Below are positions 1 through 64,000 of a stretch of 64,000 bases of DNA, in pieces. The stretch lies in contig NZ_CP092713.1 of the NCBI RefSeq assembly GCF_023983475.1, positions 1,054,001-1,118,000 of the forward strand, in the 5' to 3' direction. The translations under genes and the position numbers were made by a program. Every line of letters begins with the position of its first letter. The stretch's first letter is position 1. The notes under the pieces are model-generated. The model did not search any database and was not told the origin of the DNA. It saw only the letters and a program-made list of their open reading frames with translations. The DNA is from Aliivibrio fischeri ATCC 7744 = JCM 18803 = DSM 507 (GTDB lineage: Bacteria > Pseudomonadota > Gammaproteobacteria > Enterobacterales > Vibrionaceae).

Positions 1-2
1 AT

Positions 3-419
3 ACTCCGCTAGATGTAATTGAGCAGCTGTATTCTGATCATGGCGGAAATAGTGAATTTCAAGAACAATATGAACAAATTGATATTTCTAAATTAAAATG
101 GGAATTAATTGAATTAAGTTTCGATGATATTGCTTGTGCATCAATATTTCCTGAATTTGAACGTTGGTCAATAATTTGTGCAATGAAGTCGGAACGAGTA
201 TCTATTGATAATGACTGGGATTTAATTGGTCACAACCGAGCAATTGTGCAACATTGGAAAGAATATTCAACATGGTTAAGATCCCCAATTATGTTGTTAA
301 GTAAATCTAATTATCATTTGGTCGAAGGTCATTCTAGGTATGGTTGTTTAACAGGACTAGTTAAGTCGGGGATGATTTCTTCAAAGAAAGTCCATAAAGT
401 GTGGGTTGCAAACGTATAA
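3..419 (+). CDS. Cassette-encoded hypothetical protein, 5' truncated by window edge; possible ParB-like nuclease-domain relative
   Basis: The reading frame is open from base 3 with no start visible, giving 138 residues up to a TAA stop that is itself the TAA of the following attC TAAC. The C-terminal part contains LVEGHSRYG, which resembles the GHxR box of ParB/sulfiredoxin-like nuclease domains; this is a motif resemblance only. An internal ATG at 183 exists, but the upstream frame is protein-like, so the true start is probably outside the window. Function not recognised. Confidence 0.6.
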   Translation, partial: TPLDVIEQLYSDHGGNSEFQEQYEQIDISKLKWELIELSFDDIACASIFPEFERWSIICAMKSERVSIDNDWDLIGHNRAIVQHWKEYSTWLRSPIMLLSKSNYHLVEGHSRYGCLTGLVKSGMISSKKVHKVWVANV

Positions 420-537
420 CAAAGCAATCAACACGATTTATTACATTCGGCGTTGTAGGTTTGTCTTTGGCTTCGGTGTTTAAGGCAGTAAAATTCAGTT
501 AAGCCGTCGTAGTAATAAACGTGTTATTGCGGCGTTG
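417..537 (+). repeat. attC site 1 (class 6)
   Basis: Starts TAACAAAGCAATC and ends TTATTGCGGCGTT. Same class as the site at 41875. Its TAA provides the stop of the preceding gene. Confidence 0.95.
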
Positions 538-994
538 TGCGTACTGAGTCTGAAATTTTTTGCACGGTTCATCAATAGAATCGCGGCTTTCGTAGTTTCG
601 GCTTAGTAAGCGTGAATTTCTTCTTTGTTGCCTTTTGGTTTTCGTATCATCAGGTTCGGCAAATTAGCCCTTATTTCCCTAAGTCCAGGCGTTTCAGAGG
701 CTATTTTACGCTTCAATGGTTCTTTGGTGTTGCCTCATTTTAACCTGCATCCGTGTTTTCCTCGCAGCATTTTCAATCCCAATTGTTGCGAGGATATTTG
801 GTTTATCAGTTCCAAACTTGTTGAAGCCAAGTCGTTCAAATGGCGTAAAAAGTGTATCTGTTTTCCATTCACTTCATCTCGCATTTTAAGAACATTTTGT
901 TCGCTTAATTGGCATCGGTAAATTAAAATCAGGGCTTAGACAATTTTTGCGGGGCAGTTCTTTACCAAGCTAGCCAAGCCGAAAGTAAGCACGC
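538..994. other. Cassette without convincing gene, family A copy 1
   Basis: Begins GTGCGTACTGAGTC and ends CGCACAAC. It holds a 98-codon + strand frame (625-921), but this frame is not kept intact in sister copies, and the minus strand is open over part of the same stretch (peptide KPNILATIGI). A pyrimidine-rich segment with TCTTTGTTGCCTTTTGG and CATCAGGTTCGGC recurs in all family A and B cassettes. A distant link to Vibrio DUF645 cassette proteins is possible but is weak recall. Confidence 0.6.
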
Positions 995-995
995 A

Positions 996-1114
996 CAACA
1001 ATCGCATCAACACGATTTATTACACTCAGCGTTCTGGGTTTGTCTTGGGTTTTGTGATTAGGGCGGTTAATTCAGGTTGGTTGGCATAGTAATAAACGTG
1101 TTATGCAAGCGTTA
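996..1114 (+). repeat. attC site 2 (class 4)
   Basis: Starts CAACAATCGCATCAACACG and ends ATGCAAGCGTT, with the class 4 centre GCGTTCTGGG. Confidence 0.95.
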
Positions 1115-1208
1115 TAAGCTTAAATTGAAATGATAATTACAGCGGTTTCTTGGTTATTTTAAACTAGGCCAAGATATGGAAGTAAAAGGTTGAATTAATG
1201 GAGATATC

Positions 1209-1880
1209 GTGGAAATTATAATCGTAATAGCTTTGATTTTTGTTCTAGTTTTGTCTTTTGTTACTAAGCTTAAATTAAGCCAATCATCGCCTAAAAGTGA
1301 ACATTCTTATCGTCAACTCGGGGCATTATTTACTCCCGCAGAACGTTCATTTTTTGGTGTGCTACAACAAACCGTTGCTACTGATAATGTGCTAGTTTTT
1401 GGTAAAGTTCGTGTTGCTGATGTTATTGCGCCTGAAAAAGGAATGACAAAATCAGCATGGCAGATCGCGTTTAATAAAATATCAGCTAAGCACTTCGATT
1501 TTGTTTTGTGTAATCAAGATGATTTGTCAGTTATCTGTGCAATCGAGCTAGACGACAGTTCTCATAATAATGTTAAACGAAAGTCTAGAGACCAATTTTT
1601 AGAGAGCGCTTGTGAATCGGCTCATTTCCCACTTATTCGTATACCAGCTAAACAAGCTTACAGTATCGAAAGTATCAGACTCAGTTTACAAAGTGTCTTA
1701 TCAAATGCTGAACCTGAAATGCCTAGCTTTGACCTTGATTCCACCGATAAACAGTGCCCTAAATGTTCGTCGAATATGGTTCTTAAAGTGGCTAAAAAGG
1801 GTAAATCAGTTGGCAATGAATTTTGGGGTTGTAGTTCATTTCCAGCATGTAGGCACATCGAACAGAAAATATCTGAATAA
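1209..1880 (+). CDS. DUF2726 protein with N-terminal membrane helix and C-terminal topoisomerase-type zinc ribbon
   Basis: 223 residues from a GTG start 5 nt after GGAG (1200-1203). Residues 2-19 form a hydrophobic anchor. Residues about 40-165 match the DUF2726 family, thought to have a restriction-endonuclease-like core; D97 and E113 (ICAIELDD) could be the acidic pair. Four cysteines, C183, C186, C208 and C214, form a zinc ribbon like those at the C-terminus of DNA topoisomerase I. A role in nucleic acid binding or cleavage near the membrane is inferred, not shown. Single-gene cassette whose ends pair (GTTATAAGC / GCTTATAAC), so it is intact. Confidence 0.85.
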   Translation: MEIIIVIALIFVLVLSFVTKLKLSQSSPKSEHSYRQLGALFTPAERSFFGVLQQTVATDNVLVFGKVRVADVIAPEKGMTKSAWQIAFNKISAKHFDFVLCNQDDLSVICAIELDDSSHNNVKRKSRDQFLESACESAHFPLIRIPAKQAYSIESIRLSLQSVLSNAEPEMPSFDLDSTDKQCPKCSSNMVLKVAKKGKSVGNEFWGCSSFPACRHIEQKISE

Positions 1881-1892
1881 TCAGTACGCTTA

Positions 1893-2011
1893 TAACAAAT
1901 GCATCAACACGATTTGCTACATTCGGCATTCTAGGTTTCTTTTGGTTTGCCGTATTAAGTGGTAAATTTGGGCTTAATCTGCATGGTAGCAAACGTGTTA
2001 TGCAGGCGTTA
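1893..2011 (+). repeat. attC site 3 (class 2)
   Basis: TAACAAATGCATCAACACG to ATGCAGGCGTT, centre GCATTCTAGG. Confidence 0.96.
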
Positions 2012-2016
2012 TACCT

Positions 2017-2730
2017 TTAGTGTGTTTCTAAATCCATTACTTTACAGCGTATTGGTAATATACTTATTTTCGCATTAGAAGAAAGGTCTCGTACAAACTC
2101 AAAGCATTTAGTTAAGTCTTGAGTTTCTATTTTTAAATTATTATCAACTCGACCATCATCTGTCATGTCAGTATTAACAACACTAGGGCATAAACAGCAA
2201 ACATTAATATTAAAAGGGAGAAGCTCATTATAGAGTGATTCACTATAACTTATTATTGCTGATTTGGTTGCTGAGTATGCCGCTATTTTGGGTACAGATT
2301 TTAAACCTGCTGTTGACCCTATGTTATATATCTCTCCAAAGCCTTGAATTTTCATTTTTTCGGCTAATAAATTACAAATAATCATAGTGGAGAGTACATT
2401 GACATTCATTAACTCAGATAGCTCATAGGAAGTTAAGCTGGTGTTTCCTGCTCTTAATATTCCAGCACTATTAACAACAACATCAATTTTTTTATATGAA
2501 TTAATAATGGATTTTATTTCAGACTCAACAGCACTTGGGTTGTTGAAATCTACTGCTACGGTTTTTATTACGCACGATGAATATAACTTTTGTAATTCTG
2601 TTTCTATCTGTTCTAGATTTTCTTTTGTAAGTGCCAACAAGATTAATGAATAACCTTCCTGAGCAAAGTAATGGGCAATAGCTTTGCCTATTCCTCGGCT
2701 AGCTCCGGTTATTAATGCAATTTTCTCCAT
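2017..2730 (-). CDS. Short-chain dehydrogenase/reductase (SDR), cassette copy 1
   Basis: 237 residues, the usual size of a classical SDR. Visible motifs: NAD(P)-binding TGASRGIG (8-15), NSAG (87-90, equivalent to NNAG), catalytic S139, Y152 and K156 (YSATK). It is a cytosolic oxidoreductase whose substrate cannot be read from sequence. It runs opposite to the attC direction and lies 80 nt downstream of ribB on the same strand, so the two probably share a promoter in 3465-3600. Essentially identical to the copy at 11797-12510. Confidence 0.92.
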   Translation of the reverse strand: MEKIALITGASRGIGKAIAHYFAQEGYSLILLALTKENLEQIETELQKLYSSCVIKTVAVDFNNPSAVESEIKSIINSYKKIDVVVNSAGILRAGNTSLTSYELSELMNVNVLSTMIICNLLAEKMKIQGFGEIYNIGSTAGLKSVPKIAAYSATKSAIISYSESLYNELLPFNINVCCLCPSVVNTDMTDDGRVDNNLKIETQDLTKCFEFVRDLSSNAKISILPIRCKVMDLETH

Positions 2731-2810
2731 AAGAAACTCTCTAATTAAGTAGATAAAAAAGTCAATTCTTAGTTTTAAATTTCTATTGTTTTACTAATTT
2801 TGATAAAGCA

Positions 2811-3464
2811 TTACTTTCTGATTTTTTGTCTGTATAACGCGATATCATCGATGGTTAAAACAGGCAAGTTATGTTTATCTGCAAAAGTAACTATTTCTTG
2901 CGTCTTGGACATTGAACCATCAAAATTTGTTACTTCACATAAAACACCTGCTGGGGTGAGTCCAGCCAACACCATTATATCAATTGTTCCTTCAGTATGT
3001 CCACGCCTAGTTAAAACACCGCCATCTTTTCCTCTTAACGGGAAAACATGTCCAGGTCTGGCAAGATCGTATGCTATGGCTTCTTTTTTACAGGCCGTTT
3101 TAATTGTTGTAACTCTATCGGATGCAGATACACCTGTTGTTACACCCTTTCTAGCTTCTATTGAGATAGTAAATGCTGTTTGATTTACACTTTCATTATC
3201 TTTAACCATTGGTGGAAGTTCAAGGTCGTCAGCTCTATCTTCTGTCAGACATAAACATACTATACCACTACAATTACGGATCATTAGAGCCATTTGTTCT
3301 GAGGTCAGATAATCTACTGAATATATAAGGTCTCCCTCATTCTCACGACACTCATCATCAAGTAACAAAACGCCATTACCTTGCTGAACAGATTTTATAG
3401 CCTGCTCGACACGTTCAAAAGGAGAACCAAATTTACTAATTAGTGACTCTTGGTTATGTATCAT
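2811..3464 (-). CDS. ribB: 3,4-dihydroxy-2-butanone 4-phosphate synthase (RibB), cassette copy 1
   Basis: Converts ribulose 5-phosphate to formate and 3,4-dihydroxy-2-butanone 4-phosphate for riboflavin synthesis. Conserved motifs: metal-binding [11 protein letters not shown] (36-46), RPGHVFPL (136-143) and RRGHTE (153-158). I chose the ATG at 3464, which gives 217 residues, the length of E. coli RibB, with GGAG 9 nt upstream; an ATG 15 nt earlier has no ribosome binding site. It stands alone without other rib genes but is followed by an SDR gene. Reversed relative to attC, so it must carry its own promoter. Copy 2 is at 12591-13244. Confidence 0.93.
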
Positions 3465-3603
3465 TACTACAAACTCCATATTGGTAGTTAATTAAGATAT
3501 TAGATATTTCTTTTACTACGTCATAATGATTTTATTACAATTTTAGTTATGTTATTGCTGTAAATTATTACAGGTTGATCTTTTACTAGTCATATAAAAG
3601 GTA
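3465..3603 (-). promoter_or_regulatory. Probable promoter region of the reversed ribB-SDR cassette
   Basis: AT-rich 140-bp leader between the attC and ribB. Because the operon points against the array, read-through from attI cannot express it, so the promoter is inferred to lie here. The second copy (13245-13384) differs by a 1-bp insertion and one substitution. No confident -35/-10 pair and no FMN riboswitch was found. Confidence 0.4.
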
Positions 3604-3724
3604 TAACAAATGCATCAACACGATTTGCTACACTCGGCGTTGTCTGTTTGCCTTTGGTTTCAGTGATTAAGGCGTTAAAATTCAGGTAAGTCTGTATCGT
3701 AGCAAACGTGTTATGCAGGCGTTA
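3604..3724 (+). repeat. attC site 4 (class 1)
   Basis: TAACAAATGCATC to ATGCAGGCGTT, centre GCGTTGTCTG. The terminal GTTA core also supplies, on the minus strand, the TAA stop of ccdB. Confidence 0.96.
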
Positions 3725-4039
3725 AATGCCAGTGATTAAAAAATCAATTGCAGCAATGATCTCATTTCTGAAAGTCGATAACTCATTAACAGGTTCGGTT
3801 AAGATTTTAACTGGAACACTTGTCATTTGTTGAGTCAACATTATAAAGTCACCTTCATCAATATGAATTGTAGGACAAAGGTGACTTGGTGCTTTCTTAT
3901 CAAGTAGTTCGATTGGTGTTAATGGAATGACTAATCGAGTATTTAAGTTATCAAGTAGATCACTTTGAACATCAACAAAATATGGGTAGGTTTTAGCTGA
4001 ACTTTTATCTTTGTTTTTATATAGCGTAAATTGAGACAT
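3722..4039 (-). CDS. ccdB: CcdB-type DNA gyrase toxin
   Basis: 105 residues beginning MSQFTLYKNKDKSSAKTYPY and ending DFLITGI, the length and pattern of CcdB toxins, which poison DNA gyrase at GyrA. From memory it closely resembles the Vibrio fischeri CcdB that has been structurally characterised. The ATG directly abuts the ccdA stop (TAA then ATG), so the pair is translationally coupled. Oriented against the array. Its stop codon is read from the GTTA of the preceding attC core, so the gene fills its cassette to the last base. Confidence 0.95.
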   Translation of the reverse strand: MSQFTLYKNKDKSSAKTYPYFVDVQSDLLDNLNTRLVIPLTPIELLDKKAPSHLCPTIHIDEGDFIMLTQQMTSVPVKILTEPVNELSTFRNEIIAAIDFLITGI

Positions 4040-4285
4040 TTAAAATACTCGGTATGAATCGGAAAAAAGACCGTGTTTCTCGGTTAGTTCGTTGCAAGCA
4101 TCAATAGCTTCAGAGTTTTGCTCTAACCATTCTTGTCTTTTCAACTTACTCACTTCTTGTGAAAGTGCTTTTTCCATTGTTGCTGAAAGGTTTATTTTTA
4201 AACGTTTTGCTTCAGCAAGTAGGTCACTATTTAAAGTTAAATTGGTCGCTTTCTTTACCGCTTGTGTATTATATTGATTTCTCAT
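4040..4285 (-). CDS. ccdA: CcdA-type antitoxin
   Basis: 81 residues from the ATG of MRNQYNTQAVKK. The N-terminal half is expected to form the ribbon-helix-helix DNA-binding dimer that represses the operon. The C-terminal acidic, tryptophan-containing tail (EWLEQNSEAIDACNEL) matches the CcdB-binding segment. A longer frame to 4381 reads into attC and is not used. First gene of the ccdAB operon; its own promoter must lie in 4286-4344. Confidence 0.92.
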   Translation of the reverse strand: MRNQYNTQAVKKATNLTLNSDLLAEAKRLKINLSATMEKALSQEVSKLKRQEWLEQNSEAIDACNELTEKHGLFSDSYRVF

Positions 4286-4344
4286 AACGTTACCACTCAT
4301 GCGCATTAAGTATGTGGGTTCAGTATATAACGTAAAAAGGCATT

Positions 4345-4464
4345 TAACAAATGCATCAACACGATTTGCTACACTCGGCATTCTAGGTTTTCTTTGAGTT
4401 TACTGTATTAAGTGGTAAATTTGAGCTTAATCTGCATGGTAGCAAACGTGTTATGCAGGCGTTG
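4345..4464 (+). repeat. attC site 5 (class 2)
   Basis: TAACAAATGCATC to ATGCAGGCGTT, centre GCATTCTAGG. Confidence 0.96.
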
Positions 4465-4923
4465 TGCGTACTGAGTCCGAAATTTTTTGCACGGTTCCTC
4501 AATGGAAACGAGACTTTTGTAAGCGCTATTTAGCTATCACAAATTCTCTTCTTTGTTGCCTTTTAGCGTTCGTTTCATCAGGTTCGGCAATTAAGCATTG
4601 TCGGCCTAAATTCAGGCGTTTCAGAGGCTATTTTACGCTTCAATTGTTCTTTGGTGTTGCCTCATTTTAGCCTGCATCCGTGTTTTCCTCGCAGCATTTT
4701 CAATCCCAGTTGTGGCGAGGATATTTGGTTTATCGGCTCAAAATCTGCTGAAACCAAACCGTTCAAATGATGTAAAAAAATGTATCTGTTTTCCATTTAC
4801 TTTATCTCGCATTTTAAGAACATTTTGTTCGCTTAATCGGCATCGGTAAATTAGAATCAGGGCTTAGAAAATGTTGTCCAGGCAGTTCTTTACCAAGCTA
4901 GCCAAGCCGAAAGTAAGTCCGCA
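4465..4923. other. Cassette without convincing gene, family A copy 2
   Basis: Begins GTGCGTACTGAGTCC and ends GTCCGCACAAC. Open frames on both strands are short. Followed by its usual class 4 attC. Confidence 0.6.
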
Positions 4924-5042
4924 CAACAATCGCATCAACACGATTTATTACACTCGGCGTTCTGGGTTTGCCTTTAGTTTTGTGATTAAGGCGGTTAATT
5001 CAGGTTGGTTTGTATGGTAATAAACGTGTTATGCAAGCGTTG
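4924..5042 (+). repeat. attC site 6 (class 4)
   Basis: CAACAATCGCATC to ATGCAAGCGTT, centre GCGTTCTGGG. Confidence 0.95.
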
Positions 5043-5500
5043 TGCGTACTAAGCCCGAAATTTTTTGCACGGTTCATCAATAGAAACGAAACTTTTGTAA
5101 ACGCTATTTAGTTATCGCAAATCCTCTTCTTTGTTACCTTTTAGTATTCGTATTATCAGGTTCGGCAATTAAGCATTGTCGGTCTAAGTTCAGGCGTTTC
5201 AGAGGCATTTTTACGCTTCAATGGTTCTTTGGTATTGCCTCATTTTAGCCTGCATCCGTGTTTTCCTCGCCGCATTTTTAACCCCAATTGTTGCGAGGAT
5301 ATTTGGTTTATCAGTTCCAAACTTGTTGAAGCCAAGTCGTTCAAATGGCGTAAAAAGTGTATCTGTTTTCCATTTACTTCATCTCGCAATTTAAGAACAT
5401 TTTGTTCGCTTAATTGCCATTGGTAAATTAGAATCAGGGCTCAGACAATTTTGGCGGGGCAGTTCTTTACCAAGTTGGCCAAGCCGAAAGTAAGTCCGCA
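5043..5500. other. Cassette without convincing gene, family A copy 3
   Basis: Same layout as copies 1 and 2 (GTGCGTACTAAGCCC start, CCGCACAAC end). The 65-codon + strand frame at 5229 starts at a different point from copy 1. Confidence 0.6.
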
Positions 5501-5619
5501 CAACAATCGCATCAACACGATTTATTACACTCGGCGTTCTGGGTTTGTCTTTAGTTTTGTGATTAAGGCGGTTAATTCAGGTTGGTTGGCATAGTAATAA
5601 ACGTGTTATGCAAGCGTTC
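5501..5619 (+). repeat. attC site 7 (class 4)
   Basis: CAACAATCGCATC to ATGCAAGCGTT. Confidence 0.95.
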
Positions 5620-5999
5620 CTTTCTTCTTTGTTGCCTTTTGGTTTCCGTATTATCAGGTTCGGCAAATTAGCCCTTATTTCCCTAAGTTCAGGCGTTTCA
5701 GAAGCTATTTTACGCTTCAATTGTTCTTTGGTGATGCCTCATTTTAGTTTGCATCAGTGTTTTCCTCGTAGCATTTTCAATCCCAATTGTGGTTAGGGTA
5801 TCTGGTTTATCAGCCGAAAACTGGCTGAAACCAAGCCGTTCAAATGACGTAAAAAATGTATCTGTTTTCCATTCACTTTATCTCGCAATTTAAGAACATT
5901 TTGTTCGCTTAATTACTACCGGTAAATTAGAATCAGGGCATAGAAAATCTTGGCAGGGCAGTTCTTTACCAAGTAGGCCAAGCCGAAAGTAAGCACGCA
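5620..5999. other. Family A cassette copy 4, 5'-truncated
   Basis: Starts CCTTTCTTCTTTGTTGCC directly after the attC core. It therefore lacks the first 75 or so bases of the other copies, including the GTGCGTAC end. Its 3' end is still GCACGCACAAC, so the usual pairing between cassette ends is lost. Most likely a deletion from the core site inward. Confidence 0.65.
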
Positions 6000-6101
6000 C
6001 AACAATCGCATCAACACGATGCTTATTACATTCGGCGTTTTTGGTTTGAAGTGTAATTGGTTTGGTAAAGTTGGTCGTCAGCACGTGTTATGCCAGCGTT
6101 A
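6000..6101 (+). repeat. attC site 8 (class 5-like hybrid)
   Basis: CAACAATCGCATC start as in class 4, then GATGCTTATTACA and GTGTAATTGG as in class 5; ends ATGCCAGCGTT. Looks like a recombinant of two attC classes. Confidence 0.9.
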
Positions 6102-6125
6102 TGTATACAATCTGAAGGAAATTAA

Positions 6126-6665
6126 GTGTATATTTTTCAAAAAGGCCAGGTTTGCGATCTCAAAACTCGAGAATTAACTGAGTTGCTTGAGATGCTAGAT
6201 CAAAAGTTAAGCTCATTAATTTTAGAAAGTAATAAATCAGAGGATCCAGACGCACTTGGTTTGTATGATAGAGCTGAATACTTTATTGGCATCGGTTTCG
6301 TTGCAATGCAGCAATATATAGCAGATACGATGTTTAACTCTAAAGTAAGTAAAAAAAATGCTCTTAACCTTGGTAATAAATCACCTAAAGGTATTCCTTA
6401 TATTGCGATAATCAATTTTGCTGCAAATTGGTGGAAACATGAAGCTGAATGGGATTGGTTTGGTGAAGGTGAAATAGATCAACAAACGTTTAAAGATGTT
6501 TTGAATGTTTCAGGGTCTGTTGAATATCCACTTTCCAATATACTTTCGCATTTATGTGCTGAGAACGAACTTTCATTATCTCTAGTTATTCCAAAATTAG
6601 AAAGTTGGCGAGATGAGTTCATTAAATATCGTCAGAATCAATGTAACAATAACCAGTATACATAA
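6126..6665 (+). CDS. Cassette-encoded hypothetical protein, 179 aa
   Basis: Starts at GTG with GAAGGA upstream. Soluble, acidic, no signal peptide or membrane segment. N-terminal 60 residues are helical and leucine-rich; WWKHEAEWDW is the most distinctive stretch. No family recognised. The cassette ends pair (GTTATGTATAC / GTATACATAAC), so the unit is intact. The stop TAA overlaps the attC. Confidence 0.75.
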   Translation: MYIFQKGQVCDLKTRELTELLEMLDQKLSSLILESNKSEDPDALGLYDRAEYFIGIGFVAMQQYIADTMFNSKVSKKNALNLGNKSPKGIPYIAIINFAANWWKHEAEWDWFGEGEIDQQTFKDVLNVSGSVEYPLSNILSHLCAENELSLSLVIPKLESWRDEFIKYRQNQCNNNQYT

Positions 6666-6781
6666 CAATCGCATCAACACGATTTACTACACTCGGCATC
6701 TCAGGTTGTCGGGTGTTTCTCGTTTTAAGACGTCAATTTTAGGTATAATCGCATGGTAGTAAACGTGTTATGCAGGCGTTA
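6663..6781 (+). repeat. attC site 9 (class 3)
   Basis: TAACAATCGCATC to ATGCAGGCGTT, centre GCATCTCAGGTTG. Confidence 0.95.
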
Positions 6782-7242
6782 CACGAACTCTAAGATCGCA
6801 GTTTTTTAGCTCAGTTCAGCGATTGAGCCGTTAGTTTTTTAGGTGTGAAAGTAAGGTGGATTTCCTTTTTCTTTGTTGCCTTTTGGTGTTCGTTTCATCA
6901 GGTTCGGCATTGAACTATTATTGCCCCAAATTCAGGCGTTTCAGAAGCTAATTTACGCTTCAATTGTTCTTTGGCTATGCCTCATTTTATCCTGCATCAG
7001 TGTTTTTCTCTCAGCATTTTCAATCCCAATTGTGGTTAGGACATTTGGTTTATCAGTTCCAAACTTGCTGAAACCAAATTGTACAAATGATGTAAGAAAA
7101 AGGATTGTTTCGTTTCACAGTTATTGTTGTTGATTGGATATTTTGCTCGCTTAATTGAACCAGTCTAATTAAACTCAATTTACAGCAAATCTTGGTAAAT
7201 CAGTTCTTTACCAAGTTAATAGAAGCGTTGACGAAGATCGTG
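6782..7242. other. Cassette without convincing gene, family B copy 1
   Basis: Begins CACGAACTCTAAG after GTTA and ends GATCGTG before TAAC. It contains TTGAGCC repeats around 6822, the TTCTTTGTTGCC segment shared with family A, and AGTTCTTTACCAA near the 3' end. Frames on both strands are short and interrupted among copies. Confidence 0.6.
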
Positions 7243-7343
7243 TAACAAAGCAATCAACACGATGCTAATTACATTCGGCGTTTGTGGTTTGAAGTATAAT
7301 TGGTTTGGAAAGTCAGTCGTTCGCACGTGTTATTGCGGCGTTG
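7243..7343 (+). repeat. attC site 10 (class 5)
   Basis: Short form, about 101 bp: TAACAAAGCAATCAACACG to TTATTGCGGCGTT. Confidence 0.95.
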
Positions 7344-7801
7344 TGCGTACTGAGTCCGAAATTTTTTGCACGGTTCATCAATAGAACCGAGACTTTCGTA
7401 GTTTCGGCTTAGTAAGCGTGAATTTCTTCTTTGTTGCTTTTTGGTTTCCGTTTCATCAAGTTCGGCAAATTAGCCCTTATTTCCCTAAGTTCAGGCGTTT
7501 CAGAGGCATTTTTACGCTTCAATTGTTCTTTGGTTATGCCTCATTTTAGTCTGCATCCGTGCTTTACTCTTGGCATTTTCAATCCCAATTGTGGTTAGGA
7601 TATTTGGTTTATCAGCTCTAAACTTGTTGAAACTAAGTCGTTCAAATGATGTAAAAAGTGTGTTGGTTTTCCATTTACTTCATCTCGCAATTTAAGGATA
7701 TTTTGTTCGCTTAATTACTACCGGTAAATTAGAATCAGGGCTTAGAAAATGTTGGAAGGGCAGTTCTTTACCAAGTTAGCCAAGCCGAAAGTAAGTCCGC
7801 A
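7344..7801. other. Cassette without convincing gene, family A copy 5
   Basis: GTGCGTACTGAGTCC start, CCGCACAAC end. No long frame survives on the + strand in this copy. Confidence 0.6.
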
Positions 7802-7920
7802 CAACAATCGCATCAACACGATTTATTACATTCGGCATTCTGGGTTTGCCTTGGGTTTTGTTATTAGGGCGGTTAATTCAGGTTGGTTTGCATAGTAATA
7901 AACGTGTTATGCCAGCGTTA
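7802..7920 (+). repeat. attC site 11 (class 4)
   Basis: CAACAATCGCATC to ATGCCAGCGTT. Confidence 0.95.
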
Positions 7921-8381
7921 CACGAACTCTAAGAACGCAGTTTTTTGGCTCAATTCAGCGATTGAACCGTTAGTTCTTTAGGCGTGAAAGTAGGGTGGTT
8001 TTCCTTCTTCTTTGTTTCCTTTTAGTTTTCATTTTATTAGGTTCGGCAACTGAACATTATTTCCAAAAGTTGATGGGTTTCAGAAACTAATTCACGCTTC
8101 AATTGTTCGTGGTTTTGCCTCATTTTATCCTGCATTAGTGTTTTCTTCTCAGCATTATCAATCCCAATTGTGGCGAGGATATTTGGTTTATCAGCTCCAA
8201 ACTTGCTGAAACAAAATCGTACAAATGATGTAAGAAAAAGGGATTGTTTAATCTCGCAGTTTTTGCCGTTGAAGTGATATTTTGCTCGCTTAATTGAGCT
8301 AGTCTAATTAAACTCAGTTTACAGTAAATCTTGGTAAATCAGTTCTTTACCAATTAAAGCGAAGCGTTGACAAAGATCGTG
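7921..8381. other. Cassette without convincing gene, family B copy 2
   Basis: CACGAACTCTAAG start, GATCGTG end. Closest in its body to the copy at 40058. Confidence 0.6.
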
Positions 8382-8482
8382 TAACAAAGCAATCAACACG
8401 ATGCTAATTACACTCGGCGTTTGTGGTTTGAAGTATAATTGGTTTGGAAAGTAAAGCGTTCGCACGTGTTATTGCGGCGTTA
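8382..8482 (+). repeat. attC site 12 (class 5)
   Basis: Short attC, TAACAAAGCAATC to TTATTGCGGCGTT. Confidence 0.95.
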
Positions 8483-8944
8483 CACGAACTCTAAGATTGC
8501 AGTTTTTTTGCTCAGTTCAGCGATTGAGCCGTTAGTTTTTTAGGCGTGAAAGTAGGGTGGGTTTCCTTTTTCTTTGTTGCCTTTTGGTTTTCATTTCGTC
8601 AGGTTCGGCATTGAGCTATTATTGTCCTAAATTCAGGCGTTTCAGCGGCTAATTTACGCTTCAATTGTTCTTTGGTTATGCCTCATTTTAGCCTGGATCA
8701 GTGTTTTTCTCTTAGCATTTTTAATCCCAATTGTGGAAAGGATATTTGGTTTATCAGTTCCAAACTTGCTGAAACCAGATCGTACAAATGGCGTAAGAAA
8801 AAGGGATTGCTTCGTTTCACAGTTATTGGCGGTGATTGGATATTTTGCTCGCTTAATTGAGCCAGTCTAATTAAACTCAGTTTACAGTAAATCTTGGCAA
8901 ATCAATTCTTTACCAAGTTAATGGAAGCGTTGACAAAGATCGTG
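8483..8944. other. Cassette without convincing gene, family B copy 3
   Basis: Family B body but followed by a class 1 attC rather than the usual class 5, suggesting attC exchange. Confidence 0.6.
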
Positions 8945-9065
8945 TAACAAATGCATCAACACGATTTGCTACACTCGGCGTTGTCAGTTTTCCTTTAGTT
9001 TCAGTGATTAAGGCAGTAAAATTCAGCTAAGCCTGTATCGTAGCAAACGTGTTATGCAGGCGTTA
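8945..9065 (+). repeat. attC site 13 (class 1)
   Basis: TAACAAATGCATC to ATGCAGGCGTT, centre GCGTTGTCAG. Confidence 0.96.
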
Positions 9066-9082
9066 ACTGCTTCTTTGTTACC

Positions 9083-9122
9083 TGTGCAATATATTGTACA
9101 TTTTGTTTTTATGAATTATACT
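9083..9122 (+). promoter_or_regulatory. Promoter and operator of phd-yoeB copy 1
   Basis: Near-perfect 18-bp palindrome TGTGCAATATATTGTACA (9083-9100) overlaps a -35 box TTGTAC (9094-9099). It is followed 17 bp later by -10 TATACT (9117-9122). TGTACA half-sites are known YefM/YoeB operators. So the cassette has its own autoregulated promoter. Confidence 0.75.
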
Positions 9123-9159
9123 TGTTCAATATTAGGTACAACTCAACAAAGAGGTAATT

Positions 9160-9411
9160 ATGCGTATAGTTTCTTTTACTGAAGCCAGAAATGGTCTTAA
9201 ATCTGTTCTTGATGGCGTGGTTAATGATGCAGACTGCACAGTTATCACTCGTCGAGATTCTGAAGATGCGGTTGTAATGTCTATGGATTATTACAATAGT
9301 TTAATGGAAACGATATATTTATCTCGTTCTCCTGCAAATGCAGCTCATTTAAATAAATCAATTGCTCAATACAATGCTGGCCAAACTACGGAAAGAGGCT
9401 TGCTTGAATGA
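9160..9411 (+). CDS. Phd/YefM-family antitoxin, copy 1
   Basis: 83 residues. The N-terminal half (MRIVSFTEARNGLKSVLD) is the YefM/Phd DNA-binding fold; the C-terminal half should wrap around the toxin. RBS GAGG lies just upstream of the ATG. It overlaps yoeB by 4 nt (ATGA), typical of coupled toxin-antitoxin genes. Protein sequence identical to the copy at 9894. Confidence 0.93.
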   Translation: MRIVSFTEARNGLKSVLDGVVNDADCTVITRRDSEDAVVMSMDYYNSLMETIYLSRSPANAAHLNKSIAQYNAGQTTERGLLE

Positions 9412-9668
9412 GTCGAATGTTAGCTTGGACTGATGAAGCGTGGGATGATTATTTATATTGGCAAGGACAGGATAAGAAAACCCTCAAACGTATTAATAAG
9501 TTAATCACAGATGCAAAGCGTTCACCGTTTGAAGGCATTGGCAAACCTGAGCCATTGAAAGAGAACTTAGCTGGTTTTTGGTCACGCAGGATTGATGATA
9601 CAAATAGACTGGTTTATGCCGTTAATGATTCACATTTGACGATAATTTCTTGTCGTTATCACTACTAA
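9408..9668 (+). CDS. yoeB: YoeB-family mRNA interferase toxin, copy 1
   Basis: 86 residues. Ribosome-dependent endoribonuclease of the RelE/YoeB fold. The catalytic residues of E. coli YoeB (E46, R65, H83, Y84) appear here two positions later as E48, R67, H85 and Y86. Differs from copy 2 at one residue (A71 here, T71 there). Partner of the preceding antitoxin; likely stabilises the array. Confidence 0.94.
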   Translation: MSRMLAWTDEAWDDYLYWQGQDKKTLKRINKLITDAKRSPFEGIGKPEPLKENLAGFWSRRIDDTNRLVYAVNDSHLTIISCRYHY

Positions 9669-9680
9669 TTGAATCGCAGT

Positions 9681-9799
9681 TAACAAATGCATCAACACGA
9701 TTTACTACACTCGGCATCTCAGGTTGTCGGGTGTTTCTCGTTTTAAGGCGTCAATTTTGAGTATAATTGCATAGTAGTAAACGTGTTATGCAGGCGTTA
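9681..9799 (+). repeat. attC site 14 (class 3)
   Basis: TAACAAATGCATC to ATGCAGGCGTT, centre GCATCTCAGGTTG. Confidence 0.96.
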
Positions 9800-9816
9800 A
9801 CTGCTTCTTTGTTACC

Positions 9817-9856
9817 TGTGCAATATATTGTACATTTTGTTTTTATGAATTATACT
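9817..9856 (+). promoter_or_regulatory. Promoter and operator of phd-yoeB copy 2
   Basis: Exact repeat of the copy 1 control region: palindrome 9817-9834, -35 TTGTAC 9828-9833, -10 TATACT 9851-9856. Confidence 0.75.
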
Positions 9857-9893
9857 TGTTCAATATTAGGTACAACTCAACAAAGAGGTAATT

Positions 9894-10145
9894 ATGCGTA
9901 TAGTTTCTTTTACTGAAGCCAGAAATGGTCTTAAATCTGTTCTTGATGGCGTGGTTAATGATGCAGACTGCACAGTTATCACTCGTCGAGATTCTGAAGA
10001 CGCGGTTGTAATGTCTATGGACTATTATAACAGTTTAATGGAAACGATATATTTATCACGTTCTCCTGCGAATGCTGCTCATTTAAACAAATCAATAGCT
10101 CAATACAATGCAGGTCAAACTACGGAAAGAGGCTTGCTTGAATGA
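9894..10145 (+). CDS. Phd/YefM-family antitoxin, copy 2
   Basis: 83 residues, identical in protein to the gene at 9160 but with several silent base changes. The duplication is therefore not brand new, or the copies came from different cassettes. Same 4-nt overlap with the toxin gene. Confidence 0.93.
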   Translation: MRIVSFTEARNGLKSVLDGVVNDADCTVITRRDSEDAVVMSMDYYNSLMETIYLSRSPANAAHLNKSIAQYNAGQTTERGLLE

Positions 10146-10402
10146 GTCGAATGTTAGCTTGGACTGATGAAGCGTGGGATGATTATTTATATTGGCAAGG
10201 GCAGGATAAGAAAACGCTTAAACGTATTAATAAGTTAATCACAGATGCAAAGCGTTCACCGTTTGAAGGCATTGGCAAACCTGAGCCCTTGAAAGAAAAC
10301 TTAGCTGGTTTTTGGTCACGTAGGATTGATGATACAAATAGACTGGTTTATACCGTTAATGATTCACATTTGACGATAATTTCTTGTCGTTATCATTACT
10401 AA
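10142..10402 (+). CDS. yoeB: YoeB-family mRNA interferase toxin, copy 2
   Basis: 86 residues with the same catalytic set (E48, R67, H85, Y86). One residue differs from copy 1. Two adjacent identical antitoxins should cross-protect against both toxins. Confidence 0.94.
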   Translation: MSRMLAWTDEAWDDYLYWQGQDKKTLKRINKLITDAKRSPFEGIGKPEPLKENLAGFWSRRIDDTNRLVYTVNDSHLTIISCRYHY

Positions 10403-10414
10403 TTGAATCGCAGT

Positions 10415-10533
10415 TAACAAATGCATCAACACGATTTACTACACTCGGCATCTCAGGTTGTCGGGTGTTTCTCGTTTTAAGGCGTCAATATTAAGTATAA
10501 TTGCATAGTAGTAAACGTGTTATGCAAGCGTTA
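10415..10533 (+). repeat. attC site 15 (class 3)
   Basis: TAACAAATGCATC to ATGCAAGCGTT. Same class as the attC of the neighbouring phd-yoeB copy. Confidence 0.96.
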
Positions 10534-10599
10534 TACCTTGGTGTGCCCACAGAATTAGAACACATTCTATACTTAGGTTATACCTATCTGGAGGCTACC

Positions 10600-10908
10600 A
10601 TGAGCAAGCATTATACTAAATCTTACCCTGAAGAGTATCGTAAAGAAGCTGTCCGACTCGCAGATCAAAAAGATAGAACGACGGCTTCCGTCGCGAAGGA
10701 ATTAGGGTTACACCCTAATCAAATTTATAACTGGCGAAGACAGTTTAACCTTCTGACAAATAAACAGTTTACGGTTCATGATGGTATCGATTATTCAATA
10801 AAAGAAAACTCAGAAATGCGTAAGATGAGAAAAGAGCTAAATGACCTAAAAAAAGAGAATGAGTTCTTAAAAAAGGCAGCGGCGTACTTTGCCAAAAACC
10901 AAGAGTAA
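10600..10908 (+). CDS. IS3-family transposase OrfA
   Basis: 102 residues from the ATG preceded by GGAGG. The N-terminus is an HTH_8-type helix-turn-helix (TASVAKELGLHPNQIYNWRR) that binds the IS ends. The C-terminus is a leucine-zipper-like helix. A slippery heptamer AAAAAAG at 10869-10875 near the 3' end should cause -1 frameshifting into orfB to make the OrfAB transposase. Confidence 0.93.
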   Translation: MSKHYTKSYPEEYRKEAVRLADQKDRTTASVAKELGLHPNQIYNWRRQFNLLTNKQFTVHDGIDYSIKENSEMRKMRKELNDLKKENEFLKKAAAYFAKNQE

Positions 10909-11765
10909 AGTACGCACTTATTCGTGATTTTAGAAGTAACTATAGTGTTCGTTTTCTTTGCCGAGTTTTAAAAGCATCTTCAACTGGTTTTTATGCATGG
11001 CATAATAAATCATTAAGCAAAGCCTCCAAAAGGAGGCTAGACTTTGAAAAGAAGATATTATCAACCTTTGCTGAGTTTGAGGCTAAATACGGCTCTAGAA
11101 GAGTTAGGAATGAGCTTGTAAAGCTAGGATATCCTTGTTCAACTAATTATGTAGCAAAGATCATGAAGGATCGAGGTATTAGAGCCCATAACGGAAAAGG
11201 CTTCCGTTATGGACGACGAGTTGAATCAACTCGTAATGTGGTAGGCAACATTTTAGACCGGCGCTTTACCGCTGAAAGCCCCAATGAACGTTGGACAACA
11301 GATATTACGTACATTTGGGTTAACGATAAATTTATGTACCTGGCCGTTGTTATGGACTTATTTTCAAGGAAAATAATTGGGTGGTCATTAGACGACTCAA
11401 TGACTGAGGTTCTTATTTCAGATGCATTAAAAATGGCCTTCCGTCGAAGAAAGATTAAACAAGGTTTAATCATTCATTCAGATCGAGGAGTTCAATACCG
11501 TTCTAACAATTATCAAGAACTTATAAATGATAATGGTTGCGTCCAAAGTATGAGTCGAACAGGAAACTGCTGGGATAATGCAGCAATGGAATCCTTTTTC
11601 AGTCGACTAAAAGTCGAACTGATTTACCCAAAGAATTATCAAACAGTTACCGATGTTCAAACTGGCATATTTGAATATATTGAGATCTTCTATAATCGTA
11701 AGCGCAGTCACTCAACATTAAACAACTTGAGTCCATTTGAATTTGAAAGTAAATTTGTAAAATAA
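10863..11765 (+). CDS. IS3-family transposase OrfB (DDE integrase), expressed by -1 frameshift
   Basis: The frame is open from 10863, just after a stop, and lies -1 relative to orfA. An internal ATG at 11163 gives only the last 200 residues. Catalytic DDE residues are visible: D in TTDITYIW, D in IHSDRGVQYRS and E in ESFFSRLKVE. The N-terminal part has the HTH_21 segment of IS3 transposases (GSRRVRNEL). It appears intact, so the element may be active. Confidence 0.9.
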   Translation, partial: VLKKGSGVLCQKPRVKYALIRDFRSNYSVRFLCRVLKASSTGFYAWHNKSLSKASKRRLDFEKKILSTFAEFEAKYGSRRVRNELVKLGYPCSTNYVAKIMKDRGIRAHNGKGFRYGRRVESTRNVVGNILDRRFTAESPNERWTTDITYIWVNDKFMYLAVVMDLFSRKIIGWSLDDSMTEVLISDALKMAFRRRKIKQGLIIHSDRGVQYRSNNYQELINDNGCVQSMSRTGNCWDNAAMESFFSRLKVELIYPKNYQTVTDVQTGIFEYIEIFYNRKRSHSTLNNLSPFEFESKFVK

Positions 11766-11796
11766 AGTGTTCGCTTTTCGAGGGGCACACCAACCT

Positions 11797-12510
11797 TTAG
11801 TGTGTTTCTAAATCCATTACTTTACAGCGTATTGGTAATATACTTATTTTCGCATTAGAAGAAAGGTCTCGTACAAACTCAAAGCATTTAGTTAAGTCTT
11901 GAGTTTCTATTTTTAAATTATTATCAACTCGACCATCATCTGTCATGTCAGTATTAACAACACTAGGGCATAAACAGCAAACATTAATATTAAAAGGGAG
12001 AAGCTCATTATAGAGTGATTCACTATAACTTATTATTGCTGATTTGGTTGCTGAGTATGCCGCTATTTTGGGTACAGATTTTAAACCTGCTGTTGACCCT
12101 ATGTTATATATCTCTCCAAAGCCTTGAATTTTCATTTTTTCGGCTAATAAATTACAAATAATCATAGTGGAGAGTACATTGACATTCATTAACTCAGATA
12201 GCTCATAGGAAGTTAAGCTGGTGTTTCCTGCTCTTAATATTCCAGCACTATTAACAACAACATCAATTTTTTTATATGAATTAATAATGGATTTTATTTC
12301 AGACTCAACAGCACTTGGGTTGTTGAAATCTACTGCTACGGTTTTTATTACGCACGATGAATATAACTTTTGTAATTCTGTTTCTATCTGTTCTAGATTT
12401 TCTTTTGTAAGTGCCAACAAGATTAATGAATAACCTTCCTGAGCAAAGTAATGGGCAATAGCTTTGCCTATTCCTCGGCTAGCTCCGGTTATTAATGCAA
12501 TTTTCTCCAT
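11797..12510 (-). CDS. Short-chain dehydrogenase/reductase, cassette copy 2
   Basis: Identical 237-residue protein to 2017-2730 with the same motifs (TGASRGIG 8-15, Y152, K156). The IS lies directly behind its stop codon and does not interrupt the gene. Confidence 0.92.
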   Translation of the reverse strand: MEKIALITGASRGIGKAIAHYFAQEGYSLILLALTKENLEQIETELQKLYSSCVIKTVAVDFNNPSAVESEIKSIINSYKKIDVVVNSAGILRAGNTSLTSYELSELMNVNVLSTMIICNLLAEKMKIQGFGEIYNIGSTAGLKSVPKIAAYSATKSAIISYSESLYNELLPFNINVCCLCPSVVNTDMTDDGRVDNNLKIETQDLTKCFEFVRDLSSNAKISILPIRCKVMDLETH

Positions 12511-12590
12511 AAGAAACTCTCTAATTAAGTAGATAAAAAAGTCAATTCTTAGTTTTAAATTTCTATTGTTTTACTAATTTTGATAAAGCA

Positions 12591-13244
12591 TTACTTTCTG
12601 ATTTTTTGTCTGTATAACGCGATATCATCGATGGTTAAAACAGGCAAGTTATGTTTATCTGCAAAAGTAACTATTTCTTGCGTCTTGGACATTGAACCAT
12701 CAAAATTTGTTACTTCACATAAAACACCTGCTGGGGTGAGTCCAGCCAACACCATTATATCAATTGTTCCTTCAGTATGTCCACGCCTAGTTAAAACACC
12801 GCCATCTTTTCCTCTTAACGGGAAAACATGTCCAGGTCTGGCAAGATCGTATGCTATGGCTTCTTTTTTACAGGCCGTTTTAATTGTTGTAACTCTATCG
12901 GATGCAGATACACCTGTTGTTACACCCTTTCTAGCTTCTATTGAGATAGTAAATGCTGTTTGATTTACACTTTCATTATCTTTAACCATTGGTGGAAGTT
13001 CAAGGTCGTCAGCTCTATCTTCTGTCAGACATAAACATACTATACCACTACAATTACGGATCATTAGAGCCATTTGTTCTGAGGTCAGATAATCTACTGA
13101 ATATATAAGGTCTCCCTCATTCTCACGACACTCATCATCAAGTAACAAAACGCCATTACCTTGCTGAACAGATTTTATAGCCTGCTCGACACGTTCAAAA
13201 GGAGAACCAAATTTACTAATTAGTGACTCTTGGTTATGTATCAT
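12591..13244 (-). CDS. ribB: 3,4-dihydroxy-2-butanone 4-phosphate synthase (RibB), cassette copy 2
   Basis: Same 217-residue protein as 2811-3464, with [11 protein letters not shown] and RPGHVFPL motifs. The coding DNA looks identical to copy 1, and only the upstream leader shows small differences. Oriented against the array and followed by the SDR gene. Confidence 0.93.
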
Positions 13245-13384
13245 TACTACAAACTCCATATTGGTAGTTAATTAAGATATTAGATATTTCTTTTATCTAC
13301 GTCATAATGATTTTATTACAATTTTAGTTATGTTATTACTGTAAATTATTACAGGTTGATCTTTTACTAGTCATATAAAAGGTA

Positions 13385-13505
13385 TAACAAATGCATCAAC
13401 ACGATTTGCTACACTCGGCGTTGTCAGTTTGCCTTTAGTTTCAGTAATTAAGGCGTTAAAATTCAGCTAGGCCTGTATCGTAGCAAACGTGTTATGCAGG
13501 CGTTA
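13385..13505 (+). repeat. attC site 16 (class 1)
   Basis: TAACAAATGCATC to ATGCAGGCGTT. The preceding AAAAGGTA pairs with TACCTTT at the cassette start, split by the IS. Confidence 0.96.
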
Positions 13506-13523
13506 TAACCTCAAGAGGAAATC

Positions 13524-14000
13524 ATGGAATTAGAGGCTTTTGGATATAAGGATTATGATCAGCTTACTGCCTGGATAGATAGCGAAAAACTTTGTTATTT
13601 GTGGGGCGGGCCAGCTTATAAATATCCTCTTACTCACGAACAAATTGAAACTCATTGTAAGCAGTTACAGGTGTTTCCATTTCTATTTACTGTTGAGAAT
13701 AATCCGGTTGGTTTTGTGGAGCTTTACCAAGTTTCAGTTAATGAATTTCGTATCTGTCGCGTATTTATCTCACCTGAATATCGAGGCCAGAATTTAGCTC
13801 AAACCATGCTACAGCTACTTATTGAAAAGGCTCAGGTTAATTACAAAGCTAATTTACTGACATTAGGTGTTTTCAGTCACAATAAATCAGCTATTTCATG
13901 TTACGAAAAACTGGGTTTTGTAGAATTTGAGCAGGTAACTAATAGCTTATCATTTGATGGTGAGAGTTGGGATTTGTCACGCATGGAAAAACGGTTATAA
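13524..14000 (+). CDS. GNAT-family N-acetyltransferase
   Basis: 158 residues, RBS AGAGGAA. Acetyl-CoA-binding motif A is FISPEYRGQNLAQTML (R/QxxGxG/A type; here RGQNLA), and the C-terminal NKSAISCYEKLGF is motif B. Probably acetylates a small amine or protein N-terminus; substrate unknown. Cassette ends pair (GTTATAACC / GGTTATAAC). Confidence 0.9.
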   Translation: MELEAFGYKDYDQLTAWIDSEKLCYLWGGPAYKYPLTHEQIETHCKQLQVFPFLFTVENNPVGFVELYQVSVNEFRICRVFISPEYRGQNLAQTMLQLLIEKAQVNYKANLLTLGVFSHNKSAISCYEKLGFVEFEQVTNSLSFDGESWDLSRMEKRL

Positions 14001-14118
14001 CAAATGCATCAACACGATTTGCTACACTCGGCGTTGTCAGTTTGCCTTTAGTTTCAGTGATTAAGGCGTTAAAATTCAGTTAGGTCTGTATCGTAGCAAA
14101 CGTGTTATGCAGGCGTTA
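13998..14118 (+). repeat. attC site 17 (class 1)
   Basis: TAACAAATGCATC to ATGCAGGCGTT, centre GCGTTGTCAG. It begins with the TAA stop of the preceding GNAT gene. Confidence 0.96.
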
Positions 14119-14201
14119 AATGCCTAAGGTTTATATATCTCTTTTAAATAATCAACACATGTGTTTATATACAGTCATTATGTGAAATCAAAGGTGATCT
14201 T

Positions 14202-14816
14202 ATGAAGTGTATAAACTGTAGTTTACAACAAAGTGATAAAAATAAGTTTTGTTCTGAGTGTGGTACAAAATTAAAACCAGTGTCATCCACGGATATTACT
14301 ACTGGTGATAACTCTGTAAATGTAGGTATTAATAGTACTATTGATAATAGCACTATCAATCTGTATACCGGACCAAAAGATGACCCTAAAGATGTTGCTT
14401 ATATTGAAAGAAAACAAATTAAGCCATTGAGTTTATTTGGTTTTCACTTAAAAACAACATGGTTGATTTATAGTGGTATAATTTCGATGTTAGGTAGTTT
14501 TGCAAGTATCTTTAGTGTCTGGAGTTTTGGTAGTACGTGGTTATTGTTATTAATGCCATTAGGTGGATTTGCCTTTGTAATGGGGATTGCTTTAAAAAGA
14601 CAAAAATTTGCTCATTTTTGGGCATTTTTAAATATTGAAGCAGGAATAGATGATAGGATTTATAAAACGGTAATTGAAGGCGATTGTCCGAAATGTACAG
14701 GAAAACTTAAGTTACGAAGTATAGGACCTGAAAATGATAAAAAAACAATAGTAAGATGTACCCGTAATCCTGATCACCTTTGGAGTTTTGACCCTACTGT
14801 ATTAGATGATCTGTAA
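14202..14816 (+). CDS. Membrane protein with N-terminal zinc ribbon and second C-terminal zinc site
   Basis: 204 residues. Zinc ribbon at residues 3-20 (CINC and CSEC). A low-complexity linker follows (TGDNSVNVGINSTIDNST). Two hydrophobic helices lie at about 86-106 and 110-127. A second pair is CPKC near 165 with RCTRNPDH downstream. RBS AAGGTGATC. The GDNS-rich linker resembles segments found in bacterial membrane-linked defence or sensor proteins, but no function can be assigned. Confidence 0.75.
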   Translation: MKCINCSLQQSDKNKFCSECGTKLKPVSSTDITTGDNSVNVGINSTIDNSTINLYTGPKDDPKDVAYIERKQIKPLSLFGFHLKTTWLIYSGIISMLGSFASIFSVWSFGSTWLLLLMPLGGFAFVMGIALKRQKFAHFWAFLNIEAGIDDRIYKTVIEGDCPKCTGKLKLRSIGPENDKKTIVRCTRNPDHLWSFDPTVLDDL

Positions 14817-14822
14817 GGCATT

Positions 14823-14941
14823 TAACAATTGCATCAACACGATTTACTACACTCGGCATCTCAGGTTGTCGGGTGTTTCTCGTTTTAAGGCGTCAATATT
14901 GAGTATAATTGCATAGTAGTAAACGTGTTATGCAGGCGTTA
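14823..14941 (+). repeat. attC site 18 (class 3)
   Basis: TAACAATTGCATC to ATGCAGGCGTT. Confidence 0.95.
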
Positions 14942-14984
14942 TAAGCACCGATTTATTAAGGTTATTTGAGCCAGAGGTAAAGGT

Positions 14985-15428
14985 TTGAAATTTTCTACGC
15001 GTTCAGCGAAAGATAGTGATTTTGAGTTCTTATTTGAACTTAAAAAGGCGGCTGAATTTGAGCCAATTAAGGCTGTGTTTGGTTGGGACGATAAAATCCA
15101 ACGTGAAATGCATCAAGATGAATGGGATGAAGAAAAACCAACCATCATTGAAATGTCAGGTGAAGCAATCGGTAGCTATTTGCTTCAAAACAAAGGCGAC
15201 CATTTCTATTTTTGCCGTTTCTTTTTATTGCCAAGTTTTCACGGAAAGGGAATAGGAAGCCAGGTTTTAAGTCAGTGTTTAAAATTTGCTGATAGCGAAA
15301 ATAAACCAGTGAAATTGTGTTATTTGCAAGGTAATCGGGTAGGCGGTTTATATCGTAAATTTGGTTTCCAAGTAACATCAGAAGGTGCTCAATTTGTTCA
15401 TATGAACCGTGTGAGAGTGTGCTTATAA
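14985..15428 (+). CDS. GNAT-family N-acetyltransferase, paralogue 1 of 3
   Basis: 147 residues from TTG, preceded by AGAGGTAAAGG. Motif A is FFLLPSFHGKGIGSQVLSQ (HGKGIG binds the CoA pyrophosphate); the C-terminal GLYRKFGF is motif B. More than 90 percent identical to proteins at 30184 and 31364. Cassette ends pair over 11 bases (GTTATAAGCAC / GTGCTTATAAC). Confidence 0.92.
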   Translation: MKFSTRSAKDSDFEFLFELKKAAEFEPIKAVFGWDDKIQREMHQDEWDEEKPTIIEMSGEAIGSYLLQNKGDHFYFCRFFLLPSFHGKGIGSQVLSQCLKFADSENKPVKLCYLQGNRVGGLYRKFGFQVTSEGAQFVHMNRVRVCL

Positions 15429-15545
15429 CAAATGCATCAACACGATTTACTACACTCGGCAATCTCAGTTTGCCGAGTGTTTCTCGTTTTAAGGCGTCAA
15501 TATTAAGTATAATTGCATAGTAGTAAACGTGTTATGCAGGCGTTA
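15426..15545 (+). repeat. attC site 19 (class 3 variant)
   Basis: TAACAAATGCATC to ATGCAGGCGTT; centre CAATCTCAGTTTGCC, one base longer than typical class 3. Confidence 0.95.
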
Positions 15546-15563
15546 TATTTTCAAGGAGGTTCA

Positions 15564-16784
15564 GTGAAAGGTTTATTTTTAGGTGCAGGTGCTTCAGTCG
15601 AATGTGGTATGCCGCTTGTTTGGGCGTTTACGAGTACGTTGTCGAAAAATATTTTATCTAGATTGGATATAAATTTATTCAATTTTCACGATGACGAAAG
15701 TATAAAAAAGAGATTTGTTTCAGTTTTTCAAAGTGAAACTATGCACTATGAAGAAATGGTGAAGTATTTAGAAAATTGGAAACTAGAAGCGGAAACACCT
15801 CAAGAAGAAGAGATTGTTAGCGGTTTAATCAAGCAGGTTACTGAGTGTATTCAGTTGTTGTTACTGGAGATGCAAGAAAAGTGCTTACCTAAAATGAAAT
15901 TTAGGTTTAAAAATTATTTTGGATTGGAGGCATTGCTTGAGCAACAAGGTAAAATCGAAATATTTTCTCTTAATCATGATCTGATTATCGAAGAGCTATG
16001 TGCTTATTATTGTTTGGGCTTAAAAGACGGTTTTTACGCCAATAGAGAGCACAACTACATGAATCTAGGTGAATTTAGGTTAATTACTTCGGAAGAACTA
16101 TCGGAACAAAAATTAGACTTCTATGAAGAAAATGAGAAAGGAATAAACCTACTGAAACTTCACGGATCTTTTGATATTTTCGCCATTGAAGATAAGAAAA
16201 CATATTTAAAATCAGTAGGTAATGGAAGTCTCGGTTCTTTTGTGTCTGCAATCAGAAATATTGAATCAAAGAGTTTAGAAGTTTGCCAAAAAATGCAAAA
16301 CCGAGGGGTTAATGAATTGTTTGTTAATGACTCTTCTGGTGAGCTACAATTTCTAAGGCGTTCATTATTATCTGGGGGTCATAAATTCAAAGGTAAATTT
16401 GAGCAGATCGCTCCTGTTGCATTGTTTAATGCATTTAAAAGTAGAATCAACAATGTTCAAGAGTTAGTAGTTATTGGTTACGGTTTCGGTGATGAGCACG
16501 TTAATGAAGTTATGCTTGAGTGGCTATCAAATTCGGATAACCAGCTAACGATTACTAACCCGTATTGTAATGAGATTCCTGATTTTCTTAAAATTTACCA
16601 AGCTCAAGTGAAAATAATTAAGAAAGGCTTAACAGACTATCTTTTGTCTATTGATCCATTAAAGGATACTCCTGAAAGGAAAGTACAAAGAGAACTAATA
16701 CAGTACTTAGAAACTCTTTCATCTGATGAATTAACAAAATTAGTAAAACAGAGTCGCTCCGCGAAGGTACATCCACAAGCTTAG
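15564..16784 (+). CDS. SIR2-like domain protein, candidate NAD+-cleaving defence protein
   Basis: 406 residues from GTG at 15564, with AAGGAGG 5 nt upstream. A longer frame from 15513 only adds residues coded by attC. SIR2 landmarks are in order: GAGAS (7-11, NAD-binding loop), SLNHD (135-139, the TxNxD loop), LHGS with candidate catalytic H200, and IGYGFGDEHVN (304-314). SIR2 domains in bacterial defence systems (Thoeris ThsA, DSR, SIR2-HerA, Prometheus-like) deplete NAD+ during phage infection. No partner gene shares the cassette, so it may act alone. The cytosolic location is inferred. Confidence 0.88.
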   Translation: MKGLFLGAGASVECGMPLVWAFTSTLSKNILSRLDINLFNFHDDESIKKRFVSVFQSETMHYEEMVKYLENWKLEAETPQEEEIVSGLIKQVTECIQLLLLEMQEKCLPKMKFRFKNYFGLEALLEQQGKIEIFSLNHDLIIEELCAYYCLGLKDGFYANREHNYMNLGEFRLITSEELSEQKLDFYEENEKGINLLKLHGSFDIFAIEDKKTYLKSVGNGSLGSFVSAIRNIESKSLEVCQKMQNRGVNELFVNDSSGELQFLRRSLLSGGHKFKGKFEQIAPVALFNAFKSRINNVQELVVIGYGFGDEHVNEVMLEWLSNSDNQLTITNPYCNEIPDFLKIYQAQVKIIKKGLTDYLLSIDPLKDTPERKVQRELIQYLETLSSDELTKLVKQSRSAKVHPQA

Positions 16785-16797
16785 TGAAATGAAAATA

Positions 16798-16916
16798 TAA
16801 CAAATGCATCAACACGATTTACTACACTCGGCATCTCAGGTTGTCGGGTGTTTCTCGTTTTAAGGCGTCAATATTAAGTATAGTTGCATGGTAGTAAACG
16901 TGTTATGCAGGCGTTA
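16798..16916 (+). repeat. attC site 20 (class 3)
   Basis: TAACAAATGCATC to ATGCAGGCGTT. Confidence 0.96.
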
Positions 16917-16940
16917 GCTGCTTCAAAGAAGGAATTTAGT

Positions 16941-17543
16941 ATGCAAGATGAGAAATGGCTCTCAGGTACGGAGCTCAAAGGGAAAATAGTCACATTAATT
17001 CCACTACAACTAGATCATGCGTCAGCTCTTGTTGAAACGGCTTCTGATGGTGAACTTTGGGACTTATGGTATACGAAAATACCAAATAAAGAGACTGTAA
17101 ACGGTTATATTGAATTGGCTTTAAGCGAACAAGGCGCTGGGTGTTCTTTGGCTTTTTCTGTCATTGATAATGAAACTCAAACCATAATCGGTACAACTCG
17201 TTTATGCCACGCTGATTGTGTGAATAAACGGGTAGAAATCGGTTATACGTGGTATGCGAAAAGCTACCAGAGAACATCAGTAAATACCGAATGTAAGTTC
17301 CTTCTTCTTTCTCATGCATTTGAAAACCTCTCAGCAATCGCAGTTGAGTTTAGAACTCATTGGCATAATCACGCTTCACGTAATGCAATCGCTCGTTTGG
17401 GCGCAAAGCAGGACGGTGTAATTAGAAATCATCAACAAATGGCAGATGGTAGCTATCGAGATACCGTTGTATTTTCGATAATTAATAGTGAGTGGCTGGC
17501 CGTAAAAGCTAGTTTGTTATTCAAACTGGAAAGGCGCAGCTAA
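16941..17543 (+). CDS. RimJ/RimL-type GNAT acetyltransferase
   Basis: 200 residues from ATG at 16941, RBS GAAGGA; the upstream in-frame extension from 16884 is attC. The Acetyltransf_3 pattern includes an early Trp pair (LWDLWYTKIP), RVEIGYTWY and a C-terminal HNHASRNAIARLGA segment. The usual QxxG loop reads YQRTSVNTE, as in other RimJ/L relatives. Probably acetylates ribosomal or other protein N-termini or a toxin. Confidence 0.9.
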   Translation: MQDEKWLSGTELKGKIVTLIPLQLDHASALVETASDGELWDLWYTKIPNKETVNGYIELALSEQGAGCSLAFSVIDNETQTIIGTTRLCHADCVNKRVEIGYTWYAKSYQRTSVNTECKFLLLSHAFENLSAIAVEFRTHWHNHASRNAIARLGAKQDGVIRNHQQMADGSYRDTVVFSIINSEWLAVKASLLFKLERRS

Positions 17544-17661
17544 CAAATGCATCAACACGATTTGCTACACTCGGCGTTGTCAGTTTGCCTTTAGTTTCAG
17601 TGATTAAGGCGTTAAAATTCAGCTAGGCCTGTATCGTAGCAAACGTGTTATGCAGGCGTTA
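17541..17661 (+). repeat. attC site 21 (class 1)
   Basis: TAACAAATGCATC to ATGCAGGCGTT; centre GCGTTGTCAG. Confidence 0.96.
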
Positions 17662-18123
17662 TACGAACTCTGAGAATGCAGTTTTTGGGTTCAGTTCAGC
17701 GATTGAACCATTAGCTTTTTAGGTGTGAAAGTAGGGTGGTTTTCCTTTTTCTTTGTTGCCTTTTGGTGTTCGTTTCATCAGGTTCGGCATTGAACTATTA
17801 TTGCCCCAAATTCAAGCGTTTCAGAAACCAATTTACGCTTCAATTGTTCTTTGGCTATGCCTCATTTTAATCTGCATCAGTGTTTTCCTCTTAGCATTTT
17901 CAATCCCAATTGTGGCTAGGGTATTTGGTTTATCAGCTCAAAACTGGCTGAAACCAAATCGTACAAATGGCGTAAGAAAAAGGGATTGTTTCGTTTCACA
18001 GTTATTGCCGTTGAAATGATATTTTGCTCGCTTAATTGAGTCAGTCTAATTAAACTCAATTTACAGCAAGTCTTGGTAAATCAGTTCTTTACCAAGTTTA
18101 TCGGAGCGAAAGCAAGGCTCGTA
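17662..18123. other. Cassette without convincing gene, family B copy 4
   Basis: Begins TACGAACTCTGAG and ends GGCTCGTA before TAAC. Compared with other B copies, both ends changed together (GTTACACGA/TCGTGTAAC to GTTATACGA/TCGTATAAC). This is a compensatory change that keeps the ends complementary. Confidence 0.65.
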
Positions 18124-18224
18124 TAACAAAGCAATCAACACGATGCTATTTACATTCGGCATTCGCGGTTTAGAGTATAATTGGTTTTGTAAGTCGGTCT
18201 TTCGCACGTGTTATTGCGGCGTTA
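18124..18224 (+). repeat. attC site 22 (class 5)
   Basis: Short attC, TAACAAAGCAATC to TTATTGCGGCGTT. Confidence 0.95.
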
Positions 18225-18245
18225 TGTGATTGGAGATATCAACGT

Positions 18246-18758
18246 ATGTCAGATGCAAAAAAATTTGGATTACATTTCCCTATAGGTAACGATCAAACAC
18301 TACAGGTGCTTAAAGGTCACTTATTACTTGAAGAGTCTATCCGTGAATTCTTAATTGTATTAACTAGTCATCCAGCAGCGTTAAAAGGTGATTCAGGAAC
18401 ATCATTTGATTGCCATCAAGCAATTTGTATTGTTCAAGCATTTTATCCTTTTAGTGATCAAATTGATTGGGTTTGGGAGTCAGCTAAACGATTAAATAGA
18501 TTAAGAAATAAGTTAGCTCATAACCTGGAACCAAACGGGGTGAGTGATTCGATAGCTGCTTTCAATAAGTATGTGTATGAATGCGCACCTTCTCAGATTG
18601 AGGAAGCTAAAAATAGTGAGTTGGGTACTTTAAAAAATGCTGATTTTATGTTTTCAGTTATGGCTGTATGTAGCCAATTAGCTGTTCATAAAGAAGAGTT
18701 TAAGCAAATATCACATAACAAATGCATCAACACGATTTGCTACACTCGCCGTTGTTAG
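18246..18758 (+). CDS. HEPN-like hypothetical protein whose C-terminus is encoded by attC
   Basis: 170 residues, RBS TGGAG. RLRNKLAHN fits the RxxxxH signature of HEPN-like RNases or the related MarR/MAE_28990-like helical families. The frame is not stopped by the attC TAA because it is read out of phase. The last 14 or so residues (HNKCINTICYTRRC) are therefore translated from attC before TAG. The final attC-coded cysteines are probably unstructured. No partner gene. Confidence 0.75.
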   Translation: MSDAKKFGLHFPIGNDQTLQVLKGHLLLEESIREFLIVLTSHPAALKGDSGTSFDCHQAICIVQAFYPFSDQIDWVWESAKRLNRLRNKLAHNLEPNGVSDSIAAFNKYVYECAPSQIEEAKNSELGTLKNADFMFSVMAVCSQLAVHKEEFKQISHNKCINTICYTRRC

Positions 18759-18836
18759 TTTGCCTTTAGTTTCAGTGATTAAGGCGTTAAAATTCAGCTA
18801 GGTCTGTATCGTAGCAAACGTGTTATGCAGGCGTTA
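18716..18836 (+). repeat. attC site 23 (class 1)
   Basis: TAACAAATGCATC to ATGCAGGCGTT; overlapped by the end of the preceding coding region. Confidence 0.96.
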
Positions 18837-18906
18837 TGTGATGTTCTAGATCTCTGCAATTTACCTGTGGTAAAATAATGGCTTATATATTCTTGAGATT
18901 ATTTTA

Positions 18907-19197
18907 ATGATAGGCATCATTCAAAAGTATAAAATTGTATTGATTTTAGTAGCTTGCGGTTTAACACTTTTCGGTTTAGCTGCAAACCAACCGCATGGTT
19001 TCATAGTTTTTTGTATTCCTGGTATTTTGCTTGGACTTTTAATTTATTTGACAAATTTTAGTAATAAACCTAATAGTATCGCAAAAAATAAGAGTGACAC
19101 TTCGGCTGACGAATTACTAAAATGGCATCAACTTAAAGAGGATGGTATTATTTCAGATGAAGAGTTTAAGAAAAAGAAATTAGAAATACTCGGCTAA
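18907..19197 (+). CDS. Small membrane protein with C-terminal SHOCT domain
   Basis: 96 residues. Two hydrophobic helices (about 10-28 and 30-50) are followed by a linker and a SHOCT domain (DELLKWHQLKEDGIISDEEFKKKKLEIL, residues 67-94), a short helical oligomerisation module common at bacterial protein C-termini. Function unknown. Single-gene cassette. Confidence 0.85.
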   Translation: MIGIIQKYKIVLILVACGLTLFGLAANQPHGFIVFCIPGILLGLLIYLTNFSNKPNSIAKNKSDTSADELLKWHQLKEDGIISDEEFKKKKLEILG

Positions 19198-19221
19198 ATA
19201 GTCAACTCATTAAATCACACA

Positions 19222-19342
19222 TAACAAATGCATCAACACGATTTGCTACACTCGGCGTTGTCAGTTTGTCTTTAGTTTCAGTGATTAAGGCAGTAAAATT
19301 CAGTTAAGCCTGTATCGTAGCAAACGTGTTATGCAGGCGTTA
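19222..19342 (+). repeat. attC site 24 (class 1)
   Basis: TAACAAATGCATC to ATGCAGGCGTT, centre GCGTTGTCAGTTTGTC. Confidence 0.96.
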
Positions 19343-19382
19343 TATGCATTTTAAGCTTAAAGGCTATTTTATTGGATTGTAG

Positions 19383-20015
19383 ATGATGGAATATTTATTG
19401 GTTCTTCTTCATGTAGCTTTAATTTGGATGCTAGCTGTCGCGACCCCTGGTGCTAATGTTCTTTTAACGATCAACACTGCACTTAATTACGATCGTAAAA
19501 TTGCGGCTTTTTCTGCTTTCGGTGTTAGTTGTGCGACGTTATTGTGGTCGTTTTTTGGAGGCTCAGGCTTAGTTATTCTCTTTTCTCATTTCCCTAAATT
19601 ATTTGGTTTAATGAAAGTGGTCGGTGGTAGTTATTTATTGTATTTGGGAATGCGTCAGATTTATCTAACTCGAAAAATAAGGAGGTTAGGTGAGTTAACA
19701 GAAATCAATCAAACGATATTACCATCGAAAAGAAAGGTTTTTATTTCAGCTTTTATCACCAGTATTTTAAACCCAAAAACGGGTTTCTTCGTCGTTAGTT
19801 TATTCAGTGTTTCCATGCCTGAAAACATGAGTGCAACGATGATATTAGCAATTATGATAACAATGGTTTCAATTACACTTGGTTGGCATTTATTCTTAGC
19901 TACGGTGTTTTCCCATGAATCAGCTAAAAGCGTTTATGCTCGCATTTCTAGGGTTATAGATTATGTCACTGGTGGATTGTTTACCATTTTTGGCATCAAA
20001 GTAATGACCTCATAG
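19383..20015 (+). CDS. LysE/RhtB-family amino acid exporter
   Basis: 210 residues, about six membrane helices. The N-terminal segment ATPGANVLLTINTAL is the family signature (usually TPGPN; proline replaced by alanine here). NPKTGFF in the middle is also typical. Exports amino acids or related metabolites across the inner membrane; substrate unknown. Start could be either of two adjacent ATGs (19383, 19386). Confidence 0.9.
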   Translation: MMEYLLVLLHVALIWMLAVATPGANVLLTINTALNYDRKIAAFSAFGVSCATLLWSFFGGSGLVILFSHFPKLFGLMKVVGGSYLLYLGMRQIYLTRKIRRLGELTEINQTILPSKRKVFISAFITSILNPKTGFFVVSLFSVSMPENMSATMILAIMITMVSITLGWHLFLATVFSHESAKSVYARISRVIDYVTGGLFTIFGIKVMTS

Positions 20016-20035
20016 TAAGAATGGTTGTTTGCATA

Positions 20036-20154
20036 TAACAAATGCATCAACACGATTTGCTACATTCGGCATTCTAGATTTCTTTTGGTTTACCGAGTTA
20101 AGTGGTAAATTTAGGCTTAATCTGCATAGTAGCAAACGTGTTATGCAGGCGTTA
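20036..20154 (+). repeat. attC site 25 (class 2)
   Basis: TAACAAATGCATC to ATGCAGGCGTT, centre GCATTCTAGATTTC. Confidence 0.96.
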
Positions 20155-20266
20155 TGTGTTTCCGATGGAAATATAGGCTTATTTTGTCGTAAATCTTCAA
20201 TACGTTGATTGCAGAATAGAAAATAATGTAGGTTTATTATCAATTAAACAAAAGGTTAAGAGTGAA

Positions 20267-20692
20267 ATGATACGACAATATACTCCACAAGATATCAATG
20301 CAGTTTTAGATATTTGGCTTAACTCCTCAATTAAAGCGCATGATTTCGTATCTGCTGAATTTTGGGTATCGCAAGTTGATAATATGCGTGATATTTACAT
20401 CCCTGCATCTATAACTTATGTGGCCGAGGTGGACTCAAAAGTTGTTGGATTCTATTCTTTGTATGAAAATATGTTAGCTGCAATTTTTGTATCACCAGAG
20501 TATCAAGGTAAGGGGATTGGTAAGCAGTTAATTTCCCATGCCAAAGAGCAATGCCCAGTGCTTGCTCTAAATGTATATTCTGAGAATGTGGCAAGCTATC
20601 AATTTTATTTATCTCAAGGTTTTACTGTAATCAGTGAGCAAGTGTGTGAGCATACAGGGCACATGGAATACACGATGAGTTCAAACACATAA
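20267..20692 (+). CDS. GNAT-family N-acetyltransferase, YjaB-like
   Basis: 141 residues. AIFVSPEYQGKGIGKQLI contains the QGKGIG acetyl-CoA loop, and NVYSENVASYQFYLSQGF is the C-terminal motif B. The N-terminal layout (IWLNSSIKAHDFV) resembles E. coli YjaB. Substrate unknown. Preceded by an unassigned 112-bp leader within the cassette. Confidence 0.9.
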   Translation: MIRQYTPQDINAVLDIWLNSSIKAHDFVSAEFWVSQVDNMRDIYIPASITYVAEVDSKVVGFYSLYENMLAAIFVSPEYQGKGIGKQLISHAKEQCPVLALNVYSENVASYQFYLSQGFTVISEQVCEHTGHMEYTMSSNT

Positions 20693-20808
20693 CAAATGCA
20701 TCAACACGATTTGCTACATTCGGCATTCTAGGTTTCTTTGGATTTACCGTGTTAAGTGGTAAATTTGGGCTTAATCTGCATGGTAGCAAACGTGTTATGC
20801 AGGCGTTG
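20690..20808 (+). repeat. attC site 26 (class 2)
   Basis: TAACAAATGCATC to ATGCAGGCGTT, centre GCATTCTAGG. Its TAA closes the preceding YjaB-like gene. Confidence 0.96.
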
Positions 20809-21266
20809 TGCGTACTGAGTCCGAAATTTTTTGCACGGTTCATCAATAGATCCGAGACTTTCGTAGTTTCGGCTTAGTAAGCGTGAATTTCTTCTTTGTT
20901 ACCTTTTGGTTTCCGTTTCATCAAGTTCGGCAAATTAGCCCTTATTTCCCTAAGTTCAGGTGTTTCAGAAGCTATTTTACGCTTCAACTGTTCTTTGGTT
21001 ATGCCTCATTTTAGTTTGCATCAGTGTTTTCCTCGCAGCATTTTCAATCCCAATTGTTGTTAGGATATTTGGTTTATCAGTTCCAAACCTGCTGAAACCA
21101 AACCGTTCAAATGATGTAAGAAATGTATCTGTTTTCCATGAACTTTGTCTCGTAATTTAAGAACATTTTGTTCGCTTAATTGGCATCGGTAAATTAGAAT
21201 CTAGGCTTAGAAAATCTTGGCAGGGCAGTTCTTTACCAAGTTGGCCAAGCCGAAAGTAAGCACGCA
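20809..21266. other. Cassette without convincing gene, family A copy 6
   Basis: TGCGTACTGAGTCC start, GCACGCA end. A 66-codon frame at 20960 is not in register with the frames seen in copies 1-3. Confidence 0.6.
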
Positions 21267-21385
21267 CAACAATCGCATCAACACGATTTATTACACTCGG
21301 AGTTCTGGGTTTGCCTTGGGTTTCGTGATTAAGGCGGTTAATTCAGGTTGGTTTGCATAGTAATAAACGTGTTATGCCAGCGTTA
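21267..21385 (+). repeat. attC site 27 (class 4)
   Basis: CAACAATCGCATC to ATGCCAGCGTT. Confidence 0.95.
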
Positions 21386-21404
21386 AATCGCAAAGGAAAG
21401 TATA

Positions 21405-22127
21405 TTGAAAGATAAAGAGAAAATTGCATTATTCATCGATGCAGACAATGCTCCAGCAGCTAAAATTGATTCAATTCTTTCTGAATTAGCTAAGTTCGGA
21501 GTTGTTAATATTCGTAAAGCTTATGGTAACTGGAAAAATTGCACCTTGAAGTCTTGGGAAGATGTATTACATGAGTACGCAATACAGCCTATACAGCAAT
21601 TTGATTTAGTAAAAGGTAAAAATGCGACAGATATTGCTTTGGTGATTGATGCAATGGATGTTTTGTATACAAAGGATGTAGATATTATCTGTATAGTATC
21701 TTCTGATTGTGATTTCACTCCATTGGTCACTAGGGCTTTAGCTGACGGGAAATTTATAATCGGATTTGGTGAACGTAAAGCACCTTCTGCTTTTGTTAAT
21801 AGTTGTTCTAAATTCCTCTATCTTGATCAAGAAGATGTTGAAAATAAACCTGTTCAAAAGAAAACCCAAAGTATAAAAAGTGACACTAAGCTTATGAATT
21901 TATTAAGACAAGCTATTGGTGCTGTTGATGAAGATGATGGTTGGACAATGCTTGGGCAAATAGGTACGCATATATCAAATCATGCGTCGTTTGATCCTCG
22001 AAATTATGGTTTCAAAAAACTTAGCGATTTATTTTTAGCTATCGATTTATTCGAAATGAAAAAGACGCATGGTTCTGTTTATTGGGTAAGAGAAAAGAAA
22101 AAAGCTAAGAATAATAAAGCTAAATAG
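21405..22127 (+). CDS. NYN-domain ribonuclease-like protein with LOTUS/OST-HTH domain
   Basis: 240 residues from TTG, preceded by AAGGAAAG. Residues about 7-150 form a NYN/PIN-like nuclease domain: ALFIDADNAP holds the first acidic residues, KNATDIALVIDAMD the middle acids and VSSDCDFTPLV the last. Residues about 165-235 match a LOTUS/OST-HTH RNA-binding domain. LabA/DUF88-type proteins of this design are RNases or RNA-binding regulators. The basic C-terminal tail (KKKAKNNKAK) fits nucleic acid binding. Confidence 0.9.
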   Translation: MKDKEKIALFIDADNAPAAKIDSILSELAKFGVVNIRKAYGNWKNCTLKSWEDVLHEYAIQPIQQFDLVKGKNATDIALVIDAMDVLYTKDVDIICIVSSDCDFTPLVTRALADGKFIIGFGERKAPSAFVNSCSKFLYLDQEDVENKPVQKKTQSIKSDTKLMNLLRQAIGAVDEDDGWTMLGQIGTHISNHASFDPRNYGFKKLSDLFLAIDLFEMKKTHGSVYWVREKKKAKNNKAK

Positions 22128-22139
22128 TTTTTTGCAATT

Positions 22140-22258
22140 TAACAAATGCATCAACACGATTTGCTACATTCGGCATTCTGGATTTCTTTTGGTTTACCGT
22201 ATTAAGTGGTAAATTTAGGCTTGATCTGCATGATAGCAAACGTGTTATGCCGGCGTTA
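22140..22258 (+). repeat. attC site 28 (class 2)
   Basis: TAACAAATGCATC to ATGCCGGCGTT. Confidence 0.95.
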
Positions 22259-22283
22259 TATTTTTTAATGGAAAACCGTAGGT

Positions 22284-22991
22284 ATGAATATAGAAGAAAT
22301 AGTAGCTCATAATTATCTCGAAGGACTAAACATTGGGAAAATATGCTATGAACCAGATGGAAATAGACCTCCTGATTTTCGGTTAAATAAAGATATAGCT
22401 ATTGAAGTTACTAGATTAAATGAACATATTGAGATCCAAGGTAAAATTAAAAGATTAGATGATGATCGGTCAGCAATTATTTCCTTTATCAAAAGAATAT
22501 TACACTCATTTCAACCAGATTTTTCTGACGGTCAATTTTGGGTTGAAATTAAGGTAAAGAGACCTTTTGGGGATAGAAAAAAAACGGGAAGAAAATTAAA
22601 TAATTTACTTTCTTCATTTGAATCAGCTACAAATATCGATTGTGTTAAGGAATATGAAGTTACGGACGCTCTTTCAATTAAATTTTTAAGATGTGATTCA
22701 GATAAGCTAAGTTCTGCTTTTAGATTAGGATGTTTCTCTGAGCATGACACGGGAGGTTGGGTTGGTGAAGAGGTATTAAACAATATAACTTATTGTATTA
22801 ATATCAAGTCATCAAAAATTAAGCCCTATATAAATTCTTATAAAGAATGGTGGTTAGTTTTAGTTGATACATTAGGATATGGTGATTATGACGAATATGT
22901 TGGAATGTTGAAGTCTAGCATTGATAAGAAAGCATTTAGAAAAGTCATAGTACTTGACAGAGAAACTGGAAGCTATGCATTTGAAATATAA
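22284..22991 (+). CDS. Hypothetical protein, possible PD-(D/E)xK-type nuclease
   Basis: 235 residues. The early segment PPDFRLNKDIAIEVTRL (D31, E41) resembles the PD...ExK core of restriction-like nucleases, although the lysine position is Thr. The rest has a charged KRPFGDRKKTGRK loop and a WWLVLVDTLGYGDYDEYV strand. No family name recognised. Single-gene cassette; the stop lies in attC. Confidence 0.75.
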   Translation: MNIEEIVAHNYLEGLNIGKICYEPDGNRPPDFRLNKDIAIEVTRLNEHIEIQGKIKRLDDDRSAIISFIKRILHSFQPDFSDGQFWVEIKVKRPFGDRKKTGRKLNNLLSSFESATNIDCVKEYEVTDALSIKFLRCDSDKLSSAFRLGCFSEHDTGGWVGEEVLNNITYCINIKSSKIKPYINSYKEWWLVLVDTLGYGDYDEYVGMLKSSIDKKAFRKVIVLDRETGSYAFEI

Positions 22992-23106
22992 CAAATGCAT
23001 CAACACGATTTGCTACATTCGGCATTCTAGGTTTCTTTTGGTTTGCAGCGTTAAGTGGTAAATTTGGCTTGGTTTGCATGGTAGCAAACGTGTTATTCAG
23101 GCGTTA
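22989..23106 (+). repeat. attC site 29 (class 2)
   Basis: TAACAAATGCATC to ATTCAGGCGTT. Confidence 0.95.
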
Positions 23107-23567
23107 CACGAACTCTAAGATTGCAGTTTTTTGGCTCAGTTCAGCGATTGAGCCGTTAGTTTTTTAGGCGAGAAAGTAGGGTGGTTTTCCTTTTTCTTTG
23201 TTGCCTTTTTGTGTTCGTTTCATCAGGTTCGGCAATTGACCATTATTGCCAAAAGTTCATGGATTTCAGAAACCAATTCACGCTTCAATTGTTCATGGTT
23301 TTGCCTCATTTAGGTCACCATCTGTATTTTGCTCTTAGCATTTTCAATCCCAATTGTGGCAATGATATTTGGTTTATAAGCTAAAAACTTGCTGAAACCA
23401 AATCGTACAAATGGTGTAAGAAAAAGGGATTGTTTCGTTTCACAGTTATTGTCGTTGAATGGATATTTTGCTCGCTTAATTGAGCCAGTCTAATTAAACT
23501 CAGTTAGCAGTAAATCTTGGTAAATCAGTTCTTTACCAATTAAAGTGAAGCGTTGACAAAGATCGTG
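23107..23567. other. Cassette without convincing gene, family B copy 5
   Basis: CACGAACTCTAAG start, GATCGTG end. Followed by a class 1 attC, as in copy 3, unlike the class 5 attC of other B copies. Confidence 0.6.
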
Positions 23568-23688
23568 TAACAAATGCATCAACACGATTTGCTACACTCG
23601 GCGTTGTCAGTTTGCCTTTAGTTTCAGTGATTAAGGCAGTAAAATTCAGCTAAGTCTGTATCGTAGCAAACGTGTTATGCAGGCGTTA
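23568..23688 (+). repeat. attC site 30 (class 1)
   Basis: TAACAAATGCATC to ATGCAGGCGTT, centre GCGTTGTCAG. It closes a family B cassette and precedes the Thoeris-like cassette. Confidence 0.96.
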
Positions 23689-23708
23689 TACGATTAAAAG
23701 AGGTAATA

Positions 23709-24536
23709 ATGAAGACTTTTAGATTGTTTGTTCGTAATACTCTACTCTCTTTAGGGATAACTAGCAGTATAGTTACTGTCTTGTGGGCAATCTTTTCAGC
23801 TCAATTAAATGATCTGGTTAAAGATTGTGAATGGTTGTTTTTAGGTTCGATTATTATTATAAATATCATTTATGGTGTTATATCTGTATTGCCTAAAAAT
23901 AGTGTTAAGTTGAAACTGGGAGAGAATTTAAAGGTTGATGTTGGGTTTGGTGATCTTTTTCAAAAAGAAGGGGTTGTCGTCATTCCTGTTAATGATTATT
24001 TTGATACGTTAGTTGATGAAAAAGTTGTTAGTTCTAATACGATACATGGTATTTTCGTGAAACGTTTTTTTTCAGGTAACGAAAAACTACTGAAACGTTT
24101 AATTTCAGCATCATTAAAAAATATAGTGCCGGTTGAAGTAAATAAAACTAGAAAGCAAGGTAATCATTCTCGCTATGCACTTGGAACGGTTGCTTGTGTT
24201 CCTTATGAAGGCAAGCGATACTTTTTAGTTGCATTGACTAAATTTAATGAGAACTATCGAGCTGAAGTTACTAAATCAGAGTACCAAAGAGTATTATGTG
24301 ATTTATTTGATTATATTGAACAAAACTCACAAGGAAATAGAGTTAATGTACCTCTTATTGGTGGGGGGCATTCAGGACTTGAACTACCGAAACAAAAGTT
24401 ACTTGAATTCTTACTGTTATCTATAACATTAAATGACAAACTTACATTAATTAATGGTCTTGATATTGTCTTACATCAAAGTGTTAAAGATGAAGTTAGT
24501 CTTAATATCATAGAAAGTTATTATCAAACATTATAG
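23709..24536 (+). CDS. thsA: ThsA-like effector of type II Thoeris: two membrane helices plus macro-like domain
   Basis: 275 residues, RBS AGAGG. Membrane helices lie at about 11-30 and 42-58. From about residue 75 there is a macro-like domain matching DUF6430 (Thoeris ThsA macro type): VVVIPVNDYFDTLVD, ALGTVACVPYEGKRYFLVAL and NVPLIGGGHSGL. In type II Thoeris the macro domain senses a nucleotide signal made by the TIR protein and the membrane part then harms the infected cell. The gene lies 8 nt before the TIR-like gene in one cassette, so they form one operon. Confidence 0.85.
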   Translation: MKTFRLFVRNTLLSLGITSSIVTVLWAIFSAQLNDLVKDCEWLFLGSIIIINIIYGVISVLPKNSVKLKLGENLKVDVGFGDLFQKEGVVVIPVNDYFDTLVDEKVVSSNTIHGIFVKRFFSGNEKLLKRLISASLKNIVPVEVNKTRKQGNHSRYALGTVACVPYEGKRYFLVALTKFNENYRAEVTKSEYQRVLCDLFDYIEQNSQGNRVNVPLIGGGHSGLELPKQKLLEFLLLSITLNDKLTLINGLDIVLHQSVKDEVSLNIIESYYQTL

Positions 24537-24544
24537 GGATAAAG

Positions 24545-25111
24545 ATGGCATATAGAAATGGTACATATATCGCATTTCATGCGAATGGAACAACAGATCC
24601 TACAGCCTCAGATATCAAATTTTATAATTTGATGAAAGCTTGGACAAATAAAACTGATGATGATTTTTCATTTATTAACAGTCATGAAAAGACAGCATCC
24701 GTACGTGATAGCAGTAAAAAAATAACGTTACGTTCTCGTTTAGTTCAAAGACTTAATAATTCTAAGCACCTTGTTTTAATTATTGGTAAAACAACGAAAG
24801 ATGATACTGACTGGGTGCCATTTGAAATTGAACACGCAATTGATAAATGCAAAATGCCAGTAATTATTGTGTATGCGTCTTCTATTATTAATACAGAGAA
24901 TGCGATTCGTAATCCTAAGAATTTATCGCATTATTGGCCAAAATCTTTGAAACAGAGAATAGAAAACGGGTCAGTTAATGCCATTCATATTCCTTTTAAG
25001 AAAGCACCGTTAATTGATGCAATTGGGCAGTTTAATATACAAAAACAGCCAACTGGCAAAGGCTATGGAATCTACAGTGAGGAAGCTAATTCAAATTTTG
25101 GGTTAAATTAA
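24545..25111 (+). CDS. thsB: ThsB-like TIR-domain protein of type II Thoeris
   Basis: 188 residues. Matches the TIR-like ThsB domain (formerly DUF1863): YIAFHANGT near the N-terminus, SKHLVLIIGKTTKDDTDWV (about 73-91) and FEIEHAI with the probable catalytic glutamate at E94 or E96. Thoeris TIR proteins detect phage and use NAD+ to make a signalling ADP-ribose derivative; histidine-ADPR is known for type II. Partner of the preceding ThsA-like gene. Which E is catalytic is inference. Confidence 0.85.
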   Translation: MAYRNGTYIAFHANGTTDPTASDIKFYNLMKAWTNKTDDDFSFINSHEKTASVRDSSKKITLRSRLVQRLNNSKHLVLIIGKTTKDDTDWVPFEIEHAIDKCKMPVIIVYASSIINTENAIRNPKNLSHYWPKSLKQRIENGSVNAIHIPFKKAPLIDAIGQFNIQKQPTGKGYGIYSEEANSNFGLN

Positions 25112-25116
25112 TCGTA

Positions 25117-25236
25117 TAACAAATGCATCAACACGATTTACTACACTCGGCAATCTCAGTTTGCCGGGTGTTTCTCGTTTTAAGGCGTCAATTTTAAGTA
25201 TAATTGCATAGTAGTAAACGTGTTATGCAGGCGTTA
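25117..25236 (+). repeat. attC site 31 (class 3 variant)
   Basis: TAACAAATGCATC to ATGCAGGCGTT, centre CAATCTCAGTTTGCC. Confidence 0.95.
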
Positions 25237-25697
25237 CACGAACTCTAAGAATGCATTTTTTTGGCTCAGTTCAGCGATTGAGCCGTTAGTTTTTTAGGCG
25301 AGAAAGTAAGGTGGATTTCCTTTTTCTTTGTTGCCTTTTAGTTTTCATTTCATCAGGTTCGGCAATTAAACATTATTGTCAAAAGTTCATGGGTTTCAGA
25401 AACCAATTCACGCTTCAATTGTTCATGGTTTTGCCTCATTTTAGTCTGCATCAGTGTTTTGCTCGCAGCATTTTTAATCCCAATTGTGGCGAGTATATTT
25501 GGTTTATCAGCTCAAAACAGGCTGAAACCAAATCGTACAAATGGTGTAAGAAAAAGGGATTGTTTCGTTTCACAGTTATTGTCGTTGGTTGGATATTTTG
25601 CTCGCTTAATTGAGTCAGTCTAATTAAACTCAGTTTACAGTAAATCTTGGTAAATCAATTCTTTACCAAGTTAATAGAAGCGTTGACAAAGATCGTG
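25237..25697. other. Cassette without convincing gene, family B copy 6
   Basis: CACGAACTCTAAG start, GATCGTG end. The 100-codon + strand frame from 25311 is the longest in family B. The minus strand is also open here, except for a TGA just before the KPNILATIGI peptide. Confidence 0.6.
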
Positions 25698-25798
25698 TAA
25701 CAAAGCAATCAACACGATGCTAATTACACTCGGCGTTTGTGGTTTGAAGTATAATTGGTTTGGAAAGTAAGGTGTTCGCACGTGTTATTGCGGCGTTA
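25698..25798 (+). repeat. attC site 32 (class 5)
   Basis: Short attC, TAACAAAGCAATC to TTATTGCGGCGTT. Confidence 0.95.
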
Positions 25799-25833
25799 TG
25801 TTGCAATGAAAATTCATATAAATAGGGGGCAGA

Positions 25834-26370
25834 ATGTATAATCAAATCATAGACTTTTGGTTTAATGAACTTGAGCCAAAGGACTGGTGGCAGAAAAATG
25901 AAGAATTAGATTTGATGATTCAAACTCGTTTTTCAGATATTCATAATGAAGCAAAAGCTGGTGAATTATTTTCTTGGCGTCAAACCGCGCTAGGAGCATT
26001 GGCTGAAATCATCATTTTAGATCAGTTTTCACGTAACATTTATCGTGATAAACCAGACTCATTTTCTTGTGACCCTATGGCTTTGTCTTTAGCTCAATTT
26101 GCGATATCTAATGGTTTAGATAAGCAATTAACAGATGCACAACGTATTTTTATGTATATGCCATTTATGCATAGCGAATCAAAGTTAATCCATATTGAAG
26201 CCGTTAAATTATTTGAATCCGTTGGAATTGAAAGTAATATCGACTTCGAACATAAGCACAAAGTGATTATTGAGCAATTTGGTCGTTATCCACATAGAAA
26301 TGATATTCTTGGCCGTATTTCAACAAAAGAAGAATTAGAATTCCTCAAACAGCCAAATTCTAGTTTCTAG
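25834..26370 (+). CDS. DUF924 family protein
   Basis: 178 residues, RBS AGGGGG. Matches DUF924, a mostly helical tetratricopeptide-like family: FWFNELEPKDWW at the start, LGALAEIIILDQFSRNIYRD in the middle and FEHKHKVIIEQFGRYPHRN at the end. Biochemical role of the family is not established. Cassette ends pair (GTTATGTTGC / GCAACATAAC). Confidence 0.92.
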   Translation: MYNQIIDFWFNELEPKDWWQKNEELDLMIQTRFSDIHNEAKAGELFSWRQTALGALAEIIILDQFSRNIYRDKPDSFSCDPMALSLAQFAISNGLDKQLTDAQRIFMYMPFMHSESKLIHIEAVKLFESVGIESNIDFEHKHKVIIEQFGRYPHRNDILGRISTKEELEFLKQPNSSF

Positions 26371-26384
26371 CGGATTAAGCAACA

Positions 26385-26503
26385 TAACAAATGCATCAAC
26401 ACGATTTGCTACATTCGGCATTCTAGGTTTCTTTGGTTTTACCGTATTAAGTGGTAAATTTGAGCTTAATCTGCATAGTAGCAAACGTGTTATGCAGGCG
26501 TTA
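26385..26503 (+). repeat. attC site 33 (class 2)
   Basis: TAACAAATGCATC to ATGCAGGCGTT, centre GCATTCTAGG. Confidence 0.96.
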
Positions 26504-26527
26504 TATTCACAAAGCTTAAAAATTAAA

Positions 26528-26606
26528 TCCGTATTAATTCCGTACAAGTTGCGCTTTGGTTGTTTAAATCTTATACTTAGATCAAATACGGAATTACTCC
26601 GTACAA
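26528..26606 (+). promoter_or_regulatory. Promoter and paired operators of the DUF1778-GNAT module
   Basis: Two related sites, TCCGTATTAATTCCGTACAA (26528-26547) and TACGGAATTACTCCGTACAA (26587-26606), flank a weak -35 TTGCGC (26549-26554) and -10 TATACT (26572-26577) spaced 17 bp. ACGGA/TCCGT inverted halves suggest binding by the ribbon-helix-helix antitoxin, one site each side of the promoter. Confidence 0.65.
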
Positions 26607-26617
26607 TTGGAGGTTTT

Positions 26618-26887
26618 ATGGCTACTGCAAGACTTGATATCCGCTTGGATGAAGAAATCAAAGCTAAGGCTGAAAAAGCATCAGCTTTACTTGGTTTAAA
26701 AAGCTTAACAGAATATGTTGTTCGTCTAATGGACGAAGATTCAACTCAGGTGATTTCTGAGCATGAAAGCATCACTGTTGAAGCAAATGTATTTGACCAA
26801 TTCATGGCTGCTTGTGATGAGGCTAAGGCTCCGAATAACGCATTACTTGAAGCGGCTGCATTTACTAAAAGTGGTGAGTTTAAGTGA
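26618..26887 (+). CDS. DUF1778 ribbon-helix-helix antitoxin (TacA-like)
   Basis: 89 residues from ATG 26618 with GGAGG upstream. The N-terminal TARLDIRLDEEIKAKAEKAS is the ribbon-helix-helix. The C-terminal helix (FDQFMAACDEAKAPNNALLEAA) should cover the acetyltransferase active site. It overlaps the toxin by 4 nt (GTGA). A longer frame from 26492 starts in attC and is not used. Confidence 0.93.
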   Translation: MATARLDIRLDEEIKAKAEKASALLGLKSLTEYVVRLMDEDSTQVISEHESITVEANVFDQFMAACDEAKAPNNALLEAAAFTKSGEFK

Positions 26888-27414
26888 GTTATTCCAAAAC
26901 TTTCAAAGAGTTGGATAAATCACAGCACGATAGAGCATCATTTGACTGTGGGGAAAAAGAGTTAAATGATTTTATCCAAACTCAAGCTGCTAAACATATG
27001 CAAGCAGGTATCAGCCGCACAATGGTTTTGCCTGCTTTAGTGCCATTACCAAATCAGAAATATCCAATTTGTTCATTTTATAGTATTGCGCCAAGTTCGA
27101 TTAGTCGTGATACGTTGCCACAATCGATGGCTAAAAAATTACCGCGCTATCCAGTTCCTGTTTTCCTTTTAGCTCAACTTGCAGTTCATAAAGAATTTCA
27201 TGGAAGTGGGCTAGGTAAAGTTAGCTTAATCAAAGCTCTCGAATACCTTTGGGAAATTAACTCTCACATGAGAGCTTATGCCATTGTTGTTGATTGTTTA
27301 ACTGAACAAGCAGAGTCATTCTACGCAAAATATGGTTTCGAGGTTCTTTGTGAAATCAATGGTCGTGTAAGAATGTTCATTCCGATGAAAACAGTCGGTC
27401 AGTTATTCATTTAG
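26884..27414 (+). CDS. GNAT-family toxin (TacT/AtaT-like)
   Basis: 176 residues from GTG. DUF1778-linked GNAT toxins acetylate charged tRNAs and stop translation. Features: FDCGEKELNDFIQTQA at the N-terminus (typical of the family), LLAQLAVHKEFHGSGLGKVSL (acetyl-CoA loop HGSGLG) and AESFYAKYGFEVL. Toxin partner of the preceding antitoxin. Confidence 0.92.
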   Translation: MSYSKTFKELDKSQHDRASFDCGEKELNDFIQTQAAKHMQAGISRTMVLPALVPLPNQKYPICSFYSIAPSSISRDTLPQSMAKKLPRYPVPVFLLAQLAVHKEFHGSGLGKVSLIKALEYLWEINSHMRAYAIVVDCLTEQAESFYAKYGFEVLCEINGRVRMFIPMKTVGQLFI

Positions 27415-27429
27415 ACGTAAGAGTGAATA

Positions 27430-27548
27430 TAACAAATGCATCAACACGATTTGCTACACTCGGCATTCTAGGTTTCTTTGAGTTTACTGTATTAAGTGGT
27501 AAATTTGAGCTCAATCTGCATGGTAGCAAACGTGTTATGCAGGCGTTA
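27430..27548 (+). repeat. attC site 34 (class 2)
   Basis: TAACAAATGCATC to ATGCAGGCGTT, centre GCATTCTAGG. GTGAATA before it pairs with TATTCAC at the start of the DUF1778-GNAT cassette. Confidence 0.96.
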
Positions 27549-28008
27549 CACGAACTAAAGATTGCAGTTTTTTTGGCTCAGTTCTGCGATAGAACCGTTC
27601 GATTTTTAGATGTGGAAGTTGGGCGGTTTTCCTTCTTCTTTGTTGCCTTTTAGTTTTCATTTCATCAGGTTCGGCAATTGACCATTATTGCCAAAAGTTC
27701 ATGGATTTCAGAAACCAATTCACGCTTCAATTGTTCATGGTTTTGCCTCATTTCGGTCAGCATCAGTGTTTTGCTCGCAGCATTTTCAATCCCAATTGTG
27801 GTTAGAATATTTGGTTTATCAACTCAAAACTTGCTGAAACCAAATCGTACAAATGGTGCTAGAAAAAGGATTGCTTCGTTTCGCAGTTTTTGTGGTTGAA
27901 CGTTTCTTTTGTTCGCTAATTTAGCTTTTGTAATTTAGAATTGGTTTCTAAATATTATTGGTAAATCAGTTCTTTACCAATTAAAGCGAAGCGTTGACAA
28001 AGATCGTG
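27549..28008. other. Cassette without convincing gene, family B copy 7
   Basis: CACGAACTAAAG start, GATCGTG end. Shares a distinct 3' variant (AATTTAGAATTGG) with copy 8 at 33712. Confidence 0.6.
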
Positions 28009-28109
28009 TAACAAAGCAATCAACACGATGCTAATTACATTCGGCGTTTGTGGTTTGAAGTATAATTGGTTTGGGAAGTAAGGCGTTCGCACGTGTTATT
28101 GCGGCGTTA
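28009..28109 (+). repeat. attC site 35 (class 5)
   Basis: Short attC, TAACAAAGCAATC to TTATTGCGGCGTT. Confidence 0.95.
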
Positions 28110-28148
28110 GCTGCTGGAGTACCCCACGAAAAGTAGACACTCTCTATT

Positions 28149-28958
28149 TTACTTATTTTCATACTCAACTGGGCTTACATAGCCTAACGCTGAGTGCCTT
28201 CTTTTACGATTATAGAACACTTCGATGTACTCGAAGATCCCAGCTTTGGCTTCATTTATAGATTGATAATCTTCCGCATAAATCAGTTCGACTTTTAGTC
28301 GACTGAAAAATGATTCCATTACTGCGTTATCCCAACAGTTACCTTTACGACTCATACTTGGCTCTCCGCCATGTCTACGCATAAAGTCTTGGTACTTTTG
28401 AGAACGATATTGTACACCGCGATCTGAGTGGATAATAAGCCCCTTAGGGGGCTTACGTGATGTGAATGCCATTTTCAAAGCATCAGTCACCAGTTGTTCA
28501 GTCATTGTTGTATTCAATGACCAACCAACAATACGTCTAGAATGTAAATCCATTACTGTAGCTAAGTATAGCCAACGATCTTTAACCCAGATATAAGTAA
28601 TGTCTGTTACCCATTTTTGATTTGCTACTGGCGATTCAAAATCTCGACGTAATAAGTTATCAGCTACGTTCGTTATAGCAGCAACATCTTTGATATATTT
28701 AAATGACTTGCCATTACGTGCTTTTATCTGCTTTTCTACCATAATATCAGCAATATAATTAACACTGCAGGTCTCACCTTGTGCGACTAATTCCCTGGTA
28801 ATTCGAACTGCTCCATAACGAGCTCGAAACTCAGCATAAGTTTGCATAATTAGCAGCTCAAAATGTTGTCTTCTCAATAGCCGCTCGCTCGGTGAGCGGC
28901 ATCTCCAGCGATAATATCCAGATCTAGATACCTTCAAAGCGCGACACATCAGCGTCAC
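28149..28958 (-). CDS. IS3-family transposase OrfB (DDE integrase)
   Basis: 269 residues from the internal ATG; the true product is an OrfAB fusion made by -1 frameshift. DDE residues are visible in TDITYIWVKDRW, IHSDRGVQYRS and ESFFSRLKVELI. The N-terminal HTH_21 segment is YGAVRITREL. Similar to, but clearly distinct from, the transposase at 10863-11765. Confidence 0.92.
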   Translation of the reverse strand: MTLMCRALKVSRSGYYRWRCRSPSERLLRRQHFELLIMQTYAEFRARYGAVRITRELVAQGETCSVNYIADIMVEKQIKARNGKSFKYIKDVAAITNVADNLLRRDFESPVANQKWVTDITYIWVKDRWLYLATVMDLHSRRIVGWSLNTTMTEQLVTDALKMAFTSRKPPKGLIIHSDRGVQYRSQKYQDFMRRHGGEPSMSRKGNCWDNAVMESFFSRLKVELIYAEDYQSINEAKAGIFEYIEVFYNRKRRHSALGYVSPVEYENK

Positions 28959-28996
28959 CGTGTATTCTCCGATAAAGCTATGAATATATTCGTACT

Positions 28997-29305
28997 TTAC
29001 TCTTGGCGCTTCGCAAAGTACGCAGAGACCTTTTTTAAGAATTCTAACTCTTCTTTGAGTCGCATATTTTCAAGTTTTAATTGCTGCATTTCTTTCGTCT
29101 CCTGCTTTGAATAATCAATACCCTCAAGGGTATTGAATTGTTTATCAGAGAGGCGTGTAAATTGACGTTTCCAATTAGCTATTTGTTGCGCACTGACACC
29201 AAGCTGCTTAGCAACTTGTGTTGCAGTTCGGTCTGGAAGTTGTGAGAGACGTACAGCTTCTTTTCGAAACTCTTCCGTGTACGCTGACTTTCTTTGTTTA
29301 CTCAT
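28997..29305 (-). CDS. IS3-family transposase OrfA
   Basis: 102 residues. HTH (TQVAKQLGVSAQQIANWKR) followed by a coiled-coil (LKLENMRLKEELEFLKK). The slippery heptamer AAAAAAG on the minus strand (29030-29036) lies near the 3' end, and the orfB frame is -1 relative to it. Confidence 0.92.
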   Translation of the reverse strand: MSKQRKSAYTEEFRKEAVRLSQLPDRTATQVAKQLGVSAQQIANWKRQFTRLSDKQFNTLEGIDYSKQETKEMQQLKLENMRLKEELEFLKKVSAYFAKRQE

Positions 29306-29387
29306 ATAACACCCCTTGATTAGACTGTAGTTCTAACTTAATGTGGTGTCTACAAAACGTGGGTAACTCCACTGCTTAGGGGGAAAA

Positions 29388-30023
29388 TTGAAAACAATAT
29401 TTGTTGAGGAAAGCTATTCAAGCTTTGAAGACTTACATGATAAGAAATGGATTGAAAATATATTTATCATCACTAAAGGTAAAGGATTAGATAGCATTGT
29501 TGATGATTTTGTAAATCAATGGTGGGGAACTGCTCGAATGTTTACTTTACCATGGCTGGCATCAATACCGGATGATAATCTAGAGAAAACCCAAATAGTA
29601 AGGTGGGATAGCTTATTTAACAATATTGGATTTAATGGTGCAATTTGGAAAGTTGCAGAAAGTTCCTATTGCTCATTTTATTATGCATATGAATGTTTAC
29701 TAGTTTCATTATTAAGCTATTTAGAGCAGGAGGATCTCCGAGTTACTGACCGTAAATTTAACAGTCTATTGATAAAATATTTTGGCGAAAGCGGACTATC
29801 TAGATATTGGTCATCTAAATCGATTTCTATTTCACGAGAATTGCGTAACTCGATTGTTCATAATGGCGGTAAGGTAACTGTAAGGCTACAAAAGTTGGGC
29901 TACGATCAGCATTTATCTGGAGATCATATAAAAGTAGCAGCGACGGATGTTCGTTTATTACACACAACATTACAAATGCTAGTGACTGATTTAATTCATA
30001 CAATTATTGAACGACGCAGCTAA
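29388..30023 (+). CDS. Hypothetical cassette protein with HEPN-like RxxxxxH motif
   Basis: 211 residues from TTG, RBS AGGGGG. The C-terminal half has ISRELRNSIVHNGGK, like the R...H motif of ApeA-type or other HEPN-like domains that often act as RNases. The N-terminal region has QWWGTARMFTLPWLASIP. The function is not known. Cassette ends (GTTAGCTGC / GCAGCTAAC) confirm it is the original gene of the cassette split by the IS. Confidence 0.75.
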   Translation: MKTIFVEESYSSFEDLHDKKWIENIFIITKGKGLDSIVDDFVNQWWGTARMFTLPWLASIPDDNLEKTQIVRWDSLFNNIGFNGAIWKVAESSYCSFYYAYECLLVSLLSYLEQEDLRVTDRKFNSLLIKYFGESGLSRYWSSKSISISRELRNSIVHNGGKVTVRLQKLGYDQHLSGDHIKVAATDVRLLHTTLQMLVTDLIHTIIERRS

Positions 30024-30140
30024 CAAATGCATCAACACGATTTGCTACACTCGGCGTTGCAGTTTGCCTTTAGTTTCAGTGATTAAGGCGTTAAAATTCA
30101 GCTAAGTCTGTATAGTAGTAAACGTGTTATGCAGGCGTTA
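30021..30140 (+). repeat. attC site 36 (class 1)
   Basis: TAACAAATGCATC to ATGCAGGCGTT. Confidence 0.96.
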
Positions 30141-30183
30141 TAAGCACCGATTTTTTAAAGTTGTTTGAGTCAGAGGTAAAGGT

Positions 30184-30627
30184 TTGAAATTTTCAACGCG
30201 TTCAGCGAAAGATAGTGATTTTGAGTTTTTATTTGAACTTAAAAAGGCCGCTGAATTTGAGCCAATTAAGGCTGTATTTGGTTGGGACGATAAAATCCAA
30301 CGTGAAATGCATCAAGATGAATGGGATGAAGAAAAACCAACCATCATTGAAATGTCAGGTGAAGCTGTAGGTAGCTATTTGCTTCAAAACAAAGGCGACC
30401 ATTTATATTTTTGCCGCTTCTTTTTATTACCAAAATTTCACGGGAAAGGAATAGGAAGTCAGATTTTAAGCCAATGTTTAGAGTTTGCTGATAGTGAAAA
30501 TAAACCAGTGAAATTGTGTTATTTACAAGGCAATCGGGTAGGTGGTTTATATCGTAAATTTGGTTTCCAAGTAACATCAGAAGATGCTCAATTTATTCAT
30601 ATGAGCCGTGTGAGAATGTGCTTATAA
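30184..30627 (+). CDS. GNAT-family N-acetyltransferase, paralogue 2 of 3
   Basis: 147 residues from TTG with the same AGAGGTAAAGG leader as 14985. Acetyl-CoA loop HGKGIG. Differs at a handful of residues from the other two. It carries the class 3 attC also used by paralogue 1. Confidence 0.92.
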   Translation: MKFSTRSAKDSDFEFLFELKKAAEFEPIKAVFGWDDKIQREMHQDEWDEEKPTIIEMSGEAVGSYLLQNKGDHLYFCRFFLLPKFHGKGIGSQILSQCLEFADSENKPVKLCYLQGNRVGGLYRKFGFQVTSEDAQFIHMSRVRMCL

Positions 30628-30744
30628 CAAATGCATCAACACGATTTACTACACTCGGCAATCTCAGTTTGCCGAGTGTTTCTCGTTTTAAGGTGTTAAT
30701 TTTAAGTATAATTGCTTGGTAGTAAACGTGTTATGCAGGCGTTG
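30625..30744 (+). repeat. attC site 37 (class 3 variant)
   Basis: TAACAAATGCATC to ATGCAGGCGTT, centre CAATCTCAG. Confidence 0.95.
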
Positions 30745-31201
30745 TGCGTACTGAGTCCGAAATTTTTTGCACGGTTCCTCAATGGAAACGAGACTTTTGT
30801 AAGCGCTATTTAGTCATCGAAAATTATCTTCTTTGTTGTCTTTTAGTGTTCGTTTCATCAGGTTCGGCAATTAAGTATTGTCGGTCTAAATTCAGGCGTT
30901 TCAGAGGCATTTTTACGCTTCAATGGTTCTTTGGTGTTGCCTCATTTTAACCTGCATCCGTGTTTTCCTCGCCGCATTTTCAATCCCAATTGTGGCGAGT
31001 GTATTTGGTTTATCAACTCAAAATCTGCTGAAACCAAGTCGTTCAAATGGCGTTGTAAATGTATTTGTTTTTCTTCACATTATTTCCAGTTTTATGTTCA
31101 TTTTGTTCGCTTAATTACCATTGGTAAATTAAAATCAGGGTATCAAAAATCTTGGCAGAGCAGTTCTTTACCAAGTTGGCCAAGTCGAAAGTAAGTCCGC
31201 A
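30745..31201. other. Cassette without convincing gene, family A copy 7
   Basis: TGCGTACTGAGTCC start, CCGCA end. Two overlapping + strand frames (30744 and 30931) contradict each other, which argues against simple coding. Confidence 0.6.
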
Positions 31202-31320
31202 CAACAATCGCATCAACACGATTTATTACACTCGGCGTTCTAGGTTTGCCTTGGGTTTTGTGATTAGGGCGGTTAATTCAGGTTGGTTGGCACAGTAATA
31301 AACGTGTTATGCCAGCGTTA
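31202..31320 (+). repeat. attC site 38 (class 4)
   Basis: CAACAATCGCATC to ATGCCAGCGTT. Confidence 0.95.
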
Positions 31321-31363
31321 TAAGCACCGATTTATTAAGGTTATTTGAGCCAGAGGTAAAGGT

Positions 31364-31807
31364 TTGAAATTTTCTACGCGTTCAGCGAAAGATAGTGATT
31401 TTGAGTTCTTATTTGAACTTAAAAAGGCAGCTGAATTTGAGCCAATTAAGGCTGTATTTGGTTGGGACGATAAAATCCAACGTGAAATGCATCAAGATGA
31501 ATGGGATGAAGAAAAGCCAACCATTATTGAAATATCAGGTGACGCAGTAGGTAGCTATTTGCTTCAAAACAAAGGTGATCATTTCTATTTTTGCCGTTTC
31601 TTTTTATTACCAAGTTTTCACGGAAAAGGCATAGGAAGTCAGATTTTAAGTCAATGTTTAGAGTTTGCTGATAGTGAAAATAAACCAGTGAAATTGTGTT
31701 ATTTGCAAGGTAATCGGGTAGGCGGTTTATATCGTAAATTTGGTTTCCAAGTAACATCCGAAGATGCTCAATTTGTTCATATGAACCGTGTGAGAATGTG
31801 CTTATAA
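31364..31807 (+). CDS. GNAT-family N-acetyltransferase, paralogue 3 of 3
   Basis: 147 residues from TTG. Near-identical to 14985 and 30184, with acetyl-CoA loop HGKGIG. Unlike them it is followed by a class 2 attC, so the gene and attC have different histories. Confidence 0.92.
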   Translation: MKFSTRSAKDSDFEFLFELKKAAEFEPIKAVFGWDDKIQREMHQDEWDEEKPTIIEISGDAVGSYLLQNKGDHFYFCRFFLLPSFHGKGIGSQILSQCLEFADSENKPVKLCYLQGNRVGGLYRKFGFQVTSEDAQFVHMNRVRMCL

Positions 31808-31923
31808 CAAATGCATCAACACGATTTGCTACATTCGGCATTCTAGGTTTCTTTGAGTTTGCCGTATTAAGTGGTAAATTTGAGCTTAATCTGCATAGTA
31901 GCAAACGTGTTATGCAGGCGTTA
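31805..31923 (+). repeat. attC site 39 (class 2)
   Basis: TAACAAATGCATC to ATGCAGGCGTT, centre GCATTCTAGG. It follows GNAT paralogue 3; the other two paralogues carry class 3 sites. Confidence 0.96.
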
Positions 31924-31959
31924 TAAATACGGGTAAGTTATTCATAATAAGGACATTCA

Positions 31960-32472
31960 ATGAATCAGATTAATATCCAACACTTTAAACATCCTTATGC
32001 CGAATTTGTGCTTGGCTCATATGACGGTAAGCTTTGTCTTTGTGACTTTCGATATCGTAAAATGAGAAGTACAGTTGATGATCGTATTAAGCGCAGCCTT
32101 AACGCTGAATTCGTAGAAAGAAACGACGATGTTTTAGAATCGACCAAAACGCAACTTGAAGAATACTTTCTTGGTGAACGAAGTGTTTTCGATATTCCTT
32201 TATTACTGGTTGGTACGGATTTTCAAAAATCGGTGTGGGGCGCATTAAATAAAGTGAAATACGGTGACATTGTAACGTATCAAGATTTGGCTTTATCAAT
32301 TGGCAATGAAAGCGCGGTTAGGGCGGTTGGAAATGCTAATGGTGCAAATGGATTGGCAATTATAATTCCTTGTCACAGGGTAATTGGCAGCCAAGGTGAG
32401 CTTGTTGGCTATGGTGGCGGTTTATCATTGAAAAAACGCCTTTTAGAATTAGAGCGGAATCTCTTCATCTAA
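31960..32472 (+). CDS. ogt: Methylated-DNA--protein-cysteine S-methyltransferase (Ogt/MGMT family)
   Basis: 170 residues. Repairs O6-alkylguanine by transferring the alkyl group to its own cysteine. IIPCHRVIG contains nucleophile C138. RAVGNANGAN (121-130) is the helix-turn-helix with the arginine finger, and Y107 is the conserved tyrosine. Full length for the family. Cassette ends pair over 11 bases (GTTATAAATAC / GTATTTATAAC). Confidence 0.95.
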   Translation: MNQINIQHFKHPYAEFVLGSYDGKLCLCDFRYRKMRSTVDDRIKRSLNAEFVERNDDVLESTKTQLEEYFLGERSVFDIPLLLVGTDFQKSVWGALNKVKYGDIVTYQDLALSIGNESAVRAVGNANGANGLAIIIPCHRVIGSQGELVGYGGGLSLKKRLLELERNLFI

Positions 32473-32488
32473 GTCTAAATAGTATTTA

Positions 32489-32607
32489 TAACAAATGCAT
32501 CAACACGATTTGCTACATTCGGCATTCTAGGTTTCTTTTAGTTTACCGTGTTTAGTGGTAAATTTGAGCTTAATCTGTATGGTAGCAAACGTGTTATGCA
32601 GGCGTTG
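32489..32607 (+). repeat. attC site 40 (class 2)
   Basis: TAACAAATGCATC to ATGCAGGCGTT, centre GCATTCTAGG. GTATTTA before it pairs with the start of the ogt cassette. Confidence 0.96.
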
Positions 32608-33065
32608 TGCGTACTGAGTCCGAAATTTTTTGTACGGTTCATCAATAGAATCGCGGCTTTCGTAGTTTCGGCTTAGTAAGCGTAAATTTCTTCTTTGTTG
32701 CCTTTTGGTTTTCGTATCATCAAGTTCGGCAAATTAGCCATTATTTCCATAAGTTCAGGCGTTTCAGAGGCTATTTTACGCTTCAATTGTTCTTTGGTTA
32801 TGCCTCATTTTAGTTTGCATCAGTGTTTTGCTCGCAGTATTTCCAATCCCAATTGTGGTTAGGATATTTGGTTTATTCGTTCCAAACTTGCTGAAACCAA
32901 GTCGTTCAAATGGCGTAAAAAATGTATCTGTTTTCCATTCACTTTATCTCGCAGTTTAAGAACATTTTGTTCGCTTAATTGGCATCGGTAAATTAGAATC
33001 TAGGCTTAGAAAATCTTGGCAGGGCAGTTCTTTACCAAGCTGGCCAAGCCGAAAGTAAGCACGCA
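32608..33065. other. Cassette without convincing gene, family A copy 8
   Basis: TGCGTACTGAGTCC start, GCACGCA end. No long + strand frame. Confidence 0.6.
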
Positions 33066-33185
33066 CAACAATCGCATCAACACGATTTATTACATTCGGC
33101 GTTCTGGGTTTGCCTTTAGTTTTGTGATTAAGGCAATAAAATTCAGGTTGGTCTGCATGTTAATAAACGTGTTATGCCAGCGTTA
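33066..33185 (+). repeat. attC site 41 (class 4 variant)
   Basis: CAACAATCGCATC to ATGCCAGCGTT. Confidence 0.95.
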
Positions 33186-33313
33186 TAACCTAGGTGAGAT
33201 ATTTCTCAAATACACTTAAATATTAATTGTTTAAGTGATAGTTAAGGTAGAATTGATTTAATACTATAGATTGCAGCTATTTAGTAATCATTGAATAAAA
33301 AAGGACTTTGAAA

Positions 33314-33460
33314 ATGACAACTCTTCAAAAAATTGCAATAGGGCTTGGATCTGGTTTACTTGTTGGATCTGTTTCAACGGTGCTACCTAGCTTACAATTT
33401 TGGTGTTTTGTCATTGGATTAACTCTAGTTAATTACGTTATTGTTACGACGAAAAAATAA
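33314..33460 (+). CDS. Small hydrophobic cassette protein, 48 aa
   Basis: 48 residues (MTTLQKIAIGLG to VIVTTKK) with AAGGA upstream of the ATG. Two hydrophobic stretches with a short turn (about 7-25 and 27-44) and a basic end, as in small inner-membrane proteins. It is the only credible gene in the cassette 33186-33592. Cassette ends pair (GTTATAACC / GGTTATAAC). About 130 bp after the stop show no further gene. Confidence 0.65.
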   Translation: MTTLQKIAIGLGSGLLVGSVSTVLPSLQFWCFVIGLTLVNYVIVTTKK

Positions 33461-33592
33461 AGCAAATAATTGATAGTTATCGGTGCCAAAGAGCATGACT
33501 TGCTGGAAATAAGATGATCAAGGTAGTGATTATAATGTTGAAGGTAAACAGTTACGGTTTCAGTAACATTATCAGATGGTTATAACAAATGC

Positions 33593-33711
33593 ATCAACAC
33601 GATTTGCTACATTCGGCATTCTAGGTTTCTTTTGCTTTACCGTGTTAAGTGGTAAATTTGAGCTTAATCTGCATGGTAGCAAACGTGTTATGCAGGCGTT
33701 ACACGAACTAA
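33593..33711 (+). repeat. attC site 42 (class 2)
   Basis: TAACAAATGCATC to ATGCAGGCGTT, centre GCATTCTAGG. It closes the cassette of the 48-aa membrane protein. Confidence 0.96.
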
Positions 33712-34160
33712 AGATAGCAGTTTTTTGGCTCAATTCAGCGATAGAACCATTCGATTTTTAGATGTGAAAGTAGGGTGGTTTTCTTTCTTCTTTGTTTCCT
33801 TTGGTGTTCATTTCATCAGGTTCGGCAATTGACTATTGTCGGTCTAAGTTCATGCGTTTCAGAGACATTTTTACGCTTCAATTGTTCTTTGGTTATGCCT
33901 CATTTTATCCCGCATCAGTGTTTTCCTCGCAACATTATCAATCCCAATTGTGGCAAAGATATTTGGTTTATCAGCTAAACAATTGTTGAAGCTACATCGT
34001 ACAAATGATGCTAGAAAAAGGATTACTTCGTTTCGCAGTTTTTGCAGTTGAACGGTTCTTTTGTTCGCTAAATTAGCTTTTGTAATTTAGAATTGGTTTC
34101 TAAATATTATTGGTAAATCAGTTCTTTATCAATTGAAGCGAAGCGTTGACAAAGATCGTG
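33712..34160. other. Cassette without convincing gene, family B copy 8
   Basis: CACGAACTAAAG start, GATCGTG end. Central part looks like a blend of A and B (GGTCTAAGTTCATGCG). Confidence 0.6.
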
Positions 34161-34260
34161 TAACAAAGCAATCAACACGATGCTATTACACTCGGCATTC
34201 GCGGTTTGGAGTGTAATTGGTTTGGTAATTAAGGCGTTCGCACGTGTTATTGCGGCGTTA
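34161..34260 (+). repeat. attC site 43 (class 5)
   Basis: Short attC, TAACAAAGCAATC to TTATTGCGGCGTT, one base shorter than the others. Confidence 0.95.
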
Positions 34261-34300
34261 TATTTTTAATCTAGCTTTTGGCTAAAAATGAGGTAAATAG

Positions 34301-35056
34301 GTGAGAAGGACAATTCTCCGAGCATTCTTTGATTCAAGTAGAGCGATGCAAAATGTATATATTGGTTTAATTTTACTCTTTTTGAGTTTATTACGGATAA
34401 CCCTTGAGATTTACCCTACGACTGAACAAAATGAAAATGGTATAACTTACCCATTGTGGGACTATTTTTCAGGTAATTTGTTACCGGAAATATCGGGAAT
34501 GGTTATTGAGGTTTTACTATTTCTATTTGTTATTGATGTTATACGAGAATTTGAACGCGTCAAATTAGAGAAAAAAGCAGAATTAGAACTAAAGCGGTTA
34601 GAAGAAAATCAAAAACTGTCTGAGTTACGTAGAAAAATAGAAATTGAACGGCGATTAAGGCATCAATTGAGAGTTTTAATCAGAAGAATATTTGAAGATG
34701 TTGAAATCATACATGAAGAAACCTGTGCTGATTTTAAATTCCACGCAAATAAATACCTAGAAAATCAGACTCTTTTTGTTGAGCTTATGTCTAAAGTTTC
34801 TGAAGAAACTGTTGATAGTGCTTTTTATGAAGAAGCTGCAAATCTGGCTAAATTCGAGCTTGAATTACTAATGTCAATAACACAATCATGCACTGAATTG
34901 AGTAGTCAGCATATGAAATCATGGATGAACATTTTGTTTTTTCTTAAACAGTTATCAATTGGAAAGGAAGTTAACGAGAGTGCAATAAAATTAATATCAA
35001 ATATAGCAAATTTTGAAAAATGTAGTCGAGCATTAGGCTATGACGCTCAAATATAA
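34301..35056 (+). CDS. Two-helix membrane protein with long charged coiled-coil
   Basis: 251 residues from GTG, with GAGG upstream. Membrane helices at about 16-36 and 66-84. From 85 to about 130 there is a Glu/Lys/Arg-rich predicted coiled-coil (REFERVKLEKKAELELKRLE...), then a helical cytosolic domain. Layout resembles membrane sensors or phage-defence membrane effectors, but no family was recognised. Confidence 0.8.
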   Translation: MRRTILRAFFDSSRAMQNVYIGLILLFLSLLRITLEIYPTTEQNENGITYPLWDYFSGNLLPEISGMVIEVLLFLFVIDVIREFERVKLEKKAELELKRLEENQKLSELRRKIEIERRLRHQLRVLIRRIFEDVEIIHEETCADFKFHANKYLENQTLFVELMSKVSEETVDSAFYEEAANLAKFELELLMSITQSCTELSSQHMKSWMNILFFLKQLSIGKEVNESAIKLISNIANFEKCSRALGYDAQI

Positions 35057-35172
35057 CAAATGCATCAACACGATTTGCTACATTCGGCATTCTAGGTTTC
35101 TTTGAGTTTACCGTATTAAGTGGTAAATTTGGGCTTAATCTACATGGCAGCAAACGTGTTATGCAGGCGTTA
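35054..35172 (+). repeat. attC site 44 (class 2)
   Basis: TAACAAATGCATC to ATGCAGGCGTT, centre GCATTCTAGG. The preceding coiled-coil membrane protein gene stops in its TAA. Confidence 0.96.
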
Positions 35173-35210
35173 GCTCTCATGTTAAGAATTTCGTTCCCTA
35201 GAAGGTAAAT

Positions 35211-36419
35211 ATGTTTAAGAAGAAATTTTATCCACCTGTATTAGATATGAATGAAATGCATGATGTTAAGTCTAAGATTAAGAAGTTAACCAAAAATGCT
35301 AGAAATCATAAGTATCAGTATATTGATCAAGATGCAGTCAGAAGTATTGTCGGAAAGTGGACTCCGATTTCTGTAATTAATTTTTCATACTTATTAGAAT
35401 GTTTTCTATCTGCAATGAATGATTCAGGTATTAGTATTATGGATGCTAAAGGCGCGTATAAAACAGATATACCTAATGTACCAGAATCCTTAATTGGTAT
35501 AGGGAAAAAATTATTAAAAAGCAACCAAAATTATATACAAGGGTCGTGGAATTTATTTTGGGATTTAGATTTCGATATAGTCCACGAATGTATAAAAGAT
35601 AAACCAGTTAAAACAATGGTTAAACCTTACTTTGCTTTTGAAGAGTTTAAAAGAAATAAAGAAGAATCAAGGGTAATTGTACATGCAGTCGTTGCTGAAT
35701 TTGATGGTACACCATGGGCTATTTCGTTTCCATTACAATATATAATGAAAGGTTTTCCGAAAATTAAAAAACAACACTATGGGTATTGTCATAAAATAGC
35801 TCTTCGTAGTGAAGATGGAGATATAGAAAAAGAATATGTATATATTGGGGTGACTAGCCGTGATTGGTTAAAAAGAATGAGTGAACATTTTAATGAAATA
35901 AAATCAGGAAGTAACAAGCTTTTTCACAAAACGTGGAGAGAGTTTACTGGAAATAAAAATGTCCTATTAAGTAGTGAACTCATTGTTGGTGACCATACAT
36001 ACGAGCAGATAATGGCTTGGGAAGAAACTATGGTTGACCAGTGTATGAAAAACAAGGTGTCTTTAAATATGATACCTGGCGGCTTTAAAGGTATGAAGTT
36101 CCTCCACAAATTTAGATTATTAAATAGTGACAGGGTTACTATTGCTGAAAGAGATGCTGCGGTTTTAGAGTATCAAAAAATAAACCCTAGATCCGGTATC
36201 GCCAATTTACTTATCAGTGAATTATGGAAAGACGATGAATATGCCGCAAAAGTAATTTGTAGTTCAGATGACAGGTTATCAGTAGAACAAGTTCTAAAAG
36301 TACGTGAGTTGAATTCTTGTGGCTATACTGAACAGCAAATTCTTGAAATAATTAAAGGTAAAAATATTCTACAAATTCAGAGGGTTATAAGTGGAAAGAC
36401 GTATTCACGTATTCATTAA
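35211..36419 (+). CDS. GIY-YIG-type endonuclease-like protein, 402 aa
   Basis: GIY-YIG core in residues about 188-285: HYGYC (GIY equivalent), YVYIGVTSRDWLKRMSEH (YIG, conserved Arg and His) and a later Glu in MAWEETMVDQC. The N-terminal 180 residues are a separate unrecognised domain with a Trp-rich segment (GSWNLFWDLDFDIV). The C-terminus may hold a DNA-binding helix (SVEQVLKVRELNSCGYTEQQI), like helices found in homing or recombination enzymes. RBS AGAAGG. The target is unknown. Confidence 0.8.
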   Translation: MFKKKFYPPVLDMNEMHDVKSKIKKLTKNARNHKYQYIDQDAVRSIVGKWTPISVINFSYLLECFLSAMNDSGISIMDAKGAYKTDIPNVPESLIGIGKKLLKSNQNYIQGSWNLFWDLDFDIVHECIKDKPVKTMVKPYFAFEEFKRNKEESRVIVHAVVAEFDGTPWAISFPLQYIMKGFPKIKKQHYGYCHKIALRSEDGDIEKEYVYIGVTSRDWLKRMSEHFNEIKSGSNKLFHKTWREFTGNKNVLLSSELIVGDHTYEQIMAWEETMVDQCMKNKVSLNMIPGGFKGMKFLHKFRLLNSDRVTIAERDAAVLEYQKINPRSGIANLLISELWKDDEYAAKVICSSDDRLSVEQVLKVRELNSCGYTEQQILEIIKGKNILQIQRVISGKTYSRIH

Positions 36420-36425
36420 GAAAGC

Positions 36426-36544
36426 TAACAATTGCATCAACACGATTTGCTACATTCGGCATTCTAGGTTTATTTGAGTTTACCGTGTTAAGTGGTAAAT
36501 TTAAGCTTAATTTGCATAATAGCAAACGTGTTATGCAGGCGTTA
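36426..36544 (+). repeat. attC site 45 (class 2)
   Basis: TAACAATTGCATC to ATGCAGGCGTT. Confidence 0.95.
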
Positions 36545-36579
36545 TGTAGCTTAAAAGTTTAACAATTAAGGAAGTAATA

Positions 36580-36780
36580 ATGGAAATGATGATATCGATT
36601 AAAGAATGGTTAGGTGCTAATCATGAGTGGTTTCTTAGTGGTATTGGAGTCGTAGGAATATCGTTAATTTGGAAATTCTTTTTTAAAGGGAGCGATTCAG
36701 GGCAACAACAAAAATCAGGAAAAAACTCAACTAACAATATGGCTGGTCGAGATCTTAAAATAGGAAAAACAGATGATTAG
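36580..36780 (+). CDS. Four-gene cassette, gene 1: small membrane protein with MAGRDL motif
   Basis: 66 residues, RBS AAGGAAG. One membrane helix (about 18-34), then a hydrophilic tail with NSTNNMAGRDLKIGK. A similar motif lies near the start of gene 2 (NSNNYMAGRDLTI). This hints that the two proteins arose from one fusion protein or share an assembly motif. Overlaps gene 2 by 8 nt. Confidence 0.75.
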   Translation: MEMMISIKEWLGANHEWFLSGIGVVGISLIWKFFFKGSDSGQQQKSGKNSTNNMAGRDLKIGKTDD

Positions 36781-37261
36781 TACTCAAAAGCAATCTTCTG
36801 GCGATAATTCAAACAATTACATGGCTGGAAGAGATTTAACCATTGTAAATGGTTTAACAAAAGATGAATTATTAGATCTTCTTAAATTGCACTCCGAAGC
36901 TAAATCAATACCTGAAAAAGAATTATTTGAAACAAGAGAGCAAGTAAAAAAAGCAATAACTCCTTTCTTTATACAGAATAAAAAGATATTTGATACATAT
37001 GGACCTATGACTGAAGAGCGTTTTAACCCTGAAAGTGATATGCCTGAACAATGGTTAAGAAAAATAGCTGATTTTATTTTGCCAAACAATCATAAAATCG
37101 TTGAAATAATTGAAGAAAATAGACATTTACTTATTGAATGTGAAGAGGGAGTATTTGAAGAATATAAGCAGCATGTAGATGATTTTAATGCTAAACATAC
37201 AGGTAGAAGTAATGCCAATGGCATTACTTTCCCACAAGAAATACTTAATATTTTGGGGTAA
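36773..37261 (+). CDS. Four-gene cassette, gene 2: hypothetical protein with N-terminal MAGRDL motif
   Basis: 162 residues, soluble. N-terminal SSGDNSNNYMAGRDLTI repeats the motif at the end of gene 1. Such GDNSxN...GRD stretches occur in bacterial multi-domain signalling and defence proteins. The rest is mainly helical (LLDLLKLHSEAKSIPEKELF). Function unknown. Ends 2 nt before gene 3. Confidence 0.75.
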   Translation: MISTQKQSSGDNSNNYMAGRDLTIVNGLTKDELLDLLKLHSEAKSIPEKELFETREQVKKAITPFFIQNKKIFDTYGPMTEERFNPESDMPEQWLRKIADFILPNNHKIVEIIEENRHLLIECEEGVFEEYKQHVDDFNAKHTGRSNANGITFPQEILNILG

Positions 37262-37263
37262 TT

Positions 37264-37899
37264 ATGAGTTTAAGTCGTTGGTGCGAAGAAAGATTTTTAG
37301 ATCATGATAAAGTTGAGAGTATTGAAATAATAGAGAATTTATTAAGAATAACTCATGAGAATGGACACATTTTTAATGTGGCATGTATTTCAGAAGATCG
37401 TACTACTCTAGATTCATTAAGTGGGATTGATGTGGGTAATATTGATTTCTTGCTAAATATTAAGAAGGATGCATATATCGTCGGTGATGTTTATGCTTTA
37501 GCTAATTCTGCCGGATTTGGTATAGGGGGGCTCGGTGATGCATTTAGAGCGTTAGCCTTAGGTGGAATGGCTGGATACTTGGATGCTGAAATGGAGTTTG
37601 TGATTCCAGGACTTAGACAGCATTCTCGTGTTAATAATATTCAAAGGTTGGACAATCGAAGGTTTTATATTGAAAGAGATGGATTGCCTCCGGTCACAAT
37701 TTTAGTTCTAAATGATTATGACTTAACTGCTGCATCCGTCAGAAATGGCATAACAACATTTGGTGAATTTCAAGCGATTTTGACTTCAAACCCTAATTGT
37801 AGAAGATCAACTAGTAGTCAAACTGCAGCTGACAGTGCAGGAATAAAACTCTTATCTTGGGGTGAGTTAATGGGAGATTTAAATAGAGTTTGGACTTGA
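37264..37899 (+). CDS. Four-gene cassette, gene 3: conserved-looking hypothetical protein
   Basis: 211 residues, soluble. Notable segments: IVGDVYALANSAGFGIGGLGDAFRAL (glycine-rich), FVIPGLRQHSRV and a final IKLLSWGELMGDLNRVW. The last segment resembles the end of some restriction-like nuclease folds, but the fold is not established. Overlaps gene 4 by 10 nt. Confidence 0.75.
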   Translation: MSLSRWCEERFLDHDKVESIEIIENLLRITHENGHIFNVACISEDRTTLDSLSGIDVGNIDFLLNIKKDAYIVGDVYALANSAGFGIGGLGDAFRALALGGMAGYLDAEMEFVIPGLRQHSRVNNIQRLDNRRFYIERDGLPPVTILVLNDYDLTAASVRNGITTFGEFQAILTSNPNCRRSTSSQTAADSAGIKLLSWGELMGDLNRVWT

Positions 37900-38174
37900 T
37901 TAATATAATTGAGCGAATTAAAGCAATTAACGTACGTTTAAATGCATCTGGACTAAATGTGGATTTTTATTTTTTTGGTTCAATTTTGGATAATGAGAAA
38001 AACTCAAGTGATGTTGATGTGTTAGTTATTTATAATCATTTTTCAGAGCTTGATTTAATAAAATTTGAATTATCAGAGTTATCTATACAGATACCTCTTG
38101 ATTTATATTTTATGACTCCAGAAGAAGAAGTCGAGCTTGAGTTTGTGAATAGAACTCAAGCGGTGAAAGTTTAA
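37890..38174 (+). CDS. Four-gene cassette, gene 4: minimal nucleotidyltransferase
   Basis: 94 residues, probably from TTG within the end of gene 3. The polymerase-beta-like minimal nucleotidyltransferase signature is visible: G30-S31 then D41-V-D43 (GSx9DxD), with third acid D71 in IPLDLYFM. Such MNT proteins often act as antitoxins that AMPylate a HEPN toxin, or as signalling enzymes. No HEPN partner is evident in this cassette. Confidence 0.75.
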   Translation: MDLINIIERIKAINVRLNASGLNVDFYFFGSILDNEKNSSDVDVLVIYNHFSELDLIKFELSELSIQIPLDLYFMTPEEEVELEFVNRTQAVKV

Positions 38175-38200
38175 TGTATTTTATAGTTGTAATCGCTACA

Positions 38201-38319
38201 TAACAAATGCATCAACACGATTTGCTACATTCGGCATCCTAGGTTTCTTTTGCTTTACCGTGTTAAGTGGTAAATTTGAGCTTAATCTGTATGGTAGCAA
38301 ACGTGTTATGCAGGCGTTA
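38201..38319 (+). repeat. attC site 46 (class 2)
   Basis: TAACAAATGCATC to ATGCAGGCGTT, centre GCATCCTAGG. It closes the four-gene cassette; GCTACA before it pairs with that cassette's start. Confidence 0.96.
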
Positions 38320-38434
38320 TGTGCTTTTTTGTTGCTTATAGGTGGTCTTTCTTTTCTATTGAACTAGTGCACATTTTATTTATCGTGAAAGGTATACCTT
38401 AGTCTTTGTATTAATTAAGCAAAGAGTGTGAGTT

Positions 38435-38734
38435 ATGATCAAACAATGGAAAAATAAACGCTTTGAACGCTGGGCTCTTACACGTAAAAAAGGACAGCTA
38501 AATTATGTGCTCAAACAAACTTTGCTCATTGGTGGCGCGGTTTTTTTTGGGTATTTGGTTGGGTTTATTGTTTTCGACAAAGTTCGTTCATGGGAAGAAT
38601 ACCGATTAGACTTATACGTTCAAATTCCTTTTTTGTTCGTTTTTGGACTAATCCTGAATTACTTTGGGTGGATAATAAATGAAGTGATTTACGAAAAAGA
38701 ATATAAGAAAAGAGGGTTATCAAAACCTAAGTAA
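38435..38734 (+). CDS. Small two-helix membrane protein, unknown function
   Basis: 99 residues. Basic N-terminus, membrane helices at about 29-49 and 63-85, lysine-rich C-terminus (KEYKKRGLSKPK), so both ends are likely cytoplasmic. No family recognised. Cassette ends pair (GTTATGTGC / GCACATAAC). Confidence 0.75.
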   Translation: MIKQWKNKRFERWALTRKKGQLNYVLKQTLLIGGAVFFGYLVGFIVFDKVRSWEEYRLDLYVQIPFLFVFGLILNYFGWIINEVIYEKEYKKRGLSKPK

Positions 38735-38766
38735 ATAAATATGGTATTTAAAGTTTGCTACGCACA

Positions 38767-38887
38767 TAACAAATGCATCAACACGATTTGCTACACTCGG
38801 CATTGTCAGTTTGCCTTTAGTTTCAGTGACTAAGGCGTTAAAATTCAGCTAGGATTGTATCGTAGCAAACGTGTTATGCAGGCGTTG
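38767..38887 (+). repeat. attC site 47 (class 1)
   Basis: TAACAAATGCATC to ATGCAGGCGTT. Confidence 0.96.
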
Positions 38888-39353
38888 TGCGTACTGAGTC
38901 CGAAATTTTTTGCACGGTTCATCAATAGAATCGCAGCTTTCGTAGTTTCGGCTTAGTAAGCGTAAATTTCTTCTTTGTTCCCTTTTAGCGTTCGTTTCAT
39001 CAGGTTCGGCAATTAAGCATTGTCGGCCTAAGTTCAGGCGTTTCAGAGGCATTTTTACGATTCAATGGTTCTTTGGTGTTGCCTCATTTTACCCTGCATC
39101 CGTGTTTTACTCGCCGCATTTTCAATCTCAATTGTGGTGAGGATATTTGGTTTATCAGCTAAAAATCTGCTGAAACCAAGTCGTTCAAATGGCGTAAAAA
39201 ATGTATCTGTTTTCCATTCACTTTATCTCGCAATTTAAGAACATTTTGTTCGCTTAATTGTCATCGGTAAATTAGAATCAGGGCTTAGAAAATCTTGGCA
39301 GAGCAGTTCGTTACCAAGCTAGCCAAGCTAGCCAAGCCGAAAGTAAGTCCGCA
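38888..39353. other. Cassette without convincing gene, family A copy 9
   Basis: TGCGTACTGAGTCC start, CCGCA end. Contains an extra tandem GCTAGCCAA (39320-39335). A 67-codon minus frame starts in attC and is not credible. Confidence 0.6.
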
Positions 39354-39472
39354 CAACAATCGCATCAACACGATTTATTACACTCGGCGTTCTGGGTTTG
39401 TCTTTAGTTTTGTGATTAAGGCGGTTAATTCAGGTTGGTTGGCATAGTAATAAACGTGTTATGCCAGCGTTA
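39354..39472 (+). repeat. attC site 48 (class 4)
   Basis: CAACAATCGCATC to ATGCCAGCGTT. Confidence 0.95.
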
Positions 39473-39495
39473 TGTGCTTTCAAAAGGAAATTGAT

Positions 39496-39939
39496 ATGGA
39501 TAATCGAGTTAGAAATCTTAAAACTGTAGATTCATGTGCGAAGTTTAGAAAAAACGCTCTTAGATTGGGAGAGAGTGACTTGGCACAACAAGCTCAAGTT
39601 AGAGCTATCGAAATTAGGGCTGAGCTATATGGATGCCAAACAATGGCGGAAAAATTATCTCTTGAAGCAGTTTATGCGTATGAAGCTATTTTAACTAAAA
39701 AGAATGGTAAAACAACACGAGCTAGTCGCACTTGGCAAATGATAAAGCGTCATGGAATAATTGAAGCAGTTGAGAGAGCAGTTAATCGAGAATCAGTAAC
39801 ACAAGGATATACAGCTTTAGTTGAAATGGGATTAGAAAAATATGCATTTGAAGCAGTCATTTTAAAATACCCTAAACTTTTTTCTATCGATGCAGTTAAA
39901 AAATCTGAAGAACGCATGAATATTTGGTTACGCACATAA
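39496..39939 (+). CDS. Cassette-encoded hypothetical protein, 147 aa
   Basis: Start ATG 39496 with AAAGGAAA upstream, preferred over the earlier in-frame ATG at 39472 at the attC junction. Predicted all-helical, soluble, basic in the middle (KKNGKTTRASRTWQMIKRHG). No family recognised. Its stop TAA is in attC. Confidence 0.75.
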   Translation: MDNRVRNLKTVDSCAKFRKNALRLGESDLAQQAQVRAIEIRAELYGCQTMAEKLSLEAVYAYEAILTKKNGKTTRASRTWQMIKRHGIIEAVERAVNRESVTQGYTALVEMGLEKYAFEAVILKYPKLFSIDAVKKSEERMNIWLRT

Positions 39940-40057
39940 CAAATGCATCAACACGATTTGCTACACTCGGCGTTGTCAGTTTGTCTTTAGTTTCAGTGAT
40001 TAAGGCAGTAAAATTCAGTTAAGCCTGTATCGTAGCAAACGTGTTATGCAGGCGTTA
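39937..40057 (+). repeat. attC site 49 (class 1)
   Basis: TAACAAATGCATC to ATGCAGGCGTT, centre GCGTTGTCAG. Confidence 0.96.
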
Positions 40058-40516
40058 CACGAACTAAAGATAGCAGTTTTTTGCTCAGTTCAGCGATAGA
40101 ACCATCCGATTTTTAGATGTGAAATTAGGGTGGTTTTCCTTCTTCTTTGTTTCCTTTTAGTTTTCATTTCATTAGGTTCGGCAACTGAACATTATTTCCA
40201 AAAGTTCATTGGTTTCAGAAACTAATTCACGCTTCAATTGTTCGTGGTTTTGCCTCATTTTATCCTGCATTAGTGTTTTCTTCTCAGCATTATCAATCCC
40301 AATTGTGGCGAGGATATTTGGTTTATCAGCTCCAAACTTGCTGAAACAAAATCGTACAAATGGTGTAAGAAAAAGGGATTGTTTCATCTCGCAGTTTTTG
40401 CCGTTGAAGTGATATTTTGCTCGCTTAATTGAGTTAGTCTAATTAAACTCAGTTCACCGTAAATCTCGGTAAATCAGTTCTTTACCAATTAAAGCGAAGC
40501 GTTGACAAAGATCGTG
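40058..40516. other. Cassette without convincing gene, family B copy 9
   Basis: CACGAACTAAAG start, GATCGTG end. The best minus-strand frame in the whole family is here (40172-40387, 71 codons, including KPNILATIGI and QLKRELVSET). Matching peptides appear in other copies, sometimes broken by stops. Confidence 0.6.
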
Positions 40517-40617
40517 TAACAAAGCAATCAACACGATGCTAATTACATTCGGCATTCGCGGTTTGGAGTGTAATTGGTTTGGAAAGTAAGTCGTTCGCAC
40601 GTGTTATTGCGGCGTTA
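40517..40617 (+). repeat. attC site 50 (class 5)
   Basis: Short attC, TAACAAAGCAATC to TTATTGCGGCGTT. Confidence 0.95.
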
Positions 40618-40733
40618 GCTGCTTCTTTGTCGTGTTAGTTTTATGGATTTTCATATATGTTTTAATTAGCCCTCGATTTCATAGTATACAATGCAAGCAA
40701 TAGGTCTAGTTTTTAATTTTATGGACAATTAAA

Positions 40734-41204
40734 ATGGCAAAAGTATTAGTGAGTTCTTGTTTATTAGGCTGCAAAGTCCGCTATGACGGGAATAATCTTG
40801 AGGTAAATACGAGCGAGTTTGATGAGTTTATTGAATCAAATGACATTATATCCTTTTGCCCTGAAGTTGCTGGCGGCTTGCCGATACCACGCATTCCCGC
40901 AGAAATATGCGGTGGTACAGGAAATGATGTCCTTGATGGCTCAGCTAAAATACTTGGCAAAGATGGTAGCGATGTAACGAAGGCCTTTTTAAACGGCGCT
41001 GAACTAACTCTTAAAATGTGCCTAGATAATGACGTTGAATATGCAATTTTAACTGAATCAAGTCCATCTTGTGGCAGCTCCAGTATTTATAATGGTAAGT
41101 TTGAAGGTGTTAAGGTCTCAGGAAAGGGCGTAACTTGCACTTTACTTGAAAATCACGGTATTAAAGTTACAAGCCAACATCAATTAGCAAGGTTAAAAAT
41201 TTAA
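40734..41204 (+). CDS. DUF523 family protein
   Basis: 156 residues. Typical DUF523 signature: VSSCLLGCKVRYDG at the N-terminus, FCPEVAGGLPIPR and ILTESSPSCGSSSIYNG. Conserved cysteines suggest metal or cluster binding; the family has no proven function. A possible promoter (TATACAAT, about 40684) lies in the 116-bp leader. Cassette ends pair (GTTAGCTGC / GCAGCTAAC). Confidence 0.93.
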   Translation: MAKVLVSSCLLGCKVRYDGNNLEVNTSEFDEFIESNDIISFCPEVAGGLPIPRIPAEICGGTGNDVLDGSAKILGKDGSDVTKAFLNGAELTLKMCLDNDVEYAILTESSPSCGSSSIYNGKFEGVKVSGKGVTCTLLENHGIKVTSQHQLARLKI

Positions 41205-41212
41205 ATCGCAGC

Positions 41213-41331
41213 TAACAATTGCATCAACACGATTTGCTACATTCGGCATTCTAGATTTCTTTGAGTTTACCGTGTTAAGTGGTAAATTTGGGCTTAATCT
41301 GTATGGCAGCAAACGTGTTATGCAGGCGTTA
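41213..41331 (+). repeat. attC site 51 (class 2)
   Basis: TAACAATTGCATC to ATGCAGGCGTT. Confidence 0.95.
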
Positions 41332-41348
41332 TGTGAATGGAGTCTAAA

Positions 41349-41864
41349 ATGTCCTCAGTCCAAAAAAATAAAGATGAGTTAGTTGATGCGATTAGCTCTA
41401 TTTCATCTAAATTATTGGTTGATTATCAATCTATTCCACCGGAGTTATCTCGTGATTTGGAAATTGAAGGAAACGTAAAAAATACAAAAGTTAGTGTTTG
41501 CGATACTCTTTCATATTTAATAGGTTGGGGTAAGCTTGTTCTTAAATGGTATCAGCTAAAATCAGATGGAAAGCCTGTAGATTTCCCTGAAACCGGTTAT
41601 AAATGGAATCAACTAGGTGAATTAGCTCAAAGCTTCCAGGCTCATTATAAAGACTGGGATTTCGTTGATTTACAGCTTGAGTTTAAATCGACAACTAAAG
41701 AAATTTTAGATCTAATTAATAGCCTTGATAATTATACTTTATATGAAATCCTGTGGTATGAGCAATGGACGTTAGGACGAATGATCCAATTTAATACATC
41801 GTCACCAATGAAAAATATGAGAACAAAAGTAAGACGTTTTAAAAAGGCTCATGGGATCAATTAG
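41349..41864 (+). CDS. ClbS/DfsB family four-helix bundle protein
   Basis: 171 residues from ATG 41349 (GGAG 6 nt upstream), preferred over the ATG at 41337. Matches ClbS/DfsB (DUF1706): VSVCDTLSYLIGWGKLVLKWYQ, WNQLGELAQ and the C-terminal SPMKNMRTKVRRFKK. ClbS protects against colibactin by hydrolysing its cyclopropane; the substrate of this homologue is unknown. Confidence 0.9.
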   Translation: MSSVQKNKDELVDAISSISSKLLVDYQSIPPELSRDLEIEGNVKNTKVSVCDTLSYLIGWGKLVLKWYQLKSDGKPVDFPETGYKWNQLGELAQSFQAHYKDWDFVDLQLEFKSTTKEILDLINSLDNYTLYEILWYEQWTLGRMIQFNTSSPMKNMRTKVRRFKKAHGIN

Positions 41865-41874
41865 GCAATTCACA

Positions 41875-41996
41875 TAACAAAGCAATCAACACGATTTATT
41901 ACATTCGCCGTTGTAGGTTTGTCTTTGGTTTCGGTGTTTTAAGGTAGTAAAATTCAGCTAAGTCGTCGTAGTAATAAACGTGTTATTGCGGCGTTA
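41875..41996 (+). repeat. attC site 52 (class 6)
   Basis: TAACAAAGCAATC to TTATTGCGGCGTT, centre CGTTGTAGG. Same class as site 1. Confidence 0.95.
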
Positions 41997-42014
41997 GGTG
42001 TTTCGGAGGTCGTA

Positions 42015-42482
42015 ATGAATAATGATGTCATATTTGCCGGTTTATTCGGTATGCTGTCTACGTTGTTAGGTGTGATTATCACTTATGCACTTAGTTTTAG
42101 TCGTGATCAACGATTATTAAAGACTGAATTAGGGATAATTTGTTCAGCTATAGTTGTTGATTTAAAGGCAATTCAAGTCGTTTTTGAACGTAGTGATACT
42201 TATATTCCACGATTTTTAAGTTTAAATATTTTTACAATAAAAGGTGGTTATAAATTAGTTCCTGTAGTAACAGCTTTAAAATTGGAAGAATTATCCCATG
42301 ATTTATCGCGTATTGAGGATATAACAAAGGAAGAGAGTGCATATGAAATAGCGCTTGCTGGGACAGGAGAAACAAGCTTAAAGTATTTTAACCGTAAAGA
42401 TCAAAGTGAAAGAAGTAACTTAATTATAAAGGTTAAAGTTCTTATTCCAGAACTTATCGAAGAATTAAATAAACACACCTAA
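42015..42482 (+). CDS. Single-helix membrane-anchored hypothetical protein
   Basis: 155 residues, RBS CGGAGG. An N-terminal membrane helix (about 5-26) leaves a largely helical cytosolic domain ending in LIPELIEELNKHT. No family recognised. Cassette ends pair (GTTAGGTGT / ACACCTAAC). Confidence 0.75.
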   Translation: MNNDVIFAGLFGMLSTLLGVIITYALSFSRDQRLLKTELGIICSAIVVDLKAIQVVFERSDTYIPRFLSLNIFTIKGGYKLVPVVTALKLEELSHDLSRIEDITKEESAYEIALAGTGETSLKYFNRKDQSERSNLIIKVKVLIPELIEELNKHT

Positions 42483-42599
42483 CAAATGCATCAACACGAT
42501 TTACTACACTCGGCAATCTCAGTTTGCCGAGTGTTTCTCGTTTTAAGGCATCAATATTAAGTATAATTGCATAGTAGTAAACGTGTTATGCAGGCGTTA
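42480..42599 (+). repeat. attC site 53 (class 3 variant)
   Basis: TAACAAATGCATC to ATGCAGGCGTT, centre CAATCTCAG. Last intact attC. Confidence 0.95.
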
Positions 42600-42692
42600 A
42601 CTGCTTCTTTGTTAATTTAGTTTTCAAATATGGTAATCATTCCCTTTGAGTAGTAAACTAATATTATTTCCGCATAAATGTGCGAGGTAAGC

Positions 42693-43148
42693 ATGAAATA
42701 CGAATTATTAGTTTTAGCTGCAATGACACGATTAGAATCTCCAAATACTCAAGCTATCGTGGCTGCAACTGGGATTTCTGAACGTAAAGTACAATCCGTA
42801 GTTAACTCATTAGTTAAAAATTTAGGCTTAAATATTCAAAGAGAGCGTCAAGGTCGAACCTTCCGTTTTTCTATTAATAGCTGGGGTGTTTTTGAATCAG
42901 GAAAAGCGATCCAGTCTCAACTTAATGATATTGATTTAGTTATGCCAAGTAATTCAATGCTTTCTTCTTACGAAGAAAAGCATGCCTATTTCGAGCAAGT
43001 TAAAATGGATAACTTTAAAGAAAGTATGCGTTTAGAAGGGCATGATGTTGCTAGTAATTTCGATTTATCACTCGACAGAGAGCAACAACGTCAAATTTTG
43101 TTAAGCAAATACTCAAACGTAAATTCGTTAGAGGCGCTCAATGGTTGA
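42693..43148 (+). CDS. Fic-toxin antitoxin with N-terminal winged helix
   Basis: 151 residues from ATG 42693 with GAGG upstream; an in-frame ATG at 42678 lacks an RBS. Residues 1-65 look like a winged-helix DNA-binding domain (TQAIVAATGISERKVQSVVNSL). SMRLEG at 111-116 matches the [S/T]xxxE[G/N] inhibitory motif of VbhA-type Fic antitoxins, which blocks ATP binding by the Fic protein. Overlaps fic by 8 nt. It probably also represses the operon. Confidence 0.88.
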   Translation: MKYELLVLAAMTRLESPNTQAIVAATGISERKVQSVVNSLVKNLGLNIQRERQGRTFRFSINSWGVFESGKAIQSQLNDIDLVMPSNSMLSSYEEKHAYFEQVKMDNFKESMRLEGHDVASNFDLSLDREQQRQILLSKYSNVNSLEALNG

Positions 43149-43743
43149 TAAATATGGCACAACACAAGATCCTTATACTTACGAAAATAGTACGGTTCTT
43201 GTTAATAAGCTCAATATCAACAATGAAGCGGTATTAGAGGCTGCAGAACGTGATTTAACAACGTTAGCTGCAATGTATGTAGAGTTTCAATTGCCTCCTT
43301 ACGATTTCATCTATCTGCGTTCAATTCATCATATGTTATTCTCCGATCTATTTGAATGGGCTGGCGAGTTAAGAACGATTGATATTTCAAAGGGAAATAC
43401 ACGTTTCTGTAATGTAGCTAGGATTGAAAAAGAAGCAAATAATCTATTTTCAATGTTAGAAAAAGATAAGTATTTAGTAGAACTACCATACGATGAATTT
43501 CTTACTAAGTTAGCTGAGTATTATTGCGATATTAATGTTTTACATCCATTCCGTGAAGGAAATGGTCGTGCCCAACGTTTGTTGTTTGAGCATATTGCAA
43601 TCAACTGTGGTTACAATATTAATTTTTCAGGCATTACTTCTGAGCAGTGGGTAGCCGCAAATATCCATGGCTATCATTGTAATTATGTGCCAATGAAAGA
43701 GCTGTTTTCTGTTTGTGTAACTAAAGCTGAAAAGCGCAGTTAA
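43141..43743 (+). CDS. fic: Fic-family AMP-transferase toxin
   Basis: 200 residues. Fic motif HPFREGNGR at 135-143 with catalytic H135; the N-terminal helices and GELRTIDISKGNTRF flap are typical. Transfers AMP from ATP to target proteins (type II topoisomerases for VbhT-like toxins). Inhibited by the preceding antitoxin. The last complete gene of the array. Confidence 0.94.
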   Translation: MVDKYGTTQDPYTYENSTVLVNKLNINNEAVLEAAERDLTTLAAMYVEFQLPPYDFIYLRSIHHMLFSDLFEWAGELRTIDISKGNTRFCNVARIEKEANNLFSMLEKDKYLVELPYDEFLTKLAEYYCDINVLHPFREGNGRAQRLLFEHIAINCGYNINFSGITSEQWVAANIHGYHCNYVPMKELFSVCVTKAEKRS

Positions 43744-43826
43744 CAAATGCATCAACACGATCTCAGGTTGTTGAGGGAGGACTTGTTTTAAGTCATTATT
43801 AGTTGGTAGTGACCGTGTTGTATGAG
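43741..43826 (+). repeat. Degenerate terminal attC (site 54)
   Basis: Starts TAACAAATGCATCAACACGAT, then jumps to TCTCAGGTTGTTGAGG and GACCGTGTTGTATGAG. Both the middle and the GCGTT core are eroded. It marks the distal, probably inactive end of the array. Confidence 0.85.
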
Positions 43827-44042
43827 TATTCTTATGATTCATGAATTTATGAGATACGTTGTAACAGTAAATACGAGCAGAGACGCCGCAATTCAATTAT
43901 TAAAAGAGCTAAACCTTAATTAGATATAACAGAAAGAAGATATTCGAATCAGTTCACATTTTTATACCTGCTGGGTATTTAACAATGTTATAAGATTTAA
44001 TTAATTTAAATCAATGAGCTTTTATACGTATAAGGTGGCTTC
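43827..44042. other. Junction between integron and backbone, no clear gene
   Basis: 216 bp. A 33-codon frame (43822-43923, ending ELNLN) has no ribosome binding site and is not supported. A short palindrome TATACGTATA lies near 44025, just before the lipoprotein RBS. Confidence 0.5.
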
Positions 44043-44618
44043 ATGTTAGCAAGGATGTTTAATTTAGCCCTGATCTTGGCCCTAAGTGGATGTTCAACGA
44101 CGAAAACCGAAGTGGTAACTGAAAAAGAAACAGAATTACATAATGTGAACTTTGTTATAGGTAACATTACGAGTATTTATGATATAAAATTGTCATTAGG
44201 TAAAATTGACTTTGAAAATGCGATTTTTAAAGAAGATTGGTTTTCCTCTTTATCTTATCAATATACAGAAGATAGAAGGTATATTGTAGGTTCAGCTAAA
44301 GCGGGGAGTTTTATCGCTATTACGTCCACTAAAGCACAAGATGCAAGTGGGACGCCTTTGGGAACCTTTACACCTTGTAATCAAACATTAGTATTTCAAT
44401 TACCTTATGATGCGTTAAATGTCTACGTTACTGATGTTAATTATCAGTGGAATAATGTGTCTATTACCCCTATATATTCTAATAAGATAGAAGAAGCAAT
44501 GATTGCCTTTAAAACCTCATATATTAAACAAGCGGCTTTTCGCCAATTATCTGCTGATTTATATAAAGATTGTGAAACACTAAATCCAAACCCGTTAATT
44601 ATGACAAGACCAATTTAA
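44043..44618 (+). CDS. Lipoprotein of unknown function
   Basis: 191 residues with a lipoprotein signal peptide: hydrophobic FNLALILA then lipobox LSGC (C17), so the mature protein is lipid-anchored in the envelope. RBS AAGGTGG. Mature part is mixed alpha/beta with no recognised family. First backbone gene right of the integron. Confidence 0.82.
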   Translation: MLARMFNLALILALSGCSTTKTEVVTEKETELHNVNFVIGNITSIYDIKLSLGKIDFENAIFKEDWFSSLSYQYTEDRRYIVGSAKAGSFIAITSTKAQDASGTPLGTFTPCNQTLVFQLPYDALNVYVTDVNYQWNNVSITPIYSNKIEEAMIAFKTSYIKQAAFRQLSADLYKDCETLNPNPLIMTRPI

Positions 44619-44742
44619 CAAAGCGAGTATTTAATTCTCCTAGTGTAATGTTGATGTGTCTCTAGGTATCGAATAATTAATAATATAACCGTTTGAAATT
44701 CAGTCATATTGTTCTAATATATCTTGCGTTACGATAATCTTC

Positions 44743-44767
44743 CCACCAGTTTTTTGGTGGCTTTTTT
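44743..44767 (+). terminator. Rho-independent terminator
   Basis: Stem CCACCA / TGGTGG with a T-rich loop followed by CTTTTTT. Ends the lipoprotein transcript, upstream of the crystallin-like gene. Confidence 0.8.
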
Positions 44768-44811
44768 GGTGCTTTATGATGGCAATGTATTTGCTGTGGT
44801 AGATAGTAATC

Positions 44812-45342
44812 ATGAAAAAAATAATCATTTTAACCACTCTTTTAGGTTTGAGTTCAGCTTCTCATGCTGGATTTAATTTTGATTCAGATAACGAAAGTCG
44901 GATATATATCTGTACTCTTCAACCGTTCCAAGACATTTTTGCAGAAGCAGGAATAACAGAGGATATTGCTCGTTATAAAGTGCAACGGCGCTGTGAAAAA
45001 TCTCAAGGTGAAGATAGTATTTTTTGTAAGTCTCGTGAAGCGAAATGCAATCAATCAACTATCGTACTTGGTCTAGAAGCAAACACAAATAAGAGCGTGG
45101 AGATTTACAGTCAGAGTAATCAAATGGGGTCATCGATAAGTATTGAGCATAATGAGCCCGATTTAAGTGATTACAATTTTGACGATAGAATGTCTTCTTA
45201 TGATATCCCATCAGGTTGGATTGTTCGTTTTTATGAAGGTAAAAATTACACTGGTGACTTTTACACTCGTAAAAGTGGGGAAGGGAACGCGAAAGGGTTT
45301 GATAATAAAATTAGCTCGATAAAAATATTGAGCACTTTTTAA
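44812..45342 (+). CDS. Secreted beta/gamma-crystallin-like protein
   Basis: 176 residues. Signal peptide MKKIIILTTLLGLSSASHA with cleavage after SHA. The C-terminal 90 residues have crystallin-like Greek key patterns: SVEIYSQSNQMGSS and WIVRFYEGKNYTGDFYT, closing with FDNKISSIKIL. Such domains often bind calcium. Four cysteines in the N-terminal part could pair in the periplasm. Role unknown. Confidence 0.8.
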   Translation: MKKIIILTTLLGLSSASHAGFNFDSDNESRIYICTLQPFQDIFAEAGITEDIARYKVQRRCEKSQGEDSIFCKSREAKCNQSTIVLGLEANTNKSVEIYSQSNQMGSSISIEHNEPDLSDYNFDDRMSSYDIPSGWIVRFYEGKNYTGDFYTRKSGEGNAKGFDNKISSIKILSTF

Positions 45343-45374
45343 CAAGATAAACCACATTATTTATAAACGAATTT

Positions 45375-45396
45375 CTAGCCTTAATTAAAAGGCTAG
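45375..45396. terminator. Hairpin between convergent genes, possible terminator
   Basis: CTAGCC / GGCTAG stem around TTAATTAAAA. No strong T-run on either side, so activity is uncertain. Confidence 0.35.
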
Positions 45397-45413
45397 AATC
45401 ATATATTACAGCA

Positions 45414-45641
45414 TCAATAGTTTTTATCTTCTAAAATAGCACGAGCTTTATTAACCGCCTCATTAAGATCGTCAATCCTTCCTGCGCTTACCGGACCAAG
45501 TACACCCGAATATAATGCGAACTTCTTATCAAATGGCAGATTAAGTTCATCATACAATTTTTGTCGAATTTGAGCACATTGAGTCGGTTCAGCACTTGCT
45601 AAGTTTGTGAGCGTGTCATAGATGAGTGACGTTGTATCCAT
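45414..45641 (-). CDS. Small hypothetical protein, 75 aa
   Basis: I chose the ATG at 45641 (MDTTSLIYDTL), which has GGAG 9 nt upstream; upstream in-frame ATGs exist at 45647, 45656 and 45665. Soluble, helical. Ends in LNEAVNKARAILEDKNY. No family recognised. Confidence 0.65.
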   Translation of the reverse strand: MDTTSLIYDTLTNLASAEPTQCAQIRQKLYDELNLPFDKKFALYSGVLGPVSAGRIDDLNEAVNKARAILEDKNY

Positions 45642-45837
45642 TTGCATTATCTCCATGTAGTTCATCTAATATTATGACTAGTATAGAAAAAAGATTTATG
45701 GAATCCCATCACAAAACAGCTAGAACACAAAATAATAAAAATTAACCACTAAGTAAGTATCACTAATGATATTGATGAAGAGCACTTGTGACTTAGTCTT
45801 AGATTGACTACAATGACGCACTTTTATTTTATAGGTC

Positions 45838-46092
45838 ATGAACATGAACGACGCTAAAACTCAACCAACTTTACCAGATCATCTTTCTGGCAACCCTCGT
45901 AGCCCACACCACGTTGCTGAATGCTTTGAACATCACATTGGTATTCGTTTAAATGGTAAAGAGCGTTTTGATGTTGAAGAATATTGCATCAGCGAAGGTT
46001 GGGTTAAGATCCCTTCACCTAAAGCACTTGACCGTCGTGGACAACCAATGCTAATTAAATTAAAAGGCACAGTTGAAGCTTTTTATAAATAA
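45838..46092 (+). CDS. DUF3297 family protein
   Basis: 84 residues; a second ATG at 45844 is equally possible. Matches the short DUF3297 family: LPDHLSGNPRSPHHVAECFEHHIGIRLNGKER and EYCISEGWVKIPSPKALDRRGQPM. Cytosolic; function of the family unknown. Followed by a good terminator. Confidence 0.9.
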   Translation: MNMNDAKTQPTLPDHLSGNPRSPHHVAECFEHHIGIRLNGKERFDVEEYCISEGWVKIPSPKALDRRGQPMLIKLKGTVEAFYK

Positions 46093-46118
46093 GCATTTAC
46101 TTATTATAAGTGTTGAAA

Positions 46119-46149
46119 GGCTTAGGTTTATTACTAAGCCTTTTTTTTA
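46119..46149 (+). terminator. Rho-independent terminator after DUF3297 gene
   Basis: Stem GGCTTAG / CTAAGCC with a T8 run. Confidence 0.9.
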
Positions 46150-46285
46150 TCTAATAATCTAACACAATTTGTTAAATCCTATAATTGCTGATAAATCAGC
46201 ACATCTTTCTAAATCAAGTATCACTAATAGTGTAGAAGATATATAAAGCTATCATTGTTTTTATTAAGTAACATGTTGGTCTTAT

Positions 46286-46456
46286 ATGATTTACTTTTCA
46301 TTATGGATATATATTTCATTATCATTTGGGGTAGCCGTTATAGCTAAAAGCTATGATCGTTCAGGTCTAATAGCATTCATTTTCTCATTATTATTCACGC
46401 CAATATTATCATTTGTCTTCTATGAGTATTTAAGTCAAAAAAAAGCGACCTCATAA
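46286..46456 (+). CDS. Possible small membrane protein, 56 aa
   Basis: MIYFSLWIYISLSFGVAVIA to YLSQKKATS: two hydrophobic helices with a KSYDRSG turn and a basic tail. No strong ribosome binding site. Overlaps the terminator of the opposite gene. Composition is like a real small membrane protein, but the evidence is limited. Confidence 0.45.
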   Translation: MIYFSLWIYISLSFGVAVIAKSYDRSGLIAFIFSLLFTPILSFVFYEYLSQKKATS

Positions 46457-46467
46457 GAGATCGCTTT
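46437..46467 (-). terminator. Terminator of the YjiH-family gene (minus strand)
   Basis: Stem AAAGCGA / TCGCTTT followed on the minus strand by TTTTTTTT. Confidence 0.8.
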
Positions 46468-46490
46468 AAATAGGTGAGAGTGACGTTTAA

Positions 46491-47858
46491 TTAGAAAATT
46501 AAATGTGCCATACCTGCAATTACTGGAAGTGTGATAATAGTACGTAAGATGAAGATAGCAAACAGTTCAAAAATGTTTACTGGAATCTTACTACCAAGTA
46601 ATAAAGCACCAACTTCAGACATATAAATTAACTGTGTAACTGACATTGCAGCAATTACAAAACGAGTCATTTCACTATCGATTGAAGCCGCTAAGATTGA
46701 TGGAATAAACATATCAGCAAAACCAACAACAATCGTTTGAGATGCAGCCGCAGCTTCAGGAACACCTAGCAATTCAAGGAACGGAATAAACGGTTGACCT
46801 AACACAGTAAAAACAGAAGTATATTCAGCAATAACAAGAGCGACAGTACCTAATGCCATAACCACTGGTAATACGCCAAATACCATATCTACTGCATTCT
46901 TAACGCCTTCACCAAATACGTTTCTAATAGAAGTTACTTTAGCGGCTTTGTTCATCGCTTGCTCTAAACCCCATGAAAATGTTGTATATCCTTCTGGGAT
47001 TAATTCAGCATCAGCATCACGCTCGGTGCCATCAATGAACAGGTCTTTTTTACGGCTTAATGGCGGTAGGCGAGGGATGATAATCGCAGCCACAACACCT
47101 GCAAGACATACTGTTAAATAAAATGGTAAAAAATAACTTTCTAATTCAACTTGAGCAATAACAACAAGGCTGAAAGTAATTGATACTGCAGAGAAAGTAG
47201 TACCAACAACAGCGGCTTCACGTTGAGTATAAAACTTACCTTCATATTGCTTGCTTGTTAAAAGAATACCAACAGAACCATCACCTAACCATGATGCCAT
47301 ACAGTCAATAGCAGAACGACCTGGTAAATTGAAAACAGGACGCATCACTTTACTTAACAAAGCACCAAATAGTTCAAGTAAACCAAAGTTAAGAAGAAGA
47401 GGTAATAATAAGCCTGCAAAAATGAATACAGAAAAAAGAACAGGAAGTAAATCGTTTAATACTAAACCACCAGTATTTGGTTCCCAAATGGCCTCAGGGC
47501 CAAATTGAAAAAATACCATTGCTGCCGCTGCACCACCAATTAGGCGAACGACGAACCAAAGTGGGCTTGGGTTCAACAAACCAAATAGGAATTCATTTTT
47601 AGTAATAAAACTTGGTTTGAATAGTTTAAACAAGATAGTTACTACTGCCATAAACATAGTGATGCCTGTAACCATAGCTACTAGGTGTTCACCGAATAAA
47701 GCCTGAATTGATTTAGCTAAAACGGCAACTGGGATAGTAATATCACCGTTATAGGTTATTGGGGCCATAAAAAGGAACAAGCCGATTAATGACGGGATAA
47801 GAAACATTAGAAGATTCTTCTTCTTGCTCATAGGTATACTCTCACTTGAATTTTGCAT
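46491..47858 (-). CDS. YjiH family membrane protein (nucleoside-recognition/GATE-domain)
   Basis: 455 residues, about ten membrane helices. YjiH-type layout with PLWFVVRLIGGAAAAMVFF and a GATE/Gate-like segment MASWLGDGSVGILLTSKQYEGKFYTQREA in the middle, repeated later as FADMFIPSILAASIDSE. Probably an inner-membrane transporter of a small organic solute; substrate unknown. An in-frame ATG at 47831 (MSKKK) with GAGAG upstream is an alternative start. Confidence 0.88.
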   Translation of the reverse strand: MQNSSESIPMSKKKNLLMFLIPSLIGLFLFMAPITYNGDITIPVAVLAKSIQALFGEHLVAMVTGITMFMAVVTILFKLFKPSFITKNEFLFGLLNPSPLWFVVRLIGGAAAAMVFFQFGPEAIWEPNTGGLVLNDLLPVLFSVFIFAGLLLPLLLNFGLLELFGALLSKVMRPVFNLPGRSAIDCMASWLGDGSVGILLTSKQYEGKFYTQREAAVVGTTFSAVSITFSLVVIAQVELESYFLPFYLTVCLAGVVAAIIIPRLPPLSRKKDLFIDGTERDADAELIPEGYTTFSWGLEQAMNKAAKVTSIRNVFGEGVKNAVDMVFGVLPVVMALGTVALVIAEYTSVFTVLGQPFIPFLELLGVPEAAAASQTIVVGFADMFIPSILAASIDSEMTRFVIAAMSVTQLIYMSEVGALLLGSKIPVNIFELFAIFILRTIITLPVIAGMAHLIF

Positions 47859-48095
47859 AAATCTCTCAAATTACCACTAGTTAATAAACTGCTATTCCTT
47901 AGCATTATTATTCACTAAATTTCCGTATTCATTCAATAAAGTGGAGATTACACTGTTTTCTAATGAAGTGGAATACTATTCATTAAAAAAAAGTAATTAT
48001 TCACTTTTATTCAGTAGATGATCATTATTGAATGCTTTATTTGTAATCAAATTGATTGTTATTTGTTAAAAGAAAAGCATTATATACAAAAATGT
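47859..48095. other. Intergenic region upstream of the YjiH gene
   Basis: 237 bp, very AT-rich, with repeats of TTCACT/ATTCATT (47910-48010) that could be regulator sites. It should hold the promoter of the minus-strand gene; the IS110-type element was inserted just beyond it. No gene seen. Confidence 0.4.
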
Positions 48096-48107
48096 ATGGT
48101 CCGCCTC

Positions 48108-48324
48108 TTAATTGCAACTACAATTAATTAATGACGGAGTTAGTTTGCGCTAATGTATTCGGAGTCACGTTTGGTGAGCCCATGGCTTACCAGCTCCACG
48201 ATGATATCCGCGCCAGATTATCCTTAAAAAGCCGAAAGCATTTTTATGCTGTTTTTTGTATCAGGTTTTTAATCTGGCCGATTGACCGTTTTTGTCATCA
48301 CATTCATTGACGTTGCAAACTCGG
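48108..48324 (-). ncRNA. Candidate seekRNA/bridge RNA region of the IS1111-type element
   Basis: 217-bp non-coding stretch between the transposase stop and the inverted repeat, the position in which IS1111-group elements encode the guide RNA that chooses target and donor sites. Visible pairing: GCCAGATT (48208-48216) with AATCTGGC (48271-48278), enclosing a second hairpin-prone AGCATTTTTATGCT. Boundaries and activity are inferred. Confidence 0.55.
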
Positions 48325-49356
48325 TTATGGCTGCTTTGCAGCCTTAAAAGCTTGGCGGTGTTGTAACACCGCCCAAGCTATTCTTGCTAGCTTGTTGGCA
48401 AGCGCTACCACTACAACATTAAACGGCTTGGTTGCCCTCAAATTGACCAACCACTGACCAAATACTTTCCCTGTGGTGTCAGGTCTAGATAGCACCGCTC
48501 TAGCACCATGAACAAATAAGGTTCGAAGCTGTTTATTTCCTCGTTTACTAACACCCAATAACTTGGGTTTACCTCCTGTCGAAAACTGCCTAGGAACAAG
48601 ACCTAGCCATGCTGCCATATTACGACCATTTGCAAAGTTATTTGAAGAACTCACATCAGCGATACAAAGCGTTGATGTTAAATCTCCAATACCAGGAATT
48701 GTTTTTAATAACCGAGCTAATTCATTATTTTCAGAAATATCATGAAGCTTAATGTCTTGTTCCTTTATTTGTTGGCTCAAATAAGAGTAATGCTCATGAA
48801 TACTGCATAACTCATTGAGTAAACTCGGGGGTAATTCTTGATTTTGCTCTGCTAACCATTGAAAAAGAGCTTTCATCTTCGCATGCCCTTTGGGCAGGCT
48901 CAGCCCAAATTCGAGTAGAATGGCGCCAATTCTAGACATACATGCCGTTCGTTCTTTTATATAACCATCTCTAATTCTATGAATGGTTGCTATAACTTGT
49001 GCATCTTCTGTTTTTACCGCAACAAAACGCATAGATGGTCGGCTTGCTGCTTCTGCTATCGCAGCCGCATCAATGAAGTCATTTTTATTACCTTTCACAT
49101 AAGGTTTTACATATTGAGGCGGGATAAGTTTGGCCTGATGGCCTAAGTCTATGCATTTTCGAGCGAGCCAATGGGAGCCACCACATGCTTCAAAAGCAAT
49201 TATTGTTGGTTCTAGCTTCGCAATAAAAGAGATTAATTGATTACGACTATATTTTTTCCGTAAAACTTCTTTTCCCAAGTGGTTATGACCAACCACGTGA
49301 AAGCTATGTTTACCTAAATCGATACCTAAAATTTGGATGGAAGACATATGGTTCAC
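48325..49356 (-). CDS. IS110-family transposase (DEDD)
   Basis: 343 residues. N-terminal RuvC-like DEDD domain with ILGIDLGKHSFHV (first D), IIAFEACGGS (E) and NKNDFIDAAAIAEA (two D). C-terminal Transposase_20 domain with LLKTIPGIGDLTSTLCIADV and the conserved serine region LVPRQFSTGGKPKLLGVSKRGNKQLRTLF. Full length, probably functional. Confidence 0.95.
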   Translation of the reverse strand: MNHMSSIQILGIDLGKHSFHVVGHNHLGKEVLRKKYSRNQLISFIAKLEPTIIAFEACGGSHWLARKCIDLGHQAKLIPPQYVKPYVKGNKNDFIDAAAIAEAASRPSMRFVAVKTEDAQVIATIHRIRDGYIKERTACMSRIGAILLEFGLSLPKGHAKMKALFQWLAEQNQELPPSLLNELCSIHEHYSYLSQQIKEQDIKLHDISENNELARLLKTIPGIGDLTSTLCIADVSSSNNFANGRNMAAWLGLVPRQFSTGGKPKLLGVSKRGNKQLRTLFVHGARAVLSRPDTTGKVFGQWLVNLRATKPFNVVVVALANKLARIAWAVLQHRQAFKAAKQP

Positions 49357-49418
49357 CTCATTTCTGCATGCCTACTCTAAGCATAGGAGTTTGAGAGTGA
49401 GGCGGACCATATAATTAA

Positions 49419-49438
49419 GCCCCCTATAGAAGGAGGCC
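49419..49438 (-). terminator. Terminator-like hairpin after the ABC-class ATPase gene
   Basis: GCCCCCT / AGGAGGC stem followed on the minus strand by TTAATTAT; one mismatch in the stem. Confidence 0.55.
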
Positions 49439-49457
49439 TGATAAAAGTTGTGATTTA

Positions 49458-51104
49458 CTATTTAAATTCAGCTACACGCATACGGTTAAGTGTAGCCATT
49501 ACCTCAATAACACGAGGTTTCGCCAAATCGCCGTGTTTTGGCATCATTTCATGCCAATTATCATGAAGTTGCTGAGCAATAAACTCAACAGGATTCGATT
49601 CCCAACCTGGAGTTTGTGATAACTGAAACCACATCCAACCAATAGCATGAACCTGCGCAGAAGATTGAAGTTGCGAGATAGCGGTAATATCAATGTATTC
49701 ACGGCCAAAACGTAATGAATCTTTATTTTTAGCTTGAATACGGAACTTGCCTTCTTGAAGAATCGCTTGAAGAGAAGAACGGTTTAATTGACGCGTTTCC
49801 GTTGGTAGCAAATTGTCAGAGCCTTCACGAACACGTGTTGTAGGGTGTGAAGCAACCACTTCTTTTGCTTTTGAAGTCACATCAACAGCTTGGTAATCAT
49901 GCATTTGGATAACTGTGTCTGCGACATCAAGATAATCGCCAGAGCCACCCATAACAAGAATCGTTGATACGCCCATTTCATCCCGTAATTGACCAATACG
50001 ATCGACAAGAGGAGTAATGGGTTCTGCACCATTATTTACTAATGCTTGCATACGTTCATCGCGGATCATGAAATTGGTTGCAGACGTATCTTCATCGATT
50101 AAGAGGGCTTTAGCCTGAGCTTCTAGTGATTCTTGAAGCCATGCTGCTTGTGATGTAGAGCCTGACGCATCTTGAGTTGAGAAGCATGTTGTGTCTTTAC
50201 CCATAGGTAAATGGTTAATATAATTCGATAAGTTTAAATTATGAACACAACGACCATCTTCTGCTTGAATTTTTGTTGTCGACTCTTCCGTTACAATATA
50301 CTCACGACCATCACCAGGGATATGATCATAAATAGAACGCTCTAAAGCATTAAGTAACGTGGATTTACCATGGAAACCACCACCAACAATTAGCGTTATA
50401 CCTTTTGGAATACCCATTCCTTTAATAGGACCACGGTTAGGTGTCATTAGCTCGACTTCTAACGATTCAGGGCTCTGAAATGCGATCGCATCTTTCATTG
50501 GACGATCATTATTACCAGCAATTCGAGGTAAAATACTGCCATTAGCAACAAAAGCAACTAAACCGTGCTCAGAAAGCTGACGACGAAGAGCGACTTGGTC
50601 TACGATAACTTTACAATGTTCTTTTAACTCCTCAATAGGAAGTTCACGAGCTAAAAGTGTACGGCGTACATATTTTGGCATATGGAAAGTTAAAATATTA
50701 ATCGCTTTTTTCGCTAAAATCTCACGACCTTCAGCCGGTAAATTAATGTTGTAACGAAGTTCAATACCTTCATCATCAAAAATTACTGAAGTGTGGTCCA
50801 AAACCGTTTGACCAGATAACGCAATTGAAAGCGTTGCATCTTTTTCTAATAACTCACTAAAGTGGCGAGCTAAGAAATCACGAGCGGCACGTTGATAATC
50901 AAGTGAGGTTTCTTGAAGCCATTGAAGATGGGTTAACGACCAAGCACGTTTTGCACGAATACGTGTTGGTGGTGCATAAGGGTCAGATTGAACATTATCG
51001 ATATACAGAGTGAAGTCGGTAAAATCGTATTCCCCTTTAATAGAGGTATAACTACGGTAGTTTCGTTTTTCTAATTTTTTTAGTTTGGCTTCAAGCTGTT
51101 CCAT
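49458..51104 (-). CDS. ABC-class predicted ATPase (DUF2791/ABC_ATPase-type P-loop protein)
   Basis: 548 residues from MEQLEAKLKK; the upstream extension to 51152 is hydrophobic and not expected in the family. Walker A GGGFHGKSTLL, signature-like region SGSTSQAAWLQESLEAQAKALLIDEDTSATNFM (Walker B LLIDED) and VMGGSGDYLDVADTVIQM. Members are soluble ATPases of unknown role. Transcribed alone. Follows an IS110-type insertion that does not disturb it. Confidence 0.9.
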   Translation of the reverse strand: MEQLEAKLKKLEKRNYRSYTSIKGEYDFTDFTLYIDNVQSDPYAPPTRIRAKRAWSLTHLQWLQETSLDYQRAARDFLARHFSELLEKDATLSIALSGQTVLDHTSVIFDDEGIELRYNINLPAEGREILAKKAINILTFHMPKYVRRTLLARELPIEELKEHCKVIVDQVALRRQLSEHGLVAFVANGSILPRIAGNNDRPMKDAIAFQSPESLEVELMTPNRGPIKGMGIPKGITLIVGGGFHGKSTLLNALERSIYDHIPGDGREYIVTEESTTKIQAEDGRCVHNLNLSNYINHLPMGKDTTCFSTQDASGSTSQAAWLQESLEAQAKALLIDEDTSATNFMIRDERMQALVNNGAEPITPLVDRIGQLRDEMGVSTILVMGGSGDYLDVADTVIQMHDYQAVDVTSKAKEVVASHPTTRVREGSDNLLPTETRQLNRSSLQAILQEGKFRIQAKNKDSLRFGREYIDITAISQLQSSAQVHAIGWMWFQLSQTPGWESNPVEFIAQQLHDNWHEMMPKHGDLAKPRVIEVMATLNRMRVAEFK

Positions 51105-51267
51105 TACATTCACATAATCTAATAAAGTTGTGAGCAGTATAACAAAATACAAGGATGAATAAGTACCTCTTTATAACAGCATACTGAAAATATATAAGAC
51201 TATTTGCTAATTTACTTTAATCAATGAAAAAAGAGATAGTTACATAGAACACATAAGGAGCTTAAAT

Positions 51268-51501
51268 ATGGAACTTCTCATTGATATAGCGCAGTATTTA
51301 TTTATGTTGATTGGTATTGTGAGCATACTAGTCTCAATAACCCAGTATTCTCGAAGAACATCAGACATAAGTGGTGCATTTATGCTGTTTGTAAAGCGAA
51401 TTGAAATGTCTGTTAATGAATATAAGTGGTATCGAATTGGAATTAGCGTACTTATCTTAGGTGTTGCTATCAGAATTATTAAATTAACCTTGTGGGGTTA
51501 A
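51268..51501 (+). CDS. Small inner-membrane protein, 77 aa
   Basis: RBS AAGGAG. Hydrophobic helices at about 7-25 and 53-72 with a cytosolic basic loop (TQYSRRTSD, KRIEMSVNEYKWYR). No family recognised. Confidence 0.75.
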   Translation: MELLIDIAQYLFMLIGIVSILVSITQYSRRTSDISGAFMLFVKRIEMSVNEYKWYRIGISVLILGVAIRIIKLTLWG

Positions 51502-51502
51502 A

Positions 51503-51537
51503 GTTACCCACAGTTATCCACAATTTCTGTGGGTAAC
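51503..51537. other. Perfect hairpin with a consensus DnaA box in its loop
   Basis: GTTACCCACAG (51503-51513) and CTGTGGGTAAC (51527-51537) are perfect inverted repeats. TTATCCACA (51514-51522), the consensus DnaA box, starts right after the left arm. No T-run follows, so it is not a standard terminator. Confidence 0.6.
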
Positions 51538-51679
51538 TGTTTGAATAACAGTTTAACTTATTGAATTATAAGTACAATACATATAGATCAAGCTTTTTCT
51601 TTCTCTATTCTATTATTTTTTTGTGACGCAAAGTAAAATAGCCAAGTTAATATAAATATTGCTTGGATTGTGGAAAATA

Positions 51680-53083
51680 ATGGACAAAAAACCTTCAAAA
51701 AAGAAAGTAGCCATCATTGGTGGTGGCGTTGCAGGCTCAACAATTGCAATGTATCTGTCAAAATTTGATATTGAAATTGATCTTTTTGAGCAAGGAACCA
51801 GTTTAGTTAATGGCCCACCTATTTGTCATTTACACGCCGGCGGTAATTTGTACCGTGAGATCTCTGATGAGCAATGTATCGCCTTATTAACAGAGTCAAT
51901 TCAAACCGCTCAATTTTTCCCTCATTCATTAAATATTCGACCGACAATTATCGCTGTACCTAAAGATGATAGAGCTGAAGCGAGCGATCTTTTACCGCGT
52001 TTAAATTTATTGCAAAAGCACTATCAGCAACTCATTGAACAATCTAAAAAGAATGAAGTGTTTGGTAGACCAGAAGATTATTTCACGACGTTTACTAAAC
52101 AAGAATTATTTGAGATTGCAAAACTTGAACCAACAAATCAACCTCGCTCAATGACAGAGTGGATGATCCCATTCGCTAAAACCACAGATTTAGAGCAAAT
52201 AAAATACCCAGTAGTCATTGTGCAAGAGTATGGGCTAAGTGTATTTAGAATGGCATCAACCGCACAATTAATTCTCAGTGAACAATCCAATGTAAACCTG
52301 CACCTTTCAAGTCGAGTTGAAAAATTAAATAAGCAAGATAATGGCAGTTGGTTTTTGAGTTTTTCAAACAGTGACACCGTCACTAATTGTAACTTTGATT
52401 ATGTCATCAATTGTGCCGGATTTCGCACCGGTATCATAGATGACCTTGCACAACAGCAGACCAAAAGGTTAGTTGAATTTAAAGCTGCTTACGTAACACA
52501 TTGGAATAGTGATTTTTTTGGGAAATGGCCAGAAGTAATATTTCATGGAGAAAGAGGCACACCAAAAGGAATGGCACAGTTAACCCCGTATCCTAATGGC
52601 TATTTTCAATTACACGGTATGACAGAAGAGATTACGTTATTTAAAGATGGGTTATCTCGTTCATCAGAGCTATCGTCTCAACCGCAGTTACCAGAAAAAT
52701 TCATCAATAAAATTACGAACGGTTGGAAAGAAAGTATTCAGCAAGAACGAACTGAAAAGGCCATCAAACATTTATCACAATTTATTGCTTCGTTTGAAAC
52801 CGCATCCACAGCTGGTAAACCGCTATATGGTGCTCAACAAATTCCAGGGGATGATATAACACTAAGAGCCGCGACGATTGATTATGATGGTCATGGTTAT
52901 TTTAGAGCAGAGATAGTAAAAGCCTCATCTGCTATTGAGTGCGCAAAACAAATAGCACAACAAATAAAATTAAGCAAAGAAGTCAATACACTCACTCAAC
53001 CATCTAATGATGCCGTTTGTCACTTAGCCGAACAGTTTGCCATAGAAAGAGGGTATCCAGTTGAGCTTGCACAAACGTATTAA
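51680..53083 (+). CDS. FAD-dependent oxidoreductase
   Basis: 467 residues from ATG 51680. N-terminal Rossmann fold VAIIGGGVAGSTIAMYLSKF (GxGxxG) with acidic LFEQG after the second strand. DYVINCAGFRTG is the second dinucleotide-binding motif, as in the DAO/MnmC-like group. The substrate cannot be told from the sequence. No operon partner: next gene starts 192 nt later. Confidence 0.88.
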   Translation: MDKKPSKKKVAIIGGGVAGSTIAMYLSKFDIEIDLFEQGTSLVNGPPICHLHAGGNLYREISDEQCIALLTESIQTAQFFPHSLNIRPTIIAVPKDDRAEASDLLPRLNLLQKHYQQLIEQSKKNEVFGRPEDYFTTFTKQELFEIAKLEPTNQPRSMTEWMIPFAKTTDLEQIKYPVVIVQEYGLSVFRMASTAQLILSEQSNVNLHLSSRVEKLNKQDNGSWFLSFSNSDTVTNCNFDYVINCAGFRTGIIDDLAQQQTKRLVEFKAAYVTHWNSDFFGKWPEVIFHGERGTPKGMAQLTPYPNGYFQLHGMTEEITLFKDGLSRSSELSSQPQLPEKFINKITNGWKESIQQERTEKAIKHLSQFIASFETASTAGKPLYGAQQIPGDDITLRAATIDYDGHGYFRAEIVKASSAIECAKQIAQQIKLSKEVNTLTQPSNDAVCHLAEQFAIERGYPVELAQTY

Positions 53084-53275
53084 AGACCTAATGTTCAGTT
53101 ATTTATATCGGTGAATATAAAAAGCTGTTTACATATATGGTTTGTATAATCGTGCTAAAATCAAAAATAATCCATTATACAGTGTATCATTCATGATAAT
53201 TTTACTGATAATCTTGTTGAAATATCCTCGGTTTTTGTTGAGAATAAGCGCATAAAGACAAACTCAAGGTGAGAT

Positions 53276-53650
53276 GTGGAATTTTTATTAAAGCGCCGTT
53301 GGCCCAGATTTGAGTGTAAAAAATCTGTTAATGCTAAAATATTTTGGGCACATAGATTGATGCCTTTTGTTAGCGTTAAATTAATGGATGTATCTAAAAA
53401 AGGGTTTGGTTTTACAAGTGAACGTAAATTACAAGAAGGCAGTTGTGAACTTAGAATTCGTTCATTTCCTGCAATGATTGGCGATATTGTGTATCGAAAA
53501 GAAATAAAATCAGTAAAAGGTGAAACGCTTTACCAATACGGCTTTTATTTAAGTACTCAACTACATAAAACGCAGATAGAAAACCTAGGCTGTAAAGGGG
53601 TTATCCATATTGAGCACGCCAACAAAGACGATGATGAGGCTCTAGGATAA
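53276..53650 (+). CDS. PilZ-domain protein, probable c-di-GMP receptor
   Basis: 124 residues from GTG with AAGGTGAG upstream. PilZ signature: RRWPRF (RxxxR, R7 and R11) and DVSKKGFGF (DxSxxG, about 42-47), which together bind c-di-GMP. C-terminal part ends acidic (HANKDDDEALG). Overlaps the convergent gene at 53642 by 9 nt. Likely links c-di-GMP to motility or surface functions. Confidence 0.9.
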   Translation: MEFLLKRRWPRFECKKSVNAKIFWAHRLMPFVSVKLMDVSKKGFGFTSERKLQEGSCELRIRSFPAMIGDIVYRKEIKSVKGETLYQYGFYLSTQLHKTQIENLGCKGVIHIEHANKDDDEALG

Positions 53651-54331
53651 AAAACTGTTGTGAATATAGCGGAATAAACCAAAGCATAAAAAGTATTTAA
53701 GTAAGACATGTTGTTGATTCGACTCTAAGGGGTGGTATATAGAGCGATTCAAACATGTCATGCTTAAGTTATTTAATTGCTTATCGAGTGTGGTTTCAGA
53801 GATTAAGTTATGAATACCTTGGTGAGTATACACTGAATTATCTTCAGGCATTTTACCGGTCCACCAAAAATACAATTCTTTACTGCTTCTTGTTCTATCA
53901 AACCAGTGATCACACAATACCACTAAGTGGTCATTCAATAATAAAGCATCATTTTTCTTAAGCGCTTCTATAGCCACATATATTTGTGTTTTGGCTTCTG
54001 TTTTTGCATTTAAAAATTGAGGATAGCTCATCCATATACGTTCATCATTGATTATTAATGAAAAAACATATAATTGATGTTCTGCATCATGTGAAAAAAG
54101 CGTTATTTCACAAGAGTGACCTTCAGCTTGAATGATTGCTTTTAATCGACGATGAAAAGCAGAGCTTAGATGTGCTGGCGACATTCCACGATTATGAATA
54201 GTAGGGTAATGATGCTTACAAATGGTTTTGTAATCATCACTAAATGCATTAAGGCATTGTATAAATATTTGTTCCAACAAGTAAAATACCCCTAAAAAGG
54301 TGAGTGTCTCCTGTGTACACTCACTTTTCAA
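53642..54331 (-). CDS. Hypothetical protein downstream of the cis/trans isomerase
   Basis: 229 residues if started at TTG 54331; no clear ribosome binding site, so the true start may be later. Soluble. NDERIWMSYPQFLNAKTEAKTQIYVAIEAL is its most regular stretch. It follows the isomerase gene by 16 nt on the same strand and is probably co-transcribed. No family recognised. Confidence 0.7.
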   Translation of the reverse strand: MKSECTQETLTFLGVFYLLEQIFIQCLNAFSDDYKTICKHHYPTIHNRGMSPAHLSSAFHRRLKAIIQAEGHSCEITLFSHDAEHQLYVFSLIINDERIWMSYPQFLNAKTEAKTQIYVAIEALKKNDALLLNDHLVVLCDHWFDRTRSSKELYFWWTGKMPEDNSVYTHQGIHNLISETTLDKQLNNLSMTCLNRSIYHPLESNQQHVLLKYFLCFGLFRYIHNSFLS

Positions 54332-54347
54332 TATTCAAAAATAAGAA

Positions 54348-56702
54348 TTATCTATTTTCAAAACGATTGTAGTCCAGAAGACCCGCTTCGATTGGATATT
54401 TCATTTTATACCATTCTGTTAACTCGTCACTATAAGCCCAGAATTTATTTGAGCTGCGTCTAATTGCATAGCTATCAAGTAATGCTACGTAATCTTCTTC
54501 AGAACCCACTTTGCTTAATTGTTTAACAAAATCAGATAATTTAGATTCTTCAATTTCTAAAAAGGCTGCAGGGTAACTACCCACAACACCATATAGGATA
54601 GACAAACGGTCAAGCTTAGGAATACGATTTCCTTCTTCATTAAATAAAGAAGAAATATTCTTATGTGCACTTGTATTTAACAAAGTAAAAAATTCACTGT
54701 TCCTTTTACTCGACACGACTTTCAACGTCATAATTTGTGGAAGGTATTGAAGGCCATCACCTTGGATACGATCAATATTGTTTAACGCAATATGTGAAGA
54801 CTTATCTAAATCTGCATTAGTTACGCTGTAACGATTTGATAGACCTTTGCCCATACGCTTACGTAACTTAGCAAAAAGCTCATCTTTTGGGTTGTCAGAC
54901 GTATAAGTGATCTGTGTTGGCTGTTCAAACGGTTGAACATCACGTTGTAAAAAACGGCTTAATTGTGGTGATGGGTCTTGATACCAACTTTCAAATTCTG
55001 TTTTACGCATTTTCTTAGGTAATAAAGCTAAAAAGTTACTTTCACCTTCCATTCTTAAGAAATCCATGTACATACGGGTCATTAATTGATGGCCAAAATT
55101 GCCATAAACATCAAATCCAGCAACTAATAAATAATGAATGCGTTCTAATAGAGCGTAATCAATTACCCAAGCGGTTTTTGGGGTAGGTCCATTTAACCCT
55201 TTAATCACCGATGCACTATCGAAGTGACGGTAGATAGTTAATGCCGAATTATCGTTTTTCTGATCACCATTCCACACTAGATCAAGTGTTAAGTGTTTTC
55301 CGTCAGCAAAAATGCTATTTAAATAAGTATTCTTCGCCTCTAAGTAGCGAGCTTGATTTCGAGAATATTGAATCCAACTCGTAATTGGTACGGTTGTACT
55401 GTCTAATTCTGCGGGTAAAGCAAGATTCTCTTTTTGTTCTCTATAGAACTTAACTACATCAGGACTGTCTGTTTTGTCAGGATCGACAAAGAAAACCCAA
55501 AAATGATCATTAATCACATTTAAGGCTAACTGACCACGACAAACAGGACCTTTAATAAAGCCTTGAATTGTATCTTGAGCTTCATCCAACAAATAGCTAT
55601 AACGTGAGTGAACCGGTAAATCCACAAAAGTAACCAGAGGGTTAGCTGCAATTTCAGTTGAGTAACTTGGTAGCGACGTTACTTGATAATCTGCAGTAAC
55701 AAACCACTGATTCCATTTTTGAAAACGTTCTTGGTCAAGTAAGTAGGGCATGTGTGTTTTATCAACAATGCTACTTCTGACAGGAACAACGCGATAATAA
55801 ACACGCTCTACACCCGGGTCATCATATGGTCGACGTGTTGCGATAAGCGATAAAGGTTCACCTGGAGGCGTTGCTGAACGTACAACTTTAAAGAAGCGTA
55901 ACGTATTAGGATCTTTTGTAAAATATAGATGATTTAAAAACAGGTGTTCATATAGGTAACGAGCGGTAAGCTGCTCTTTTAATGAATTACCATTGAAGAA
56001 GGTTTCCCATTTTTCAACATTTGCGATATCTGAATCCGATAGCGGAGCAATATCACTCATATGAGCGCCTTGCTCTAACCAATTCATTAGTAAGTCGTGT
56101 TCAGAATTAGACAACTCAGGCATACCATAAGGCATACCCCAGCTTGGATATTGACTCTCATAATCCGACATTTCTTCGATTGTCGGACATTGTTGGTCAC
56201 GATCGATAGAGAAATCATAACCCGTTAACTGCGTTTCTTTAGCCAATGGATTCGTTTGTTTTAAAGTCAGCATGCGTGCCATAACACCAGCTTCGGTGTT
56301 TGCTATTTCATTTTGTTCACGCTCATTAAGCACAGGGGAGAAACCAATATCACGCCATTCTTGCGTTGTTTGAGCATCCTCAAATAAGCGGGTAGGATTT
56401 GCAGCAACTAAACGTGTTCCTTCATAAATTTTCGATTTATGCGCACCACGATCGATACCTTCCGCTGAAGACATTTTTAATTGGCAGGGTGCATCGTAAC
56501 AGGCGTGACATACTACACAGCGTTTATCGATAAGAGGTTTTACTTCTTCAAGGTAATCAATGCTTTCTGGTGACTTATACTCATGAATGCGATTCTGGAC
56601 TTGCTCTTCTCCAAATAATTGATCGTAGTTATATGTGGCGTACGTGGCACAACCTGAGAAAATAACAACAAAGGCAATCAATAACGAGCGTTTAGAAAAC
56701 AT
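54348..56702 (-). CDS. cti: Fatty acid cis/trans isomerase
   Basis: 784 residues from ATG 56702. Converts cis to trans unsaturated fatty acids in membrane phospholipids as a response to solvents or heat; acts in the periplasm. N-terminal lipoprotein-like signal MFSKRSLLIAFVVIFSGC, then the haem-binding CVVCH (with CYDAPCQ after it), the hallmark of Cti. Length matches the family. Followed by a co-directional hypothetical gene. Confidence 0.93.
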   Translation of the reverse strand: MFSKRSLLIAFVVIFSGCATYATYNYDQLFGEEQVQNRIHEYKSPESIDYLEEVKPLIDKRCVVCHACYDAPCQLKMSSAEGIDRGAHKSKIYEGTRLVAANPTRLFEDAQTTQEWRDIGFSPVLNEREQNEIANTEAGVMARMLTLKQTNPLAKETQLTGYDFSIDRDQQCPTIEEMSDYESQYPSWGMPYGMPELSNSEHDLLMNWLEQGAHMSDIAPLSDSDIANVEKWETFFNGNSLKEQLTARYLYEHLFLNHLYFTKDPNTLRFFKVVRSATPPGEPLSLIATRRPYDDPGVERVYYRVVPVRSSIVDKTHMPYLLDQERFQKWNQWFVTADYQVTSLPSYSTEIAANPLVTFVDLPVHSRYSYLLDEAQDTIQGFIKGPVCRGQLALNVINDHFWVFFVDPDKTDSPDVVKFYREQKENLALPAELDSTTVPITSWIQYSRNQARYLEAKNTYLNSIFADGKHLTLDLVWNGDQKNDNSALTIYRHFDSASVIKGLNGPTPKTAWVIDYALLERIHYLLVAGFDVYGNFGHQLMTRMYMDFLRMEGESNFLALLPKKMRKTEFESWYQDPSPQLSRFLQRDVQPFEQPTQITYTSDNPKDELFAKLRKRMGKGLSNRYSVTNADLDKSSHIALNNIDRIQGDGLQYLPQIMTLKVVSSKRNSEFFTLLNTSAHKNISSLFNEEGNRIPKLDRLSILYGVVGSYPAAFLEIEESKLSDFVKQLSKVGSEEDYVALLDSYAIRRSSNKFWAYSDELTEWYKMKYPIEAGLLDYNRFENR

Positions 56703-56751
56703 AGGCAAATCCAATAAATTCAAGATAAGTTATATTGTAATAATAAAAGGC

Positions 56752-56794
56752 GAAAAAAACAAAAAAAGCCCGTTTACAATTGCAAACGGGCTTT
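56752..56794 (-). terminator. Rho-independent terminator of the MFS gene (minus strand)
   Basis: Perfect stem AAAGCCCGTTT / AAACGGGCTTT followed on the minus strand by a long T-run. Separates the MFS gene from cti. Confidence 0.92.
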
Positions 56795-56811
56795 GATTTT
56801 ATTGAATAATA

Positions 56812-58050
56812 TTAAACTGTAGCTGGACTTAGTTGTTGTGCTTTCTCTTCAGAGATCGGCTTAGTAACTAGAGCTAGAATAATAGCAACACCTACCATTG
56901 CAGCAGAGATAGTGTACGCTAGAGCATAGTCACCACCTTGAGTCATTGAGAAACCAACAACTGCAGCACCGATAGCACCACCAATACCCCATGAAGTGTA
57001 TAGAACACCATAGTTAGTGCCGTAGTTTTTCAGGCCGTAGAACTCAGCAGTAAGTGATGGGAATACAGCTAGTAATGTACCGTAACCAACTGCAGCAACA
57101 GCCGTACCAATGATTAGCATTACTTCATTGTCGTACATGCTAAATAGAGCCATGTTCGCACCTTGAAGAACAAATGCGATAAGCAGTGTTTTTACGCCAC
57201 CAATCTTGTCAGAAAGCATACCAGCAGCAACACGACCGCCTGAATTGAATACAGCAAGAAGAGAAGCTAGATAAACCGCATTTGGTAGATTTGCTTGCAT
57301 GCTTGCAATTGTTGTGATGTTACCAATGATCATAAGACCAGCAGATGCAGCGAATGCGTACATAATCCATAGAGAATAAAACTGTGGCGTTTTAAGCATC
57401 GCTTTCCAATTTAGATCCATTGGTTTACGAGTTGCCACTGGTGATTTACCCGCTTTAACTTTAGGTTCTTCTGGTTGGTAACCTTCTGGTGGGTTGTTGA
57501 TCGTTGTTGCTAAAGGAACAGCGATAATAAGAATGGCTACACCAAGAACTAAAAAGCTAGTTTGAATACCGTACATAGAAATAAGAGCTGATGTAACAGG
57601 CGCTAAGTAAATAGCAGCTAAACCAAAACCAGCAGCAATTAATCCGTTTACCATACCTTTCTTAGAAGGGTGGAACCACTTCATAGCAGATGGAGCTAGA
57701 CATGCATAACCAAAACCAATGCCAGCACCAGTCATGATACCGAAAGTAATATTAAGCATGAACACGGTTTCGGCAAAGCTAGAAGCGATCATACCTAGAC
57801 CAACTAGAATCGTACCGAAAATAAGAATTAAACGTGGTCCCATGCGATCTTGAAGAATACCAGCAACTAAAAGACAGATTGAAAAAGTGATCGTTGCAGT
57901 CGCATAAGGTTGAGACGCTTGAGACGCTGTCCATCCCATATCAGTTACAAGTGCTTTATTGAATACGCTCCATGCGTAAAGAATTCCTAAACATAGGTTG
58001 ATACAAAAGCCTGCAAGCAGGATACGCATTGCTTTATCGATATTTTTCAT
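56812..58050 (-). CDS. OFA-type MFS transporter (oxalate/formate antiporter family, YhjX-like)
   Basis: 412 residues, 12 predicted membrane helices. LCLGILYAWSVFNKAL and GWTASQASQPYATATI at the start, DRMGPRLILI after helix 2 (MFS loop motif) and GFGYACLAPSAMKWFHPSKKGMVNG are typical of OFA transporters of monocarboxylates. A cytosolic loop sits at about 190-215. Substrate likely a small organic acid; not provable here. Confidence 0.92.
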   Translation of the reverse strand: MKNIDKAMRILLAGFCINLCLGILYAWSVFNKALVTDMGWTASQASQPYATATITFSICLLVAGILQDRMGPRLILIFGTILVGLGMIASSFAETVFMLNITFGIMTGAGIGFGYACLAPSAMKWFHPSKKGMVNGLIAAGFGLAAIYLAPVTSALISMYGIQTSFLVLGVAILIIAVPLATTINNPPEGYQPEEPKVKAGKSPVATRKPMDLNWKAMLKTPQFYSLWIMYAFAASAGLMIIGNITTIASMQANLPNAVYLASLLAVFNSGGRVAAGMLSDKIGGVKTLLIAFVLQGANMALFSMYDNEVMLIIGTAVAAVGYGTLLAVFPSLTAEFYGLKNYGTNYGVLYTSWGIGGAIGAAVVGFSMTQGGDYALAYTISAAMVGVAIILALVTKPISEEKAQQLSPATV

Positions 58051-58366
58051 CGTTTTCTCGGTGAGTTGAAAGTTTATTACAATTAATTTTGAATGAATTA
58101 ACTGCTGTTTTTTAGAAATAAGACATGTGTCACGTAAAACTGCGCGGAGTTTATCAGCACTTTTTATTTATTGGAATAGCTTGTATGAAAATTACACCAC
58201 ATTTTTTCAATCTAATATTCCACTTTTATTGGCGTCATACAATTGACGGTCAAGCGGCATTATTCTGTCATATCTTTGTAAAATATTGATGTTGGGTCTA
58301 TTTTTACAAATAATTACTTGATAATATGCGCCGCGTTAACAACAACACTAATAAATAGAGAATATT
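58051..58366. other. Divergent intergenic region, promoters not resolved
   Basis: 316 bp between two divergent genes. AT-rich with TGATAATAT (about 58318) as a possible -10 for the + strand lipoprotein gene. GTCATATCTTTG and GTCATACAATTG recur. No gene seen. Confidence 0.4.
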
Positions 58367-58918
58367 ATGAACTTTAAAAAGATGAAAATAGCTGTAGCAG
58401 TGGCGCTAGGCGTAACTACTTTAACTGGTTGTATGGGTCAAATGGGTGTTACTCAACTTGTTACTTTTGGTAACTTGAAAGCAGTTGATAACCGTTACGG
58501 CCGTGCTGGACTTTATATTCTACTTGCACCTGTTTATGGTATTTCAGCTGCAGCTGACTTATTTATCTTTAACTCAATCGAATTCTGGACTGGTAAAAAC
58601 ATCATCACAGGTAAGAGCCCTGCGATCGTAGATAAAGATGTTGGCGGTGCTGTATTTAAAGTTAACGACAAAATCGATGCATCAATGACAAAAGCACCAG
58701 TTGCACCTCTACAAGTTAACAACAACGTTAAGAGCACAACGGTTGAACAAATCGATGCGAACACATTAGAAATGCACGTTGCATTACTGGATGGTACTCA
58801 ACAAGTACTTCGTGGCGAAAAAGTAGATGATAGCGTTGCATTCTACCTAGACGGTAAACACATCACTACAGTACAAATTTCAGAATTAGAAAACTACGTA
58901 GCAGCGACTCAAGCTTAA
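58367..58918 (+). CDS. DUF3332 lipoprotein
   Basis: 183 residues. Signal MKIAVAVALGVTTLTGC with lipobox LTGC. Mature region matches DUF3332: VDNRYGRAGLYILLAPVYGISAAADLFIFNSIEFWTG. Followed by DGTQQVLRG in the C-terminal half. Envelope location; function unknown. Confidence 0.9.
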   Translation: MNFKKMKIAVAVALGVTTLTGCMGQMGVTQLVTFGNLKAVDNRYGRAGLYILLAPVYGISAAADLFIFNSIEFWTGKNIITGKSPAIVDKDVGGAVFKVNDKIDASMTKAPVAPLQVNNNVKSTTVEQIDANTLEMHVALLDGTQQVLRGEKVDDSVAFYLDGKHITTVQISELENYVAATQA

Positions 58919-58940
58919 TCTACGTTTTATCTAATTTTAA

Positions 58941-58968
58941 AAGCACTCTAGTAATAGGGTGCTTTTTT
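58941..58968 (+). terminator. Rho-independent terminator after the DUF3332 gene
   Basis: GCACTC / GGGTGC stem (one G-T pair) followed by TTTTTTT. Confidence 0.85.
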
Positions 58969-58969
58969 T

Positions 58970-59242
58970 GTGCTTTATTTCAAATATTTTATAAATATAT
59001 TTCTCTTCTCAATACCATTAAAATTAACTAACCATTAACATTTAATGCGTCATTAATAAGACTTTTCTATTAACTATCACGTCTATGGTTTGTTGCTTAT
59101 TTCAACTCATCATCACTGAAACATTTGCGTAACAATTGTGCATTTTTCATATACTTGAATTTTGAATTAAAAGCGATAGAATGCAGCGGAAACAAAGATT
59201 TCAAATTTGAAAGGATGCTCCAATTTTTCATTTGAGGTGTTT
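58970..59242. other. Intergenic region upstream of membrane protein gene
   Basis: 273 bp, AT-rich. No gene or RNA seen. It carries GAGGTG (59234) as the RBS of the gene that follows; the frame from 59207 is an upstream extension and not used. Confidence 0.4.
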
Positions 59243-59608
59243 ATGAAATTACTTCTGATTTTTTTAATATCAACCATCGGTGGTGTTGCAGCTGCTGAGC
59301 ATTTTCATTCTTTCATTTTAGGGTTAAGTATCGCTACATTAGCTGTAGGGTGCTGCCACTGGTTTGCATTTCGAACGACAAAGTATCCTCAACTTGCAAT
59401 GTTAATGCTGGTTTTAGGCTTATTCGCAAAAATCACAGTAACCATAACGGGCGTGATCATTAGTATGAACGCAGAGTTAATCTCATCACCGTTTATTTTT
59501 GCTGTTTCATATTTATTCTTTTCCATTGTTGCCACTTACCTTTGGTTTAAGATTAAAGATGCAAAAATTTCTAAGCCATTGCTAAAGAAGTACTTGAAGA
59601 CAGCCTAA
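59243..59608 (+). CDS. Small four-helix membrane protein
   Basis: 121 residues from ATG 59243. Four hydrophobic segments (about 2-17, 22-38, 50-72, 78-100) and a basic C-terminus (KPLLKKYLKTA). Overall layout resembles small membrane proteins of the ATP-synthase-I type, but the similarity is only structural. Confidence 0.75.
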   Translation: MKLLLIFLISTIGGVAAAEHFHSFILGLSIATLAVGCCHWFAFRTTKYPQLAMLMLVLGLFAKITVTITGVIISMNAELISSPFIFAVSYLFFSIVATYLWFKIKDAKISKPLLKKYLKTA

Positions 59609-59632
59609 ACAAAGCATCAAGTAACTGACGAC

Positions 59633-59657
59633 AAAGGAGCTTTTAAGGCTCCTTTTT
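59633..59657 (+). terminator. Rho-independent terminator
   Basis: GGAGC / GCTCC stem with A and T flanks (AAAGGAGC ... GCTCCTTTTT). Confidence 0.85.
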
Positions 59658-59743
59658 CATGTCTTATATATTCTTTACCGTATTCATGGCCTATAATCCT
59701 TGATATAGTGCAGTAATAGATTTATTAATTAAGGTTCAAATAG

Positions 59744-60748
59744 ATGGCCATTTCCATCTTAATCTGTGACGATTCCGCTCTGGCTCGTAAACAATTATCC
59801 CGTGTAATACCTGTATCATGGGGAGCAAATATTGAGTTTGCTCAACATGGTTGGGAAGCGATTCATAAATTAGAAGCCAATACCTTTGATATTCTTTTCC
59901 TTGATTTAACCATGCCTGAGTTAGATGGCTACGGTACGCTTGAAGAGATTCAAAAACGTAACATTGCTATTTCTACCGTTGTTGTTTCTGGTGATATACA
60001 ACCTAAAGCACAACAACGAGTTGCTGAACTGGGTGCAAAAGCCTTCATCAAAAAACCATTAGATAAAGCAACTTTAATCTCAACCTTACAGAATATTGGT
60101 ATTCAACCAGAAAAGCCTGCAAGCTATCAAGTGCAGTCGGTTCAACCAATTCAGTTGCGACGTCGAGATGTGTATCTTGAGGTGGCTAATGTAGCAATAG
60201 GGCGAGCAGCAGATTCATTAGCAAGACACTTTGATGTATTTGTGCACATGCCACTACCAAACGTCAATTTATTCGAAATGAGTGAATTGCAAATGACATT
60301 ACGCCACCTAGCGACTAATGAACATATGTCCGGAGTGTGCCAAGGATTTAGTGGCGAAGGTATCGCTGGTGAAGCCTTGATTTTATTAAGTGATTCAAGC
60401 GTATCCGATTTATTAACCTTAATGGATTATCCAGAAAGTGACGATGCAAGTTTAGAGCTTGAGCTATTAATGGATGTTTCAAACATTTTGGTTGGTGCTT
60501 TCCTTAAGGGAATTGGTGAGCAAGCAGAGGTGCGTTTTTTCCAAAGTGCACCAGTATTGCTTGGTCAGCATATTTCTATAGATAGTGTCGTTGAATCAAC
60601 CAAAGGGACATTCAACCGCATCATGGCTTTTGAGGTCAGCTATAACATTGATGGCACACAAATTAAATGTGACATGCTATTGATGATAGTAGACGAATCT
60701 CTACCAATTTTAGACAACAAACTTGCTTACCTATTGGATGACGAATAA
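59744..60748 (+). CDS. Response regulator with CheC-type phosphatase domain
   Basis: 334 residues. N-terminal receiver domain (1-120): acidic pair D9 D10, phosphoacceptor D54 in LFLDLTMPELDGYG, VVVSGD switch Ser and K in FIKKP. C-terminal domain (about 145-334) is CheC-like, with two related helices ELQMTLRHLA and LELELLMDVSNILVGAFLKGIGE. CheC domains dephosphorylate CheY-P, so this protein may tune chemotaxis signalling. Stop overlaps the start of the PAS gene (TAATG). Confidence 0.93.
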   Translation: MAISILICDDSALARKQLSRVIPVSWGANIEFAQHGWEAIHKLEANTFDILFLDLTMPELDGYGTLEEIQKRNIAISTVVVSGDIQPKAQQRVAELGAKAFIKKPLDKATLISTLQNIGIQPEKPASYQVQSVQPIQLRRRDVYLEVANVAIGRAADSLARHFDVFVHMPLPNVNLFEMSELQMTLRHLATNEHMSGVCQGFSGEGIAGEALILLSDSSVSDLLTLMDYPESDDASLELELLMDVSNILVGAFLKGIGEQAEVRFFQSAPVLLGQHISIDSVVESTKGTFNRIMAFEVSYNIDGTQIKCDMLLMIVDESLPILDNKLAYLLDDE

Positions 60749-61191
60749 TGAATGGGATCCCAGCTGAATTTGAACAGTTTCATTGGATGGTCGACATGGT
60801 GCAAAACGTCGATATCGGACTTATTGTAGTCGATAAAGAATTTAATGTGCACTTATGGAATGGATTCATGACACATCATAGTGGGAAACAAGCTCATGAT
60901 GTGATGACAAAATCATTGTTCGATTTATTTCCAGAAATAAATGACGCTTGGTTTAAAGCAAAATCTAAACCTGTTTTTGAATTAGGCACGCGCAGTTTCA
61001 TTACTTGGCGTCAAAAACCGTATTTATTTCGTTGCCGTAATGTTCGGCCAATTACTCAGCAGAGTGAGTTTATGTATCAGAATGTCACATTGAACCCAAT
61101 GCGAAGTACAACAGGGGAAATCAAATCAATGTTTCTAGCGGTTGAAGACGTAACTGCGGAAGCTTTGGCTGAGCGATTAAACCAAAAATAA
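60748..61191 (+). CDS. PAS-domain protein coupled to the REC-CheC protein
   Basis: 147 residues. A single PAS domain (about 18-140): VDIGLIVVDKEFNVHLWNGFMTHHSGKQAHDVMTKSLFDLFPE and GEIKSMFLAVEDVT. No kinase or output domain. Translationally coupled (1-nt overlap) to the preceding gene, so it probably senses a signal for it or localises it. Confidence 0.9.
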   Translation: MNGIPAEFEQFHWMVDMVQNVDIGLIVVDKEFNVHLWNGFMTHHSGKQAHDVMTKSLFDLFPEINDAWFKAKSKPVFELGTRSFITWRQKPYLFRCRNVRPITQQSEFMYQNVTLNPMRSTTGEIKSMFLAVEDVTAEALAERLNQK

Positions 61192-61210
61192 TACAAAAAT
61201 CTAAACAGAA

Positions 61211-61238
61211 AAAAGGAGGCTAATTTAGCCTCCTTTTT
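61211..61238. terminator. Bidirectional rho-independent terminator
   Basis: AAAAGGAGGCTAA / TTAGCCTCCTTTTTT, between the PAS gene and the convergent DUF496 gene. Confidence 0.9.
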
Positions 61239-61256
61239 TACAAAATAAACAAGCGA

Positions 61257-61565
61257 TTATTTGTTCGCTTTTTTATCAGCTTCTGTTAGTTCACGGATCT
61301 TACGGCTGATATCACGACGAGATTTAGAGATTTCAGCACTTTTGATGATGTGGTCATCAACACGGTCTTCGTAATCTGCTTTCATGTTTTCAACAACTGC
61401 AATAACTTCTGCTGTAGTCATAGTAGGGTGAATGTAATCAAGCATGTTTTCTAGAAGCGTTACACGCTTTTGGTTATCACGAATTTTCTTTTGGTTGTCT
61501 TGAAGTTCACGCTTCAGTTTGTTTTTACGACGAGCTTGGTTGATGATTTCAAAAACGTTGTTCAT
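61257..61565 (-). CDS. DUF496 (YeeX) family protein
   Basis: 102 residues. Almost entirely charged helix and coiled-coil ([40 protein letters not shown]), characteristic of DUF496. RBS AGGAAA. Cytosolic; function unknown. Confidence 0.92.
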
Positions 61566-61664
61566 TTCAATTTCCTATAATATTTAATAGCTTCTATCTT
61601 GATTAAATCATAAATGCGATAGCGAAAACAATAACAAGATCAATACAGTGTTAAAAAGATGGTA

Positions 61665-62084
61665 TTACGCAGATTTTGAGCTATCTTCACTTGCTTCTTT
61701 GTCTAGGTCTCTGTTTGGAGAAATCTTAGTGACGTTTTCAACTTCAACAACTTCAAGGTTTTCACCAATTAACAAACCACCTTTATCGATAGTAAGGTGC
61801 TGGGTTTGCATGGTTCCCTTAAATTTACCTTTAGCTTGAATATTCACTTCGCCACCTTGACAAGTTCCTTCAACCAAACCATTAATCAAAACTAATCCCG
61901 CTTTGATATCGCCCTGAACTCTCCCAGTAGGAGTAACAATCACTTCAGCTTCAGTTGCAATATTACCTTGAACATAACCATCAATTTGGATGCTTTGTTC
62001 TGATTCTAAATTACCGATGATACGGCAACCTTTTGCAACGATAGATAAAGATGCCGAGGTAGACCGACTACTAAAAAGGCCCAT
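61665..62084 (-). CDS. Bactofilin (polymer-forming cytoskeletal protein)
   Basis: 139 residues. Central right-handed beta-helix repeats (IVAKGCRIIGNLESEQSIQIDGYVQGNI, ASEVIVTPTGRVQGDIKA pattern) match bactofilins, which polymerise on the membrane and place cell-wall or polar proteins. Short N- and acidic C-terminal tails. RBS GGAG. Confidence 0.93.
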   Translation of the reverse strand: MGLFSSRSTSASLSIVAKGCRIIGNLESEQSIQIDGYVQGNIATEAEVIVTPTGRVQGDIKAGLVLINGLVEGTCQGGEVNIQAKGKFKGTMQTQHLTIDKGGLLIGENLEVVEVENVTKISPNRDLDKEASEDSSKSA

Positions 62085-62235
62085 GAGTGTTTCTCCAATT
62101 GATATTAATTTAACTAAAGAATACTATCATGAATAGAATATAGCGTATCTACTAATTGATTAGTTAATAACATATTTTAACCGCTTAGCTCACACTTACG
62201 TCATTTTGGGCGGTTATAAGCAAGGAAAAGATAAA

Positions 62236-62889
62236 ATGAGAATATTTAGCGAGACTGAGATCCGTATTATCGGCTGTTTAATTGAAAAAGAAATCACAAC
62301 GCCAGAGCAATATCCATTAACTCTCAATGCATTAACAACCGCCTGTAATCAAAAAAGCAATCGTGACCCCGTAACCTCACTAACGGATTCTGATGTCTTA
62401 GATAGTGTGAATGCACTGATCCAAGAACGTATCATTACTGATGAAACTCGAGGTAATTCACGCGTAGCGAAATACCAACATCGTTTCTGTAATACCGAAT
62501 TTGGTAGTCTTAAATTCTCTAAGCAAGAACTTGCTATTTTATGTGTTTTGTTTTTGCGTGGTCCGCAAACACCAGGCGAACTTCGCACAAGAACACAGCG
62601 TTTATGCGAATTTGATAACGTAGCTCAAGTTGAAAATGTATTAAATGGTCTTTCTGCAGATGAACACAACCCTAAAGTGATCAAATTAGAAAAAGAACCA
62701 GGTAAAAGAGAGGCACGTTTTGCTCATTTATTCTGTGGGGAAATCAGTCAAGCAACAGCAACGTTTCAACAGGTGCCTTCAGAGTCACGTGATAATGAAC
62801 GTATTGTGGCACTCGAATCAGACGTGGCTGATTTAAAACTTGAAGTAGAAGAACTAAAGAAACTTATCAACAATTTACTTGATAAATAA
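62236..62889 (+). CDS. yceH: YceH (UPF0502/DUF480) winged-helix protein
   Basis: 217 residues from ATG 62236 (AAGGAAAAG upstream); the frame from 62206 is an upstream extension. Two winged-helix domains with SETEIRIIGCLIEKEITTPEQYPL and LSKQELAILCVLFLRGPQTPGELRTR. C-terminal coiled-coil (VADLKLEVEELKKLINNL). Overlaps the next gene by 1 nt (TAATG). Confidence 0.93.
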   Translation: MRIFSETEIRIIGCLIEKEITTPEQYPLTLNALTTACNQKSNRDPVTSLTDSDVLDSVNALIQERIITDETRGNSRVAKYQHRFCNTEFGSLKFSKQELAILCVLFLRGPQTPGELRTRTQRLCEFDNVAQVENVLNGLSADEHNPKVIKLEKEPGKREARFAHLFCGEISQATATFQQVPSESRDNERIVALESDVADLKLEVEELKKLINNLLDK

Positions 62890-63173
62890 TGATTGAAGAA
62901 AAGAACACATGGTTTATCTACCTGATAAGAACTCGGGTAGGTAGCTTGTATTGCGGTATTACTAATAATTTAGAACGACGCTTTAAAATGCATCAAGATG
63001 GGAAAGGGGCAAAATACCTTAAAGGAAAAGGCCCTTTGACCTTAGTTTGGCATTGCGACGTTGAAAATAAATCCATTGCTTTAAAATACGAATATCGTAT
63101 AAAAAAAATGACTAAAGCATCAAAAGAAGCCTTAGTCATTAATCAAATACCATTACCAACTATTAATGATTAA
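62889..63173 (+). CDS. GIY-YIG nuclease-domain protein (UPF0213, YhbQ-like)
   Basis: 94 residues. [37 protein letters not shown] is the GIY-YIG core (Y-L-I and Y-C-G), with the conserved Arg and the later Glu in YEYRIKKM. Small single-domain family that can cleave DNA in vitro. Translationally coupled to yceH. Its stop overlaps the convergent nadE stop. Confidence 0.93.
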
Positions 63174-64000
63174 TCATAAATGGTTGGGATAGGCTTACGT
63201 TTATGCTGAGACATTTGGTAGATTTTAATTAATCGAGCTTCTGCATCAGCATCAATTTTTTTACCTTCCAAAAAGTCATCAATTTGATCATAGCTAACAG
63301 ATAAAGCATCTTCGTCCGCTTTCTGTGGTGCTAACTCTTCTAAATCAGCAGTAGGCACTTTTTTAACTAACTGTTCAGGCGCACCTAATTGTGCTGCGAC
63401 CTCACGAACTTGGCGCTTATTTAAACCAAATAAAGGCGCTAAGTCACACGCACCATCACCAAATTTAGTATAAAAGCCCGTAATATTTTCAGCAGAATGA
63501 TCAGTACCCAATACCAAACCACCGACATAACCTGCAACTTCGTATTGAGCGATCATACGAGCACGAGCCTTAACGTTACCTTTTACAAAATCAATTTTTG
63601 CACTGTCTGTTGGCAATAAGTCCGTATCTTGAAGTGCGATGTGATTAGCAGAATGCAAACCATCAACACCTTCTTTAATATTGATACTAATAGAGTGGGT
63701 CGGCTGAATAAATTGAAGTGCCAATTGTGCTTCATCTTCATCTTTTTGGATACCATAAGGAAGACGAACTGCGATAAATTGATAATCAGAACTTTGAGTC
63801 TCAAGGTTAAGTTCATTTACGGCAAGTTGAGCTAAACGACCACAAGTTGTCGAATCAACACCACCACTGATACCAAGAATTAACGATTTACAGTGAGCTT
63901 CAAGCAATTTACTTTTAATAAAGTCCACACGTTTTTTGATCTCTTCAACAGGGTCAATTGACACCTTTACTTTCATTTCTTCAACAATTTGCTGCTGCAT
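63170..64000 (-). CDS. nadE: NH3-dependent NAD+ synthetase
   Basis: 276 residues, full length, with the ATG on the last three bases of the window. Makes NAD+ from deamido-NAD+, ATP and ammonia. ATP-pyrophosphatase P-loop [18 protein letters not shown] (41-58), [36 protein letters not shown] and the C-terminal substrate loop VPTADLEEL are typical. Its promoter lies outside the window. Confidence 0.96.

Follow-up and report, generated by a model that had tools for sequence, protein, structure and literature searches.

A type II Thoeris gene pair with a variant effector pocket in a single integron cassette of Aliivibrio fischeri

Two adjacent genes in an integron array of Aliivibrio fischeri raise the question of whether a complete type II Thoeris defence can be carried, and could be expressed, as one mobile cassette. 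The window, meaning the whole analysed stretch of 64,000 nucleotides (C2:1054001-1118000), lies on a 1.5-Mb contig of a 4.5-Mb genome assembled in two contigs. A sequence-only reading had described a ThsA-like membrane plus macro-domain protein and a ThsB-like TIR protein encoded 8 nt apart, and both were found as intact open reading frames (ORFs) with ATG starts on the plus strand; thsA (23709..24536) encodes 275 aa and thsB (24545..25111) 188 aa, with 8 nt between the stop of the first and the start of the second. ThsA was matched by the Pfam profile PF20016 (ThsA_Macro) with an E value of 2.3e-48 (164.8 bits, cut-off 25) across profile positions 1-183 of 183, and ThsB by PF08937 (ThsB_TIR) with an E value of 4.1e-16 (59.7 bits, cut-off 21.2). 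PADLOC models agreed, matching almost the full length of ThsA (E 1.9e-57) and ThsB (E 2.6e-66), and the proposed membership of both proteins in the Thoeris families was borne out. In NCBIfam, which holds no relevant model, ThsB had no match and ThsA a single one, far under the cut-off and to an unrelated family. The Pfam and PADLOC scores ruled out that the two frames were chance or misannotated ORFs. The macro domain of ThsA occupies residues 76-256 (23934..24476), the stretch matched by Pfam, and is preceded by two hydrophobic segments at residues 11-33 and 36-66 (23739..23906), probably transmembrane, which were called from hydropathy alone as 19-residue Kyte-Doolittle windows above 1.6. 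The assignment of the pair to type II Thoeris is therefore supported at the level of gene composition.

Among solved structures, the closest relatives were 8v6q, 8v6s, 9uuz and 8r66 for ThsA and 9uv0, 3hyn and 8v6t for ThsB. These top relatives of both proteins were Thoeris proteins, the exception being 3hyn, whose title is just 'putative signal transduction protein'; weak profile matches also went to other TIR proteins and to one unrelated sensor protein. The marked residues of ThsB are the Glu E94, W90, the pair R54-D55 and Y8. E94, four residues past W90, was invariant in 15 of 15 aligned ThsB homologues, and in the profile alignment it falls on a Glu of 9uv0, 3hyn, 8v6t and 6lhy, which we take to be the catalytic Glu of those chains. 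The TIR catalytic Glu on which the first reading depended was thus present, by both sequence and profile alignment. Y8 was kept in 14 of the 15 homologues and is a candidate for the active-site Tyr reported to be restricted to those ThsB proteins that are partnered with a TM-macro ThsA (Shi et al., PMC11204291).

The claim that the pair shares one integron cassette also held. The genes lie in a complete cassette of 1548 nt (23686..25233, plus strand); the attC sites that delimit it, at 23565..23691 upstream and 25114..25239 downstream, both lie on the plus strand and were recognized by paired arms and boxes. The boxes at the start (GTTATAC) and the end (GTATAAC) of the cassette are complementary at 7/7 positions, as expected if the cassette was once a circle; such 7/7 boxes were found in 123 of 144 array cassettes, compared with 9.2% of random box pairs. 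A division of thsA and thsB between two cassettes was ruled out by the intergenic gap of just 8 nt. An integron integrase gene, intI, is encoded on the same contig (C2:958082-959011, minus strand; TIGR02249, 372.9 bits, cut-off 265), and the array comprises 145 plus-strand attC sites between C2:959934 and 1096602, about 137 kb, with the Thoeris cassette between sites 125 and 126, some 119 kb from intI. A whole-array scan with a slightly looser pattern returned 146 plus-strand sites and 0 on the minus strand, one of which, at 969586, was discarded as unlike the others; a looser scan of the window gave 52 matches, of which 3 low-scoring ones on the minus strand and some that overlapped or looked odd on the plus strand were taken as spurious. 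The cassette is long for the array, whose median is 762 nt, and 15 of the 144 cassettes, itself counted, are as long or longer. The bottom strands of the two flanking attC sites fold with energies of -34.6 and -37.8 kcal/mol and the top strands with -43.6 and -39.1 kcal/mol, all with RNA parameters; both sites form long hairpins, and since the top strands fold equally well or better, fold energy does not discriminate between them.

No match to PF20016 was found in 13 other genomes of the genus; together with the complementary boxes, this absence suggests that the cassette may be gained and lost as a unit. In plasmid DNA a nucleotide match was obtained solely at the attC (97.5% identity across 120 bases with sites carried by a plasmid of Aliivibrio wodanis), and protein-level relatives with less than 60% identity were present in 81 records. 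A pair that stabilizes the array, in the manner of toxin-antitoxin cassettes, instead of defending against phage, was weighed as an explanation for this residence. The toxin-antitoxin families CcdA, CcdB, YefM-type, YoeB and TacA were indeed matched among the 42 window proteins scanned, and a TIR enzyme with a membrane protein could be toxic. However, no antitoxin family was among the Pfam, PADLOC and NCBIfam matches of ThsA or ThsB, and in studied relatives ThsB produces the signal that switches on ThsA (PMC11204291), so loss of the cassette would free no toxin; array stabilization was accordingly judged very improbable.

Considered as a whole, the cassette is probably a complete, signal-driven type II Thoeris defence that would move as a unit and be transcribed from a gene-less neighbour, its function being argued by analogy with studied systems. 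In such a system, ThsB would sense infection and consume NAD+ through E94, yielding an ADP-ribose conjugate, which is histidine-ADPR in the studied system. The conjugate would bind the macro domain of ThsA and cause it to oligomerize, the N-terminal membrane segments would cluster, and the resulting perturbation of the membrane would abort phage growth. The cassette itself would be excised and inserted as a unit by IntI and, while in place, would be transcribed from the neighbouring gene-less promoter cassette and not from the integron promoter Pc, some 119 kb distant. The sensing of phage by ThsB, the NAD+-derived signal that it makes, the oligomerization of ThsA and the membrane perturbation have their basis in relatives (PMC11204291, PMC12847820), and the gene content, the cassette structure, the conserved E94 and the hydrophobic segments have theirs in this DNA. 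If active, the cassette would pack a complete sensor-messenger-effector immunity into 1.5 kb, which a single recombinase could integrate, keep in store or bring forward to the first array position.

The storage of anti-phage genes as integron cassettes is established in print for Vibrio cholerae, V. parahaemolyticus and mobile integrons (PMC12409362), in line with the first reading. Thoeris is mentioned 0 times in that review, whereas the window holds a two-gene signalling system that fills one cassette. The literature searched, with passages of PMC13064858, PMC12753305 and PMC12259885 included, gave no account of an integron cassette that carries Thoeris; a 2025 paper in Science on chromosomal integrons may list it. 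Type II Thoeris and integron defence biobanks are both known, and the window is a new example, with a pocket variant.

The frequency of such effectors was surveyed with PF20016, which was rare, occurring in 6 of 329 Vibrionaceae genomes; wider draws gave 2 of 369 genomes at the level of the class and 4 of 398 at that of the phylum, and the family to which a further carrier, the gammaproteobacterium G762, belongs gave 4 of 299. Combined and with repeats removed, the surveys yielded 13 genomes, 12 of which were scanned for attC (G727, with a partial match, was omitted). A cassette-borne ThsA was found in 3 of these 12, namely the window, G762 and Vibrio pectenicida, the last with attC on one side only. 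G762 belongs to another family; its ThsB precedes ThsA (L059, 11262-12708), attC sites lie on both sides with boxes matching 7/7, and its genome carries an integron integrase above the cut-off. In V. pectenicida, the genes lie on plasmid pLMG19642-1 (NZ_AP024891.1, L017) in the order ThsB, ThsA and a third gene, with an attC following the last of these and, ahead of ThsB, an R' box alone. The boxes match 6/7, and no integrase above the cut-off was found in that genome; it is a probable third cassette-borne case. The third gene there (8906-9466) encodes 186 aa and has no Pfam or PADLOC match. The scan detected no attC around the ThsA of the other 9 of the 12 genomes, nor around 8 more loci from IMG/VR and named genomes. 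Its sensitivity is incomplete, at least two sites of L059 and the site before the V. pectenicida ThsB having been missed, and the stretches of L028 and L060 end close to the genes; for these reasons 3 of 12 may be an undercount. Two genomes with no attC near ThsA (G111 and G117) have integron integrases above the cut-off elsewhere.

The G762 and probable V. pectenicida cases ruled out the idea that the arrangement of the window is unique. The three cassette-borne ThsA proteins are of the His, Asn and Gln types at the pocket position discussed below (114), and ThsA comes first in the window and ThsB first in the other two; with these different types and gene orders, independent capture of TM-macro Thoeris by integrons is the simplest reading, and capture of such a system as a cassette seems to have happened more than once. 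Across the wider set, a ThsB-like ORF was present within the scanned stretch of 18 of 19 ThsA loci, adjacency not being confirmed locus by locus, and the exception was L019. At L027, from G117, the best ThsB-like match lay 1.3 kb from ThsA and on the other strand; this locus (9019-11791) has a TIR gene beside ThsA and a second ThsB-like ORF on the other strand (11216-11791), 36% identical to the ThsB of the window. Searches of IMG/VR returned no relative of the window ThsB and none of the retron-linked ThsA, and phage records gave a single ThsA match (E 4e-10).

The ligand pocket of the window ThsA departs from that of E. coli ThsA. Nine residues of EcThsA touch ADPR, at positions 83, 113, 114, 175, 217, 218, 220, 259 and 262 (Shi et al., PMC11204291), and these align with D82, I112, H113, T177, G219, G220, S222, H256 and V259 of the window protein. 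Three of the nine contacts are kept (D82, G220 and H256, equivalent to D83, G218 and H259 of EcThsA), three are changed conservatively from EcThsA to the window (L113I, S175T and T220S) and three non-conservatively (N114H, S217G and K262V); the structural residues N96 and D100 of EcThsA are kept as N95 and D99. With six of the nine contacts differing, N114H among them, the signal of the window system may not be exactly His-ADPR.

Position 114 was compared across 21 ThsA rows, from which the partial ThsA of G727 and repeat copies of the same gene had been excluded, and was Asn in 12, His in 7, including the window, and Gln in 2. T220 was kept in 12/12 Asn rows and 0/7 His rows, K262 in 12/12 and 1/7, H259 in 12/12 and 2/7, and S217 in 11/12 and 2/7, respectively. 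On a tree of 17 rows, built before the last four of the 21 were added and for which the program warned of long branches, the 8 Asn rows formed one side of a branch with support of 100/100; the His rows did not form a clade and required 2 changes, and the closest neighbour of the window ThsA by path was the retron-linked L015 (support 86/90). The solved chain 9uuz also deviates at positions 259 and 262, and so changes there may not matter for binding. Among the Asn rows, G1240 (ThsB identity with the window 44%) has Thr at 175 and Gly at 217 as the window does, so that neither of these changes is a marker of the His rows. The comparisons with 9uuz and G1240 therefore single out 114 and 220 as the changes of interest.

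These data bear on the reading that the pair is a working Thoeris whose H-type pocket, with His at the position of N114, with 220 altered and with 217, 259 and 262 altered in most cases, reads a signal other than histidine-ADPR, such as another base conjugate or a free nucleotide. It would account for the way in which retention of T220, K262, H259 and S217 follows the split at 114, for the placement of the Asn rows (8 of 17) on one side of the fully supported branch, and for L019, a His row with no ThsB within its 19-kb stretch, where ThsA comes after a type II-A retron. Against it, the window ThsB retains E94 and Y8, the His rows are not shown as a clade, and two of the pocket changes occur together with Asn at 114 in G1240, which makes the reading slightly less likely, and 259 and 262 also vary in 9uuz. 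On balance, a different signal was considered rather unlikely. A broader version, in which the H-type TM-macro ThsA would be an exchangeable membrane effector for a non-histidine-ADPR nucleotide signal and integrons would have captured TM-macro Thoeris types independently, was thought improbable; its signal makers would be a single ThsB TIR for the window, a pair of TIR-like proteins at L009 and L011 and, at L019, a type II-A retron together with an NDT-like protein. The window ThsA is also a naturally occurring pocket variant with which the residues that decide the signal specificity of type II Thoeris could be sought.

Several of the loci just mentioned have features of their own. At L019 (7127-9951, from G075 of the same family) a type II-A retron was matched by NDT_II-A (E 1.6e-70) and RT_II-A (E 1.3e-109), an H-type TM-macro ThsA follows 37 nt after it, and there is no ThsB-like ORF in the 19-kb stretch; it is possibly a retron with a Thoeris effector, which suggests that the effector may be coupled to another sensor as well. 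The H-type loci L009 (2524-4604) and L011 (4883-7247) each contain a second, different TIR-like protein, matched by a further ThsB model of PADLOC at E 1.2e-52 and 6.2e-72, respectively.

Among known systems, that of E. coli CFT073 (EcThsA and EcThsB2; 8v6q, 8v6t; PMC11204291) likewise has an N-terminal membrane part followed by ThsA_Macro, and the catalytic Glu and N-terminal Tyr of its ThsB align with those of the window. It differs in having two ThsB proteins where the window has one and in the six contact positions given above, and it was not placed in an integron, a word that occurs 0 times in the main text of PMC11204291. The residue at position 114 is Asn in the solved chains 8r66 and 9uuz, presumably the structures of the Bacillus amyloliquefaciens type II Thoeris, and His in the window. 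The B. amyloliquefaciens system resembles the window in its single ThsB and TM-macro ThsA, and is a histidine-ADPR system (PMC11204291). Further relatives are the ThsA-ThsB pairs of Rhodanobacter glycinis (L011) and of an IMG/VR contig, 2901201504 (L030), both of which share with the window His at 114 and the order ThsA then ThsB; their ThsB proteins are 55% and 42% identical to that of the window, respectively, and the ThsA of L030 is 43% identical over the best segment. Unlike the window, neither had attC around it in the final scan, a looser scan giving one GC-rich match (L011, 3566-3634), and L011 has an extra ThsB-like gene upstream. In L030 (3860-7079, IMGVR_UViG_2901201504), the genes related to the window pair have an AimR-like gene nearby (PF22871, E 1.1e-41), which suggests an arbitrium-type prophage with a type II Thoeris.

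How the pair could be expressed in place is the remaining step. The leader between the cassette start and thsA (23686..23708) has 23 nt, contains a ribosome-binding-like stretch, AGAGG, and is too short for a full promoter, and so a promoter must come from outside the cassette. A gene-less cassette of 582 nt (c124, 23104..23685, plus strand) lies directly upstream and is the candidate source; another, of 562 nt (c126, 25234..25795, plus strand), lies directly downstream. Both belong to a cluster of 22 copies in the array, each with 458-462 nt ahead of the attC and with pairwise identities of 77-100% (median 85%). All 14 genomes of the genus had matches to the gene-less sequence, though G007 and G008 only a single weaker one each. 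The flanking of a cassette by gene-less cassettes on both sides was no more frequent than chance (3 found, 3.4 expected). A protein-coding gene in the family was rejected, as no ORF was kept across copies and no clear third-position excess was seen in the long low-stop frames (71 codons in frame +0 and 52 in frame -0). Nor was there support for a structured RNA: in the consensus fold of 17 copies, double changes occurred in just 5 of the 95 pairs and the covariation term was -2.1; a scan of the window with Rfam gave no match. Non-coding paralogous cassettes are known in Vibrio (PMC1382264).

Most of the gene-less Vibrionaceae cassettes that have been assayed show sense promoter activity, and three of three from V. 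fischeri raised the sense reporter signal 27-101 fold (Blanco et al., PMC11014356). Additionally, an antisense promoter in one V. fischeri gene-less cassette can silence the cassette upstream (PMC11014356). The cassettes of that study may differ from the 22-copy family, so the neighbours could help or hinder the expression of thsA-thsB. A promoter scan found 12 sites against 11.4 (sd 3.4) in shuffled sequence, no excess, and promoters of gene-less cassettes are not reliably identified in silico (PMC11014356). Terminator-like hairpins were in excess, with 7 against 1.5 in shuffles, several of them within attC sites or gene-less cassettes; one at 23132-23155, near the start of the upstream gene-less cassette, could stop read-through from farther upstream.

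The pair might instead be silent stored cargo, intact and unexpressed in place and useful only once shuffled to the first position. Its distance from intI, the short leader, the lack of a promoter excess and the excess of terminator-like hairpins are all in keeping with this, as is the usual model, in which expression is weak for cassettes distant from Pc (PMC12409362). In a Vibrio array of 116 cassettes, nevertheless, cassette-borne promoters drove the expression of most genes (PMC2945992), and the Thoeris cassette has directly upstream of it a gene-less cassette of the kind that was strongly active in V. fischeri, though perhaps with a different sequence (PMC11014356). Silent storage was regarded as a real possibility, though less likely than not, and transcription of the Thoeris pair from the gene-less neighbour was preferred.

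Other genes of the window were noted as well. A protein of 423 aa, encoded by the cassette at 15513-16784, has defence matches of the SIR2 type (best E with PADLOC 7.3e-19), and just beyond the last detected attC, at 43141-43743, lies the gene of a 200-aa protein of the candidate defence family PDC-S04 (E 2.3e-81), which also weakly matches a Fic defence model and whose start is overlapped by a 156-aa ORF. Two tandem cassettes of 734 nt (9160-10402) have an identical layout of overlapping ORFs of 83 and 86 aa, perhaps a YefM-YoeB pair, these families having been matched on the pooled 42 proteins and not per gene. Pairs of minus-strand ORFs within cassettes at 28149-29305, 2017-3479 and 11797-13259 are probably insertion sequences; the ORF sizes at 2017-3479 and 11797-13259 are identical, and rve domains were found in 2 of the 42 window proteins scanned, a set that does not include the 11797-13259 stretch. 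Upstream of the Thoeris cassette, the cassettes at 21405-22127 and 22284-22991 encode a protein with NYN plus OST-HTH domains and a 235-aa protein, respectively, the latter with no Pfam or PADLOC match.
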